NCBI GenBank assembly: GCA_008477525.1
Contig: SPDT01000005.1
Span: 186,001 to 250,000 of the forward strand
DNA from: Hypomyces perniciosus
Taxonomy: Eukaryota; Ascomycota; Sordariomycetes; Hypocreales; Hypocreaceae
Reading direction: 5' to 3'
Length of the DNA stretch: 64,000 nucleotides
The notes below the pieces were generated by a model that worked only from the letters and a program-made list of their open reading frames with translations, was not told where the DNA came from and did not search any database. Shown one piece after another: positions 1 to 64,000 of the stretch. The stretch's first letter is position 1; every line of letters begins with the position of its first letter. A program made the position numbers and the translations under genes.

Positions 1-214
1 ACACCAAAACATTCAACACCAGAAAGCTGATCCATATAGATATATATAAGATATAAGACTCAATTCTCCGATTTCAGCAACAATAATACATAATCTCGTT
101 GATTGGTTCATTCAAGGACAGTTCACTGCAGAGGCGATATTCAGGGTCTCAGCACGATCCTCTGCAGCCTCATTGTTTTTCAATATACAGTCACCAATAG
201 TACTTACACTCATC

Positions 215-1093
215 ATGTCTCAATCCTTTGCCACTCCTCCTCCACCTGTCGACGACGTTCTCATCTCAGTTCCCCGCCCACACGTCCTCCTCGTCACCAT
301 CAACCGCCCCAAACAACTCAACACCCTCGGTCGGGACGCGCACTTCCAACTGGACCGCCTTTGGAAGTGGTACGACGCCGAGCCATCCCTCCGATGTGCC
401 GTCGTCACGGGAAGCGGCAGCCGCGCTTTTTGCGCTGGTGCTGACTTGAAGGAGTGGAATGGCCTGAATGCCGCCGGCGAGAACGCCACAAAGCACAGCA
501 GCACTAGCAGCAGCACACAAGAGAAGAGGGGGGAGGCCAAGTTTGCTGATGGCGGCTTCGGCGGTCTGAGCAATCGTCGGGGCAAGAAACCCATCATCGC
601 AGCCGTCAATGGCGTCTGTCTCGGCGGCGGAATGGAGATGGTGCTCAACGTCGATATGATCATCGCCTCTGACGCTGCCAAGTTCGCCCTTCCAGAAGTC
701 GCTCGCGGCGTAGTCGCTGTGCAAGGCGCTCTGCCACGGCTGATCCGCAGTGTGGGCATGCAGCGCGCCTCCGAGATGGCGCTGCTGGGCAGGATGTACA
801 CAGCTCAGGAGATGCTCCAATGGGGTCTCGTGAACCGCGTTATCGCCAAGGGTGGAGATGTCGTTGACACGGCGCTGCAGTGGGCGAGTGAGGTTGCGAA
901 TAATTCACCTGACTCCGTTATTGTGAGTCGTGAGGGGCTTCTTGGCGGGTGGGAGGCAGAGAATCCGAAGGTGAGTACGGATAGGATCCAGCAGAGCATA
1001 TACACGGGGATGGACGAAGGAGAGAACATGAAGGAGGGTGTGCTGAGCTTTGTGGAGAAGAGGAAGCCTGTCTGGAAGGATAGTAAGCTGTGA
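215..1093 (+). CDS. Peroxisomal enoyl-CoA hydratase/isomerase family protein
   Basis: This intronless gene encodes 292 aa of the crotonase family, which hydrates or isomerises enoyl-CoA thioesters in fatty-acid beta-oxidation and related catabolism. The oxyanion-hole segments are visible as AFCAGADLKEW (about residues 71-81) and GVCLGGGMEM (133-142). Glutamates at about 141 and 161 (PEVARG) sit where the two catalytic acids of hydratases lie. The protein ends in Ser-Lys-Leu, a perfect PTS1 signal, so import into peroxisomes is likely. I chose the ATG at 215 because no earlier in-frame ATG exists. A Ser/Thr-rich insert at about residues 90-110 is unusual for the family and is probably a surface loop. 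Substrate specificity cannot be read from the sequence, so an AUH-like or short-chain hydratase role remains open. Confidence 0.93.
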   Translation: MSQSFATPPPPVDDVLISVPRPHVLLVTINRPKQLNTLGRDAHFQLDRLWKWYDAEPSLRCAVVTGSGSRAFCAGADLKEWNGLNAAGENATKHSSTSSSTQEKRGEAKFADGGFGGLSNRRGKKPIIAAVNGVCLGGGMEMVLNVDMIIASDAAKFALPEVARGVVAVQGALPRLIRSVGMQRASEMALLGRMYTAQEMLQWGLVNRVIAKGGDVVDTALQWASEVANNSPDSVIVSREGLLGGWEAENPKVSTDRIQQSIYTGMDEGENMKEGVLSFVEKRKPVWKDSKL

Positions 1094-2616
1094 GGTGTTG
1101 CATCTTTCACTCGAAAGAAGACACGATAGAGATCAAGAACGATCGAGTGCCGGAGATCTAATCAAAGTCTGAATCATCCTCTCACCAATAATTGTAACGA
1201 ACTGCCCTGCTTGTCTGCTTCCCTGCTTGGCGTCGTGATACGATTATTCCCAAGTGGGTATCTTGCACGAGATGTGCCAAGCAAGTCCAACTAGGTGATC
1301 AATCGGTTTATGAGCAGCATGAACATAATACTACATACATACCTTGCTCATGCCCGTACCCCGTACTGCCGTAAATGTCCATACCCCCTATTCAGTAGAT
1401 CGTGATCCGCACACCGCATCGAACGCCGCTATCTCGCATGGTACGGAGTATTCCTTGTGAAATACGCACGAGTAAGCCATCACTGGTGTCAATCTCGTCA
1501 GCCAATGAAAAAATGAGACCTACCCAGTCCTAGGCACGGCCCGTTGCGGAGCTCCGTCATTGGCTGTGGCCTCAGAATGTCCTCCAAATTATGGCCGAAA
1601 GGACATTACGGCCCAAACCATGTCCCAACACCTAAACAGGTAGAGAACCCGAATTATGGAGAGAGTGATATAATATGCATATGCACTATACGTAGTAGCA
1701 GCAGCAATGGGTGATAGCTCAGGTTGTATGTCAAACGAAAACGGTGTGATTGGATAGAGAAATGCAAAGTTATCTGTCCTCTGCCTGCAAGTCAGATCAC
1801 ACAGTCGGTGGCGCGGAGAACGGGAGGAGAGGCCGAGCACTAGAAAGCAGAAAAAAGCAATATGTTGGTCTCATGCGGCTGGACTGGGTTTGACAACTCA
1901 TCGGCCAGCATGGTCTCGCGCAACCCTTTGACGTAGAGGATGGTGTGCGCCAAGTCCGACATCATTGGCCGTCAACCATCGTGGCCCATCTATCGTCAAG
2001 CCTCATCAACACCGACTGGCCGCTTGTCTGAGACATGCTGCTGCCCTTCTCCTGCCTTCGTTCCCCGTGCGATGTGCACACATCTCGCGTAGCATCAAGA
2101 ATGCAAGCAGCTACTCGTATGTCGCAAGTAGGTATGGTACATCTGCGAACCTAGGTTGGTTAGTTGTGTACATCTTGAAAGTCATCACACGTTGTTTGGC
2201 TAGAAGTCTGCCAATAGTCGGCACGAACAAGACTGTCCCGTCCTCTCCATTGGTCCATGGACCCCGGCACTCAAGGATGCTGTCCAAACTGGGAAACGAT
2301 CGTCGCCATTCAGCCGGCAGCTTCTCAGCCTCTTCCCAAGACTTGGGTTAGCTCGCCCAGGCAGCTTTCCTCGCTTGTACTGGACCCATACTCCGTACAC
2401 CATATTTCAACGCCGCTGAGGAGACCGACCGTCTGTCGACCCATTCAGAGCTTGGGACAGTACGCACACCTACCAGATGTCTCATATAAGATATGGCGGG
2501 ATCACCCCGTCCCCGACCTTATTCTTGATCAATGGGCACCTTGGGGCACGCACAGGAATTCGTGCTCGTAGATTCTGCACCTTCCATATCGCCCAGATTG
2601 TTCTCATCCTCGGTCC
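1094..2616. other. Intergenic region, no supported gene
   Basis: I see no coding sequence with family features here. Two exact copies of the dispersed nonamer lie at 1442-1450 and 2389-2397. Short open frames on both strands have no ATG in good context, no intron signals and no recognisable motifs. The right part presumably holds the promoter and leader of the DUF2235 gene. Confidence 0.6.
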
Positions 2617-4751
2617 ATGGCTCACAATCAACACATAATGTCTGCCGGCAACATGCTCGACCCAAGCTCCGCGGAGCATCCAAGGCCAAGCTTAGAGTAT
2701 CACAGGGTAGCTTTCATGGACCGTTCGCCAAGTCCTGCTCAACGGAACAGGGAATCAAGAAAGCTGATTCTATGCTTCGACGGTACCGGAAACAAATTCC
2801 ATGGCGATGATAGTGACAGCAACATTCTCAAAATATTTCGAATGCTTGACCGTACTGCCGACGATCAATATCACTACTATCAACGTAAGTGGAAATACTC
2901 GTCAGAACTCACTCGCACGATTGTGTAAGTCGACTGACTGTGATCACCAAAGCGGGAATTGGCACCTATGTCATCTCTAACTCGCTGTCGCATACTACCC
3001 TGCGAGCCCGCATCAGGTCGTGGTATCAGAAGGCCAAGGACTCTGCTGTCGGGTCCTCATTTGACGAGCATGTCGTTGGCGGTTACCGTTTCCTAATGCG
3101 TTTCTACAATACCGGTGACGAAATCTACATGTTCGGCTTCAGCCGTGGCGCGTACATCGCCCGCTTTCTAGCTGAGATGCTCGACTACGTTGGCTTGTTG
3201 TCTCACGGAAATGAAGAGCTGGTCAAGTTTGCCTGGAAGGCCTTTTCCCAATGGCAATGTCGTCATGGATCCGGTAGCAACGAGAAGCTTGCCGAGGCCG
3301 AAGAGAACAAGAAGCACGAAATGTATCGTTTCATGAAAGGGTTCCGCGAGACCTTTTCACGGCCAGTGGGTAGGATCCGCTTTCTCGGTCTGTTTGACAC
3401 GGTCAACTCCGTGCCTCGCTTTGAAACTGCTTGGATGCAACGCAGCAAGTTTCCATACACGGCTCGCACCAGTGCCAAGGTTATCCGCCATGCAGTCAGC
3501 ATAGACGAACGACGGGCCAAGTTCCGCCAGGATTTGATGTACCAGCACAGGACCAAGGCCAAGCACAATAAGCACCGCCAGCTGCATGAACACTGGGACA
3601 ACATGTTCAACCACGTTCGCTATAGTGAAACGAATGACGATGAAACGGGAAATGCGAATGAGAATGAGGGGGCGAATGGAAATGAAAATGCTGTCGATGG
3701 AGAGAAAGGTGAGCTGGACAACCGGGGTAGGCGACCTAGCCAGTTGACTCTGGAGGAGAATGGCGCTGCAAGCCCTGACAGCACACAAACCAAGTATGCA
3801 CCATACCGACCAAGATCACGGTCCTGTCGGCAAGAGCGCCGTCGCTCAGTGTTTCAATGCAACATATCAGAACAGTATTCCGAAGCAGGAGCAGAAGACG
3901 ATGATGACGACGACGACGACGGACAAGACATCGACGAAGTGTGGTTCTCTGGTGGCCACGGTGATGTCGGCGGTGGATGGCAGACTGAGGGTGGCGGCAA
4001 GAGGAAGAACGCAAGTCATGTTCCTTTGGTATGGATGGTTCGCGAGGCAATACGCGCCGGTCTGCCATTTGACTTGGAAAAGGTTCAGGAGTTGGACTGC
4101 CTCGACCTCTGTGGTGACTATGGCGGTGCCAAGTCTCAAGGCAGCTGGAAGAAACAAGCCAAAGGACCGGATATTTTAATCAACAAAGGGGAAGAAGGGG
4201 ACCCCATCGGACCTCCAAGCCCCGATCTCGATGCTGATGAAGAGGGAAGTCCTGCATCACTCTTTGAGAAGTTGATCCACGACGCACATCTGGCCCGGAT
4301 CCACGACTCGCTCGTGTACGGTGGTGGCCTTGGTACGGTAGCCGTGACGGCATGGAACGTGATGGAATGGATGCCTTTCCGTCGCATGGATCTTCAACCA
4401 GACGGCAGCTGGAAGCCCATTAACTGGCCGCTGCCTCGTGGAGAAGTCAGAGACATTCCTGACGATGTTCGTGTCCACGGCAGCGTCATTCGCCGCATGA
4501 GACAGGATGCCGCGTATCGTCCAGGCAACTTGATCATTGGTGGTGGTGGTCGAGGAGTTCGTTTTGCTCCTCCAGAATATGGCATTGGAGAGTGGGAGTG
4601 TGTTGACAACCCAGGAGACCCCATTGGCGAGGTTTGGGTGAGAAAGGGGAAGCCAGTGATATTGGAGACGGATGGAAAGAAGAAGAAGAAGAAGAAGAAG
4701 ACGAGCAAGGAGAATAGCGAGGAGGAGGCCAATGGACAGAATGGAAGCTGA
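2617..4751 (+). CDS. DUF2235 alpha/beta-hydrolase domain protein
   Basis: Two exons (2617-2884 and 2953-4751) are joined over a 68-bp GTAAGT...AAAG intron and encode about 688 aa. Splicing restores the family hallmark YYQPGIGTY. Other DUF2235 motifs are DGTGN (55-59), the nucleophile elbow GFSRG (Ser 153), LFDTVNSV (Asp 238) and WFSGGHGDVGGGW (His 425), which together give a serine-hydrolase Ser-Asp-His triad. Bacterial relatives include Tle1-type lipases; the fungal substrate is unknown. Between the Asp and His motifs lies a long hydrophilic insert rich in Asn/Glu/Gly that ends in a run of aspartates (about 318-410), and the C-terminus has a polylysine stretch. Both are probably disordered. 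No signal peptide is seen, so the protein is probably cytosolic. An alternative start is the in-frame ATG at 2638. Confidence 0.88.
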
Positions 4752-5205
4752 TCCGTGGATGGTCACTCGACGCTCATTCATGGTGGAAGTCTAGGGTTCA
4801 TCAGTGTGTTCATCGTTCCAGTCTGTTTTTTTTTTTTAGTTCATTTCAGTAGAATAATATACTATACCCATTTTGAGGGGGATTTTCGTTTCGATTCCGT
4901 GGACATTCTGATATGTGTTAGAGAGATGTGGTGTTGTTTTCACAGAGTAGTTGTTCCCAGTTTCCCATTGCTGTCTTGTTAGGTGTCACGTGGGCCTCCT
5001 GAAATGCTTCCACCACGTAACCGTAACCTAGACCTGTACGAAGTAGCTATGACGAAACACCATCTATCTGGCTTCACTTGAACAATTCGTCCCAGAAATC
5101 AATTCCGTGGCCTGAAAAAAACATGGATTCATTAACGAATTAACAAAATCCACCGCCTTTCATTTAAACACCCCAAGGAGCGACTGTGCAGTTTGAGCCC
5201 AAAAA
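4752..5205. other. Intergenic region, no supported gene
   Basis: This is the spacer between two co-directional genes. It contains T-rich sequence just after the DUF2235 stop, as expected for a 3' UTR, and an A/T-rich stretch before 5206. No ORF with recognisable features was found. Confidence 0.6.
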
Positions 5206-6480
5206 ATGCCAGTTCCTACCTTCTTCTACCTCATCGAGAATGGCCCTCCCCAACTCCTCCGCGACAACGTCTGGTCCATCCTCTACTCCCTCGTAGCCCT
5301 CACGCTCCTCTTTCTCCTAAAGCGCTATACATCCGGTCGCAGCAACACCTCCGAGCGAGCACTCCATGGCAAAGTGGTCATAATAACCGGCGGGACATCC
5401 GGGATAGGAGCCCAGGTCACTCAGGAGCTCGCCTCTCGTGGTGCCCAGCTTGTCCTCCTCACACAGGCCCCCGGGTCCGACCCTTTTCTCGTCGAATACA
5501 TACAAGATCTCCGGGACCAGACGAACAATCAACTCATCTATGCCGAGCAGGTGGATTTGTCCAGCCTACATAGCATCCGAAAGTTTGCGACAAAATGGAT
5601 TGACAATTCGCCTCCTCGGAGGCTTGACATGATTGTGCTGTGTGCCTCCACGCTGACACCGCCAGGAGGAAAAAGAAAAGTCACAGAGGAAGGTGTCGAG
5701 GAGATGTGGGTGGTCAATTACCTAGCAAACTTCCATCTGCTGGGTATTCTCAGTCCGGCCATCAAGGCGCAGCCAGTCGACCGAGACGTCCGAATAATCA
5801 TGACGACATGCTCCTCGTACATCGGATCGCCACCCTTGAAGGAGGGCCTTGGAAATACGGAAGACAAGTGGTCACCTGGATCTGCCTATGCGCGAAGCAA
5901 GCTTGCGCTCAACGTCTTTGGTCAAGCTTTCCAGAAGCACCTGGACTCCTACAAGCGTCCCGACGAGCTCCCCATGAATGCCCGAGTCATCTTCGTGGAC
6001 CCCGGCTTGAGTCGCACTCCTGGAACCAGGAGATGGCTGACACGTGGTTCCCTTTGGGGCCTCGCTTTGTACGTCGGCTTCTACGCTGTTCCATGGTTCC
6101 TTCTCAAGTCACCCTACAAGGCCGCACAATCCATACTCTGCGCCGCCATGGAAGGTAGCTTGGGACGCGGTAAGGGTGGCAGACTCATTAAAGAGTGCAT
6201 GGAGGTGGACTTTGCCCGGACCGAGGTCAGGGACGACGAGATCGCCAAGAAGCTCTGGGAAGACAGCGATGCACTCATCGAGAAGACTGAGAAGGGGGCA
6301 GCCAAGAAGAGGGCAGCCAAGAAAGCGCAAGAGGAGAAACTATCGGATGAAAAGAAGCAAAAGGAACAGATTGAGGAGGTAGAAAGTCTCATGTCTGCCA
6401 TCAAAAAAGGCAAAGAGAAGGAAAAGGAGAAGCAGCGGAAGAAGGGCGACGACAAGGGGAATAAAAAGGGTAAAAAATAG
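5206..6480 (+). CDS. Membrane-anchored short-chain dehydrogenase/reductase
   Basis: This intronless gene encodes 424 aa. A single hydrophobic segment at about residues 22-39 anchors the N-terminus. It is followed by a classical SDR fold with the dinucleotide-binding motif TGGTSGIG (61-68), a structural VNYLANF segment in place of NNAG, and the catalytic YARSK (Tyr 228, Lys 232) preceded by a serine-containing stretch. The last 80 residues are a highly charged Lys/Glu tail with coiled-coil character and no homology that I recognise. The arrangement resembles the fungal retinol-dehydrogenase-like or Env9-type proteins of ER and lipid droplets, but that assignment is inference. Cofactor and substrate are unknown. 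Confidence 0.85.
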   Translation: MPVPTFFYLIENGPPQLLRDNVWSILYSLVALTLLFLLKRYTSGRSNTSERALHGKVVIITGGTSGIGAQVTQELASRGAQLVLLTQAPGSDPFLVEYIQDLRDQTNNQLIYAEQVDLSSLHSIRKFATKWIDNSPPRRLDMIVLCASTLTPPGGKRKVTEEGVEEMWVVNYLANFHLLGILSPAIKAQPVDRDVRIIMTTCSSYIGSPPLKEGLGNTEDKWSPGSAYARSKLALNVFGQAFQKHLDSYKRPDELPMNARVIFVDPGLSRTPGTRRWLTRGSLWGLALYVGFYAVPWFLLKSPYKAAQSILCAAMEGSLGRGKGGRLIKECMEVDFARTEVRDDEIAKKLWEDSDALIEKTEKGAAKKRAAKKAQEEKLSDEKKQKEQIEEVESLMSAIKKGKEKEKEKQRKKGDDKGNKKGKK

Positions 6481-6793
6481 ACAATTTAGCGATGATGACT
6501 TTAAAACTGAACAGAGTAGACATGAAATTCTCAGCATTTTTAAACAATGCAATATTGAGTTTGATACTTCTTGACAGCTTCTCTCATTCTTCCATCTCCA
6601 AAGCTCTCTCTCTGCACTTCTAAGAACCTCGGCTTACTAAGACGCGCCAATGATTCAATAGAGACGACCTCGGTGATGATACGTGTGAAGCAGACACACG
6701 CTTCCACATCCATCCACTCACTAATTAAAGAATTGCCAATATTATTTCTCTCATTCAACAAAGAATTCATATTCATATCTCAAATAATTCGAC
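6481..6793. other. Short intergenic region
   Basis: This A/T-rich spacer downstream of the SDR gene and upstream of the small gene at 6794 shows no coding features. Confidence 0.5.
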
Positions 6794-7030
6794 ATGCCCT
6801 CTCCTCCCACTCTGCCCCCCGCCGCAGCGGCTCAACTCCAAGCCACCTGGGACAAACACACCCTTCATAACGCATCAACGAGACATCCAGTATTCTTCAC
6901 CGAGAGGCTGCGCAGGTCACCAGTGGTTACAGCCCCTGGAATGATGATACATAGTCCAGTGGCGCATGGGTATGTGTATCAGGAGACGCAGAGAGCGGTA
7001 GATGGGGGTAGCAGCGCTCCGAAATTGTGA
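6794..7030 (+). CDS. Small protein of unknown function (78 aa)
   Basis: This 78-codon open frame starts in good context (GACATGCC) and follows the SDR gene on the same strand. The N-terminus is proline/alanine-rich. The central part (FFTERLRRSPVVTAPG, about 33-48) is compact and mixed in composition, as expected of a real protein. There is no signal peptide or membrane segment. Codon use is GC-rich at third positions in the first half, like neighbouring genes. I do not recognise a family. It could be a conserved small fungal protein or a chance frame. Confidence 0.5.
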   Translation: MPSPPTLPPAAAAQLQATWDKHTLHNASTRHPVFFTERLRRSPVVTAPGMMIHSPVAHGYVYQETQRAVDGGSSAPKL

Positions 7031-7602
7031 ATCGAACAAGGGGCTATGTCAAGGTGAGCTGCTCCATACAGATTGAGCAATGATATACATACATAATATC
7101 AGGATTTCTTTTTCTAATCGTGACCACAGCATCACTTATTACTTGATAGAGAGCAGGCGTGTTGTTTAGGCAATGGTATGAAAGACGACAATTTTTTTTT
7201 TCGTTTATTACCCTTACATTCACTACATTTTGCTGTGAGAAGGACGTCATCATTAAAGTGATGGATCTATCTAGGGTAGAAGGATGGAGTTGAATCCGGA
7301 CCAAAGTATTGTAAGGTTCACATAGCCTCGCATTGTATTGTAATAACCATACGACTCAGGTATGTGTTCGGCAGCTATTATTTCTGCCGTTTACAAATGA
7401 AAAAAAAGAGGACTTCCTCCTGATACAGTGTGATTGTGTGTGCCTTTTCAACAACCAGTTTCCTCCCAAACTCCGTATTTAATCCCAGTATGAAATACAG
7501 TTGTAGCAATGAGGCTTGCTCCACCATTAATGATAACCAATCCGCATGAAAGACACCTATTGTAATACGTCAGTGTCCTAGACTTCCCGGCATCTTCCCC
7601 GT
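7031..7602. other. Intergenic region between convergent genes
   Basis: This A/T-rich region lies between the small plus-strand gene and the end of the SNARE gene on the minus strand. It includes a T9 run near 7190. I see only likely 3' UTR sequence. Confidence 0.55.
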
Positions 7603-8397
7603 TTAGCCCTTAACCGCAATGATGAGGATCAAGACGATGAGAAATACAACCAAGCCCAAGAGACCCATGAGCTTGACATTCTTCCACCACATCTGGCGCT
7701 TCAGACCCCGACTTCGGACCCTGAACTCCCGAGTGCTGCTCCCCAACCTGTCGGTCTTATCCACCAAAAGATCGATCCTCTCTCCCCTCTCAAGCAAGCT
7801 CTCAATGTTTCTCGTCATAATGCCTCTAACATCATCAATCTCTCTCTTGGCATTACCAATCGCATCATTCATGCCACCATTCGTCGTGCCAAACTCAACC
7901 ATCAAGTTCTTCAGCTCCGCATTAAAAGAGCCGGCGCCGTAGTTGGGCATGTCGGCAAAGTCGCTGCTCTCTGGGAACTGCTCAAAGAAGCGCTTGCGAA
8001 TCTCAACCAGGTAACCAAACGGGACGCGACGACCAAGGGATGCGTCCGCGATGACGAGGAATGTCAGGCCCCCAGCGGATGGGTGGTCGGGGTGGTCGGA
8101 CGGTGCCTCGGCGACATAGTGGATTTGGTGCTGGCCGTGTGTATACGTCAACTTCTGGGGCGATGTGTGCTCGACCTTGGGCAGGATAAGAGAGGCGAGA
8201 GAGGAGGTCTGAGACGATGCGGAGGTGGTGCATTCGGAGAGGATGGTGGTTTTGTGGGCGATGCAGGAGCTGTGTGACGACGCGATCCTTGGTTAGCAAC
8301 ATGATCCAAGTCGCCCCAACAATGACGCTGACGCTTAACAGGAGTGTAGTAAGAGGACATACTAGAGGAGAGGGGTTGCAGCCGATGAAGATGCCAT
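7603..8397 (-). CDS. Longin-type R-SNARE (Nyv1/VAMP7-like)
   Basis: Exons at 8397-8363 and 8269-7603 are separated by a 93-bp intron with a GTATGT donor and a GCTAAC branch site about 20 nt before CACAG. They encode 233 aa. The first exon is only 35 nt, and splicing gives the longin-domain opening LLYSCIAHKTTIL. Residues about 8-130 form the longin domain, about 145-205 the R-SNARE coiled coil with the zero-layer arginine at about 173 (LLERGERI), and 212-232 a single C-terminal membrane anchor. Such proteins drive fusion at late endosomes or the vacuole. The gene diverges from suv3. The name Nyv1 is by family resemblance only; a Ykt6 identity is excluded by the membrane anchor. Confidence 0.88.
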
Positions 8398-8791
8398 GAT
8401 AGCGACAGAGAATTTGTCGCCTTAATTGATTGCGCCGAAATGAGTGACGTGATTGTTGTGCGATAAAGGCAGCAGGACACGGTTGGAGGTCGTAGGCAGA
8501 AGTAAATAATGATGATGCTTGAAGGTTGAAAGCTGGAGTGGATTTCTAGAACTATGACGACAGGCATCCACATGCGTGCCTGATTTGGTGGGCTTTTGTG
8601 CATTGTCTCACGGCAAAACTGTTAATCCGGGCCCTAAATTTTGCTCTGATCTATCTTATCGACGAAGTCGCAAAATCTCATCACCATGTAAATCAACGCC
8701 AACACCAATCAGTTCTTCATTGGAATTCACTGATTTTTCCTTGTTCAACCCTGAAAAAAGTTATGAAAATCTCATCTCCAAGACGATTGTC
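8398..8791. promoter_or_regulatory. Divergent promoter region between SNARE gene and suv3
   Basis: The 394-bp spacer separates two start codons facing away from each other, so it must carry both promoters and leaders. I see no clear TATA box. Housekeeping genes of this kind often lack one. Confidence 0.5.
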
Positions 8792-11164
8792 ATGAGACTT
8801 TTGGCCCGGAATGGCGCTTTCAGGGGCCAGTTGAACCTAAGTAGCTTCCGATATCTATCATCAACGTCTCAGTCATGGCGCCTCGCGGCGTCTGCGAAAA
8901 AAACTCCAACAAAGAATCACAAACCTAAGCTGGCGGCCAAAAAAGAAGTTTCAAATGATGAATCGAAAACGGGTGTCAAGCTGGCCGCTCATTCTCGAGC
9001 AGACTCTGTAAGCTGGCTATTTTTTGGTATTTTTTTCTGCTTGACATGGGTCTGACATTTCATAAACACACAGGTCAGTCAGGGCCATGACCCCAAGACC
9101 AGATTACGGCTTGGCGGTGGTAAGAAGCATACTGGCCGTCATGCAGTCTTTCGTTCTACAGTCCTGCACCGCTTTCAGGTTGCCCTGACGCAGTTGGGGT
9201 CGGCACAGTTTGGTGTCACTCTCGGTGAGGATGAGCTGAATCGGCAAGCCGCGCTCTTCATGGATGCCATAGACGATGCGTTTTCACTAGCAGAAAAGGG
9301 CCTCACGAAACGTGAAAAGAACCCCTTGTTCTGGAACTTGCGAGACGCCTTCATTACGAGAGATATCAAGGGCCTCACGAAAGAAGTTCAGTACTCGTTT
9401 CAGTCCTTCATCGTCCGACAGCGCTTTTCTAAGGAGGTGGAAGAGAGTCAGCAGCGCCTACTGGACTTCAGATTCCCACATGAGTGGTTCCCTGCCACGA
9501 GAATGATGCAGCGGACAATTCACCTTCATGTCGGACCGACAAACTCGGGCAAGACATACAACGCCCTGAAAGCCCTGGAGAACTCGAGATGCGGTGTCTA
9601 TGCAGGGCCTCTTCGACTCTTAGCCACCGAAGTCTACCAGCGTTTCAAGGCGAAGGGTATCCCATGCGCACTCATCACCGGCGAAGAAGTGCGTGTTCCA
9701 GAGGACGCGGATCAATACTTTTCGAGCTGTACGGTGGAGATGATGCCGCTCAATACACGGTTCGATGTTGCTGTCATTGACGAAATCCAAATGATTGCCG
9801 ACTCTGACCGCGGAAATGCATGGACAGCTGCCGTGCTGGGTGTGCAGGCAAAGGAGGTCCATCTTTGCGGAGAGGAGCGAGCTGTCAGTTTGATTCAGGC
9901 CCTGTGTGCCAGCGTTGGCGACAAATGTGTCGTTCATCGTTATGAGCGCCTTAGCCCCCTTCAGACCATGACTCGTTCCATCAATGGCGACTTCAGCAAC
10001 CTGCAAAAAGGAGACGCCATCGTTGCTTTTAGCCGCATGAACCTCCATATGCTGAAGCGCAGTGTAGAGGAGCGCACGGGAAGGCGATGTGCAATCATCT
10101 ATGGTTCCCTACCGCCCGAGGTTCGTGTCCAACAGGCCGCTCTGTTCAATGACCCCAACAACGACTATGACTTCATCGTTGCCAGTGATGCTATTGGCAT
10201 GGGATTGAATCTAGAAATTCGCCGCGTTGTTTTGGAGTCGGTATTCAAATACGACGGCAGCCAAAATCGAATGCTCACATATCCCGAAATCAAACAGATT
10301 GGCGGGCGAGCGGGTCGATACAGGTCAGCCCAAAACCCCGGAGGCGAATCGGAAGAGGACAAGATCGGCCTTGTCACCACAATGGATCAGGCTGATCTGC
10401 GAAATGTACAGCGGGCATTCCAGAAGAAAGTGCCGGATATTGAAGCAGCCTGTATCCACCCTCCAGCAGGTATCGTCGAGCGGTTTGCCTCATACTTCCC
10501 GCCGGATACGCCATTATCCTTTATTATGATGAGGATAAAAAACGCAGCAACTGTGAGCCCGCTTTATCGTCTTAATCTCGGAGCCGACGCTCAAGGAATA
10601 GCCGATATCATCCAAGACCTCCCCCTTACGATTCACGATCGACTCACATTCTGTTACCTGCCCGTTGCGCTGCGCGCAGACAGAGCCATCGATGTCCTCC
10701 GAGCTCTCGCTCGTGTGGTTGCCACAAACTCGTCGGGCGATCTTCTGGATATCACGGAGATCCCGCTTGAGTTCCTTGACACCGAACTGGATAATTTCCC
10801 GGGTCAAGCGCAGGAATACCTCTCTAAACTGGAATCTCTCCATGTCGCGATCAACCAGTATGTGTGGCTCTCCTACCGATACTCGGGCATGTTCCGAAGC
10901 CAAGCCCTAGCGTTCCACGTGCGATCGCTGGTCGAGGAGAAACTGATTCAAACGCTGGATCGACTCAACTTTAGCGATGAGCAACTGGAGCGGAAGCGGA
11001 AGAGCAAGCGACTCCAGGCGAAGTCGCGCGAAATCAGCAGGGAGGCGATAGGAGAAGGGAGCGCGGAAGATGCACTGATTGATGATGATGAAGTGACGAA
11101 GGAAACCAATGAAAGGATAGCCGAGGTCAGAGACGCAGTTACTGGGTCTACTCCTACTCCGTAG
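8792..11164 (+). CDS. suv3: Mitochondrial ATP-dependent RNA helicase Suv3
   Basis: Exons 8792-9007 and 9074-11164 flank a 66-bp phase-0 intron (GTAAGC...CACAG) and encode 768 aa. The first 40 residues are Arg/Ser-rich without acids, a typical mitochondrial presequence. Helicase motifs include GPTNSGKT (226-233, Walker A), DEIQ (308-311, motif II, characteristic of the Suv3 family) and QIGGRAGR (480-487, motif VI), followed by the Suv3 C-terminal domain. Suv3 unwinds RNA and, in yeast, works with the exonuclease Dss1 in the mitochondrial degradosome that turns over introns and aberrant transcripts. The C-terminal tail after about residue 715 is Lys/Arg/Glu-rich and probably disordered. The start is the first in-frame ATG. 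Confidence 0.94.
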
Positions 11165-11506
11165 GGAGCTGGGTGAATTGTAGTCAATTCACTGCACTGT
11201 ACGGTGCGGGCTGTTATTGTCATGTATCAAAAGGGCTTCCAGGTTTGTATGAATAGGAGATATATGGACGGTTTTGGTTGGCATTGCATTGCATGGAGTT
11301 GCCGGAGGATAGGGATGATAAGGTAAGGTATGATATGATTAAGGTATGGCTGAGTGGATACAGACATAATGATGATCGCTATTCTGCACGCACATGGAAG
11401 CATACATACCTGGAGGTAGTACGGAGTACTGGTATTTGATGTTGACACCCATGTAATAAACAATAGCAAGAGCAAGAGAAGACCAATGGCATCAGGACTC
11501 GGGAAT

Positions 11507-11525
11507 TACTCCGTACTCCGTACTC
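11507..11525. repeat. Tandem 7-bp array of the nonamer motif
   Basis: Units of TACTCCG follow each other without a gap, two full and a third partial copy ending in TACTCCGGG. The 7-bp period equals the size of the insertion seen in the carboxypeptidase pseudogene. Confidence 0.8.
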
Positions 11526-11898
11526 CGGGTCTGTGAAATCACCGATCCAATGCCGTGCACAGATCACCAATCGGCATTGTGCATCCCCTGAGGCTCCGCC
11601 TAATGGTAATGGTAATGGGGATGGGGCTCTTCACTGGGCTGCTGCTCTTCTGAAGCTTCAGCCTCAAAGACCCCTCCACAGGCCTTTCAGGGGCCTTTCT
11701 TCAGGGCCTTCAGATCCACTGTTAATAGCACCCGCTTCTCCATATTAGGTCCTAGAATGATGACCTCCACTAGTGAATCAATGATACGCGGCTGCCTCAT
11801 TGTTGCCTTGCGTCTCTGCTTCGGAAACTTAAGGTTAGCCAACCGGTATGGCCAAAGGATTGCCTGGGTTAAGAGCGACGTCAGCTTAGCCTTTGGTT

Positions 11899-11979
11899 CC
11901 TCCTACTCCTCCTCCTCCTCTTCCTCCTCTTCCTCCTCTTAACCTCTCTTCTCTTCTTCTCCTCTTCTCCTCCATCGTC
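11899..11979. repeat. CT-rich microsatellite
   Basis: This is a pyrimidine tract of CTC/TTC triplets, likely part of the promoter or 5' UTR of the phosphatase-like gene. Pyrimidine tracts near transcription starts are common in filamentous fungi. Confidence 0.7.
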
Positions 11980-12127
11980 TCTCTGCAACTCTTGCGACGA
12001 CCTCCTCTCTTCCTCTCCTGTGGCAACGCATCACCACTATCACGACACATCCACGAGTGTCGCATTGCAATCGTATTACTACAGTACGTTACATTGCATC
12101 GCATCACATTTATCGCCTTACGACTTC

Positions 12128-12160
12128 GCAGCGCATTGCAGCGCATTGCAGCGCATCGCA
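12128..12160. repeat. 10-bp tandem repeat in the leader
   Basis: Three copies of GCAGCGCATT (the last ending in C) occur head to tail about 70 bp before the start codon at 12226. Confidence 0.75.
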
Positions 12161-12225
12161 TCGCGCAGCCGCAGAACCTCACAGCATTACTTGGCAGCAA
12201 TATCGATCCATACATACCTTATGAT

Positions 12226-13272
12226 ATGGACATCCAGATGGATACTGAGTCCTCCATGGCTTCCGGCACCGCTGCCCAGCCGCCTCTGACTTTGGCAAAC
12301 AAAGCCTCTGTCCCGTCTGCTTCGTTCTCATACCGCGCCCCGAGTCCTCCCTTTATTCACATTCCCACGGTCCCTCGATACCGCAACGAACCGCACCCGA
12401 GTCATCCGTCCATCGACATGATGCCGTCATACGAGCACGTCGACTCGACCCAGCTTACCAGCCGGGAAATCACCATCATCACGCGCAATGTCACCCAGAT
12501 CGCCATGGATCGGGCATCGGATTGGTCGTATGGGCAGCGCCGAGAAGCACAACCCATCCTCGACTTCCTCTTCCTCGGTCCTACCAGCTTCATTCGTAAC
12601 CACGACTTCTTACGGCACGAGGGCATCACCATGCTCCTCGTCATTCGTGATGCGCGGCTGGCAAATAGGAATCTCCTCAGCGTCGACAAAGCCGTGGAGA
12701 CTTTGGGCATCCACGCCCAGTATCTCGATATCGAGACCCCGCAGCAACTCATCAAGTCGTTTTCCGATGTCGTTCGTGCCATCAACGACCATCTCCTCAC
12801 CGTGTATCACAGCCAGGCCCAAGGAAGAACCGAGGCCGGCCAGATGCTTGTCGAGGCTGCCAACTTTCGCCGCGGCAAGGTCCTTGTCACCTGCGAGACG
12901 GGCAATGACCGTTCGGCTGCTATTGTGGCAGCATACATCATGGCCATGTTCCGCAATGACATGATCGCGACGCTTCAGTTTGTCAACATTCAGAGATTTT
13001 GCTGCACCTTTACTGAAGAAACCAAGCAAATCCTCTTGAGCTGGCAGGACATTTTGCAAGCTCGGTTTGCTGTGGCTATGAATTCTCGAAGCCATGGCAC
13101 TGGTCAGGCCCAGTGTCTGCCAGTGGCATCGAAGAGAGAAGCCAAGCGTGGCCTCGATGACATGATGGACATCTCTAGGGACCAGGATGGAGCCGTGGAT
13201 AGCTTTGCCATTGATCGCGACCGATTCGCCGGGCGAGACTCCTTTGTGCCATTTGTCGATATTAACAATTAG
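12226..13272 (+). CDS. Dual-specificity-phosphatase-like protein (STYX-like context)
   Basis: This intronless gene encodes 348 aa from the ATG at 12226; the frame stays open upstream but has no convincing earlier start. The N-terminal 100 residues are Pro/Ser-rich and probably disordered. A DSP fold follows: a DFLFLGPTSF opening near 110, and the signature TCETGNDRSAA with Cys 223 and Arg 229 spaced as CX5R. The usual histidine before the cysteine is threonine, so catalysis may be weak or altered. STYX pseudophosphatases lose the cysteine itself, which is kept here. The C-terminus has a basic KREAKRG patch that could be a nuclear signal. Substrate and pathway are unknown. Confidence 0.78.
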   Translation: MDIQMDTESSMASGTAAQPPLTLANKASVPSASFSYRAPSPPFIHIPTVPRYRNEPHPSHPSIDMMPSYEHVDSTQLTSREITIITRNVTQIAMDRASDWSYGQRREAQPILDFLFLGPTSFIRNHDFLRHEGITMLLVIRDARLANRNLLSVDKAVETLGIHAQYLDIETPQQLIKSFSDVVRAINDHLLTVYHSQAQGRTEAGQMLVEAANFRRGKVLVTCETGNDRSAAIVAAYIMAMFRNDMIATLQFVNIQRFCCTFTEETKQILLSWQDILQARFAVAMNSRSHGTGQAQCLPVASKREAKRGLDDMMDISRDQDGAVDSFAIDRDRFAGRDSFVPFVDINN

Positions 13273-14445
13273 ACAGCATTGGGAGCAAAGGGGAATACTG
13301 CTTGTGCGTGCATAGGGCCCGAGGATAGGAGGCTCTATAGCGAGGCGAGCCGGCGCAGAAATCGGTCGGCATAGGGTATACAGGACATGGCTTTGGACTT
13401 ACTGGCGTTTCCGGAAAAGAGGCTGCTTTACTCAGATACCCCATGTATTTATTCGTGGATCTTTGCAATTGCAAAGACAACTTGGGTTGTTCGTGATGCA
13501 GGACGGGACAAGGAGCTGCCAAGCCTTTCCGACAACACATCGAGAACAGATAGATTTAGTAGGCATTGGTGTTTTGGATTGCTTTCTTCATCCTGGATGC
13601 ACGCAACTGAAGGGAAGAGGCGTGAAGGGAGGCGGGGGGGGGGGAGGACTCTTCGGATGGGATGCAGATGGAACTCACCTTGAGCTCAGATGAAGCTCAC
13701 CTTTATCTTTTGATCTTTCTATAGGGGCACTGCAGAACACTACTACTTGACTCACGTCTCTTCCCTGACTCTCTTCTCACTTTTCCACCTCACCTGCTAT
13801 TTATCTTGACGTCTACGTCCCGATCGTTCAGTTCGAACACTGCATCGTCAACAGCAATCACCTGCACTCAAGGGCCTCCCCCTGAGTAGATCGGACAGAC
13901 AATCTTCATCTATTTTTCACTCTCATCCCTCCTCTCCAGAGCGTCTTCATATTTCTGGTCTTCCAAGAACGTGGTACGACAAATCCTGAGCTGACAGCTG
14001 TTGAAGTGCGTCTGCCAGAGCAAATTGCAGTTGTCAACTGTCAACTGCCAGTCAGTTTTCCAACTTTTCCGACTCCCAGCTGGCAACACTGCTGCACTAG
14101 GCAACGCGTCTGCCTTCGTCCCGTCTTATTCTTTTGTTTACCCGTTGCCCCGACACTGTCACGCACAACTCACATCCTTCAAAATCTCAAGAGTTGTGGC
14201 GCGTCCTTCATCTCCTACTCAGCATCCTGACTTGGACTTGATCAACATTTTCTCACCCCAAGCTTCGTGCTGCAACTCTCATTCCCACTGCATACTTGCA
14301 CTGTTCACTACCTCTCGTCACCTCATTGTTGTTTGGTTCATCACCCATACCCCCCTTGTGTCGACTTCAGAGCCGTCATCCATCGCGCGTTGTGCGCCCT
14401 CTCAAAAGCTGTGGACGTGAACCTCATCACACACATGCCTGTGCC
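13273..14445. other. Intergenic region and pyrimidine-rich leader
   Basis: No gene is supported in this stretch. The right half is strongly C/T-rich, as expected for promoter and 5' UTR of the gene starting near 14446. A G-rich run lies near 13630. Confidence 0.55.
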
Positions 14446-17400
14446 ATGCCTCCGAGTAAGCCTCAATCCCTGATCTCCCTCCTCCCTCCTCATCCTGCAC
14501 AATATCCTCTCCATACACATCATCGTGCATGACTCCCATTCTCATCGCTTGCCAGACATGACCGGTCAAGAGGCAGAACAACAACTGCAACCACAACGCC
14601 ATCCGCATAATCTTCGTCCTTCCTCTGCACGCCGGGCTCCCGGCCGTTACCACGAGGAAGACGCGAGACCCATGGATCGGCCCTCCGTCACCGCACCACA
14701 GCGGGTTCCGTTCGACCCGACACTGGCCAAGCATTGTGCATTTCCATCGTTGCCGTTGGATCACCCAGAGATGGGACCCAGTGAACGGATCAAGGCCATG
14801 CGTGAGCAGGGTCTTCAAGTTGAAGACGAGGAGGCCGCGGACGCCCAAGTCATGGACGTGTGCATGACTGACGGAAACACCGTCAACGCTGAAACAGAGG
14901 GTAAGTAATCGTCAACACTCCCACATTCGAGTTGATGGCTAACATGGCGTAGCGAAACTCAGAGAAGAGTTCACACTGCCGTCAACTTCAACTTCCAACA
15001 AGCGCCCTCAGGAGGATGATGACGTTGAAACCAGAAAGCGTCCCAAGGCATTCGTTGCCAATCTCCCATTGGTGCCATTATTTACACCCCACACCAACTT
15101 CAATTTCGATTCCAATTCCAATTCCACTGTCAGAGAGGTTGCGGAAATGCTGTTCGATCCTGACATGATTGACTGGGGCTCTGACGATGAGGAAGAGAAA
15201 CCAGAGGAGCCCACTGCCACTCGCATCTACACATTCGAGGATTATCAACGAATAAGGCTCCCCATGATACTACCACAGCCATTTGCGACATGGGATGAAC
15301 TGTCAGTCGGAATCCGTTGGATAATTCTCAGAATCCTGACCCTCAACTACCCCTTCTCTGAGACTGCATTCTGCATTCTGCACCTGACCCGCCTCCAGAT
15401 TCAAGACTTCCTCTGCAGCTACGTCGCTAGTTACCAAAGGTGGCTGAAGTACCTGGCCGAAATAGAACCAATCCCCTGGATGGACCTCTTCCTAGAGGCC
15501 AACAAAAAGTCCGTCTTCGTTATGGACCTGATCCACATCCAGCCCCCGGATCTGCCCACCGATAGAATCTCCTTCGAAGAGGCGGGGATGGGGTGTGCCT
15601 ATCTACACACAATAAATCTCCCTTGGTACAGCCACCAAGTGCAAGACTGGATCGGCCTCAGCAAACCAGATTTCGTCAATTTGCCCGTTGAGTGGATCAT
15701 CATACGCGACTTTCTAGACTCTCAGCTCCTAACCAAGGTCGTGGAACTAGGATGGCTGAAGGCGGAGGACATAGTTGGCCATGGTCACCAGCAAGTCGAG
15801 GAGATGACGGGGAATACACATGCTCCCCAAACCACAGACGGTTTTTTGGAGACTGTCCACAGCAGTCTGCCAGGAGAGACGCTTAACCTTGGTCAAGACG
15901 ACGGCCGCCCTTCCGCCACCACTGTGCCTCTCACCGGAGGAATTTCAGAATTCAGTCAATCTGTCTTTGCAGATATCTCGTCGGCTTTTATTCAGACAGC
16001 TCCTACTAACCAGGCAGCCATGCCTCTCGGCATGGAAAGCACTGAGGTAGGCGTTGCCCTGCAGAGAGCAATCCCTGAATCCCAACCCATGTATGTGCCT
16101 GGGTGGGTTGTCGGCACCTTTGTAGAAGAGGTGAGATCAAGGCATAGTTTTGATGATTCAGGCTCAACTGACTGTGGTGTTTTTTGTGCAGCCTTCGGTT
16201 CGTGTGGCGCCTGCTGGCCAGTACGCCGGCATGCCTGCTGAAATGCACAGCACGACTTCTGCTCGAGTCAACACAATTCAAAATGCGGCTCCTATGTCCC
16301 AAGCGCAAGTAGGTGAAAACAACGGACAGGTTGCACAGCAGAACCAAAAGAACCCTCGCCGGCGCAATGCGGCAGAGACTGCTGGAACCTCGTCTGAAAC
16401 GCCATCTGAGCTAATGGATCACCCTGAACAAAGTCATGCTGGTGGGAGTGAAGAGCTATCTTCCTCTGGTTTGGATTCCACCATGTCTGATGGTCATCCT
16501 GCAGTAACCACTCTCATCACAGGCGGTCTTTCGGCCGGCCTCAACTGTCGCAGATCCCGAATCGTGGCCCAGCAGAATATTGGCAACGCATCTGGTCCTT
16601 CGAAACCAATTGCTGGAGCCACCACGGCTGGAAGCAGACAGGCTGAAGCAGAGCAAAACCTTACGAGCGAAGCTTTTCAAACCATCGAAGGCCAGAATAC
16701 TCCGTCAGGGCTCTCTCCCTCCGAGGAGCTTAGGCATGCCTTGGATACCAGGTTCGCGAAGTACCTTGAGCCTGAACCGGGTGAGATCAACGTCAAGTCC
16801 AAGCGTGAGCGCAGACGGAGTGTCCGTGCTCGGGAAAGTGAAGAGCTCGGCCTTGTTGGGACAAGATCCTATGGCCTCGACGTGGATGAAAACGACGTGG
16901 ATGAAAACGACGAGGAGTACACACCAAATAAGCCGAGGAACAGACGAAGCCGGGCGTCGAACCCGCCAACAGAAGAGGATACGACACCGATCGCTGACAC
17001 CATCGTTGCTCTGCTACCGAACCAGACTTGTGATGATGCTAGAATGTCGCGCGAGACCACCTTGGATGCAGATGATCAACCGACTGAGGCTTTGATTGGA
17101 GACGCCCACAACAACGCGCCTATTACAAACGTCCAGGCTCGGTCGACTCTTTCAACCTTCCTGCAGGAAAGTGCCCTCCTAGTTTTCGTAACATTCAAGG
17201 AGACTAACCTTTATGATAGATGCCCGATATAACAGTTGGCTATCAGAGGATTCCTCGTGTGGGCGGGCTTCAGCCGAGTTTGGGCGAACCAAGCTCCGGA
17301 GTGACTTGGCCTGGATATCAGTTTGCGTCCGGACCACCAACTGCGCAAAGTGATCCGGCAAGCATGGTGCCTAGGTCGGTGCCAAATCTGCCTATAAGTC

Positions 17401-17567
17401 TCGAAACTGGCCTGGCTCCCACCACACGGCCGAGAAGACCCCCCAGAGCAAGGAAAACAGCAGATGGAACAGCTCACACCAAAGGTCCAGGCATGTACTT
17501 TGGAATCCACAAACACAAACAGCTTCCCCCGGGCCGTGGCCGTGTCTCTTATGCACATTACGCTTAG
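14446..17567 (+). CDS. Large protein of unknown function, multi-exon
   Basis: My model has exons 14446-14455, 14556-14900, 14953-16130, 16192-17170 and 17236-17567, giving about 947 aa. Introns 2 (52 bp, GTAAGT, GCTAAC branch) and 3 (61 bp, GTGAGA...TGCAG) are well supported by frame. Intron 1 is optional: translation could instead start at the ATG at 14558. Intron 4 uses a weak GTGCCC donor but restores frame and has a GACTAACC branch. An ordered region (about 240-400 aa) contains several tryptophans and hydrophobic helices. The rest is hydrophilic with basic patches and a small tandem duplication DVDENDVDEND. I recognise no domain; a nuclear role is only a guess. The frame continues past the TAG at 17565-17567. 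Confidence 0.65.
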
Positions 17568-17996
17568 TCGGCGGACAGTGCAACATTTGCGGACCAGGCG
17601 CTTAAGGCACATTTTGCGCTAACAACAGAGCGCATCATCACTGAACCCGTATCACCAGACGCCCACATCAAGGAACCGGAACCGGGCCATTTAGAGACGA
17701 CGATTGCCGCGATGAAGGCCGAATTCGATATTGCAGAGCACGGCTCGAGAGCAGCAGCGTGGCAGGATGCTGAAAGGGCTCAGTTCGGAGGTTGCGCCAC
17801 CTGGGCGACGTATGCCCTCCATGCAACAGAAGCATATTATGCGCTCAAGGTCCAGGAACTACCCAGAGAGCCCGAGCTTGTTGAGAGTATTGAGGCGGCT
17901 CAGGGTGGCAGTGAGGTGACGCAGGATGAAGCCCAGTCTGGTGCTCAGTCCGATGCCCAGGCTGGCGCTCAGGCCGGTACCCAGCCCAACGCCTAG
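17568..17996 (+). other. In-frame coding-like extension after TAG
   Basis: The 142 codons after the TAG at 17565 stay open in the same frame to a second TAG at 17994. The inferred protein is ordered at first (FADQALKAHFALTTERIITE), then Gln/Ala/Gly-rich with AQAGAQAGTQ-like repeats. Either the TAG lies in an intron, or it is read through, or it is a nonsense mutation. One intron that keeps frame and removes it is 17495-17578 (84 bp, GTACTT...GACAG). An ATG at 17712 could also start a separate 94-aa product. Confidence 0.5.
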
Positions 17997-18932
17997 AGGT
18001 TTCCATGACACCCTCTTGCAGGCACATATTTTTTTTGGACGAATGAATGCGTATTTTGGCGGTCGGAATATTCACATGTCGGTGGATTGAATAATACATG
18101 TATGTCCCTCTATGGGAGAGACCTATAAGGGTGGGGATACGGTTCGGTATGGATAATTTGCTTCGTGTAGGCATATCGGTTGTGACGGAGTTTCAGGGAC
18201 GGTCTTGAGTGGATTGGCACTGTGGCAGTGAGGATTGTACGACGATGACATGGGGGATTGCTCTTCCAACCTTTGCTATGCGGAGATGACCAGTGTTTTG
18301 TTTTGTATGTAAGACAGTTTGTATCAAGAACAATGACGGCCTGTGGGATATGGGCCGTTTGTAGGAGGGACAAATAGCAAGTAACAGTATAACCCCATTT
18401 TCGGATGTCATCAGGACAATGCGTGTTCGCCAAGGAGAAGTCATGATTCGTTAATGATGATGGTAAAATGCGATGAATGACTTGAGGCTCTGCAGGAGAA
18501 TGAGAGAATCATGCATCATAGGTATTATGTGTATGTGACAAGGAGAGTTGCATCTTCTGTATTCCTGCCAGCTGTCTGTACGAGGCAGACGTGTTTGCAC
18601 GTGCCTAATCTGCTCCTGCCCTGCATCTACCTATGCGACTTTATCGGCTCTCCTCCGCTTTAAGGCCTCAAGGCTTCGATATCACCGCTTTTGATCTTTT
18701 GCCGCTTCTCCCTCCCTCTTCTGTTTCCTCTTCTCTATCGCAACTCCAATCTTGGGATATCTATCGGCAGTTAGACCCAAGAGTGACTTGCGCCTCTCCA
18801 GGTCGGTCCCCATCATCATCATCATCATCATCGCTCATATCTCGCTCTCCTAGAACTGATGATATGCCTGTCTTCTAGAGCTCATACCGAATCGACTCTC
18901 GTTTCAAAGCATCAGCCAGTCTGTTGTAAGCG
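17997..18932. other. Intergenic region and dcl1 leader
   Basis: No supported gene is present. The left part is A/T-rich 3' sequence. The right part (18640-18930) is pyrimidine-rich and probably the promoter and 5' UTR of dcl1. Confidence 0.55.
18811..18832. repeat. CAT triplet microsatellite
   Basis: Seven CAT triplets lie about 100 bp before the dcl1 start codon, in the presumed 5' UTR. Confidence 0.8.
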
Positions 18933-21900
18933 ATGTCCGCTGCTGGATTCATTCCGCCGCTCGACACTCCTTCACTCACCACTTCGCAAACCGACAACAA
19001 GTCTCCAGTCTCTCAAGATACAGCACAGTCAAATGAGGCCTCTCAAGTTGAGCCATCGACTCTCTCACTAACTGTACAGCCTAGGGTATCTCAGTCGCCG
19101 GTGAATCCTGAAGGTCACGAGTCGGAGGCCATCGACCCTGGAGAGAGTGGCGATGTCGATTCCGACAATGACGAGAGAGGCCAAAATGGAAGCCCAGGAA
19201 AGGCTCGAGGGCCCACAGCTAAGAAGAGGCGCGAAGATTCTGTTTTCCAAGCCTGGCTTGAGAAAAACCAGCGAGAAGTTACCAAATCTTCCAAGGAAGA
19301 TCTAGAGCGACATGACCGTCTGTCCGCAGCAAGGCTTCTCGAAGATAGCACGAGCAAAAAGATCATCGCCTCACCTCGAGAATACCAGATTGAGCTGTTC
19401 GAGAGGGCCAAAGAGCGTAACACTATCGTAGTACTTGATACGGGTATGTCGATGATAAAGACTTTGCCCCCACTCCCCTTATTTGGCCCCCTTTTGCGTT
19501 CATAGGCTAATTGCTCGTAGGCTCCGGAAAGACGCTCATCGCTGCTCTCCTTTTGCGACACATTCTAGAGCAGGAGTTACAAAATCGCTCGGAGGGCCAA
19601 CGTCACAAGATCTCGTTCTTCCTTGTCGAGAAGGTGGCGTTGTGCTTCCAACAACATGCTGTCCTTACATGCAACCTGGAGTTTCCCATCGGGAAATTCT
19701 ACGGTGAAATGACTGGCGTGTTGAGAACCAAGGAATACTGGGATAGCCAGTTTGCTGAAAACATGGCTGTAGTCTGTACTGCGCAGATTCTGCTCGACCT
19801 CCTCAACTGTGGTTTCATCCAGATGAACCAGATCAACTTACTGATCTTTGATGAGGCCCACCATACCAAGAAGAACCACCCCTACGCGAGAATAATCAAG
19901 GATCACTATCTCCGGGAGGTACACAACCGCCCTCGCATTCTCGGCATGACCGCATCGCCCGTTGATGCGCAAACGAAAGACATTCGCTATGCAGCAACGG
20001 AACTGGAAGGTATGCTGTGTAGCAAGATTGCTACAGTATCCGATGAAACTTTGCTGCAAAGCCAAGCGCATAAGCAACAAATCGAGATCAAAGAATATTA
20101 CCAGAGATTGGAGAACCCTAAAGACTCGCAAACACAACTATGGGAGACGATTGCTAGCTATGTTCGCGAGAACCTGCAGTTCCGACACCACTTGGATTTT
20201 GCCCAGGTGGCATCTTCAATGCTTGGGACGTGGTGTGCAGATCGCTATTGGGAACTCTTAATGACCGACTCCGAGATGAGTAAATTGGAAGCCAAAACCG
20301 AGCGCGACTTCGCCTCGGATCTTGATACTTCCACCGGCGACGAGGCGGTGGCTGCGGTCCGTCAAGTCAAGCAGATGATTCGAGACCACGACTTCAAGAG
20401 CATCCACAAAGATTCTCCTCAATTGTCCACAAAGGCCAGGATTCTCTATGAAATTCTTGAGGACGCATTTTGTCAGAGACAAGCCAAGCGATGCATCGTA
20501 TTTGTCCAGGCGAGATCAACCGCGTTTCTTCTGGCGGATCTTTTCCAGCAACATGGGATGCATATTCCAGGTATGAAAGCATCATTCATGGTAAGTTCTC
20601 ACATCACAAGGCAATAAATGATGAGTTGTTTATGGGTTTTATAGATCGGCTCCAATACCGGTTCATCCAGCGCCGCAAACATGTCCTACCGAGATCAGAT
20701 TATTTCTCTGCAAAAGTTTAGATATGGAGAGACAAACTGCCTCTTCGCCACATCAGTCGCAGAGGAAGGCATTGACATTCCTGAATGCGACATTATTGTG
20801 CGGTTCGATCTTTACACCTCGGCGATTCAATACATTCAGTCAAAGGGGCGAGCGCGACAAAAGACCTCTCTGTACATAAGCATGCTGGAAGAAGGCAATA
20901 TGGAACACCTTCGGCGATTGAGACAGGCCACGAGAGACGCCCATGCGCTCAAACAGTTCTGCACTGCCCTCCCCGAAGATCGCAAGGTTCAGGATTTTGT
21001 AATCGATGCAGCCGCAGTCGCTCAGCTTGAGCAAGTTACCCAGAAGACATACACTATTCGCGAGACGGGAGCTCAATTGAACTTCATTACCAGCCTGGAG
21101 GTCCTCTCCAAGTTCGCCTCGTCTCTCCCTGCCAACGGTGAGTCGGAGCAACAGCTGGAGTATGTTGTCACATCGATTGGGAAAAAGTTCATCGCTCGCA
21201 TAATCTTCCCAGATACTTCGCCCGTTAAAACTGTGTGCGGCGAAGCACAGCGCAGCAAACAGTTGGCAAGGTGTTCTGCTGCCTTTGAGGCCTGCATGGA
21301 ATTGATCCGGAAGAAGTATGTTGATGGCCATCTACAACCGGTGTTTGCAAAAAAGCTGCCCGCAATGCGCAATGCGCGTCTGGCCATAAAATCGGACAAG
21401 AAGTCGGAATATGATATGCGAGTCAAGCCGGAGTACTGGGTGTCTTGCCTCAGTTCAACGCCGCCCACGGAGCTGTTTCCAACTCTCATTGCTCTTAACC
21501 GGACAGATACTCTAGGATCATGTCCCTTGATTCTGCTCACGAGGCATCCGTTGCCTCATGTACCAACTATTCCTCTATTCTTCGGCAATGGTCAAACCTC
21601 TGCCGCTCGATTGTCGGCTTCGCGGGTCCCTATTAAATTGCCCTTAGAGAGAGTAGAGGCATTAGCAACGTTTACCTTGAGAGTATTTGCCGACGTTTTC
21701 AGCAAAGAGTATGACGCCAAGCCTGAAGAAATTCCATATTTCATTGCACCGAACGACCCATCGGGTGCAGAAGAACATGGCCCACAAGTTGACTGGACTC
21801 TGTTGCAGTATGTCCAAGACAATGAGCGCCTTTCCTGGGAAAACGCTCCGGTCGACTTCTTCAAGGACAAATTTGCTGTAGATCCATGGGACGGGTCACG

Positions 21901-23912
21901 CAAATTCATCATCAATGGCATCAACAAGGACCTCAAACCGTCTGATCCAACACCAAAGGGTGTCCCACAGCCGAAAAGCCTGGCATACCGGAAAGTCGAG
22001 CAAAATATCAAGGAATACAGCAACAGCCTATCTATAAAATCACGACAAAGGAGGAACTGGCGAGATGATCAGCCTGTCGTGAATGCAGAGCTTCTGTCAC
22101 TTCGCCGGAACTTTCTTGACGAGTATTTTATAGACGATGAAGCAAAGGGGAGTTGCTATATCATTCTAGAGCCATTGAATATATCACCGATAAGTCTCTC
22201 TTCCGCTCATAATCCGATAGCAGGCTAAATTGTCACAGCTCCCGGTCAACGTTGTCTCAATGGCACTGGTTCTGCCCGTCATCATGTACCGTATTGACTC
22301 GGTTATGATCAGTCTTGAAGCTTGCTCTCTTGTCGGCTTGGCCATCCGCCCCGACTTAGCTCTAGAAGCCGTAACCAAAGACAGCTTCAACACAGAGGAG
22401 CATGGGGAGGATCAGATCGACTTCCAAGCTGGCATGGGCAGGAATTATGAACGGCTTGAGTTTCTCGGAGATACATTCTTGAAGATGGCTACCACCATTT
22501 CCGTGTTCACACTTATTCCAAGCGGAGACGAATTCGAGTACCATGTGGAACGCATGGTTATGCTATGCAACGCCAACTTGTTCACCCATGCAATAGAACG
22601 GAAGATGCAAGAGTACATCCGCACAAGGGCATTTGACCGTCGAACATGGTATCCCAACATGACACTCAAGAAAGGCAAAGCAATAAAGACAGAGCTGAGG
22701 CATCGCCTCTCGCACAAATCGGTTGCGGACGTTTGTGAAGCGCTCATTGGGGCAGCTTACTTGACGAGTGCGGATGGAGACATGAATATGGCTGTTAAGG
22801 CCGTTACGGCCATGGTCAACGCGGACAACCACAGAATGGCTTCATTCAGTGACTACTACGCTGCATTCAAAGTGCCTGAGTGGCACAAGAGGCCACCGAC
22901 TGCCGTGCAGCGCCTCGCCGTAGATCAGGTCGCCGAAGTCACCGGCTATAGGTTTCAATCGGCGACGCTTGTACGAAGTGCATTCAGGCACCCGTCGTAC
23001 ATGTTCGAGACTATTCCAGATTACCAGCGCCTCGAGTTCCTGGGAGACGCACTGCTGGACATGGCCATTGTCGACTATCTCTTTAAGCGGTTCCCGGAAG
23101 CGGATCCAAAGTGGCTGACGGAACACAAGAACGCCATGGTGTCGAACCAGTTCCAAGGCTGTCTTTGCGTCAAGCTCGGTCTCCACAAGCACATTCTGGT
23201 CGCGACGTCCGCTCTGCTGGGCGATATTCGGGAGTACGTGTCCCAGTTGGAGCAGGCCGAGGAACTGGCCCGGCTGAAAGCCCAGGGCGGCGGTACCGGT
23301 ATCAGTGGCACTGATGGTGCTAATAATAATAATGCCAGTGCTACCGGAAGTGGCGTGCCACCACGAGGAGCAGGACAACAAGCGGTTCCCAAGGACTTCT
23401 GGATCGATGCGCCGCAACCACCGAAGGCTCTAGCTGATGTAGTGGAGGCCCTCGTGGGGGCAATGTTCGTGGATGCGCGGTACGACTACGGCGTCGTGCA
23501 GCGGTTCTTCACGCAGTTCATCCAGCCGTACTTTGAGGAAATGGCCCTATACGACAGCTTCGCCAGCAACCACCCCGTCACAGCTCTGACACACAGATTG
23601 CAGGACCTTGGCTGCACGCGCTGGACGCTCCACGTCGCGAATGTGCCAGCGCCGGTTGAGTCGGGAGTCGCGGTTCTTGCTGACAGCGATGTTGTTTGCG
23701 CGTTTATGGTGCATGAACGGGTTCTCTGCCACGCGACGGCCAAGAATGGCAGCAACGCCAAGGTGGCTGTGGCGAAGATGGCGCTGGAAAGGTTTGCAGA
23801 GACCAAGACCGTGGGAGAGTTTCAGACCGAGATGGCGTGCAACTGTGGCTCTTTGGCGGCGAAAGCGGACATCCAGCTGGTAACACCATCAGTAGGACAA
23901 GAAGGTGAGTAA
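18933..23912 (+). CDS. dcl1: Dicer-like protein 1 (non-canonical third splice donor)
   Basis: Exons 18933-19443, 19521-20590, 20645-22189 and 22239-23912 would encode about 1599 aa, the usual Dcl1 length. Domains in order are a DExD/H helicase with DTGSGKT (169-175) and DEAH (281-284), helicase C with SKGRARQ, a Dicer dimerisation domain, RNase IIIa (ERLEFLGD near 1113-1120; Asp 1206, Glu 1209), RNase IIIb (QRLEFLGD near 1305-1312; Asp 1442, Glu 1445) with a Gly/Asn/Ser insert at about 1390-1423, and a Cys-containing C-terminus. Dicers cut long dsRNA into small RNAs for silencing and virus defence. All catalytic residues are present. Introns 1 and 2 are canonical (GTATGT, GTAAGT). The third donor reads ATAAGT, and no phase-compatible GT or plausible GC donor exists nearby; unspliced reading stops at 22228 before both RNase III domains. 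The gene may therefore be impaired. Confidence 0.9.
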
Positions 23913-24838
23913 TCACTAAAGGGCGTGTATAAAGGCGACCGATAGTCGGGACTAGGACGTCTCCGCTGTTGGTTCGAGACTCGGCGTGCAACTGATTGGC
24001 GATGGCGTTGGATTAGCTTACAGACGACGTCGTTTCGACCTGCAGTCCGTCCCTCCACAACAGACTTCGCGCGTCGATTTGTGAGTGTGAGTGGGCTTTG
24101 GTGAAAGCGGTTATGGATTGGGGGCATCTTCAACAAAGAGCCGATCTAGGTTGTTCCATGTACCTCGTTCGTAGTTCGTAATCAAGGCGCAAACGTGAAG
24201 CCATTAGAGCGAGCCGATTTTTGCTAAGTCGAGACACGAATAGGGGGTTGCATATCGCCGAGATCACCGAGATCACACAGCAGCGGAAAAGAGTGAGACC
24301 CAATCAAGGTTATTTTAACAAGTTTTCTTCATTTGTTTTAAATACTATTACGCAGTATTCCGTAGAATATCTTGTGCCTGTGCCTGTGCTTGTGTATGCG
24401 TGTATGTGTGCTGTGTAAGGATGCGTGTACGTTGTGTAGCAAGCAGTATGTATGAAGAACTCCGTGTATCCCTCTTTTTCCCCTGCAGGAATAACAGTAG
24501 TACCAACAGTAAAACAAGAAATAAAAATATCTTTGCAATCATCATGTGTGCGACTTGACAGGTAATCAAAACATAAGAACATACATCGCCCAGTTGCGCC
24601 GTCGGCAGTGTTGTAAATGGTGTATCTTCAACCAATGCCCGCTTGCCTGTCCCAAAACTCAACGCCTTGCTGGAAGATCAATGACAAAACAAAATGATAA
24701 AAAAACAAAACAAAGCAAAAAAGACAAACAAAAAAGCAACAAAAGGAATACTCCAATGACGCGTCGGGGAAAATAGGCAATTAGTTTTCGCAAACAAAGA
24801 AATCACTGGGGAAAAAAACCACCCAAAATCAAGCTTCA
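23913..24838. other. Intergenic region between convergent genes
   Basis: No gene is seen. The right end (about 24690-24770) is very A-rich, which on the minus strand is the T-rich 3' UTR of the gene ending at 24839. Confidence 0.6.
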
Positions 24839-27329
24839 TTAGTTCGTCGTGGCCGTTTCGGACTCGCCGTCCTTTTCCCTGTTTGAGAGTCTGCTTCCCC
24901 TTCGGGAGGCAGGTCCCAAACGCTTTCTCTTCTTAATTTCCCTGCGTAGCTTTGCGACGGTGTTCATGTCCAGGTGTTGACCTCCTTGTTTCTCGGTGGG
25001 AGGGGCAGAAGAGCTGGCTTCGACCAGGGCTGTCAGGAGCATAAGGGCTCGCTGCTCAGGGATCTCATCCGCGTCCACTGAAGCTTCGACGTCTGAGTCT
25101 GAATCGTAGTCGTAGCCCAAAGCCAGCAGGCGCTCACGCTGAGTAAATGGCTTGGTGGAGTTCTGGCGCGGCTTCGATGGTGGCACATCTTCTTCAATGA
25201 CGGATTCTTCATCATCCCCCATCTCTGACGCCTCAGTTGGCGTGTCAGGCATGTCATGCCACTTAGGAGTACGCAGACTGTCTGAATCGTCAAAAAGTCC
25301 GGGCAGACTTTTACCCTCACCTCCGAAGCCCTTGTCCTGGAAGAGCAGGGCCTCATCATCCTGGCGCCTTGGTCCTCCACGAAAAGAATCGGCGTCAGAG
25401 TCATATATGCTAGCAGACTCATAGCCTCCTATGTTAAATCCTGCATCCAGATGTCCACCAGACAATGGATTGGGGTCAGACTCTTCCTTCAACGGTGTAG
25501 CGGGAGAAATGAAGATCGAGTCTCCGCAAGAATCTTCATCTGCACCAACACGGTCTGGGGCAATGGAGCTATCACCTCCCCTAGAGCGGATACTGCGAGA
25601 AGAGAAATCACCAAACTTCATCTCCCTGAAGATTGATGAGTGTGGGAGATCGATGGAAGTGTCAGCTGTGCGGATGCTGCGGGAGCTGTTAAATCGAGGG
25701 CTAGAGCGATCTGACGGGGTAGATGATGAAATTGATCCCTGCCTCCTATGTGTGCGGGAAGACATTTGCTTCTCGATGTCATCAAGTCGGCTTGTAGACC
25801 GGGTAGGGCCTGTCATACTGCTAATGGAAAAGTTGCAGTTATTTTCGGAGTGTGTGGAACTCGAATCCTCCCAAGTTGGAGTCGAGGGATGCAGATGCTC
25901 TCCAGTAGTATTCTTGTTGAAGCGGCTCCAGTCGTAGTAGTTGTCGGGTCTGTGTTGGGGATATTGTGGCAGATTTGCCGAAGTTGAGAAAATCGGAGTA
26001 TCGCATCTTGGCTGGCAGGAGGACATTGCCCTGTCATGACTGAGAGCGCTGACTGAGATGTTAAGCGCCTCTCTCGCGGAGCGCACAGATCCTTGTACGG
26101 GTCGGCAGGGAGCCTGGTCAGTTGGCAGGCTGCACTGTCTGGGCTTATACCTCGGAACACCAGGTGGTGAGGCTGAGCGAGATGCAGGGCCCAGCGAATT
26201 CGAGTCATCTCGCATGTAGGGGCCAGCTGATGTCCTTGGGGGCCGTGGATGAGTTGAGGCCCGAGAGCCAGCGACGGATATTCTTCCACATGGGTTTGTC
26301 GCCTTTCCGCGGCAACACTTTAGCCTGTCGTTCGCAGACCGAGCCAATCCATCCAGAGCCATCGCATCCAGGCTCATAGCCCGAGAGGTCTGGGCCGGGA
26401 CAGTGATGCTTAGTCTCATTCTCCTCGACTTCGGGCTACCTCTCAGCGAGATCTGTCTTGAAGACGGTCGCTTTTCGGTTTCCTCTGATGCCGAGGTCTC
26501 CTCAAGCTGCTCTGGGATTATTTCAGTGACATATGTGCTCCGATAAGCACTAGCCGCAGAAAAGCTTCCTCGGGGGCGATATGGAAGGGGCGATGCTGCA
26601 AGAGAGGGATAGAATGGCTGCAGGGCTGGGCTGGGCAAGTTGACACTGCTCTCGATCATATTTCTATCAGCCACATCCTCACCGTAGTCCCTCGTGCCGG
26701 TTGCCTGAACCCGTGATCGAAAGTCGCAGGGCTTGATCTCGCCCTGGGCATCCAAGATATCAACAAATGCTGAAGACCGACGGCGGGAGCTAGCAGGCGA
26801 GGGGCAGTCACGATTGCCGTAAGATGTCGTTGGTGGAGCAATGTGTGTTGAGGGGCGTCGCTCTCGCTCACTGCCATGGGAGGAGGTCAGGGTCAAGGTC
26901 GGGCCACGAAGAGATTCCTTCGGGTTGCGGCCGGTAGATTTGGGTCGTTGTTGCAGGTCTAATCCGTCGTCGCTCGGGGCGGTGTTGGGGCGTCCTCCAC
27001 TTATTCCGATAAGACGAGGTTTCAATGGGGATGACGAGCCAAGCGATTCTGTGGTGGGCTTAAGTCGGGATTGATTCCACACTGTTGATGATCGTTGCCA
27101 TTCCTCTATGGTCCTCGGTCCACTGCCATTACCAGCAGTCATGCCTGTAGAATTGCGGTCAGATTCCAATCTCTCTATGGTATCTACTTGAGTTCATATT
27201 CTTAGTAAAGAAAAGCAACGGACCTCGAACTTGTGGGAGGGCGGCAACAGTCGAAGGATGGGCTTGGTTCCTATGCTCGAATGCCGAATCGGCGGACGGC
27301 CTCCTGTTCAGGAAGTTGCGCAGACCCAT
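24839..27329 (-). CDS. Serine-rich, mostly disordered protein of unknown function
   Basis: Exons 27329-27224 and 27183-24839 encode 816 aa. The 40-bp intron (GTCCGT...AAGTAG, ACTAAG branch) is very short, but joining gives a smooth reading (VRDTIERLESDRNS). The N-terminus starts MGLRNFLNRRPS, which is basic and could bind membrane or be myristoylated at Gly 2. The bulk is rich in Ser, Pro and Arg with many RRXS-type phosphorylation sites and acidic patches near 640-700. The C-terminus (about 720-800) is helical, with a basic KLRREIKKRKR segment that could act as a nuclear signal. No known domain is visible. It is preceded on its 5' side by 7 kb without genes, so it may have a large regulatory region. 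Confidence 0.75.
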
Positions 27330-27890
27330 AATGGCTATCGTCTGGCGTTTGCCAACAAGGCCATACGGCAGATGGCTGTACACGGAGCAGAATCTGCCTT
27401 CGAGGTTGGGTGATGTGTTGCTGATCGAAGTCGCACTAGCTAGCGGTCGTAGTGGCGAAGACGGGGACAATTGTTGTTCCCTTTCAACGTTGAGACTGGA
27501 GGATATACTCGTAGTCCAGGAAGACGGTGTTGTTGTATGTGCAGAGTACGGAGTGGTAGTAGTACTGCGAGAGAGTATGTACTCGTAGAGATAATGAATG
27601 TGGAGGAATGGGAGAAAAGGAAAAGTGAGACGTGGATCAAGAGATGGAGGGGGTCAGGCCCGTCTAAAGATATCCGGGGGAGGGGACAGACAAATACTCG
27701 CTCTGCGATGGGCAGCAGGTGAATGTCGACCAGGTATTATGTGAAGAAAAGTGAGCAGCCAGCCAGCAAGCAAACAGCAACAACCACAACTAGACGGATG
27801 GTCCAGGACGGATGGAGACTTGCATCTCCACTGGCGTGGTAGGGGTGTACTCGGCATGTACAAGGCCTGGGTAGCGCAACTGACGAGGAT

Positions 27891-27910
27891 CCTACCCTAC
27901 CCTACCCTGG
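27891..27910. repeat. 5-bp tandem repeat CCTAC
   Basis: Three perfect CCTAC units and a partial fourth occur head to tail in the gene-free region. Confidence 0.8.
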
Positions 27911-29280
27911 CATGGGTGTGGATGGACGCCTTGGCCCGCCCGTGTGTCCGTCGTCGTCGTCCGGCTGGCCGTCGTACGAAGGCCGTCGGCGTCAGGAAGT
28001 ATCGTCCTAGCTCCTGGAACTGCTTCTCGCGTCAGATCAACCCATTGATCAAGCCCATAATAGTACGTACATACATACATACACCTACTCCTCCATACTC
28101 CGTATGTCATGCTAATCAACGCTAGCAGTGGCAATACGACTCGGCAGTCTGTGCCAGAATGCACATGTTGACTGACTGCGTGAGACATGAAACACGGGAT
28201 ATACGTACATGGCCGCTGCAGAACGCTGTCGAATGTCGCAGCCCGACGCCTCACCTCGCAGCGACGGCGATTCATCCCTTCTCGTCCCGTTTGGCTGCTG
28301 CTGCTGGATGGCTGCGAATTGTGGTCCTGACTCCTTGCGGCTGCAAGGCTCCCGGGAGAAAACAGACCCTAGACGCATGGACGCCACTCAACCAGGGCCT
28401 GATCTGGTGGCTGTCAGGGGTCGGATCCAGGGGGTCTGGCCTGTGACAACGCTTAGAGCAAGACATTGGCAGCATTTGGAAGAAGAAGAGGACCCCCGTC
28501 AGCAGAGGTGAGGCACCACGACAGGCGCCAGGGGGCCGTCAACCGGGAGAGTCGCAGCATTATTACTCGTATCGGAGACACAGAAAGAAAGAAGAAGAAA
28601 AACGCCACACTATACAGCGTAATGTACTCGAAGACACACAAGACAGACGCCCCATCAATGCAATGGGGGTGTGTGTGTCGATGATTCGATCGATTGAGTG
28701 AATGGAGAGGTGTGTCGGTGAAGATGGGGAATTTCGGAGAAAATGATGTCTGTCTGTGGGTTTTGGCGGGACGTCGCCTTCCTTCCTCAGGGCCCTCCTC
28801 TGCTCGCTCACCTGCCCACCAAACGACAGAGCAGGGGGGCACTAAAGTCCGGGCTTTCCAGCAGGGGCGTGAGAGCCTGAAGGCCCCCGAGAGCCCCGGC
28901 TCCAGCACTACTCGCAACTTCGTAAAAAATCGCCCTGTTGGAACAGCACGGCTTACTGGTACGGTCGTTATGTGTATGTATAAGCAATGGAGCGGTGATT
29001 ACAGATGGTAGCACTATGTATATGCGAAATTGAGCAACATCCAACAGATGATACTATCGTATAGCATATTTATTTCTACGAAGTACTAATCCGTAGTAGT
29101 AGCAGAGATTCATTTCTTCACGATAAATGGTGCTTTGTCGCGTATTCGTTAGGTTGTTCGCGTATGTATGCACTAAAGCATCACGCGCGCCCAACCCCTG
29201 ATTGTCATGCAGTGTGAATCAGTGTGAATTCCGACATGCATACTATTCCGTACATGCATGTGCTCTATACTAGTACTAGG

Positions 29281-29304
29281 TACTGCGTACTGCGTACTGC
29301 GTAG
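29281..29304. repeat. 7-bp tandem repeat TACTGCG
   Basis: Three perfect TACTGCG units followed by TAG share the 7-bp period and TAC/GTA ends of the dispersed nonamer, with one base changed in the core. Confidence 0.8.
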
Positions 29305-30011
29305 AAAGGAATCACATTTCCCCGAGAAGGATAATATGGAGTGCATATACGGAGTACATATACGGAGCACGGAGTGCAGCTGTTGGTAACCTGCCAGCCG
29401 TCATAATCACTAAAATACACACATAATAATAATAATCCTACCCAGCTGTTTGTTTTGCCGTTGGTGGCTTTTCCACATCTGCCTCCTCCCGCCCAACTGT
29501 ACGGCTCCTATCCACCTGAACGCCGACTCCTCTCCTAGGACTCGAAGCAGTAGTATTTTCTCCCAACAGTAGGAATACAGCATACGAGCTGCGCTAAACC
29601 ATAGTATGGCCATGGCTGATTGCATCAATCCCACATGGCCCCCATTTCTGGGTCGGGCAATACTCGTAGTAATATACCTGAGCCAGCTAAAATAGCAAGG
29701 CTGCTACTGTATCGGTGGACCGACTCTGGCGATGTGGCTCAATTCATCGATCGCCGGTTTGGCTCGTCGCTCTCGTTCATCTCGAATCATCGCGATGGGT
29801 GTCGGGGGCATTTCCGATGATTTTATGAGCATCTTGTTTCCGTTCGGTAAATACCCAGCAGGGCATGGATAAATAAAAATTAAGTCATCGGCGAGTCAGC
29901 CCAACTAACAGGGGAGGGAGTGTGAACAAAGGCCCATGTCCCTGCGTTTTTTTGAGAACAAGGGGCCTTGTTTGTTGATGAAGGCTTTCACACGGCGATA
30001 ATACCAGGACG

Positions 30012-30027
30012 GACGGAGTACTCCGTC
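30012..30027. other. 16-bp perfect palindrome on the nonamer core
   Basis: GACGGAGTACTCCGTC reads the same on both strands. It is equivalent to two motif halves fused at GTAC. Confidence 0.85.
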
Positions 30028-33000
30028 GTCGTCACGGAGAACTTACATAGTACTACTGATAGTACTACAAACAAAGCCCTTGTCCTCCGTGCTCCGTAGA
30101 TGATACCCGGACGGAGGCAGAAACAAACCTCTCTCTGAGTACGGAGTATTACAAGCACATACTCGTACCCATTGGTGTGGTTTGCGAGTGGCTGTTGTTG
30201 CCGGCGCACAGGGCATCTCTCCCTCTCTTCAGTGAGCTCGCTCCATGCAGATGATGTGAAACGGCGCAAAAGCCCCAAAATACTACCCAAGATATGCAGT
30301 GAAAGCGTGTAGAAACGTCCGTTCCCTTCCATCAATGCAACTACTTGGTACACTGGCATGAAACGGCTCTCCCCCTACATACGCATGTACATACGAATAT
30401 GTACTACAAACGCACGCGAGGCATGGCAGTGGAGAAGAGACTCCAATTGACCGTTTGTTTGACAAAGCAATGACTTGGGCATGCAACATGCAATCGGGCA
30501 TCAGGCTGGGCCTTGTTTCGCTGACGCCGGCGACGATGAGTAAACAAACTCCGATCTGGAATACTATCCATGTACGTAACTACGAGTAGAGGAGGGTGAT
30601 CTTGCTTGGCATTTGAAGTGTCATGTCATATAACACAAATTGAAATTGAAGGATGCTATCACATCGCACATGAGCTGAGAGAGAAGGTGGAAATTTAACA
30701 TGAAAATGCCAAAACGAACAACAACGACAAGAGGGCTTTTCTGTCGTCTCAATCATGCACGATTTTGCTTTTTTAATTCAACCTTTTTTTCCCTCTCTCA
30801 CTCAACCTTGTCTCATCTCCATATTCCACGTGGGACAGCATGTCCGGATCGATAGCACTCGCGTCCGCGTGTCTGTCGGTTGGACGCCTCTTTTTTTTTC
30901 GTGGCTCTGCGGCGCTGTGTCTGTTTGAGGCTGGGTCGGCGATGTGGACAAGCAGTAATATGCCGTAATATGTATGCACTCTGAAGGATTTGTGAAGATG
31001 GTGCAGTTGGAGCGCACAGACTGGTTGTTGGATGTTGCGTTTGCATCTGATAACCAGCCATGCCATGCCATGGATACACATGACTCTCTCGTTGAGTGCA
31101 TACTCTTAGTAGTATTCCGTATTCATACGAAGTGCGGAGTAATACTACACCGCCAGAAAGACGATGACGGAAGTTGTCATCATCCTCAACAAAGACTGTC
31201 TACCAGCCTCCTGGTCCATGGAGAGATGGAGAGATGGGTCTGTGGGATGCTGATGCTAATGCAGGCCGTACGGAGTACATGCAGCAAGGTTTATCGTGAC
31301 GACCAACGGACTATTCCAACTGAAGAAGGTATAAAGTCCGAACACTTCCTACTCCTACTATTACTACAGAATTATCATAGCAGCTATCAAATTAGAAAGA
31401 AAAGTCTTTCTTGATTAAAGTGATGGTTTGCCATGCTAGAGATCTAGTTCGTTCCGATCGCCAATATCGGGGGAAAGGGATTGAGATCTCAGTGGCTTTG
31501 TGGCTTGTGCCATCCGTGAGCCGATCTTGATGGGAGTGAGGGCTTATTTTCGCCCGTGCTTTTCTCACCAACCTCTCTCTCTCCTCTGTGAAAGGATATA
31601 TCTCGGGATTTCGGGTACGAGGATAAGTAGTATTTGTTCCCTCTCTCTTTCAACATCATTGGTACTCCGTACTATCAATCACCGTCATTATTAGTAGCAA
31701 CGCCGCCCCCGACGGCCTCTCGGACAGAATCTGTCAGAGCGTCTACGAGTACGCCCAGCTTCATCGGGAGGCAGATGCCGAGATCTTCCCAAGGGCCAGT
31801 TAGCAGGGCGCGGGGTTGTCAATTCTCTTCCGTCTGCTGTCAATCCTACCATCGGGGGCCCGAAATCTTACGGGAATCAGAGGACCAGGAAAAGCGACAA
31901 TTCCAAATGGGGGCTAATGCTGGTGGACCTCTTCGAAATGAGATGCCCCAACCGGAGGACCAGGGAGGTGTGAAAGAAGTGATGATTATGTCAAGGTAAA
32001 AAAGTCTCCTCCCAGATGGACGGATGTTGTACATATCCATACCATCTACCATTGGTTACTGGTGCAAGGATATTTGACAAGGCTTTGACAAGACCAGGCC
32101 CCTTGATCCAAGAGGCCAGGATTAAGAGGATATTAGTGGGCCGTAAGTCATCGGGAAAAAGCAATGATTGATGTGCCAGAGCAAAGCAAAAAAGGGCGCC
32201 TAGCTTAATGATGTAATCAAAGATTTGCAATTCATGGGAGGGACTCGTTGCGTTGCCTCAGTGCAGTGTTTTTTGTTTGTTTGTTGCTTTCCAAAACAAC
32301 ATCACTCAGCCAGCCACATCCTCTGCTGACTACCCGGGACACTTACGAGTGCTCCAAAAGCCTTGTACAACCATAAACATGATATATGATGATGTTGTTC
32401 CTTGGGTATCCAGGGCCCAAATTCAGCTTCAGGTGGTTAGTATAGTGCTAAGACGGTAGACGTCTACTTCGTACTCTCCATCAGATGGTGGTTAATTACG
32501 AGTACGCCCTACCTGTATTGTATGTACTCCGTATACTCGTATTACATACAGAATGCCATTCATATCCACGATCGGAATCGCATCGCGAAAATTATCGGCA
32601 ATGCAACCAGGGCACCTGGTAGGATTAGGCACTAAATTAATTGAATCAGAATTCATAAAAAAAAATCCCCGGTCTCAGTCAGTACTACTACTACTACTCC
32701 GTACTCGTCCCTTTTACCCTTTACCCCGGAAAAGCAAAACCAGGCTTGCATGAATGCTCCGTATTGTGTGCAATCAAGATCGAGATGAAAGCCTGCGCGC
32801 CAAAATGCACCTCATGATTTGCAGAAAAAAATACGAGTACTAACACACAAACTGCTGAGAATCAGCCCATCACCGCCCACACTTGGACATGGTGAGGATG
32901 GCGTGAACGTGTTTCGGAAATTGCCATCGACATCGAATCTACTTACTCGTACTCTATTGACCGGCTACGTAGCACCAGGAGGTTAATGCTAATCGCGGTA

Positions 33001-33672
33001 AGGCTATCATCACATCTTTACTGCTCGTAGTTTAGGCCATACGTGGATAGGTAGGATAGAACTACTCCGTACGCCCGTACTTTGTAATACTAGTAGTAGC
33101 TTCAGCTCAAATCTTTTCAATCCGTTGACGTTTTAAGCCTCCCCGTCAGAGGGGGAATAGCGCGAGCGTTGATGATAATGGGCAAGCCAGCCGCCTATCA
33201 ACACCTGAACGTGGCGTCGTGGCTCTCTTCTAGCATAAATGCCAACTTGGTGATGTCAGGTCGACTAGTAAACAGTAGTACTACTAGCAGTAGTATTGTA
33301 TTATAGTACGGAGTATGTAGTATTAGTATGAGATGGCTCCATAGCCAACGACGTACGCTATGTTGGGTTCGCCGATGCTCTCATGACTAACGACGACATC
33401 TAACCTGTTGCAGTATTGCTGCGATTTTCACCACCGCAGTTCCTCGGTAGATAGATCTCTATCATTTTCACACTGCGATTCAGCTAGTCAAGGGCAAAGT
33501 GACCGATCGTAGTGCACTTGTTAGCAAGGGTCCAGGGGATGCGTTCATTCCCCCGTAACGATGCAACCTATCAGATTGTCGAGACCTCCATTCCTCACGA
33601 CACTAAATTTAATCCCGATAAACTATGGAAAACTAGTGAAGGCAAACACGAGATTGTGTAATGAATGGTGAG

Positions 33673-33687
33673 TACGGAGTACGGAGT
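33673..33687. repeat. Tandem TACGGAG pair
   Basis: Two head-to-tail 7-bp units (TACGGAG) are followed by T. Two more nonamers lie within 80 bp (33735, 33748). Confidence 0.8.
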
Positions 33688-34409
33688 CATAATATTATGG
33701 AGTAGCACTTTGTAAGACATAATACTACTGGTATTACGGAGTAGTAGTACGGAGTAGTAATGAAGAAACAGTTCTTTCGACTGACTCTTCAAGGACTGAG
33801 GCTGAGGAACTGCGGGAGAGCCCGAGGCGTTTGAAACCGGTCAACATATCAACGTGAAACCTGCATGTGCTATCACTTTTGAAGATTTGGACATAATTAC
33901 TCTCTCTTGATTGCTCTACAAGGGGCAGAGAGCCTCAAACATCCTTAATCCCAATGAGCCGGTTTGGCAAGATACGCCACGCTCCACTCCGATCTCCAAT
34001 GTCTGACTCTTAGTAAAAAATGCTTATGTATTTACTCCGTATTACGCGGCTATTGGGCTTTGTTTGCGTTTACGGAGTGTGCATGCGTCCATTATGTTTG
34101 AGACCTGCTGAGACAGGCAGGCCGGGTAAACGAGCCCGAGACTCTTGTTGTGAGGTACATCCCGGTACCCTCATGTGCGCATCGTTTTTGCCTGCATGTC
34201 TCGTACCCTAAAGGTCTCCAAACGGTGATGCGTCAACGCGTCTGATGACCCTGTCTCACTTTGCAGCCAGACAGCAGAGAGCCTCATGAGGGGGGGAAAC
34301 GGAAAACTGACTTCTCACAAACGCCGCTGGCCTCGGGGCGTTTATTTGCTTTCCCTCTGTAATTATTGATGAAACAAGCCCGACATTAGTATTGGACAGC
34401 ATACGAGAG

Positions 34410-36463
34410 ATGCCTTCTGCTGGTGTGCTGCTGCTGCTCAGCAGTCTTGCGCGACTTGCGGCGGCTCAGTTCCGCCGAGGCCCGAAGGCGTGACAGTGCT
34501 AAAATCCAAATTCCACGAGAATGTCACCATCTCGTTCAAAGAGGTCTGGTGCTGTCGATCGAGATTTTCGCCATTGATTGCAGGCTGACGAAGTGATTTA
34601 CCGTAGCCCGGCATTTGCGAGACGACGCCGGGCGTCAAGTCTTACGCGGGACATATCCATCTGCCTCCAGGCCTCCTAGAAGATGCAGATGGCGAGCCTC
34701 AGCACTACCCCCTCAATACGTAGGCGGAGAACCCCATTGCTCCTGTGATTTAATGAGTGGCTCACGTCTTCACTAGATTCTTCTGGTTCTTTGAGGCCCG
34801 CAAAGATCCTGCCAATGCTCCTCTTGCCATCTGGCTCAATGGAGGGCCCGGCTCCTCGTCTATGCTGGGCCTTCTCACTGAGAACGGCCCGTGTTTCGTC
34901 AATGAGGACTCGAAATCCACCTTCTTGAATCCGTGGAGTTGGAATAATGAGGTTAATATGCTGTACATTGATGAGCCGAATCAGGTTGGCTTCTCATACG
35001 ACATCCCAACCAACTGTTCGGTCAACCTCGCAGGAGGGAGCGTGGATCTTAAGTCGGCAGACTTCTCAAAGAAGCTACCCGAGCTCAACCTGAATTCGCT
35101 TGCTGGAACGTTCAGCAGCCAGAAGCAATCCCATACAACCAACACCACCGCTCAGGCTGCCCATGCTTTGTGGCATTTTGCTCAGACTTGATTCTTTGAG
35201 TTCCCCCATTATAAGCCCAAGGATGATCGCATCAGCCTCTGGGCTGAGAGCTACGGTGGCCATTATGGTCCCGGTTTCATGCGTTTCTTCAAGCAGCAGA
35301 ATGAGAAGATTGCGAATGGCACGATTGATGATGAGCATGCCCATTACCTTCACTTGGATACGCTGGGCATTGTCAATGGATATCTCGATGCCGTCCTACA
35401 AGCGGAGGCTTATATCGAGTTTCCATACAGGAATGTAAGTCAGAGGCCCTAAATACTAGTACCACTACTGGCATGGATATGATGACTACTATGTCTATTC
35501 TTACTGCTGACAGACTTCTGCAGACCTATGGCATCCAAGTCTTCAATCAGTCCATATACGATGAGCTGATGCACAACTTCACAAAGTCCAATGGATGCAG
35601 GGAGCAATTAACCAGGTGCCAGCAAAGCCTCGGTGTCTTTGACGTGGCTGCCGTCAACTCTCAAAAAGCCAATGTCGCTGACGTCTGCGATATTGAAGAA
35701 TCCTGCGACGATATGGCCACCAAGCTTTACTTCACCCTCAACCGTGGCTGGTTCGACATCGGCCACACCCTTCAGGACCCCTTCCCACCTCCCCACATTC
35801 ACGGCTACCTGGCCGAAGAAAGCGTCCTCCGCGCCCTCGGCTCACCCGTCAATTTCACCGCAGGTTCCAGTGCTGTGCAGCTCAACTTCGCCAGCGCAAA
35901 CGATGAGATCCACGGGGGCTTCCTCGACGCCGTGGGATACCTCCTTGACAGCGGCATCAAAGTGCACATGATGTACTCCGTACGGCGACCGGGACTACGC
36001 CTGTAACTGGATCGGCGGTGAGAAAGCCAGCTTGGCGGTGCCATACTCACATGCTAAAGACTTTGCACACGCGGGCTATGCGCCGCTACTCACGGAGAAG
36101 GGCGTCGGGGGGATGACGCGCCAGTTTGGGAATTACAGCTTCTCAAGGGTGTTTCAGGCGGGACACATGATCCCTTCGTATCAGCCCGAAGCGGCGTATG
36201 AGATTTTCATGCGCGCCATGTTTAATCGCGATATTGCTACAGGGCTGGAGCCTGTTACGGATGAGCTGGCAACGGACGGGCCGAGCGATACTTGGCACGT
36301 GAAGGATGAGCCGCCGGAGATGCCTTTGCCCAAGTGCTACATCCTGGCTCCTGAATCGTGTGTGCCTGATGTATGGGAGAAGGTTGTGGCGGGAGCTGTG
36401 AAGGTCAAGGATTGGTTTGTTGTTTCGGATGACGAGGATGAGCTGGTTTCGGAGGAGCTATAA
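34410..36463 (+). pseudogene. Broken secreted serine carboxypeptidase (family S10)
   Basis: Exon-like blocks 34410-34543, 34607-34719, 34777-35434 and 35524-36463 retain a signal peptide (MPSAGVLLLLSSLARLAAAQ) and all S10 hallmarks: [10 protein letters not shown], the nucleophile context ESYGGHYGP, the Asp context DRDYACNW in a shifted frame, and QAGHMIPSY with the catalytic His. Three lesions break it. A one-base loss near 34471 shifts frame right after the signal peptide. A TGA at 35189-35191 stands where the family has Trp. A 7-bp insertion at about 35975-35983 shifts frame just before the catalytic Asp and creates the nonamer TACTCCGTA. Outside the lesions the sequence is little decayed, so inactivation looks recent. 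Intact relatives are vacuolar or secreted peptidases removing C-terminal residues. Confidence 0.9.
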
Positions 36464-37879
36464 GTCTTGGCTGCTATGTCTGGTCGATGACTGATCGTAT
36501 ATGATAGTATGTAACTATGTATTTATCAAATATGACCTAGATGCCGAACCCTGCTCTGTCTGTGCATCCTTGGGCTGTCTATATTGCATGGTTGTCTATT
36601 ATTATCACCAACTCTTGTTGGTGGAATGAAACAAGGGCCGCAAAACGTACCTATATTAGGTACGACTACCCCGAACATGACGGATCGCCGGTCCGTATTA
36701 TTGATAGTAATAATTATGCCAATGAAATTTGTGTGCCATATGAAACAACTTTTTATCAGGGTCTATATGATCTTTTGTGGTAGTTTTTTTGTGCTCTTGA
36801 AAAACGAGGTTGATGTCAAATTAGCCATGCATTGGATCATAGCCAACATAACGTGCAAGCAACCACATTGCCAGGTTCTCACCCGACAATTATGTAACAA
36901 AATAAAATTCTGGCTAGAAAGAACCCGAAATTCCAATTCATGTCTAAAATATCTCCTGGACCTTGATGAAGCAGAACCCGACAACGTTCCAACCGTTTCA
37001 AAATTTGGTTGCAGGGTAGGTACTCAACACGCTGCTTATCTTGGAAGGACAGGAATAATGTTAAAATTAGCCAAAGAGGACATTACCAGTGACATCAAGG
37101 CAATCGGGTCATTTAAGGTAAAGACATGTTGAGGGCGTCGAGACCAGTAGATGATGTGTGTGATTATGCCTTTGTAGATTCACGGTCAAAGTATACTGCT
37201 CGTCCAGGAGAAGATCCCTGGGTCTTCGACATTGCCTGACCGTAATCTCGAAGGCCGAGAAGAAGTTATTTGCACGATAGGCCCGTGAGTCTTTGTAATA
37301 GCTTCAGAATCAATACTGCACCCAAGATCAAGACAAAACTCATACGCTGGTGCCCACCAGATCTCATCAACATAAGGGCATCCAAGAGCTGGGACGTGGT
37401 CTCATCTCCTTGAGAAAGGATACTGATAGGAACCTATACTTGAGGCATTGCAAGTCCACCTGATCGAGTTATACTGCAAGTGGTAGTATGATTGTGCAGT
37501 AGAGTGGGTAGCACGACTTCACCTTTTCAGACTTCATTCAGCCTCTTGGATAAGGGCCAAGATGGAAGCAGCTTGAAGGATCGTATATGAAACTTTGCAA
37601 TCACCAAGCGAGGGCGTAAGCTGACGGGATCAAGTAGCAGGAAACAAAGTATGGAAGATGCAGATATATTCTTGCTGTAGTTCTATGAACTTCGTGTCCG
37701 AAGACAATATTAGAATAGTAACAAAATAACTAGTTATGTAGAAAGAAAACACTCGATCGCCACCTCTTCCGACCAAAACATATTGACATCTACCGCTCGT
37801 CTGAATGTACAATCATTATCCCACGGCATTAGGCTCGTCATCGTTGATGCGATCGAGCAACTCATGTCAATGAAGCCAT
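36464..37879. other. A/T-rich intergenic region, no supported gene
   Basis: Two overlapping open frames around 36541-37132 have neither recognisable domains nor consistent codon bias. The rest is A/T-rich and shows nothing that I can interpret. Confidence 0.5.
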
Positions 37880-38309
37880 TTATTTGGCAGAGCCGGCGGG
37901 GGTAGCGCAGAGAAGGGCTTGACCGGCCTGGAGAGGAATCAGTTAGATACCTCATCTTTGGAAGTAATAGTGGGTTAACTTACAACTGGGACAGCGCAGC
38001 AAGCAGGCGATTTGCTAATCGAGGCACAGATGGCAGCAAATGACTTGCAATTGCTTGGGGCCGAGGGGGCTGGGTGGTGTTAGATTATCTATTAACATGA
38101 TGGCACTGGCCAAACTAGGGTGACTTACGAGCCTGGCAGTCAAGTCGGGCAACGCCAAGGACATCAACCTTGCAGCAGAGAGGGTTGGTGTAGAGAAGAC
38201 CATCAGGGCAAAAGGCGTTGGCGCGGCGGAAGATGAGCGCACCGGTGTCCTGAGCAGGAGCGGCGAAAGCCGTGGCGAGGAGGAGAGCGGCGATGGTGAT
38301 GAACTGCAT
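37880..38309 (-). CDS. Class II hydrophobin with an extra cysteine
   Basis: Exons 38309-38129, 38069-37984 and 37927-37880, with introns of 59 and 56 bp (GTAAGT donors, CTAAC branches), encode 104 aa. A signal peptide ends near residue 17-19, followed by a short spacer with a dibasic FRR site. The class II pattern is clear: Cys 34, Cys 45-46, Cys 58, Cys 75, Cys 84-85 and Cys 96, with PLCC and ALLC contexts typical of HFB-like proteins. A ninth cysteine at 68 lies between the canonical fourth and fifth, giving an odd number. Hydrophobins are secreted, self-assemble at air-water interfaces and coat spores or hyphae. The gene stands alone in A/T-rich DNA with its own TATA-like box. Confidence 0.92.
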
Positions 38310-41300
38310 TTTGAATGATTTTTGTGGTTGTGGCTGAAAGCTCAGTAAAGACTGTTGTCAAAGAGTGTTGATAGTTGGATGAGTGAGTGAAAGAGTGGAA
38401 TGCTTGAGTGTGCTGAAGCTGAATGATGGTGATGATGAGAACAAGACTGTTGGAGAGAGGAAGACCATCCTATTTATGCCTTGAGTGAAGCCATACAATC
38501 CCTTGTAAGCTCATGCTGTTATCCTCAAGCGAGGTCTTGAGATTCCCTGTAAGATCATGCTGTCTCTCCCTGCGTAAAGGGTGGCGCAAGGAAATTGATG
38601 CTCTACAGGTGCGACACGCAGGACATCCCTTCAGTAGCCATCCCTTTATCTAACAGTTGTACTCGATTACCTATCAGAAAAAGACCCTTCAGTTGCTTGA
38701 TTTCGAATGGATCTTTGTTAGTCGCCGTCATCCCCGAACTGTTGTGTGATACTGGTCGCCATCGTCCAGCCTATCTGCCGTGCAACATGAGCTTCGACAT
38801 TTTTTTCCTAGTACAGCAATCACACCACTAAATCGATCAAAAGGGTACGTCCCTGAATGTCTGGCGGATCAAGGGAGAGTTTGTTGGTAGTACGAGTACT
38901 CCGTAAACAATGGGGTGAGATGTAAGACATTGCCCTCACATCCGACCCTAATCCACAACGCAGGTCTCAGATCTCGCCAATCGCTTCTCTTGTTCCCGTT
39001 CGTAACCCCACAAGCTTGCAGTAATTATTTTGAGACGAAGCATCCCTCGCTTTAAAAAGCACAACATTGTCGCTGCTTTTGATCTCGTTTGCTGTTGACC
39101 AAGCTGGCAGGACTCCATATTTCTGCAGGGGGCTCGGAAAATAGAATTGCATTCAGCTTTACGATTGAAGGGCGTATACATTACTTCTCATTGTCTACTG
39201 CTACCCTTCGTAACCGAGCATCTTTGTTAGTGGGTTATTTGCTTCTTCACTGACATCTTGGTCTAGCGACTGTGTCGAATCTTAACAACGCATGTATGCC
39301 TCTCTACAACTGTGAGTGTCTCAACTACGTCAGGTGCTCTGACCGCCAGTGAGGCGGGATCCAAGATATCCCTCTGACTACCTACCGTACCAGAGACCGA
39401 GGCTATCACCATTCTGAGACCCTTGTGTGAAAACACGGGAATCAAGAGCATCAAATAATGGCGGAGATAGCCGGCAGATTGACTAAGCAGTCGGGCACAA
39501 ATTGTTCAGAAAATACTTGAAGAACTCGCGTGGTGAAGGTTGAATGACCTCAAGGCAAGCATGTGAAGGCCATCATGACCAGTCGCTCGGATTGCGGGTG
39601 CTAGCATGATCTTGATGATGTCCTTCGCTGGAAACGGAAAAGTGGTCTGCACAAGTAAAGTAAACTGCAGAAGTAATGCTTCATCCCCTAGAGATGTTCA
39701 CTGCTTTTAAGCGCACATGATATTGATTTGAAGTTCGTGAGAGTTCATAGAACGGGTTGTAGAAAACCTTGAGGCCATGGAGACGTGCAGGCAGGGAAAG
39801 GTCATTAGAAATAGATTTAATGCAAAACAGAAGTCGCAAAAACTCAGTCTCCCTCAGCTTCTTTTCTTTTATGATATTCGTCCTGTACGTAGTTATTGAT
39901 AGCATTTGCCTATGTCGAAAAGGCCTAGTTCCCTGGTACGCATCTCTTACAGTTTGCTCTCAAGTTTTGCCCCCCTTCATGCCGACTACCAGAGGCGACT
40001 TTGAGAGCAAGTGACGACATCTTATGGAATTTCTTTTAAATAGGTGTAATAACCAAAGGGATTTGGAACGTGATACTATCATGATTTGCGCTAAATCTTA
40101 ATGCTCAGATACGCCGTCGCTGCGTCTTGATAGCTGTAGGGTACAGGTATCTTAGCAATGACCTGCATCTAGATCTGTTCTGTGAATGTGTACGTGTAGA
40201 TGGTGACATGGATAGATGGCCCGATTCAAAGCCCTTAGCATTGGTATCGGATGATTTAATCCGTAAGCTTACAATATAGTTTGAACAACAGCACTTATTA
40301 TGATTACACGATTTGCTGGAGGCTTCTACCTTTGCCCCGAAATGTGTGCTAAGATAGCAGCTGAGACACTTTTACGGAGTATTATCAGTCCGTAATTGTT
40401 TTTGAGGGGGGATTTCTTGTCAGTTAATTGCTTCATCTGAGCCTAAAAAAAGATCTTTCTATCCAAGGCGCCTTTGAAATTGACGTTAATATTTGACCGA
40501 GTATGCTTTTAAGAAAGCTCCGGGTCTTTGTCTAGGGCAAGGTGCTGTCGGTTGTTCGGGGTTCGGATGGTTCGGAGATCACACTAATGAGTGCGCAGCA
40601 AACGCGTCGCGTCATACTTCCTACATAAAAAAAAATTCTACATTCTCATAATGACAAGAATAAGGATTTAAGCCTCAATTATGAAAACTTCTATGTAGTA
40701 GACAAATATAGTGCTAGTGAGCCGCACTGAGACATCGCAATGGGTGGGTCTGGTTGGCTGGTCACCAGACGAGTCCTCGTGATGGTTTTGAAAGGAGATC
40801 CCGGCTTTTAATCCATCAAGCGTATGAAGTACGAGCAATACTACTAGTACTACTATCTCGGAAGAGTTATTTGCCGAGCATCGTTGTGTTTGCAGCCCCG
40901 TATGCACGGATGAATGTCTTACATGACGTGAGATGTTGGGAGCTACATGTCAAGAAATGTTTCGCTACTACAGAAACACGACTCAATTCCGAGTCTCTGA
41001 TTCTACAATGGAATATCTATAAGTAGTACGAAGTATAATAGTCATAATATTACTCAGTTCTAGGAGTATTAGTATCAGCAGCCACGGCTGTGTCATCTTA
41101 TTCTGACCCCAGTTGGGCGGCGGCACGCATATAATCCCCCGACTAATACACCAAATTAAAATAAAGGGGGGCTCGTATAATTGGCCAGTCTTCATCAACA
41201 CCAACAGTGGCACTGGCGATCCAAATTAATGCCGGGACTTGGACCAATCTTATGCTACGCTCGGTAGTTGTTCCGAGCGTTTATGTCAATCATGCAAGAC

Positions 41301-41692
41301 GGGACGTGTTAAAGAAGCCCTGTCTTATTCTCTGCCCCCGGGTTGAACTTTCAGCTCGAGGAATCTTCCTGGAATCATGCAGGATCAACAAGATGTGTTG
41401 GGTTATGAGTCTGTGGGCGTGCGAGTGCTAGTATTCCCAGCGATGTAACGGTCGACCGATTACTAGTGCCATTGATACAACGGAAAGCTCTTACTCAAGC
41501 TTGTCTGGTGGCATTGTAGCCACCCCAGCAAACATATTGTTGCCAACCTCTCAGGCATACGGAGTCGAATAGCTCTCGGATCGCCTATGATCACCCCGAT
41601 CTTCTTCCCCAGCACAGAAGACGCAAATCTCTTCTGTCTTCCTCCTTTCGATTCTTCGGAACTCGTCGTTATACAGACGCAAAGTCAGCATC
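38310..41692. other. 3.4-kb gene-poor A/T-rich region
   Basis: No supported gene is present. Exact nonamers lie at 38897 and 40373. The left 200 bp is the hydrophobin promoter and leader, and the right 150 bp is the C/T-rich leader of the deuterolysin gene. Confidence 0.55.
38471..38478 (-). promoter_or_regulatory. TATA-like box of the hydrophobin gene
   Basis: On the minus strand this reads CATAAATA, about 165 nt before the start codon. That fits a strongly expressed TATA-type fungal gene with a leader of about 130 nt. Confidence 0.5.
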
Positions 41693-42808
41693 ATGAAGTT
41701 CCTCCTCGCCGGTCTCACTGCCTTTGCCGCCCTGGCTGTCGCCGCACCCTCTGGTGCTCCCACTCCTCTGGACATCAGGCTTGAGATGACTGGTAACTCC
41801 AAGGTCAAGGCAACCATCACCAACCTGGGCAAGAAGAACCTGAAGATCTTTCGCCTCGGCACTATCCTAGACGAGGCTGCCATTGAGAAAGCCACTGTCA
41901 CCTCAGGCGGTTAGTCTTTTCTCTCCCAAACCATCGAAGCTTCGGAATAAATAGGACTAACACCGTTTTATACAGACAAGCCCGTCAAATTCATAGGTAT
42001 TCGTCAACGTATCGCTACCCACAACCTCCCTGAATCAACCTTTGAGCACATCACCGCCGGGCAATCCATCCAAGTAACCTTTGACATCGCTCACGTCCAC
42101 GACCTCTCCTCTGGGGGCAAGTTCGACGTCGAGGCTTCGGGCATTCTCAACTTCGCTGAAGAGTTCGGCACCGAACTCATTGGCTCCGTCCCCTTCTACT
42201 CCAACAAGATCTCCGCTCTCATCGACGGCAAACTTGCCGCTACAGCTCGCCTATCTTTTATTCAGCACAAGCGAACGAGACTCCAGAAGGACTGCACTGG
42301 TGACAAACTAGCTGCTACCAAGGTTGCTCTGAACAACTGTGTTGAGCTCTCCAAGGCCGCTGAACGGGCTGCTGCGTCCGGACCTGCTGCGAAATTCGAG
42401 GAGTACTTTCTGGTCTCCGACCCCAGCACCCGCCAGAACGTTGTCACAGTGTTCCAGAATGTCGCCGAACAATGCGGTTCCATCGATAGCGGCTCTACCT
42501 CGTACTACTGCTCAGACGTCGCAGGACACTGCCGCGAGGGCGTTTTGGCCTACGCTATCTCTAGTGAGAGTCTGATGGCGTACTGCGACCTCTACTTCAA
42601 GGTGCTTCCGCCGGTGACGAAGTATTGCCATGACCAAGATCAGGCTACTACCACGATCCACGAGTGTACGCATTTGTATCAAGTTTTAGGCACTGCTGAT
42701 TATGCTTATGGATATGAGAATATCCAGAAGTTGAAGGAACCTGAGAAGAGATATAAGAATGCCGACACGTACGCTATGTTTGCTAACGCTATTTACGCTG
42801 GATGCTAA
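41693..42808 (+). CDS. Deuterolysin-type zinc metalloprotease (M35)
   Basis: Exons 41693-41909 and 41976-42808 flank a 66-bp intron (GTTAGT, GGACTAAC branch, ATACAG) and encode 349 aa, the normal length for a preproprotease. The signal peptide covers about residues 1-18 (MKFLLAGLTAFAALAVAA). The propeptide runs to a Lys-Arg site near 170. The mature part has the aspzincin motif HECTH (301-305) with GTADYAYG supplying the third zinc ligand Asp 314, and the usual cysteines. It is a secreted neutral protease acting on basic proteins and is often made during nutrient scavenging or host invasion. Nothing in the sequence suggests damage. Confidence 0.95.
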
Positions 42809-43365
42809 GCGGGAGGAGTGATAGAAAAGGAGAGACGTATAGAAGAGTGTGTTGACACGAATGATAATGAAATGGCACATAGGGGGGAAATATACTTGCG
42901 TGCATATCATGTTTCTCGTCTTTAGTTTTCGTCTGACTCTGATGTGATGTGACGTTGATCAAGGATTACCCGACCATTTACTGGTAGAGTCTGTATGACC
43001 CTTTGCAGTCCCCCTTTTTGTCACCACTTGGGACGCTTGAGAGGCCAATAAACGAATTCACAGAGTACCGCAAAGAGTTCTGGGTTTCAATCGTTCCGTA
43101 TTAAGCAGATAGATGACTAGCTGACGGCTAGCGATAGTATCTTTTCCTCGAATCTGGGAATCATCTCACGCTTGCAAATCTCCCTTCATATGTTACAGTG
43201 AATGCAAGAGACAGCCACTCCTAATATCACCAACCAACCGTTTACCCCCATTGAGCAAAAGGCAAAAATGCACCGCTAGCAATACCCCAACCGAAACCTG
43301 ACCAGAACCATGTGCTTCATTATAGATAGACCTGTCAAAGGAAACTTTCACGGTCAAGATATGCA
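42809..43365. other. Intergenic region between convergent genes
   Basis: This is the 3' flank of the deuterolysin and mad1 genes. No coding features were seen. Confidence 0.6.
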
Positions 43366-45733
43366 TTAATCCTTGGAAGTCCTCGAATGCTCCTCATAAA
43401 ACTCCAACGTTAGGGCCGCCAGAAACCCTGGAATACAGCCCTTCTCCCTGACCCAGAACCCAATGTGATCACCAATTTTCCTGGCGAACGCACTCTTCGG
43501 CCCGCCACCCACCTTCATTGTGCCCCTCTCGCCATCAAACACAATCGAGTTCTCATGCTCGTCTGACTGCGAGGGGTAGAATGTGCTCTCCACCCGCATC
43601 TTGCCATTGGGGATGAAGGTGACGGTCCAACCGAGGGTTGAGAAGATGGCTTCTTTGAACTCCTGAGACTTCGAGCCCCATACTTCTTTCAATCGGCGGG
43701 TGGATTTTTGCGCTGACGCGGTTTCAGCCTTGGCGGCTGCGATTTCACGTTCCATGGCGCCAAGCACGGATGTTGGTATTAATGGGATGGAGGGATTGGA
43801 GTGCTTCGAACGGAGCGTTGCCAGTAACTCCTTGTTCTCCTTTTGGAGCGCTTCGAGGGTGGCCCTCTTGATTGCCTCGTAGTCTGAGGTGGGATTCGAC
43901 CGTAAGGACAAGACTCGGGTTTGCGTCTGCTGCTTAGCGGCCGAAAGCTGTTCATGACTTGTCGACAAGTCCTTCTGGAGCAGCGCCACCTGCATCTGCA
44001 TGCTCGTCAGCTCTTCCTGGAGCTTGCGGTTCTTACGCGTAAGCTGGCCGATCTGTTCCTGGGTAACATCATCGTCTGGGTGAGCTCGTTTGGTTCCAGC
44101 CGGCGTCAAAGGTGACGGCTGAGCCGTAGATGAGTCCATGGATGAGAGTTCACTGTGTAGCCTCTGGACCTCCATTTTATAATTGTCCACCACATCTTCG
44201 AGTTCCTGGATGCGCGACGCTCGCGTCTCGTCAAATTGGTCAGGTTGGAGGGTGTGCTCTTCGGTGTCGAATGCCTTGAGCTGTGCACGGAGGTATTCCA
44301 CCTCCTTCAGTGCGAGGGCGCGCTGTCGATCAAGGCGCATACGAACCTTATCGGTATTGGCAGCTTGAGTGGAGCTTGTGGCGTTGTCAACTTGGTTCTT
44401 GAGCTGGATTTTCTCTTCCTCAAGGGACTGGATCCTGCTCTCTTGTGCCATGGTCTCAGCACGAACAGCCCCCAGCTGTTCGACGTAAGATGCAGTAGTG
44501 AGACGTTCTTGAACAAGCGCCCGAGCTATCTCCTCTGGGGAGTTGAACTCGACATGACCGATTTCCGATGCGTTTTCTAGGTAGGCCGACCACGACAAGC
44601 GCTCGTCCTCTAGTCTCTGTCGTTGTATTCTGGCTTCTGCAAGCTCGGTCTCTAGTGTTTCGGCAGCTTCCACCCTCCTCTGGAGTGTTCTCTTTTCCTC
44701 CTCGACAACTTCCACAGCCTTGTTGACCGCACGAAGGTGCTTCAGTTCCATGAGCTGATCACGATTGGTGGCCTCGAGAGCGCGAATGTGAGAGACTTGC
44801 TCTGATAGCTCCCTCTTGATAATCTCCATGGTTTCAGCATCGCCGCTTTGAGCTTTGAGTCGCAACACATCGGCCTCCAGTTTAGCAATCAGGTTGTCCT
44901 TTTCTGAAATTTGTGTCTGATACTGCTGTGAAGCTGCCTCCTTCGCTTGGCTGTCCAACTCCATCTCTTGTATTGAGCTCTGTGACGCTGCGATTTGCAT
45001 CTGCAGGTCGTTGATCTTCTTGTCTGCCCTCCTTGCCGTTTCATCCTTGGAGTTTGACAAGTCTTCGAGCTGCTCTTGTAACAGGCGGGCCTCGTCCTCA
45101 GATGCTCGAACCCTCGACTCCAGCGCCCGTTTGTCCTGCTCCGCTGCCTCTTTGAGCTCTTCCATCTCTTTTCTTATGGATTCCATCCTGCTGTCGGATT
45201 TGGCCTTTTCGGCTTCGGCGGCTTGCCTCTGCTGCGCTTCCTCTTGTTCGCGTCGACGGGCTTGTTCCACTTTGTTGCTCTGTTGTGAAAGGGCAATGTC
45301 TTTTTCTTGCTCGGCGGTCTGCAAGCGGTATTGCAAGGTCCCGATTTCGGCTTTCAACGCCTCGATTTCTTTCCTGTACTTTTCGTACTCATCCGCATCA
45401 GGCGGCGCAAGGTTTTCCTTAGAGCTCTCGCGCGAGTCTGGCCGAACGGAGTCGCCAGCATGGCTTCGGCGGGACGGGGGTCGCTCAGCATTTGTCTCTC
45501 CGGTGAACAGATTGTAGGTGGGTTGAGTCGCACGAAACGATGCTATCTAGAAAACATCATTGTCAGCCGGCCCTCTTGTTTTGCCGCTTTGTGGACTGAC
45601 TTACTCTGGAGTTGCGAAGTGACGTATTTGACTGAGGCAGGCCAGAGGAACTGCCAGTGCGTATTCTGCTGCTTGACAGGGAATTCTGGCGGCCACGCAG
45701 GCCACCACCGTCCTGCGCCCCATGGCTCCGCAT
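43366..45733 (-). CDS. mad1: Spindle assembly checkpoint protein Mad1
   Basis: Exons 45733-45605 and 45546-43366 (58-bp intron, GTAAGT...TCTAG, phase 0) encode 769 aa. Residues about 80-560 are nearly continuous coiled coil. The Mad2-interaction motif is visible as RVLSLRSNPTS (587-597), matching the KVLxxSLNPTS type of animals. The Bub1-binding RLK is at 661-663 in RLKEVWGSKSQEFKEA, followed by the RWD-like C-terminal domain. Mad1 recruits Mad2 to unattached kinetochores and delays anaphase; in interphase it sits at nuclear pores. The N-terminal 60 residues are Ser/Arg-rich. The gene is divergent from tam41 across 1 kb. Confidence 0.93.
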
Positions 45734-46746
45734 TGCGGTAGATGAAGAAGTTGGGATGTTTGATTGAGTGGTGTTGAATCTTCTTTCACAAGAAGCGCGT
45801 TCGCGTCTGTCTGTTGTGAAGGATAAGGGTCACGTGATTGCCGTTGATACTTGAGGCAAGCAAGTGGTCTGTACGTTTGAAGTCATAAAGAAGGGCTCTT
45901 TTGAGGGCAAGTTGGGGAAAATATTATTCTACAAAAAATGGAAGTATATACTAGTTCTTTTTGTAGCTGTTGAAAAGTGTTAAAGCAGACTGGTGAAGCA
46001 GACTGGTGAAGCTTGACCAAGATCTTGGAACATGCATAGTGGCGGACAGCAGCGTTGAATTGGAGCCAATCTAGTCAATGCATCTAATTAAGATCTTGCA
46101 ATGGATGAAGTACTCTTTACTCGGTAGATTATTAGAATTTATGGAATAGGACAAAGTGGTGATTGTTGAGAATTGGTATTTAATACGGAGCATTGCGGAC
46201 TCTCTGATTGAGCTTGGCTAGCCCTACCTATGCTGGAATACAGCAGCATGTTGGAGGATCTGAGAAAGAGGAAACTGTAAACACCTTACAACCCTCTGAA
46301 TACTACCGATAATGCCTGTGATGTTGCTTTCTCTGTTGATTCGCAGATAATATTCCACAGATAGGTACGAGTATGACTTAGACGCATCTCTCCGTGCGGC
46401 CCACTCACACGGTCCGCTTCGGAACAACTTTTAGGCCTGGATCTGATAGAAAGTGGGAAGCTCTAAGCTCTATCCAACCACATCTGCAGCCCAAAAACAT
46501 CACAAATCTGTGGACATGCCAGTACAGACGAGCCACGTCCCTGACCTCATGGGGCTCATTGCTTAGTTTGGAACCGTCTCGTCCGTTTCTCCGCACATGG
46601 AGTCAAAACCCAAAACACCTTCTCGTGGCCTTGAGCGGCTGATTCATCTTCATCTCTTCCCTCTGTCCCTCCCTCAACCTCACTAATACGGAGCTTTTAA
46701 GCCTCAGCCCTATCGTCAGCTCCGGCTGATCCACTTGCCATTCGAT
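45734..46746. promoter_or_regulatory. Divergent upstream region of mad1 and tam41
   Basis: About 1 kb separates the two start codons. I see no gene. TACGGAGC variants of the nonamer occur near 46181 and 46686. The left part directly upstream of mad1 contains CACGTG (near 45831). Confidence 0.5.
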
Positions 46747-48463
46747 ATGGCCACTCTGGGCCGCAGTATCAGGGTAAAGAAGGCGATTCATCGCGAAGAA
46801 TTGGTGCCCGAATACCGGCTAACAGCGCGTATAGGCCACTGCAGCCGCTCTCCCGCCGACAATTGCGCTTCGCAGCTCACGGTTTGCGCCGTTCCTTGCA
46901 TCCTCTCGTGCCGACCTTTGCTCAGGCTATGAGCGATTATCCTCCTCTTCCTCCTACTCCTCCTCTTACCTGCGATGGTATTCCGACTCGACGAACCCGG
47001 AACATGCCCGACGAGCCGATGGCCAGCATCCGAGTCAGCCGGCGTCTTCCTCGCCGACCGAATCCGAGTCCGACACTGCTATATCTACAGCTCCTCGTCG
47101 CAAGGAGTCGGCCGGCGGCAAATTCAATCTCTACGGCGATGACTGGGAAGACACAGTAGACTTCGCCATACAATCATTCGATGAGCTTCCACATCGTCTC
47201 TTTGGTGTAAACCAGCACATGATCATCAACTACGAGCTCAAGGAGGCCTTGCGGGTCATGTTGCGCCAGTTCAATGCGCCCATTGTCTACTGCTTTGCGT
47301 ACGGCTCAGGAGTGTTCCCTCAGGAGAACTCCAGTCGCAGCATCAGTGAGGCTGAATTCCGCGCAGTCCACCCCAAGCCGCCCGAAGCCCTAGTCAAGGC
47401 TCAAAAGGGTTCGCCCAAGATGATTGACTTCATCTTCGGTGTCACGCACACTCAGCACTGGCACTCTATCAACATGAAGCAACATCGTGATCACTACTCT
47501 AGCGTCGCGTCTCTGGGCTCAGGATTCGTCTCAAGGGTGCAGAACTGGGGCGCTGGTGTCTACTTCAACCCATATATCGAGATGAACGGGATGCTAATCA
47601 AGTACGGCGTCACGAGCATCGACAACCTGGTCAATGACTTGTCCACCTGGGATAACCTCTACCTGGCTGGGCGTCTCCAAAAACCCGTGAAAATTCTTCG
47701 CGATCACCCTAGAGTTCGCCTGGCGAATCAACACAACCTCATTGCTGCTGTTCGCACTGCCCTCCTCCTCCTACCCCCCAACTTCACCGAATCCGACCTC
47801 TACAGCACCATTGCCGGCCTCAGTTACCTTGGCGATCCACGCATGTCCCTCCCAACCGAGAACAAGAGCAAAGTTACCAACATTGTCTCAAACAACATGG
47901 TTCACTTCCGTCGCCTCTATGCTCCATTGATAAAGACTCTCCCCAACGTTGAATTCGTGGACCCTGTTCGGCTAGACGACGAAAACTGGATTCTCAACCC
48001 GGAAGCAAACACCAGATTACAACAGGATATGGATTTGGTGAAGCGTGGGAACATGGTTAGGCGCCTACCCAAAAACTTCCGATCTAGGCTCTACTTCAGA
48101 TACCAGAAGAAGTTCGGAATGCCACCAGACGAGTTCTCCGCAATGATGAAGGCGTCGTCAGATGACGACTCGGCTGTTAAACGGCGCCAGGGAGGCGAAT
48201 TTGAGAAGCGCATTGCTTCAGATGACCCGGAGCAGTTGCGGGCACTGACGCGCCAGGTTATCAAGCAGACGGTCAACTGGCCAAGCACCACGCAGAGTAT
48301 CAAGGGCTTACTGATGGGAGGCTGGAGCCGATCAGTTCGATACCTGGGCGAGAAGGTATCCAAGTGGAAGAAGGGCAAGAGTGAGCAAAAGAAGACCGAA
48401 ACCAAGGGAGAGCAAGAACGAGAGGCCCAGTCCAAGGAGAAGTCTCAGGAGAAGTCGGATTGA
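46747..48463 (+). CDS. tam41: Mitochondrial CDP-diacylglycerol synthase Tam41
   Basis: A 27-nt first exon (46747-46773) is followed by a 61-bp intron (GTAAAG, GGCTAAC branch, TATAG) and exon 46835-48463, giving 551 aa. The tiny exon is inferred because the second exon's frame has no usable ATG before 47219, while its upstream part encodes a convincing Arg/Ser-rich mitochondrial presequence. The nucleotidyltransferase core shows YGSGVFPQ (165-172), MIDFIFGV, WGAGVYFNP and DDENWILNPEA. Tam41 makes CDP-DAG in the inner membrane for cardiolipin synthesis. The C-terminal 40 residues form a Lys/Glu-rich tail that is probably disordered. Confidence 0.92.
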
Positions 48464-49696
48464 GCTATTGGGATTCCGACCAAGCGGCGACATCGATGAT
48501 CAATCAGCCCGACTGATTATAACGAGCATTTCATTTTGTACAACGCTACCAAAACAATCTGCCCGCGACAGCGATGACGGAAGAGCATCCTATATCTGTC
48601 GCTCACATTTCCCTTTCCTTCGTACATAATGTTGCATCTACCCACGGAGTACATTCGCATAGAATAGAACTGGGCACGCGGACAAGGACGGCCGAACTCA
48701 TGGAGAAACAGGACACGGCTCGTGCCGGAACAGGGGGAAAATAGGAGTGGCCATTCTGTATTCTGGTATTGACTAGGCGGCGCTATGAGTCTTTATTGGG
48801 TGTTTCGGGATATGATAGACGATGGGAAGTGTGTTTTGATAGCTCGATACCTGGTGTTGGTGATGAGCAAGGAGGCCTTGGCGTGAAGCAAGACCCGAAC
48901 AAGCCAGCACATTTTCATCATTTCGTAAACGGGCGCAGTCTTGCACGTACCTTACGAGTTGGTTCCGAAATAGCTATCCTATGGGTCTGATGTGCGAGGA
49001 GACACTTTTCCCGAAGGAAGGCCTGCAAGCCGTCAAACGTGATGCCTTGTCTACCAGGACTTGTATTATTTTCAGCTCTGCATCAGCGTCTCCAAGGCTT
49101 CCAGGATAGTTGGTTGCGATATCTGTGACGGTATTCAGAAGATTTGGATGTCGAATGTTTACATCATTATGCAAGTATAGAATGCTGCTTTGTTGGTGAT
49201 GAGGACATGACAAAGACGAAGAATGGCACCAGTGCATCGAGATCACCAACCCTGGGAGTATGCCGTGGGCTCGTATTGGGCTAATATACAATATTCGGCC
49301 TGTGGAAAATATTAGAAGTAGTAACGCCCGTTGCTGCAAGATAAAGAGCCATTATCGTCGACGACCACACGGGTATTGTTGCAACGATGGAACGGGAAGT
49401 ATTGCGGATTCACAAGCAACTCCGATGAAACCTCGTGTTGAGAGTTGTTCGTGTCAATCCTCTCGGCTGCGGCCGCAACATCATATTCGATGACGACAGA
49501 GGAAACAGAGACGAAGAGTTAAGTGTTTACAGGGGAGGAATCTCTAGGAATGCGTATCCGGATAGCTACCGGCGCCCGCGGCACATGACCCGATGACAGC
49601 TGGTGGTTATTATCCGGTGACAGGACAGTCATTTATAGGACTTTTCGTGCTGCAGAACAATAATCGTCCAGTTATCTCGGCTATAAGTTGTTGTAC

Positions 49697-49722
49697 TACG
49701 GAGTACTACTAGACTAGTAGTA
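49697..49722. other. Nonamer overlapping a 19-bp inverted repeat
   Basis: TACGGAGTA (49697-49705) runs directly into TACTACTAG-A-CTAGTAGTA (49704-49722), two perfect 9-bp arms around one base. The arrangement could form a hairpin. Confidence 0.8.
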
Positions 49723-51129
49723 TAGGATAGGGGCCACCAAATTGATCGTGTAAGTCAAGAGACCCAGTCTTTCCCTCATATCCCTATCTCCCGGGGCTAC
49801 TCCGTCACTCCGTAGTATCATATCAGGCGATAAAGCATCGCGGGCTGAGCCATCAGCCTCATTGATCTCTCTCTCTTGGCATTCCATCATGGACCAGAGG
49901 CAGCAGCAGCTTCTTGTCCTCCTTTAGATGCTCTAGCTTGATCGAGGTAACTGGATCAGCAAACAGCCACCACATAGTGAATTGGATGCGCCCTCTTCTT
50001 CCCTTCTTTATTTGCTGTACTATTGTTGATGGTCTCGATTCGGTCATCACTTTCTTCGAACATCAATACTAATAAAGTATCATGCATGCAGCTACTCCGT
50101 AATATTACTCCTACCCGAATACCCGCCCGTTGGTGCCCTTGTCTCCACAGCTATCCATGCAATGAAGCACGCCTTGCCTAGGCGACAGGGATAAACACGA
50201 CTTTCGCCTACGAGTCAGGTCGATTTTCGTCCTGGTAATTTATACAATCACATACTCGTAAGCTGATGGCTATTCTGGAATCCGCTTTTCAGCGTTTAAA
50301 CGGGAAAAAAGAAGCCAAGATTTTCACAGGCAACTTGGAGTGGGTATACTATTAACATCCTTGATCCCTGGGCTCGCAATGATTCAGGGGCTAGGACTCG
50401 TATACTATCGAATTTGATCAAGCTACTCGTACTCGTACTAGATAACACCCATGCCTATCTAGTACTGTGCAAGGTCTCCATGAGTTCATGATACTTGTAG
50501 CAGTACCGGGATTCCGGCCCGAATCAATGAATCTTGAATTGCCATGCAAAATTATTGGCACTAGCATCACCGAATTAGGAATATTGACAAGGGGCGGCGG
50601 TCCAAGTCGGCTAAACCGGCTCCCAATTCGGCTTAGACAGATCCAGAAACACTTTAATATTGAGTTGCTAGGCGCCTATGATCAATATGAAACATGCCCA
50701 GGATTTCGGGAAACTAGACGAGAAAAAAAAAGATGGTGGAAAATAGATCCGATAATGCTCGCATTCGGTGCAAGTTTCCTCCGTAGGCACTTGTGAATTG
50801 ACGAAAAGACAGCCAAGTATTAGTACTCGTAGTATTAGCCGGCGCTCTTTGCCTGTTAACACGAGAGATCACGACAACGATTCAGGATTATAGAGCGGGC
50901 CGTTGAAACTGGAACTTCTTGGTGGGCTGATGGAGAAAGGGATGGACCCTGATATTTCAAGGCCCATCAGAGCTATCTTTAGTCGAAAGCCAACCGCAAC
51001 AATATGCCAAGAATGGGTCCCCGTTGAGTGATGAAACGACACCCCAGATCATATGACCTATCGTTAGTAACTTGTTGTTTATTTAAGACGGGATTCATAC
51101 AAGGGTGTACTCGTAGTTCGTCTTAGGAG

Positions 51130-51146
51130 TACTCCGTAGTATAAAG
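51130..51146 (+). promoter_or_regulatory. Nonamer next to a TATA box, glucanase promoter
   Basis: TACTCCGTA is separated by one base from TATAAAG (51140-51146), about 175 nt before the start codon of the GH71 gene. The TATA position is plausible for a leader of about 140 nt. Confidence 0.55.
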
Positions 51147-51317
51147 TAGGATCCTTCCTTTGGCGATGGATTCGAGTTCCTTTGGATCGTTGCCTGGCAT
51201 GTCGACGTGAGCTTGAAGCCCTCGTTGACGACATTCTTTTATTCCTTTCACTCGTTTTCACTCGTATTCACTCATTTCGCGCGTTTCCCCTCTATCCACT
51301 CATTTATAGTATCCACC

Positions 51318-52800
51318 ATGCGTTTCCTGAATCTGCTCAAGTTTTGCATGACGTCTGCCCTGGTGGCGACGTCCAGCGCTCTCGCAATCAATCGTACTAA
51401 CACCAATGTTGAGAAACGCGAGTGCACTAGACCTCTGGTCTTTGCACACTTCATTGTATGTACATCTCGACTTACATACATGATGGCCTCTTTATTAACC
51501 AGAGTTCCAACAGGTGGGCATTGTAGGTAGCCGTACGAGTCCCGCTGATTACGATGGCGATATGAAGTCTGCCAAAGACGCCGGCATCGATGCTTTTGCT
51601 CTCAACATCGGCACTGACTCTTACACCAACACCCAACTAAGCTACGCCTATGAATCTGCTGCCAAAAACGGCATGAAGGTTTTCATTTCCTTCGACTTCA
51701 ACTGGCACGCGGTTACAGATGCCGTGTCGATTGGCAATCTGATTAAGACATACGCCGCCAAGCCCGGTCAGCTCATGGTTGATGGAAAGCCTTTCGCCTC
51801 ATCCTTCATTGGCGATGGCCTCAACGTCGAAGCTCTCCGAGCAGCTGCTGGCAACGTTTACTGGGCTCCCAACTGCCAGGCTAACACTGATCTATCGCAT
51901 ATGGATAGTGCCTTCAACTGGGCCGCCTGGGACAGCAATGGCCACAACCAGGCACCCACCGCAAACCGCCTGGTGAGTGTCGAGGACGGCGACAAGGCTT
52001 ACATCACTGCTCTTGAGGGCAAGCCATATATCGCACCTATTTCGCCCTGGTTCTCTACCCATTATGGCACGGAAGTGAGCTATTCTAAGAATTTCGTTTT
52101 CCCGAGCGACTTCTTGTGGTTCGACCGTTGGACCCAGATCCTTCAGTCGAGGCCGCGCTTCACTGAGATCATCACCTGGAATGATTATGGTGAGAGCCAC
52201 TACGTTGGACGTCTCGATAGCCCCCATAGCGACGACGGCGCCTCTAAATGGGTGAATGGCATGCCTCACACCGGATGGCTCGACATGGCCAAGCCCTTCA
52301 TCGCTGCTTATCATGCCGGTGCCTCTGACCCCACGCCCTACATCACTGAGGACAAGGTCGTCTACTGGTTCCGTCCTACGATGTCCTCCTTGAACTGCGA
52401 TGCCACCGATAACACCATGGGCGATGCCAACAACTCCAGCGGCCTCTACTTCAAGGGCCGTCCTAACGGCTGGCAGACCCTCCAAGACAAGGTCTTCATC
52501 GTCACCCTCCTCACCAAGCCTGGCACCCTCTCTGTCACCGTCGGTGGCGTTACTCAGACCTTCCAGGCCCCTGCTGGTGCTAGCAAGTTCTCCGTCAACA
52601 TGGCCCCTGGTCAAGTGACCTTCAGCGTTAATGGCATCTCTGGCAAGGCTGGCATGGATATCCTCAATTACTGCCCCTGTGGCATCTACAACTTCAACGC
52701 CTACGTTGGCACCATCCCGGCAGGCGCACCAGACCAGCTCCAGCCTGCAGGTTATGCTGCAATGTATAACGGCCTGAAGGCGGACTGTCCCATCAGGTAA
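51318..52800 (+). CDS. Secreted alpha-1,3-glucanase (GH71)
   Basis: Exons 51318-51455 and 51514-52800 flank a 58-bp phase-0 intron (GTATGT...CAACAG) and encode 474 aa. The start has a CACCATG context. A signal peptide covers about residues 1-23, followed by a short spacer and a KR site. The GH71 fold begins with RPLVFAHFIVGIVG, continues with DIDAFALNIG-like and FISFDFNW segments, and contains the acidic ITWNDYGES motif (about 282-290), where catalytic carboxylates of the family lie. The C-terminal 140 residues form a beta-rich accessory region ending in several cysteines. The enzyme hydrolyses alpha-1,3-glucan of fungal walls, in self-remodelling or mycoparasitism. Confidence 0.92.
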
Positions 52801-53214
52801 TAGCTGACCCTGGCTAGGAGGACTGTTGATGACTCTGAGGCTTTCTCTACAGATCTTTAAGGGATGGCCTTGACCTTTCAAGTAGACAGGCTACGATACA
52901 AAAAGGTGGTCATTTTTTAAAGTTTGTATATATTTTAATTTTCAACACTATCTGCGAATGGTCGGATACCCTACTACCAAGCCACTTTAAGTACAAGATA
53001 ATCAATCACAGTGCTGTCCACGCTTTGCTTCTCAGGCCCTCTAGGCTGATTCCAATATTGCCCTAAATGAACTTGCTACTTGCTCACTTGACCAATTTCT
53101 CCTCCTCTGTCTCTGTGAACTCTCACTGAAGCTTGGCCAGTAAGTTGTCGTGCTCTTGGTGCGATAGGCAGCTCACACGATAGCCGAGAAGAAGCAGAAT
53201 AAAAATAACCCCGA
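52801..53214. other. Intergenic region between convergent genes
   Basis: This is A/T-rich 3' flank of the glucanase and of the unknown minus-strand gene. No coding features were seen. Confidence 0.55.
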
Positions 53215-54084
53215 TTAAAGTGAAGAGATAGAGATTGGAAAGAAGGACAGTTCCGCGTCGAGGAGAGTAATGGCCTCCTCTGAGGAACACTGACACGACA
53301 TGTCCTTGACACTCTCAGCCTTTGTGTTCGTGGACTTTTCGGTCTTATTGGTCTCTCCCAGATTGATCGCTCGTGGCTGCTCCTCTCTCTTCGGCCATGG
53401 CCACCATCCTTCCAGTGGCTTGTCATAGGTGATCAAATTGAAGTTCTTCTCGGGTTCGTTTGCATAAAAGCCGTAGATGAGCTGTTCCTCCCAATCCCAT
53501 GCTTGAGCCATGTAAACATTACCCAGCGACAGATCTTCCACTTTGAACTTCTCTACCGCGAGAATATCTCGTCCGAAAATTAACAGATTGGCAACCCATT
53601 GCGGCTCACCACTGGCCGACGAGGAGTCCACAAGTCTCCAGCGACGACCTGGGATGAGGGGATATCTAGTAGATTCAGGATCGTCATTTTGAATGGGCGA
53701 CTCAAAACAGTAAATATAGCCCCTTCGTCTTTTTGCGTTGGCTGCGGTGAAGTGCAGACCTTCCTTCATCAGGCGTGGCACGTTTCTGGCATTGATTTCC
53801 AGACGGCCTCTCCACTCTTGGTTAGAGGTGTTTTTGGTGTTAATGTTGTTAAGGAGCCCCAGGCAGACGTTGAAGCTGCGGTTTTGCCAGTTCTTGGGAC
53901 ACTCTGAATCTGAATACGAGTTGGAGATTAGTGGTGGACTCTGTGTACTCTGGGGGTTGGCATCAACATTACCTTCAAGCAATGAGGCAGACGATGTGCT
54001 GTCTCCGCTGTGGTCCACTGCCTCCATTGGTAGCAAGGGTTGCTCTTGGGCAGCTGCCGGAGGCATCACCCATGGGAAAGCCAT
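53215..54084 (-). CDS. Protein of unknown function (289 aa)
   Basis: This intronless open frame uses the first in-frame ATG at 54084. Residues 1-70 are Pro/Ser/Glu-rich. A globular part at about 70-250 is rich in aromatics, with WQNRSF, GRRWRLVDSS, AQAWDWEEQLIYGFYANEP and GWWPWPKREE. The C-terminus is Ser/Thr-rich. There is no signal peptide or membrane helix. I recognise no domain. Composition and length make a real gene likely, but whether it is expressed is unknown. It lies between two genes it has no obvious link to. Confidence 0.6.
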   Translation of the reverse strand: MAFPWVMPPAAAQEQPLLPMEAVDHSGDSTSSASLLEGNVDANPQSTQSPPLISNSYSDSECPKNWQNRSFNVCLGLLNNINTKNTSNQEWRGRLEINARNVPRLMKEGLHFTAANAKRRRGYIYCFESPIQNDDPESTRYPLIPGRRWRLVDSSSASGEPQWVANLLIFGRDILAVEKFKVEDLSLGNVYMAQAWDWEEQLIYGFYANEPEKNFNLITYDKPLEGWWPWPKREEQPRAINLGETNKTEKSTNTKAESVKDMSCQCSSEEAITLLDAELSFFPISISSL

Positions 54085-54720
54085 GTTTTCAATGAGGTCA
54101 CACTGAACAATGATGATGAGTGATGCTTGTGTTATAAAGTTGGAATGACGTGATGGATCTTGGTGCTTGGTGTCCGAAGAACTTGGACATGGCAAAACGT
54201 ATCCCTAGAGGAGGGTAGGCAGAAATATATACCCATTACAACACAAGGTTTGAGTTAAGGATATTGCGGTCCCTGCATGGCGAGAGTAAAAGAGTGTGTT
54301 GTAAAAAAATACTATGACTCTTACGGATCGCCATGTTTGCCTTCAGTAACTCTAACCTTTTTATCCACCAGCTGCAACTGCACGAAGTAATCCACTTTCG
54401 GAATCAGCCATTCCGCCAACATTCATGCAGTCTACAATTTTATTCCATATACCGAACTCGGGCGAATATGCTGGTCATAGTGGTCCCTAGAGTCATTGTG
54501 AACCTATCACATATCCAGCGCAGTCGCCGAGTCAAGTCATTTTATCGCGATCACTGAGCCAATCAGCCAATTATAAAAGCTGGAATTGACTTGATTGGCT
54601 TGACGGCTGTGCTGCACATATCGACATTGTCGTGTCTTTAACTTATATCATCATATTCAACACTCATAAAATGTACTTTGGATATGATCCAAGGCTCTAA
54701 AACTTTTGATCCCTTTTTCT
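54085..54720. other. Intergenic region, no supported gene
   Basis: The upstream region of the unknown minus-strand gene merges with the 3' flank of the transporter gene. A/T-rich, with no coding features. Confidence 0.55.
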
Positions 54721-56396
54721 CTATGTGTCGTTGTGACCAGTGGCTACTCCCCAGAAGTACGCCGCCCATGCTCCCAAAAGCAATATGATAGTGGCGATGA
54801 AGCAAGAGAGACTGAACTTCTTGTTCCAGTCATGGTTTTTCCCCTCCTCAAAGTCCTCCTTGAGAGCATTGATAACTTCGCCCTTGGCAATTCTCTTCTT
54901 CCTGGTCCATTGGAGCCTACCCATGATAGGGCTATAGAAGCCAATTCCGACCATCAACATGCCTACCACCACGGATCCTATGGCGAGAACCACGTAGAGA
55001 ATAACCACTTGATCATAGCTATCATTGTTACGGTCTTGAACCACGCCCGCGATGATTCCTATGATGATTGACATGCTGTTGTTGATGGCGATTTTGATAG
55101 CATAACCAGAGCCGAAAACCTCCTGATACCACATGCTCGTGCGGATACTGTCGATAATGACCGTGGGACCCAGTGAAGTGGCAAAAGCGTAAATGCCAAA
55201 ACTCGCTGCGGTTCCTCCAATCGTCGGACCCCAGGTAGCTAGGGTCATCGAGAGTAGCATTCCAAGGCCACAAACTAGCATGATAGTAAGTCGTTGGCCC
55301 AGTATATCGATGAAGATACCTAGGACTGGGACCAGGAAAAAGCCAAGGTACTGCGACATGGCGGAATACCATCCTGCAGTGGCAGCTGAGACATTGAAGC
55401 GCTTCTGGGCGAACTCAGTCGCGTTTGACGAAAAGACACTTGCGATGGTCGTCTGGAAGAGTGAGAACAACACCACGAGCCAGAATGGCCAAGGTAGACG
55501 AAGCATTTTCTTAATCTCAAACTTCTTGTTCTTCTCCGTCAGCTTCTCACCAGTGGCTGGATCGTTGGTACTGGCATAGTGCCTTTCGCAGTACCTGGTA
55601 AACGCCCAGAACACCAAAGTAGCGACATTGGTGAAGAGGTTCATGAAGACGGCGCACCAATACACCCAGCTGAAGTTACCCGTCCTGTCCGCTATGACGT
55701 TGGCGGTGGCTTTGCCAACGAAGCTGCCAATCTTACCGAGGCCTAGTTCGAAACCCAGAGTTGAAGCGAAGCCATTAGAGGGGGCGAACCAAGAGGAGAA
55801 GACCTTGTACTGGGCACATTGCGTAGCGACGTCTCCCAGCGCTTGGACGACTGTGCCAAAGATCATGAACTTGTAGTTCCGGACTTGAGTAGCGGCGGCA
55901 ATGAGAATGGCGCCGACACTGTAGATGGCATTGCCCCAGAGCATTGCGTCTAGGGACGAATTATAAGTAAAGTGCTACCATCAGAGGAGACGCAAGAAAG
56001 AGGCGGGGGAGACGACATACTGGCGCCGCCAATTCGATCCGTGACGATACCGCTGACTAGGATCAGGGCTGTCTTGATGAAGTTCTCACTAGAATCTAAT
56101 ACAGCGTACTGAGCATTGTTGATATGCAGTTGCTTGAAAGAGGGTCAGTAAGGTGAGACTAAACAGCAAAGAGATAATACAGTACTGACCTTCTTCAGAG
56201 TACTCTTCATGGCACCCGTCACGCCGCTACTCCAATGAGAGCCAAAGCCCACCAGACTGACGAGGACAACTGAGAGTATCTTCATACGCATCGGGATGTC
56301 GCGCCGGCGGGCATCTTCGGACTCGGATCTAGAATCCATGCCATTGTCGACGGCCTCACCGACAACGGCATGCGTGTTCTTCTCATCTTTGCCCAT
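54721..56396 (-). CDS. MFS transporter, UNC93-like
   Basis: Exons 56396-56190, 56132-56021 and 55949-54721 (introns GTCAGT...CAAG and GTATGT...CTAG, phases 0 and 1) encode 515 aa. The N-terminal 35 residues are hydrophilic. About eleven to twelve hydrophobic segments follow, with a central loop containing a Lys/Glu-rich stretch near 255-275. Conserved family stretches are SSGVTGAMKSTLKK, LVSGIVTDRIGG and KVFSSWFAPSNGFASTLGFELG. UNC93-like MFS proteins of fungi are plasma-membrane carriers of uncertain substrate. No damage is seen. Its neighbour on the same strand, ccg-9, acts on trehalose, but a functional link is speculative. Confidence 0.85.
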
Positions 56397-57881
56397 TATA
56401 TATGATGCCCTTTTGAGTATGCGGCACGAAGTCGAAAACGTGACCCAAGACGGGGAGAAACCGAAGCAACGACCATGACGGCACAGAAGGGGGAGAGACG
56501 AGGATTTGTAGAGGAGACGAAGGATTGAGCAGGGATCTAATCTGATTGATAAACTGATTGATAAAGTCGGCTGAAAGGAGGTGTTGTGGATTATACTAGC
56601 AGACTGGGCCAATGATTGAAACTATAGAGATGGGCTCGTTCAGCCGCTTCCACGCTTTGCACGGTTTTAACGCAAATACGAGCATTCTAGCATCATGAAT
56701 TTTGATCTATCGATGTCATATGCCGCGTGCCAAGGCGATCTAGACAGGGGATGCGGAAACATGAGTTCAATAACCGACGGAAGTTGACCGATGATCGGAA
56801 TGACACAAGTACGAGTACTAATATCTACGGAGTACATACAATCGAAATGAGTATTGCAAATAATCAAGCGGGTGACAAAAAAGGAGGGACCGCAAAATAT
56901 ACATATCTCATCAGACAGAGCATTATGAGCTTTACTATTACGTCGCATTCAAATATAAATACCAGCTGTATAGAAGCTATCTATCGTAATGATAGTACGG
57001 AGTACTAATCTACTGCAACCAGGGTAATATAGAGCAATCGGAGCTAATAATAAAAGTCAGAGAGCCGGATGTTTTGCAAACCCCCCCAGTGTTCGGCAAA
57101 AAGTCCTTCAGACGGCATGAACCCTTGGTCCCTTCGCCTGGATTGTGGTGTTTAGCCATGGATCCTACAGGATTCTCTTTTTGAACCTTTTATCCTGTTT
57201 CTAGCTGCTAGCGCCCGGTCGGTCCCGATGTAATGGTCGCTGCTCCGTACATACTCGTACATGTTCTTTAATCTGGCTGGATATTAAAGATCCTGGACTT
57301 GAGTTTATCGTAAGTCTTCGCATTTAAATTACATACGGTCTCTTACTTACCAATCGAATCGTCCACACAGTCAGTAAACACCCCTTGATTGCCCATAATC
57401 CAGTACTTCAGTCTGCTCAATAATATGTGGTCCTACTTATGGCCAGAGACTCGAGCCCGGTATCCGTTTTCCGAACAGGTGGGCACGGTTCCACTAATAT
57501 GGTCAAACTCCACACATTACGGCTTCTGGATCCACGTGTTTTGTATCCGAGACATTTCCAGACGAGGCAAAAGGGTCTTTGAGATGCGCTTCGATTCGCA
57601 CCTGGCCGAAAGCCTTACATTACATATCTCAGGTTCATGTAGGGTGTAGGCAATCATACATTTTATATTCAGATAAAGGTCCTACTGATGTCACCAACAA
57701 GGGACTCAATGATGGCTTTCCAACTTGTGTAGCTTTTGAAAAGGCAATTGATATGTATTTACTAACTAGATATAAAATCTTGTAGTAGCCCAATTGGTCG
57801 ACAGCTCAGCTTTACAGGGAGGAGTAGATCCTGTCGCTTCCGTGATCTACTACTGATGACATCCCATTCCTAAGGTAGGTC
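56397..57881. other. 1.5-kb intergenic region, no supported gene
   Basis: Nonamers lie at 56826 and 56996, and a GCTCCGTA variant near 57242. A/T-rich. An 86-codon open frame at 57389-57649 shows no family features. Confidence 0.55.
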
Positions 57882-60549
57882 TCATTGAGCTAGATGACGC
57901 GGCAAACGATTCTCTTGCTCTGTGTATGGACGACCAGCCTCCTCCCTGGCCAAGTCATTAACCCATTGCTCGTTACCTTTGAGACCAGCCCTGTCGTTAA
58001 CCGCTTTGAAAGCAAGGTAGTACCACCCAATGGCATTTCCTACTGTGCTCACCTCGTCACTGAAACTTGTCTTCGCAGCGCAGCACATCTTCTTGTGCAG
58101 CTCGTCATCGGTAAAGAGGTCCATCAAATGACCGGCAACAGCCTTCGAGTCATCTGGCTGGACAAGAAAGCCGTTGACCCCGTCCTTGATTTGTAGTGGG
58201 ATTCCACCAGCTACTGTGGCAATGACAGGGCGACCAGCGTGAAGGGCCTCAGAGACCTTGACCTCGAAGCCCTCACTAGTGGAGAGTTGAAGAACGACAT
58301 GGGCATTGGCGAGAATGCAGTTCAGAACTTGATCTCTAGGTTCAAGACGCATCACACTCACGTCAGATACCAAGTGGGGATACTTGGTTTCCAACTGATT
58401 CATCGTCTGGTCAAAGACGGCGCATGCGCCTGGATCATCAACAGAACCGTTGCCGCATCTAAGGCCTGAATGAGTAGAGTTTTCTAGAAACCACTTGGCC
58501 AAACTCACATAACAAGTTGAGGGGCTTCGACGATGCCCTTCATGTGTAGCTGGCGACGGAACTCGGCGTAGGAATCAATAACGGTAGGGATCCCCTTGGC
58601 CGGATCGAAGCGCGCAACCTGTGCAATGTATTTTTCTATATTATGTTAGAGTCGGTTGGCTCTTGTGGCTATTGTATCACTCACGAGCTGGCCACCGCAA
58701 TGGCGTCATCCGCTGCATATGGCATTGGATATTATAGATGTGCCTGTAGTACCCGGTATCCCAATTGTTCAGTTTCTTGTTGAGGCCATCCAACCTAAGT
58801 TGATTAGCAAGTTTGATTCATCCGTGAAAAAGCCAAGCCCTAGTTGTTTCAAGCTTACCAATCACTGGTCGCGGGCATGTACACGACTTTCTCTCTTGGA
58901 ACGTTATGCGGTACAAAACTGGGGACCGGGTGACTGATATACAAGTCCGCTTCCTTGATATTGGCCCAGAGGAAATCCCATATATGGGATTGAGGGCTCC
59001 CAGTCATGGCGATGAGATCACTTCGGATCTGAATGTGTGATCGATAGATGACTGGCCTATTGGGTGTGACCTTTTTGATCAGTGGGATCAAACCAATCAT
59101 TTGTGGGTCATCGATCTAGCTGCTGTCAATGTCCCGTGTCACTTGTGTTGGATGATCCAGATGCCTAATGGCAACGGTGCTGCTATGGGTTGTTGACGAA
59201 GAGTGCTGAGGAGGGATAAATGGACTTGACTTACAATGACGATATCGGCACCCCCCTCTTCAGGTGGGCGCAATGGACCACCCTCAGAAAGCCAGTAGCG
59301 ATTGGCATTATTGGTTATCCAGTCAATGACGTTAGTCTGATCCTCAGTGGAGATACCCCTTTCTGGGTGGGTGACACCCTGCAGGATATTGTGCATTCTT
59401 TTCGTAACCTGAAAGACGCCTGGCTGAGGTTTGGGAACTTTGATCTCTTCTGTCAGACAAAGCAATAAATGAGAAGAGAAATTTAATACGAACCATACCA
59501 ACTCAGGTCCACGCTCATCAAGCGGGAGAACCTAACAAGTGCGTGTCGCATGAGCGCGACTCCTCCACCCTGTGGAGTACTGCTGAAGAAGGCAATCTTC
59601 GTCTTGGTTTCTTGCAGCTTCTTCACATAGAACAACAACGTCTCCCATGAAGCCCCGGTACATGTCTTCTTGTAGTTCTGAGCCGTGACGAGCTTAGCTT
59701 GGAAGCCGGCATCAACTTGAACCACGCCGCGCCAGCCAACCTGGAGGAGCGGAACCGAAGAAGGGTTGAGATAGCTTTATTGCACGATATTCGATGAGCA
59801 TATCAGGTACCATAGAATTCTGGATGCACCCTGATCTTGAATTATTAAAAACTTACGTGATACCCTTGCGGGCCATGGAATCAGCTTGCTCATCAACCTG
59901 TTTGGCTTCCCAAAAGTTCCTTCTTCCAGACCCCTCCCTGTCGCTCTCGCTGCCCTTGCGTATGACGATGGGTATAATATCGAGCTCTAGCCACAAGTGG
60001 GAGCATAAAGATGGACTCATGGATACAATGGTGTTGGAAAGTCCCGCAATGATGAACTTGGCGTAGTTATTATGCTCATATGCCTCAACGGCTTCGATGA
60101 CATGGTCGGCAATAGGATCTCGGCCCACGTCACTAATGTTATGAAGTGACAGACACTTGACCGAGAAGTCGATAAGGTGTACAACGTCGCGAATAGCGAG
60201 GGCGACGATGACGGAGTCGTCGTTAGCGTACACAGCTGAAATACCGAGGTATAGAGTCTGCGAGCAACACGGTTAATGAAGGAGACTGGCACCAGTCGAG
60301 ATTTCGCCGTCATCTTAACTTATGCATGAAGGTGATGAATATTTGCAAGTGGGCACAAAAATGCCGTCACTTGATATAGAAAAGAACGAGATCTACAAAC
60401 AAGCCGGAAGGGGACCAGAGTTCAAGTTGATGGAGACCAACCGTTAGAGCTGGTCCAAGGGACCCCTTTTCCTGGGTCAAAGCATTCATCTGCCTCTTGC
60501 GGTGCACAGAAGTGCCCGCTGAGAACTCGCGGTCCTTGATCAGACTCAT
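57882..60549 (-). CDS. ccg-9: Trehalose phosphorylase/synthase Ccg-9
   Basis: My model has eight exons: 60549-60442, 60257-59857, 59774-59494, 59437-59235, 59115-58859, 58794-58685, 58635-58509 and 58458-57882, giving about 687 aa. All phases fit. Two acceptors would be AAAG rather than the usual YAG; at exon 4 a canonical CAG 12 nt upstream also keeps frame and adds four residues. Family markers include TLYLGIS, AFFSSTPQGGGVALMRHALVRF, PKPQPGVFQVTK, ARFDPAKGIP and the GT4 EX7E motif at Glu 558/Glu 566. The enzyme reversibly phosphorolyses trehalose with retention, linking storage sugar to glycolysis. In Neurospora the ccg-9 gene is clock-controlled; no clock element was identified here. Confidence 0.9.
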
Positions 60550-60951
60550 GGTTGTGAGGTAATAGGGAGCAAGATTTTGTTCGTTTGATGTGGAAATGTT
60601 TTGCGAATGACATCAATGGAGGGGAGAAGTCTCCATTAAGTCATGGATTATTGGGAATGGGAGCTTGTGTTTATATTGCATTTACGGTGCTCTACCGTAT
60701 AACCGCTTTACCTCAAGACCGTGACGTCAACCAAGACGCAACTTATATTCACCTAACCCAAACTATCTCTCTGATCGTCCAGAGTAATTTATGAGACTCA
60801 GTTATTACCATTCAATATCTCCCATTAAAATCGTGAGACGGTTCTTGCTACGGGGTAAAGTATAGAATATTTAATATCAAGAAGTGACAATCCTTCAGAG
60901 CTATTATTGGACCAAGTGATCTTTAACAAGGAACGCATCCAATCACCCCTT
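60550..60951. other. Upstream region of ccg-9
   Basis: This 400-bp spacer lies between the end of the NACHT pseudogene and the ccg-9 start on the same strand. It must hold the ccg-9 promoter. Confidence 0.6.
60669..60676 (-). promoter_or_regulatory. TATA-like box of ccg-9
   Basis: The minus strand reads ATATAAAC about 120 nt upstream of the start codon. Confidence 0.45.
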
Positions 60952-63900
60952 TCAATCAGTCTTGCCTATACCAAGTAGGAGCTTGACAATAGCCTCATGA
61001 CCCTTTTTAGCAGCATAGAATAGCGGTATACGTCCATCGAAATCCTCCCTGTCGACGTTAACCTTGCCTGTAGCAAGCAGCAGCTTAACAATAGTTCCAT
61101 GCCCGCTCTCGGCGGCGTAGGATAGTGGTGTCCGTCCATCGCAATCCTTCCTGTTGATATTAACCTTGCCTGTATCAAGCAGTAGCTTAACAATAGCCTC
61201 GTGCCCGCTCCTAGAGGCGTATGATAGTGGTGTTCGACTATTCCTATCCTCCGCATTGATATTAATCTTTCCAGCGGCAGACAGTAACTCAACCATAGTC
61301 TTATGCCCATTTTCAACAGCATAAGAAAACGGCGTGCGCCCCGCTTCATCCACTGGATCTGGACTATGCCCACGTCGAAGGAGTGTTTTTGCCGTCTCGC
61401 TTAATCCAAAGTATGCTGCCAAATGTAGTCTTGTCATTTTGGCGCTGTCGTACCTCCAGCTGAACCACGACCACTTGAAAGTTACGACCAGCATTTGAAC
61501 CGACGCCTCGACATTGGCTTCTCGCTCAAGAAAGGCTATGATGGCTGGATTCGATGTCATATCTTTGCGGGCATGATGACCCCAGTTTGTTGCAGCGTAG
61601 TCGTAGAGCGGATTTGACTGTAGACGTTTCTTCCCTTCATCCACGCTTTTACAAATCCCGGCCTCAAAGGAGCTGAATGAGAGATATGTAACGCAAGCTG
61701 TTGTGATCTCGGTCTCTGCATCTGGGAACCATGTCTGCTGTGTTCGCCCAAAGTATTCCTGCGCGGTGTAGTGGACCAACCGGATATGCTGCTTTCTTCG
61801 TCAACTGTTACCAATCCAGCACACACAGAGACCATGGTCCCAGTGTCTGGAATATCACCATGATCGAGATAACGTTTTCCCGTCTTGATTGCCAGGGCGT
61901 GCTGGAGTTCTACGGTAGTAAGCCGTCTTTTCGCGCAGACGATCCACGACAGGACCTGAATTGCAAGTTTCTTTAACCCTGACGTCTGTCCGTTGATTCT
62001 GTTCATGACTTGGTCGTATGCGTAAGCTAGTACTTTGGCTTTTCGGTCTTCGCCTGATATTTGATCTTGTTTCCGGAAGTCATCCAATGTGCTTCGGATA
62101 TCATTTTTCGTTACTTTATCAGTAAGCAAACCCAGATAAATTTGTGCCAAGAGGAACCTATGGATGGTAAATATGCTGATTCTCCCTGTAGGCTGAGAAC
62201 TTACATTCCATCAACGGCTCCTGATATCACAGTCTTAATCTCTTCCTGCAGCTGTTGATCCTGCTGAACAAAAGCTTGTAACAGCTTCAGATGATCTGAA
62301 ATGTATCTTTCTACATCGTCGGCACGAGCGCGAATTTCCAGTGATACACAAATTTTAAAGTTATCCATAATCTCCGGAAGGGGTCTCGAGGTCGCAAAGA
62401 TACTTGCTTCGTATTTTGTTTGAAGTTTGAAGAGCTCCGAGAGGAACCGGCTCCGACAGCCATCGTCTTCTTGGCACTCGTCGAGGGCATCAATGATGAT
62501 GAATACCCTTGAATACAAAGCTGTGACAGAATAAAGAACTTCTAAAGCTTCATCAAACGATGGCCGGGTTTTTCTATTCTTGTGCCTCCCGTAGAGGACT
62601 TTAACAGTCTCTGGTAGGGGAGACGGGCGTGGAATTAGCTGTTTTAGCACGCTCATTAGCAAATCCTCAATTGTCTGCTCGGTTTGTCGCTTGAAGTTGC
62701 AGTAGATGTATGCGATTCCAGCACTTGGATCGTCACGGAATTTGGATTCGAGGTGATGAACCACGGTTGATGTTACGATTGTCTTGCCTGCCCCGGGAAT
62801 GCCTGGACAGAACAACGTCTGCTTGCGTGTATCCAACCAACCTTGGAACTCTATAGACTCAAGGAACCACCTGTTAGTTCCTACTTGGCGTTTCCTAAAG
62901 TAGTCGCTTTGCTGTGGGCCATATTCGACTGGTGTGAGCCAGTTAAGGATCTCTTGGTCATCCTTCCTATCCAGCGTTGCCTTGACATGTGTCACATTGG
63001 CCCCAGTCGTGGAGACGGTGTCAAGAACTATATTTGAATTAGGAACTTGCTGTGCACTTAATGAAAGCCACTAACCCTGAGCCAGTATATCCTTCACCGG
63101 ACGCTCCCCGTCAACATCACTCGTCTGCACATATTGCAGGAGTTCCTTTGCAAATGCCGCTGCTACAGCCGCTGCATGTTCTTGCCAATCTTTGTTCTTA
63201 TGAGAGTCCGCATAGTCGCAATGCCTCGGATGACGATGCAAGGGAAGTTATTCATCAGTCCCGCCGCTTCCATTTCGACACAGCGAACATCACCACCCAG
63301 TCCCTTATTGAGCCTATCTCGGAAGACGGCGTCTTTAACGACCTGGTTTCCTGATGCAATCAGACCGTAATGGACACGCATATCCTTGGGACGTCTCTTG
63401 ACAATTTTGGTCTCATCGCAGAATCGGCAACTCTCTTCTTCTTCGTCTTCTTCGTCAACATCATAATCTGCACTCTGGACGACATGGCTATAGTCTGCTC
63501 TGAATAAGATATCACTGAGGGAATCGGATCTGAGTATTTATTTGCCAATCGTGGCCATTTCACCTTCAACTCGTCCAGATACTCTGGTATCCTAGACCCG
63601 TTCAGATCATGCTCCGTCTCCAACTTCGTTAGAGCCGTGAGCAGCGACGTTGGGGGGCTGTTCAATGCCCCTGTTCGCTCAAAGTGACCGCCTTCGTTCG
63701 CTTTGCCAAAGTCCCATTGAACCACACCAGGGAACTGGCTAGTCGGAGTGCTGACCACGACGTCACCGAGTCTGACCTTGGGAGGAATGCCGCCGCCAAT
63801 GCCAACCATAAGACCGATCTTGATGAACGGAAAGGTGCTGACCATGCGGGTGGCGACAGTCGCTGCTGAGCTTGTTCCGATCTCGCCTTTTGGCAGGCAG

Positions 63901-64000
63901 GCTATGACGATGTTGTGCTTGCTGATAGACCCCAGGGTGTAGGTGTTGGGGTCGTTTGGTGGCTTTGGAAGATCGTCATGTCTTTGATCCAGCATGGAGA
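60952..64000 (-). pseudogene. Frameshifted PNP-NACHT-ankyrin receptor, 5' end beyond window
   Basis: Read right to left, the locus encodes a nucleoside-phosphorylase-like domain (VGIGGGIPPKVRLGDVVV, HYGLIASGNQ, EMEAAGL), then a NACHT NTPase with the P-loop CPGIPGAGKT and Walker B IIIDALDEC, a helical segment, and ankyrin repeats. Introns near 63079-63034 and 62204-62154 are canonical. Three single-base losses break the frame: near 63528 in the PNP domain, near 63220 (family reading [10 protein letters not shown] in the next frame) and near 61786 before the ankyrin part. Only about five ankyrin repeats precede the stop, fewer than is common. Intact relatives are fungal NLR-like proteins, some of which control self/non-self recognition and cell death. 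The 5' end lies outside the window. Confidence 0.88.
60966..61373 (-). repeat. 102-bp tandem repeats encoding ankyrin units
   Basis: Four consecutive units of 102 bp (34 codons) align by their CGTCCATCG and AGCTTAACAATAG segments, for example 61031 and 61133. The middle two units are most alike, which suggests recent duplication or gene conversion. Confidence 0.8.

Follow-up and report, generated by a model that had tools for sequence, protein, structure and literature searches.

The window, by which we mean the whole stretch of 64,000 nucleotides analysed here, positions 186001-250000 of contig C22, contains the remains of a gene for an S10 serine carboxypeptidase (Table 1). When a homologue from Trichoderma virens FT-333 (P0001) is aligned to it by tblastn, residues 20-300 fall on positions 34472-35434, residues 301-454 on 35524-35985, and residues 451-610 on 35981-36460, with 66-79% identity still legible along the gene; no counterpart of the first 19 residues was located at the locus by this alignment. 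Two of the three pieces match the Pfam profile PF00450 above its cut-off, while the middle piece scores 20.6 against a cut-off of 21.9 bits. The last piece also matches the PDB entries 1cpy/1wpx; the middle piece has no PDB match. Among the matches listed, the nearest named proteins are those of Trichoderma, with up to 76% identity. Near the 5' end, two stretches with stops coincide with gaps of the homologue, in the same frame; we read them as putative introns. From residue 20 onward, the alignment contains two lesions that break the open reading frame: an in-frame TGA, and seven extra bases that change the frame.

Table 1. Features of the window discussed in the text, with positions counted from its first letter.
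Feature	Position	Strand	Remarks
S10 serine carboxypeptidase pseudogene	34472..36460	+	tblastn with T. virens FT-333 homologue P0001, residues 20-610, in three stretches
In-frame TGA, second lesion of the pseudogene	35189..35191	+	tblastn
Probable intron, separating aligned stretches 1 and 2	35435..35523	+	gap in tblastn alignment; starts GTAAG, ends GCAG
11-mer GTACTCCGTAC	35973..35983	+	includes nonamer TACTCCGTA at 35974-35982
Seven extra bases, as placed in the earlier note	35977..35983	+	frame change between conserved Tyr and Gly-Asp
11-mer copy	11419..11429	-	
Three tandem TACTCCG units	11507..11527	+	period-7 array; 11-mer inside at 11513-11523
Tandem array of the rare form GTACTGC	29280..29303	+	period 7, 3.4 copies
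11-mer copy	31268..31278	-	
11-mer copy	31662..31672	+	
Period-7 array	33670-33687		
11-mer copy	33672..33682	-	
11-mer copy	56995..57005	-	

The final frame change of the pseudogene falls at a copy of the motif studied here, the 11-mer GTACTCCGTAC. An earlier note on this DNA had put the nonamer within it at 35975..35983, correctly as to its presence and one base off as to its position. The alignment with P0001 runs in one frame up to MMY and in another from YGDRDYACNW, so that both frames include the Tyr. The shared GTAC allows five equivalent placements of the seven bases, from 35973-35979 to the one given in Table 1. Of the 2662 homologues found, the best 120 have Tyr (119) or His (1) immediately ahead of GD, and none of the 120 has an extra residue between this Tyr or His and GD. 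(Our first pattern caught 105 of the 120, of which 104 have Tyr-GD and one has His; the 15 that it missed all have Tyr-GD.) The net length difference at the junction, relative to the homologues, is +7. Together, the frame change and the homologue junctions bear out what the earlier note had claimed, namely that seven extra bases split the reading MMY-GDRDYACNW, and that the motif arose here when 7 bp were inserted into a site already present, and not by point mutation; nor do these 120 homologues lack the GDRDYACNW reading. By comparison with the homologues, then, we show that a 7-bp unit (TACTCCG in one register) was inserted between the conserved Tyr and Gly codons. The insertion leaves TAC/GTAC at both sides, which creates GTACTCCGTAC.

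Two simpler histories of this copy were considered. A plain point-mutation origin is rejected by the frame change, with its net +7 at Tyr-GD, and a 4-bp insertion into a Tyr-Ser-Gly ancestor finds no support among the 120 homologues listed. When random 7-bp insertions into the gene are simulated, the nonamer is made in 8 of 200,000 cases; we conclude that the whole word almost certainly went in as one unit. The event was probably recent, judging from a gene that aligns from residue 20 to its end with only one other lesion. The nearest nonamers to the site lie 1.9-2.9 kb away. Outside the organism's own genome, no DNA orthologue of the gene was found in viral or prokaryote contigs; within it, a carboxypeptidase Y-type S10 paralogue has Ala at the junction (YAGD); it is not the orthologue.

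We also scanned for changes of coding frame at five motif forms, using coding potential, in 234.8 kb of DNA: the window, the pieces L041-L050, and the pieces L001-L030, which entered the scan because they contain the 11-mer. Among the 128 of 271 sites that could be scored on both sides, the carboxypeptidase site ranks first, with a score of 6.7 and a change of frame. A site in a HET-domain gene (5.1) and one in a TAF4-like gene (4.2) are in frame and within the chance range of the reversed controls, and two TACTCGTA sites have a change of frame with scores of 1.4 and 0.8. Earlier settings (272 sites) missed the carboxypeptidase site, the scan's own positive control, and were discarded.

The window has seven copies of the 11-mer, where 100 shuffles give a mean of 0.02, and the assembly (44.0 Mb in 23 contigs) has 2392 (1203+1189), against 12+8 for the reversed control. 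The earlier note's remark that the same form is found dozens of times between genes holds for the nonamer, with 27 copies in the window, and fails for GTAC-TCC-GTAC, with 7. The forms of the motif were counted in an unselected sample of 164 kb, consisting of the window and C3:3.0-3.1 Mb, which was chosen without regard to the motif. There we find 57 copies of TACTCCGTA (reversed control 2), 28 of TACTTCGTA (2), and 50 of TACTCGTA (9), along with five of TACTGCGTA and two of TACTACGTA. In other words, the middle base is C in 57, T in 28, and absent in 50 copies, as opposed to G in 5 and A in 2. The pattern TACT-N(0/1)-CGTA accounts for 50 and 92 occurrences, respectively, compared to 4 to 12 for each spacer of 2-7 bases. 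The motif family is thus TACT-(C, T or nothing)-CGTA, whose units are therefore 7 or 6 bp long. The tandem form TACTCCGTACTCCGTA occurs once in the 164 kb, and single units are the rule.

In the DNA surveyed, TACTCCGTA is the most over-represented complex nonamer. Since 15 of the 57 nonamers are 11-mers, the genome count of 11-mers extrapolates to roughly 9,000 nonamers genome-wide. The 24 words that differ from TACTCCGTA by one base, outside the variable middle, together occur 57 times, versus 38 for their reversed controls, beside 57 intact copies; so few mutated neighbours indicate that the copies are young, copied or kept. An AT-rich block of 100 kb with 28.5% GC (L031-L040, C3:1.0-1.1 Mb) has no TACTCCGTA and one TACTCGTA. 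In the window and L041-L050, TA-CTAG-TA occurs 24 times (both strands) and TA-CTAC-TA 47 times, as against 0 and 2 when the inner four bases are reversed; intergenic DNA therefore seems generally rich in TACT/AGTA words.

The flanks of the motif bear on the site at which it may arise. In the 164 kb, a G precedes TACTCCGTA in 32 of 57 cases (56%), a C follows it in 27 (47%), and both are present in 15; for TA sites outside ORFs the corresponding background is 27.8%, 27.8% and 7.9%. The other two forms have G before and C after in 16 and 13 of 28 (TACTTCGTA), and in 23 and 20 of 50 (TACTCGTA). One base further out, AG precedes the three forms in 16/57, 8/28 and 10/50 cases, and CT follows in 14/57, 5/28 and 7/50 (in the order C, T, absent), versus a background of 9.4% for each; CG precedes TACTCCGTA in 4/57 (background 6.2%) and the other two forms in 3/28 and 7/50. 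Given these counts, the empty site would be a TA leaning towards AG-TA-CT, with GTAC preferred. The earlier note had suggested looking for GTAC enrichment at empty sites: G before and C after are indeed preferred about 2-fold, while TA is the minimum and GTAC is not required. Its proposal that GTAC is duplicated around a TCC filler is weakened as a general account, as only 15 of the 57 nonamers have both the G and the C. A staggered cut at GTAC is disfavoured because fill-in would always yield GTAC twice, and a free filler is disfavoured because nearly every copy has C, T or no base in the middle. The GTAC staggered-cut model is thus not supported in its strict form.

With the three motif forms taken together and genes defined by ORF-based models, the motif has a density of 0.10 per kb in coding DNA (8 copies in 77.6 kb), 1.17 in tandem intergenic DNA (60 copies), 1.50 in convergent (23) and 2.30 in divergent intergenic DNA (43). 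A copy of TACTCCGTA at 11155-11163 overlaps the stop codon (TAG, 11162-11164) of a Suv3 gene (window 9056-11164), whose closest named proteins among the matches listed are from Trichoderma, at up to 83% identity. We rejected this stop as evidence on the motif's origin: the tails of its homologues (39 of the 120 listed, compared by eye) do not align.

A second and weaker case comes from a repeat of 66-67 bp at L017:1765-1831 (C3), for which an own-genome search finds a single further copy, at C5:3580306-3580371. Where the C3 copy has GACTA-GACG, GACTA-CTCGTA-GACG stands in the C5 copy; the C3 copy has an extra TACTAGA, and both agree outside the middle. One parse of this pair is a 6-bp form (TACTCG) inserted at TA, with only TA shared. 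We regard the pair as a suggestive second insertion only, because the aligner prefers a cheaper parse with smaller gaps. No second copies were found in the own genome for L023, L007, or the window segments 31400-34300 and 27400-31400, and the alignments of own-genome repeats at 74-84% identity contain no motif indel. Two other repeats were encountered. A MITE-like element at L044:7432-7676 (C3:3037432-3037676) has perfect inverted ends of 58 bp (CCCAACCACGGGCAC...) and is present in three full copies at 99-100% identity, which are probably too young to be informative on motif gain; its middle 87-88 bases also stand alone at three places (94-97%). At 60961-61298 of the window, a 102-bp tandem repeat of about three copies may be an ankyrin-type coding repeat.

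How, then, might the word have come to be inserted? The explanation we favour, tentatively and at somewhat less than an even chance, joins the carboxypeptidase insertion to other copies, seen as 7- or 6-bp units placed at TA, and to templated copying during break repair. We infer that many other TACT(C/T/-)CGTA copies arose as such units inserted at TA, preferably at G-TA-C, with break repair or template switching from existing copies as the most likely agent. A broken end with ...(G)TA(C) as its last bases would anneal to an existing motif copy elsewhere and copy one unit from it; the extended end would then re-anneal to its partner, the unit's last letters being the same as its first. On this view the motif would be a filler, able to spread through its two matching ends, and its copies may later serve host binding factors such as SomA. 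The identity of the filler is fixed, which argues that it was copied or left behind rather than drawn at random. Copying from existing copies fits the fixed filler, ends that equal the target, and single units, and would also keep the copies alike. The ends shared by unit and target are TA by construction, with G-TA-C enriched. As in templated insertion by microhomology end joining (MMEJ), GTAC stands at both junctions, and the 2392 11-mers provide candidate templates.

Counting against the generality of insertion, a single case is clear and the second is ambiguous. The motif's own ends also explain the flanks incompletely: CG before TACTCCGTA, which the end of a unit would favour, has the low count given above. 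The higher density in divergent intergenic DNA gives a hint of function or of open chromatin, and we count it against copying. A theta-type polymerase, the enzyme that normally makes templated insertions, was not seen in a loose first look, a profile search of the genome for family A polymerases (DNA_pol_A); the single match is presumably the mitochondrial enzyme, and a theta-type enzyme is disfavoured because there is only this one. In the accessible part of a review of repair in filamentous pathogens (PMC9779921), theta is named as the defining factor for animals and for plants, with insertions rare in yeast; what is accessible of a study of Magnaporthe break repair (PMC9684475) has no bearing on the word. 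A bolder version, which we hold to be doubtful, is that TACT(C/T)CG is a self-propagating word of 6 to 7 bp whose ends equal its target, which would be copied into TA/GTAC breaks with no transposase of its own, would have persisted from Eurotiomycetes to Hypocreales, and would since have been used by host factors and giant transposons.

The copies could instead be scars of a DNA transposon or MITE that targets TA, in which the TA is duplicated, and the terminal CT and CG remain, with 0-1 base, after the element's exit. Scars would account for the fixed filler, the ends that equal the target and the single units, provided that there is an element whose ends are CT...CG. At a minimum, the duplicated target is TA, which flanks the extra bases on both sides in the carboxypeptidase gene, fixed ends TACT and CGTA joined with 0 or 1 extra base match the observed spacer spectrum, and the genome has many TA-type transposases (42 matches to DDE_3 at E<=0.001 and 26 to DDE_1), of which some have open frames. 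An imperfect inverted pair (L048, 7967-7989 and 8496-8518, 23 nt, 78% complementary) is bounded by TACGAAGTA and TACTTCGTA; the pair (L048:7967-8518, 552 bases) could be chance or the relic of an element. The ends that can be read speak otherwise: a DDE_1 element (L055) has perfect repeats starting AGTCAGACC after TA, not CT/CG, and two DDE_3 copies cease matching at ...ACTG-TA on the right side, which we take as the end. Moreover, the extrapolated number of nonamers would be a very large number of scars, and the window's inverted pairs that hold the motif (I2, I6 and I7) consist largely of the word itself. On balance, we think scars unlikely. The DDE_1 element, of pogo/Fot1 type (L055:67-1889, C22), has inverted ends of 28 bp that are perfect, so it is perhaps young, and several of the genome's DDE_1 matches lack stops. 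At L053:1773-1856 (C5), the right side of a DDE_3 copy faces the apparent left end of a second copy, with 30 bases between the arms.

Alternatively, the copies may be selected binding sites, for SomA or another factor, in which case any mutation makes copies, selection keeps them, and the pseudogene case is accidental. ChIP-seq for SomA in A. fumigatus yields GTACTCCGTAC as the top motif, found in 119 of 476 peaks and backed by gel shifts in the accessible part of PMC7667024, and GTACTCCGTAC is likewise the SomA motif in that of PMC10900910. A. fumigatus has an excess of the word, which is reportedly conserved in other Eurotiomycetes (PMC12153272, accessible text); in our own counts, the scarcity of mutated neighbours and the peak of density in divergent intergenic DNA point the same way. 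Against this, selection for binding does not place a frameshifting copy in a coding exon, and promoterless convergent DNA is, under the ORF-based models, as dense in the motif as tandem DNA. In addition, the accessible part of PMC8344781 has TACGGAGTA among the peak motifs of a different factor, UvCGBP1 of Ustilaginoidea virens (also Hypocreales), as would be expected of any very common intergenic word. We rate selection as rather unlikely. Replication slippage of a heptamer microsatellite could draw on the period-7 arrays of the window (Table 1). At the carboxypeptidase site it is rejected, because the inserted TCC has no adjoining source: the empty Tyr-Gly junction offers no TCC to duplicate. 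Tandem copies are rare in general, and three pairs spaced 7 or 14 bases apart occur among about 100 genome 11-mer places listed, which leaves slippage very improbable. Finally, the carboxypeptidase insertion is seen in a single genome and might be an assembly or sequencing artefact; the assembly is in long contigs, and a 7-bp error that happens to spell the most over-represented complex nonamer is so improbable that we give this hardly any credence.

The word poses a puzzle already in print, given its excess in A. fumigatus, its role as a Starship target and its rank as the top SomA motif. A case with a known empty state makes the origin of the copies answerable by alignments of strains. If the copies are inserted, then ChIP motif discovery in these fungi needs a background that includes the word, and the process would be a new source of small frameshifts and of binding sites.

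Several known systems resemble what we describe. The known fillers of microhomology end joining are one-off copies of nearby DNA; they share with our case short fillers bounded by short homologies, and differ in that here one word recurs thousands of times. A heptamer minisatellite likewise has a 7-base unit and shared ends, whereas the units here are dispersed and mostly single. Excision footprints of the Tc1/mariner type consist of a few bases between two TAs, as here, yet the ends that we read (DDE_1, and the right side of DDE_3) lack CT(N)CG. Our literature search, with most subscription papers outside its reach, found no report of the word's birth by insertion among the titles, opening lines of abstracts and text passages that it covered. 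In the accessible literature, the word lies within primers for Coccidioides, A. fumigatus, Fusarium, A. oryzae and A. flavus, and, in PMC5063351 as far as accessible, inside one A. fumigatus SINE. At the carboxypeptidase site GTACTCCGTAC is, by sequence match, identical to the published motif of SomA (Flo8-like); the copy here, unlike those sites, lies in the exon of a dead gene, and binding is silent on origin. The accessible part of PMC12153272 places CTACGGAGTA above the 99.99th k-mer percentile in Af293 and describes it as the direct repeat of the Tardis Starship, leaving its nature open. That target is our nonamer on the other strand, with a similar genome-wide excess, and the target word TACGGAGTA is present in the window; there, however, a giant transposon targets the word, whereas here it is created by a 7-bp insertion, in Hypocreales, and has the sister forms TACTTCGTA and TACTCGTA. 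The motif itself is thus already published, as Starship target and SomA site.
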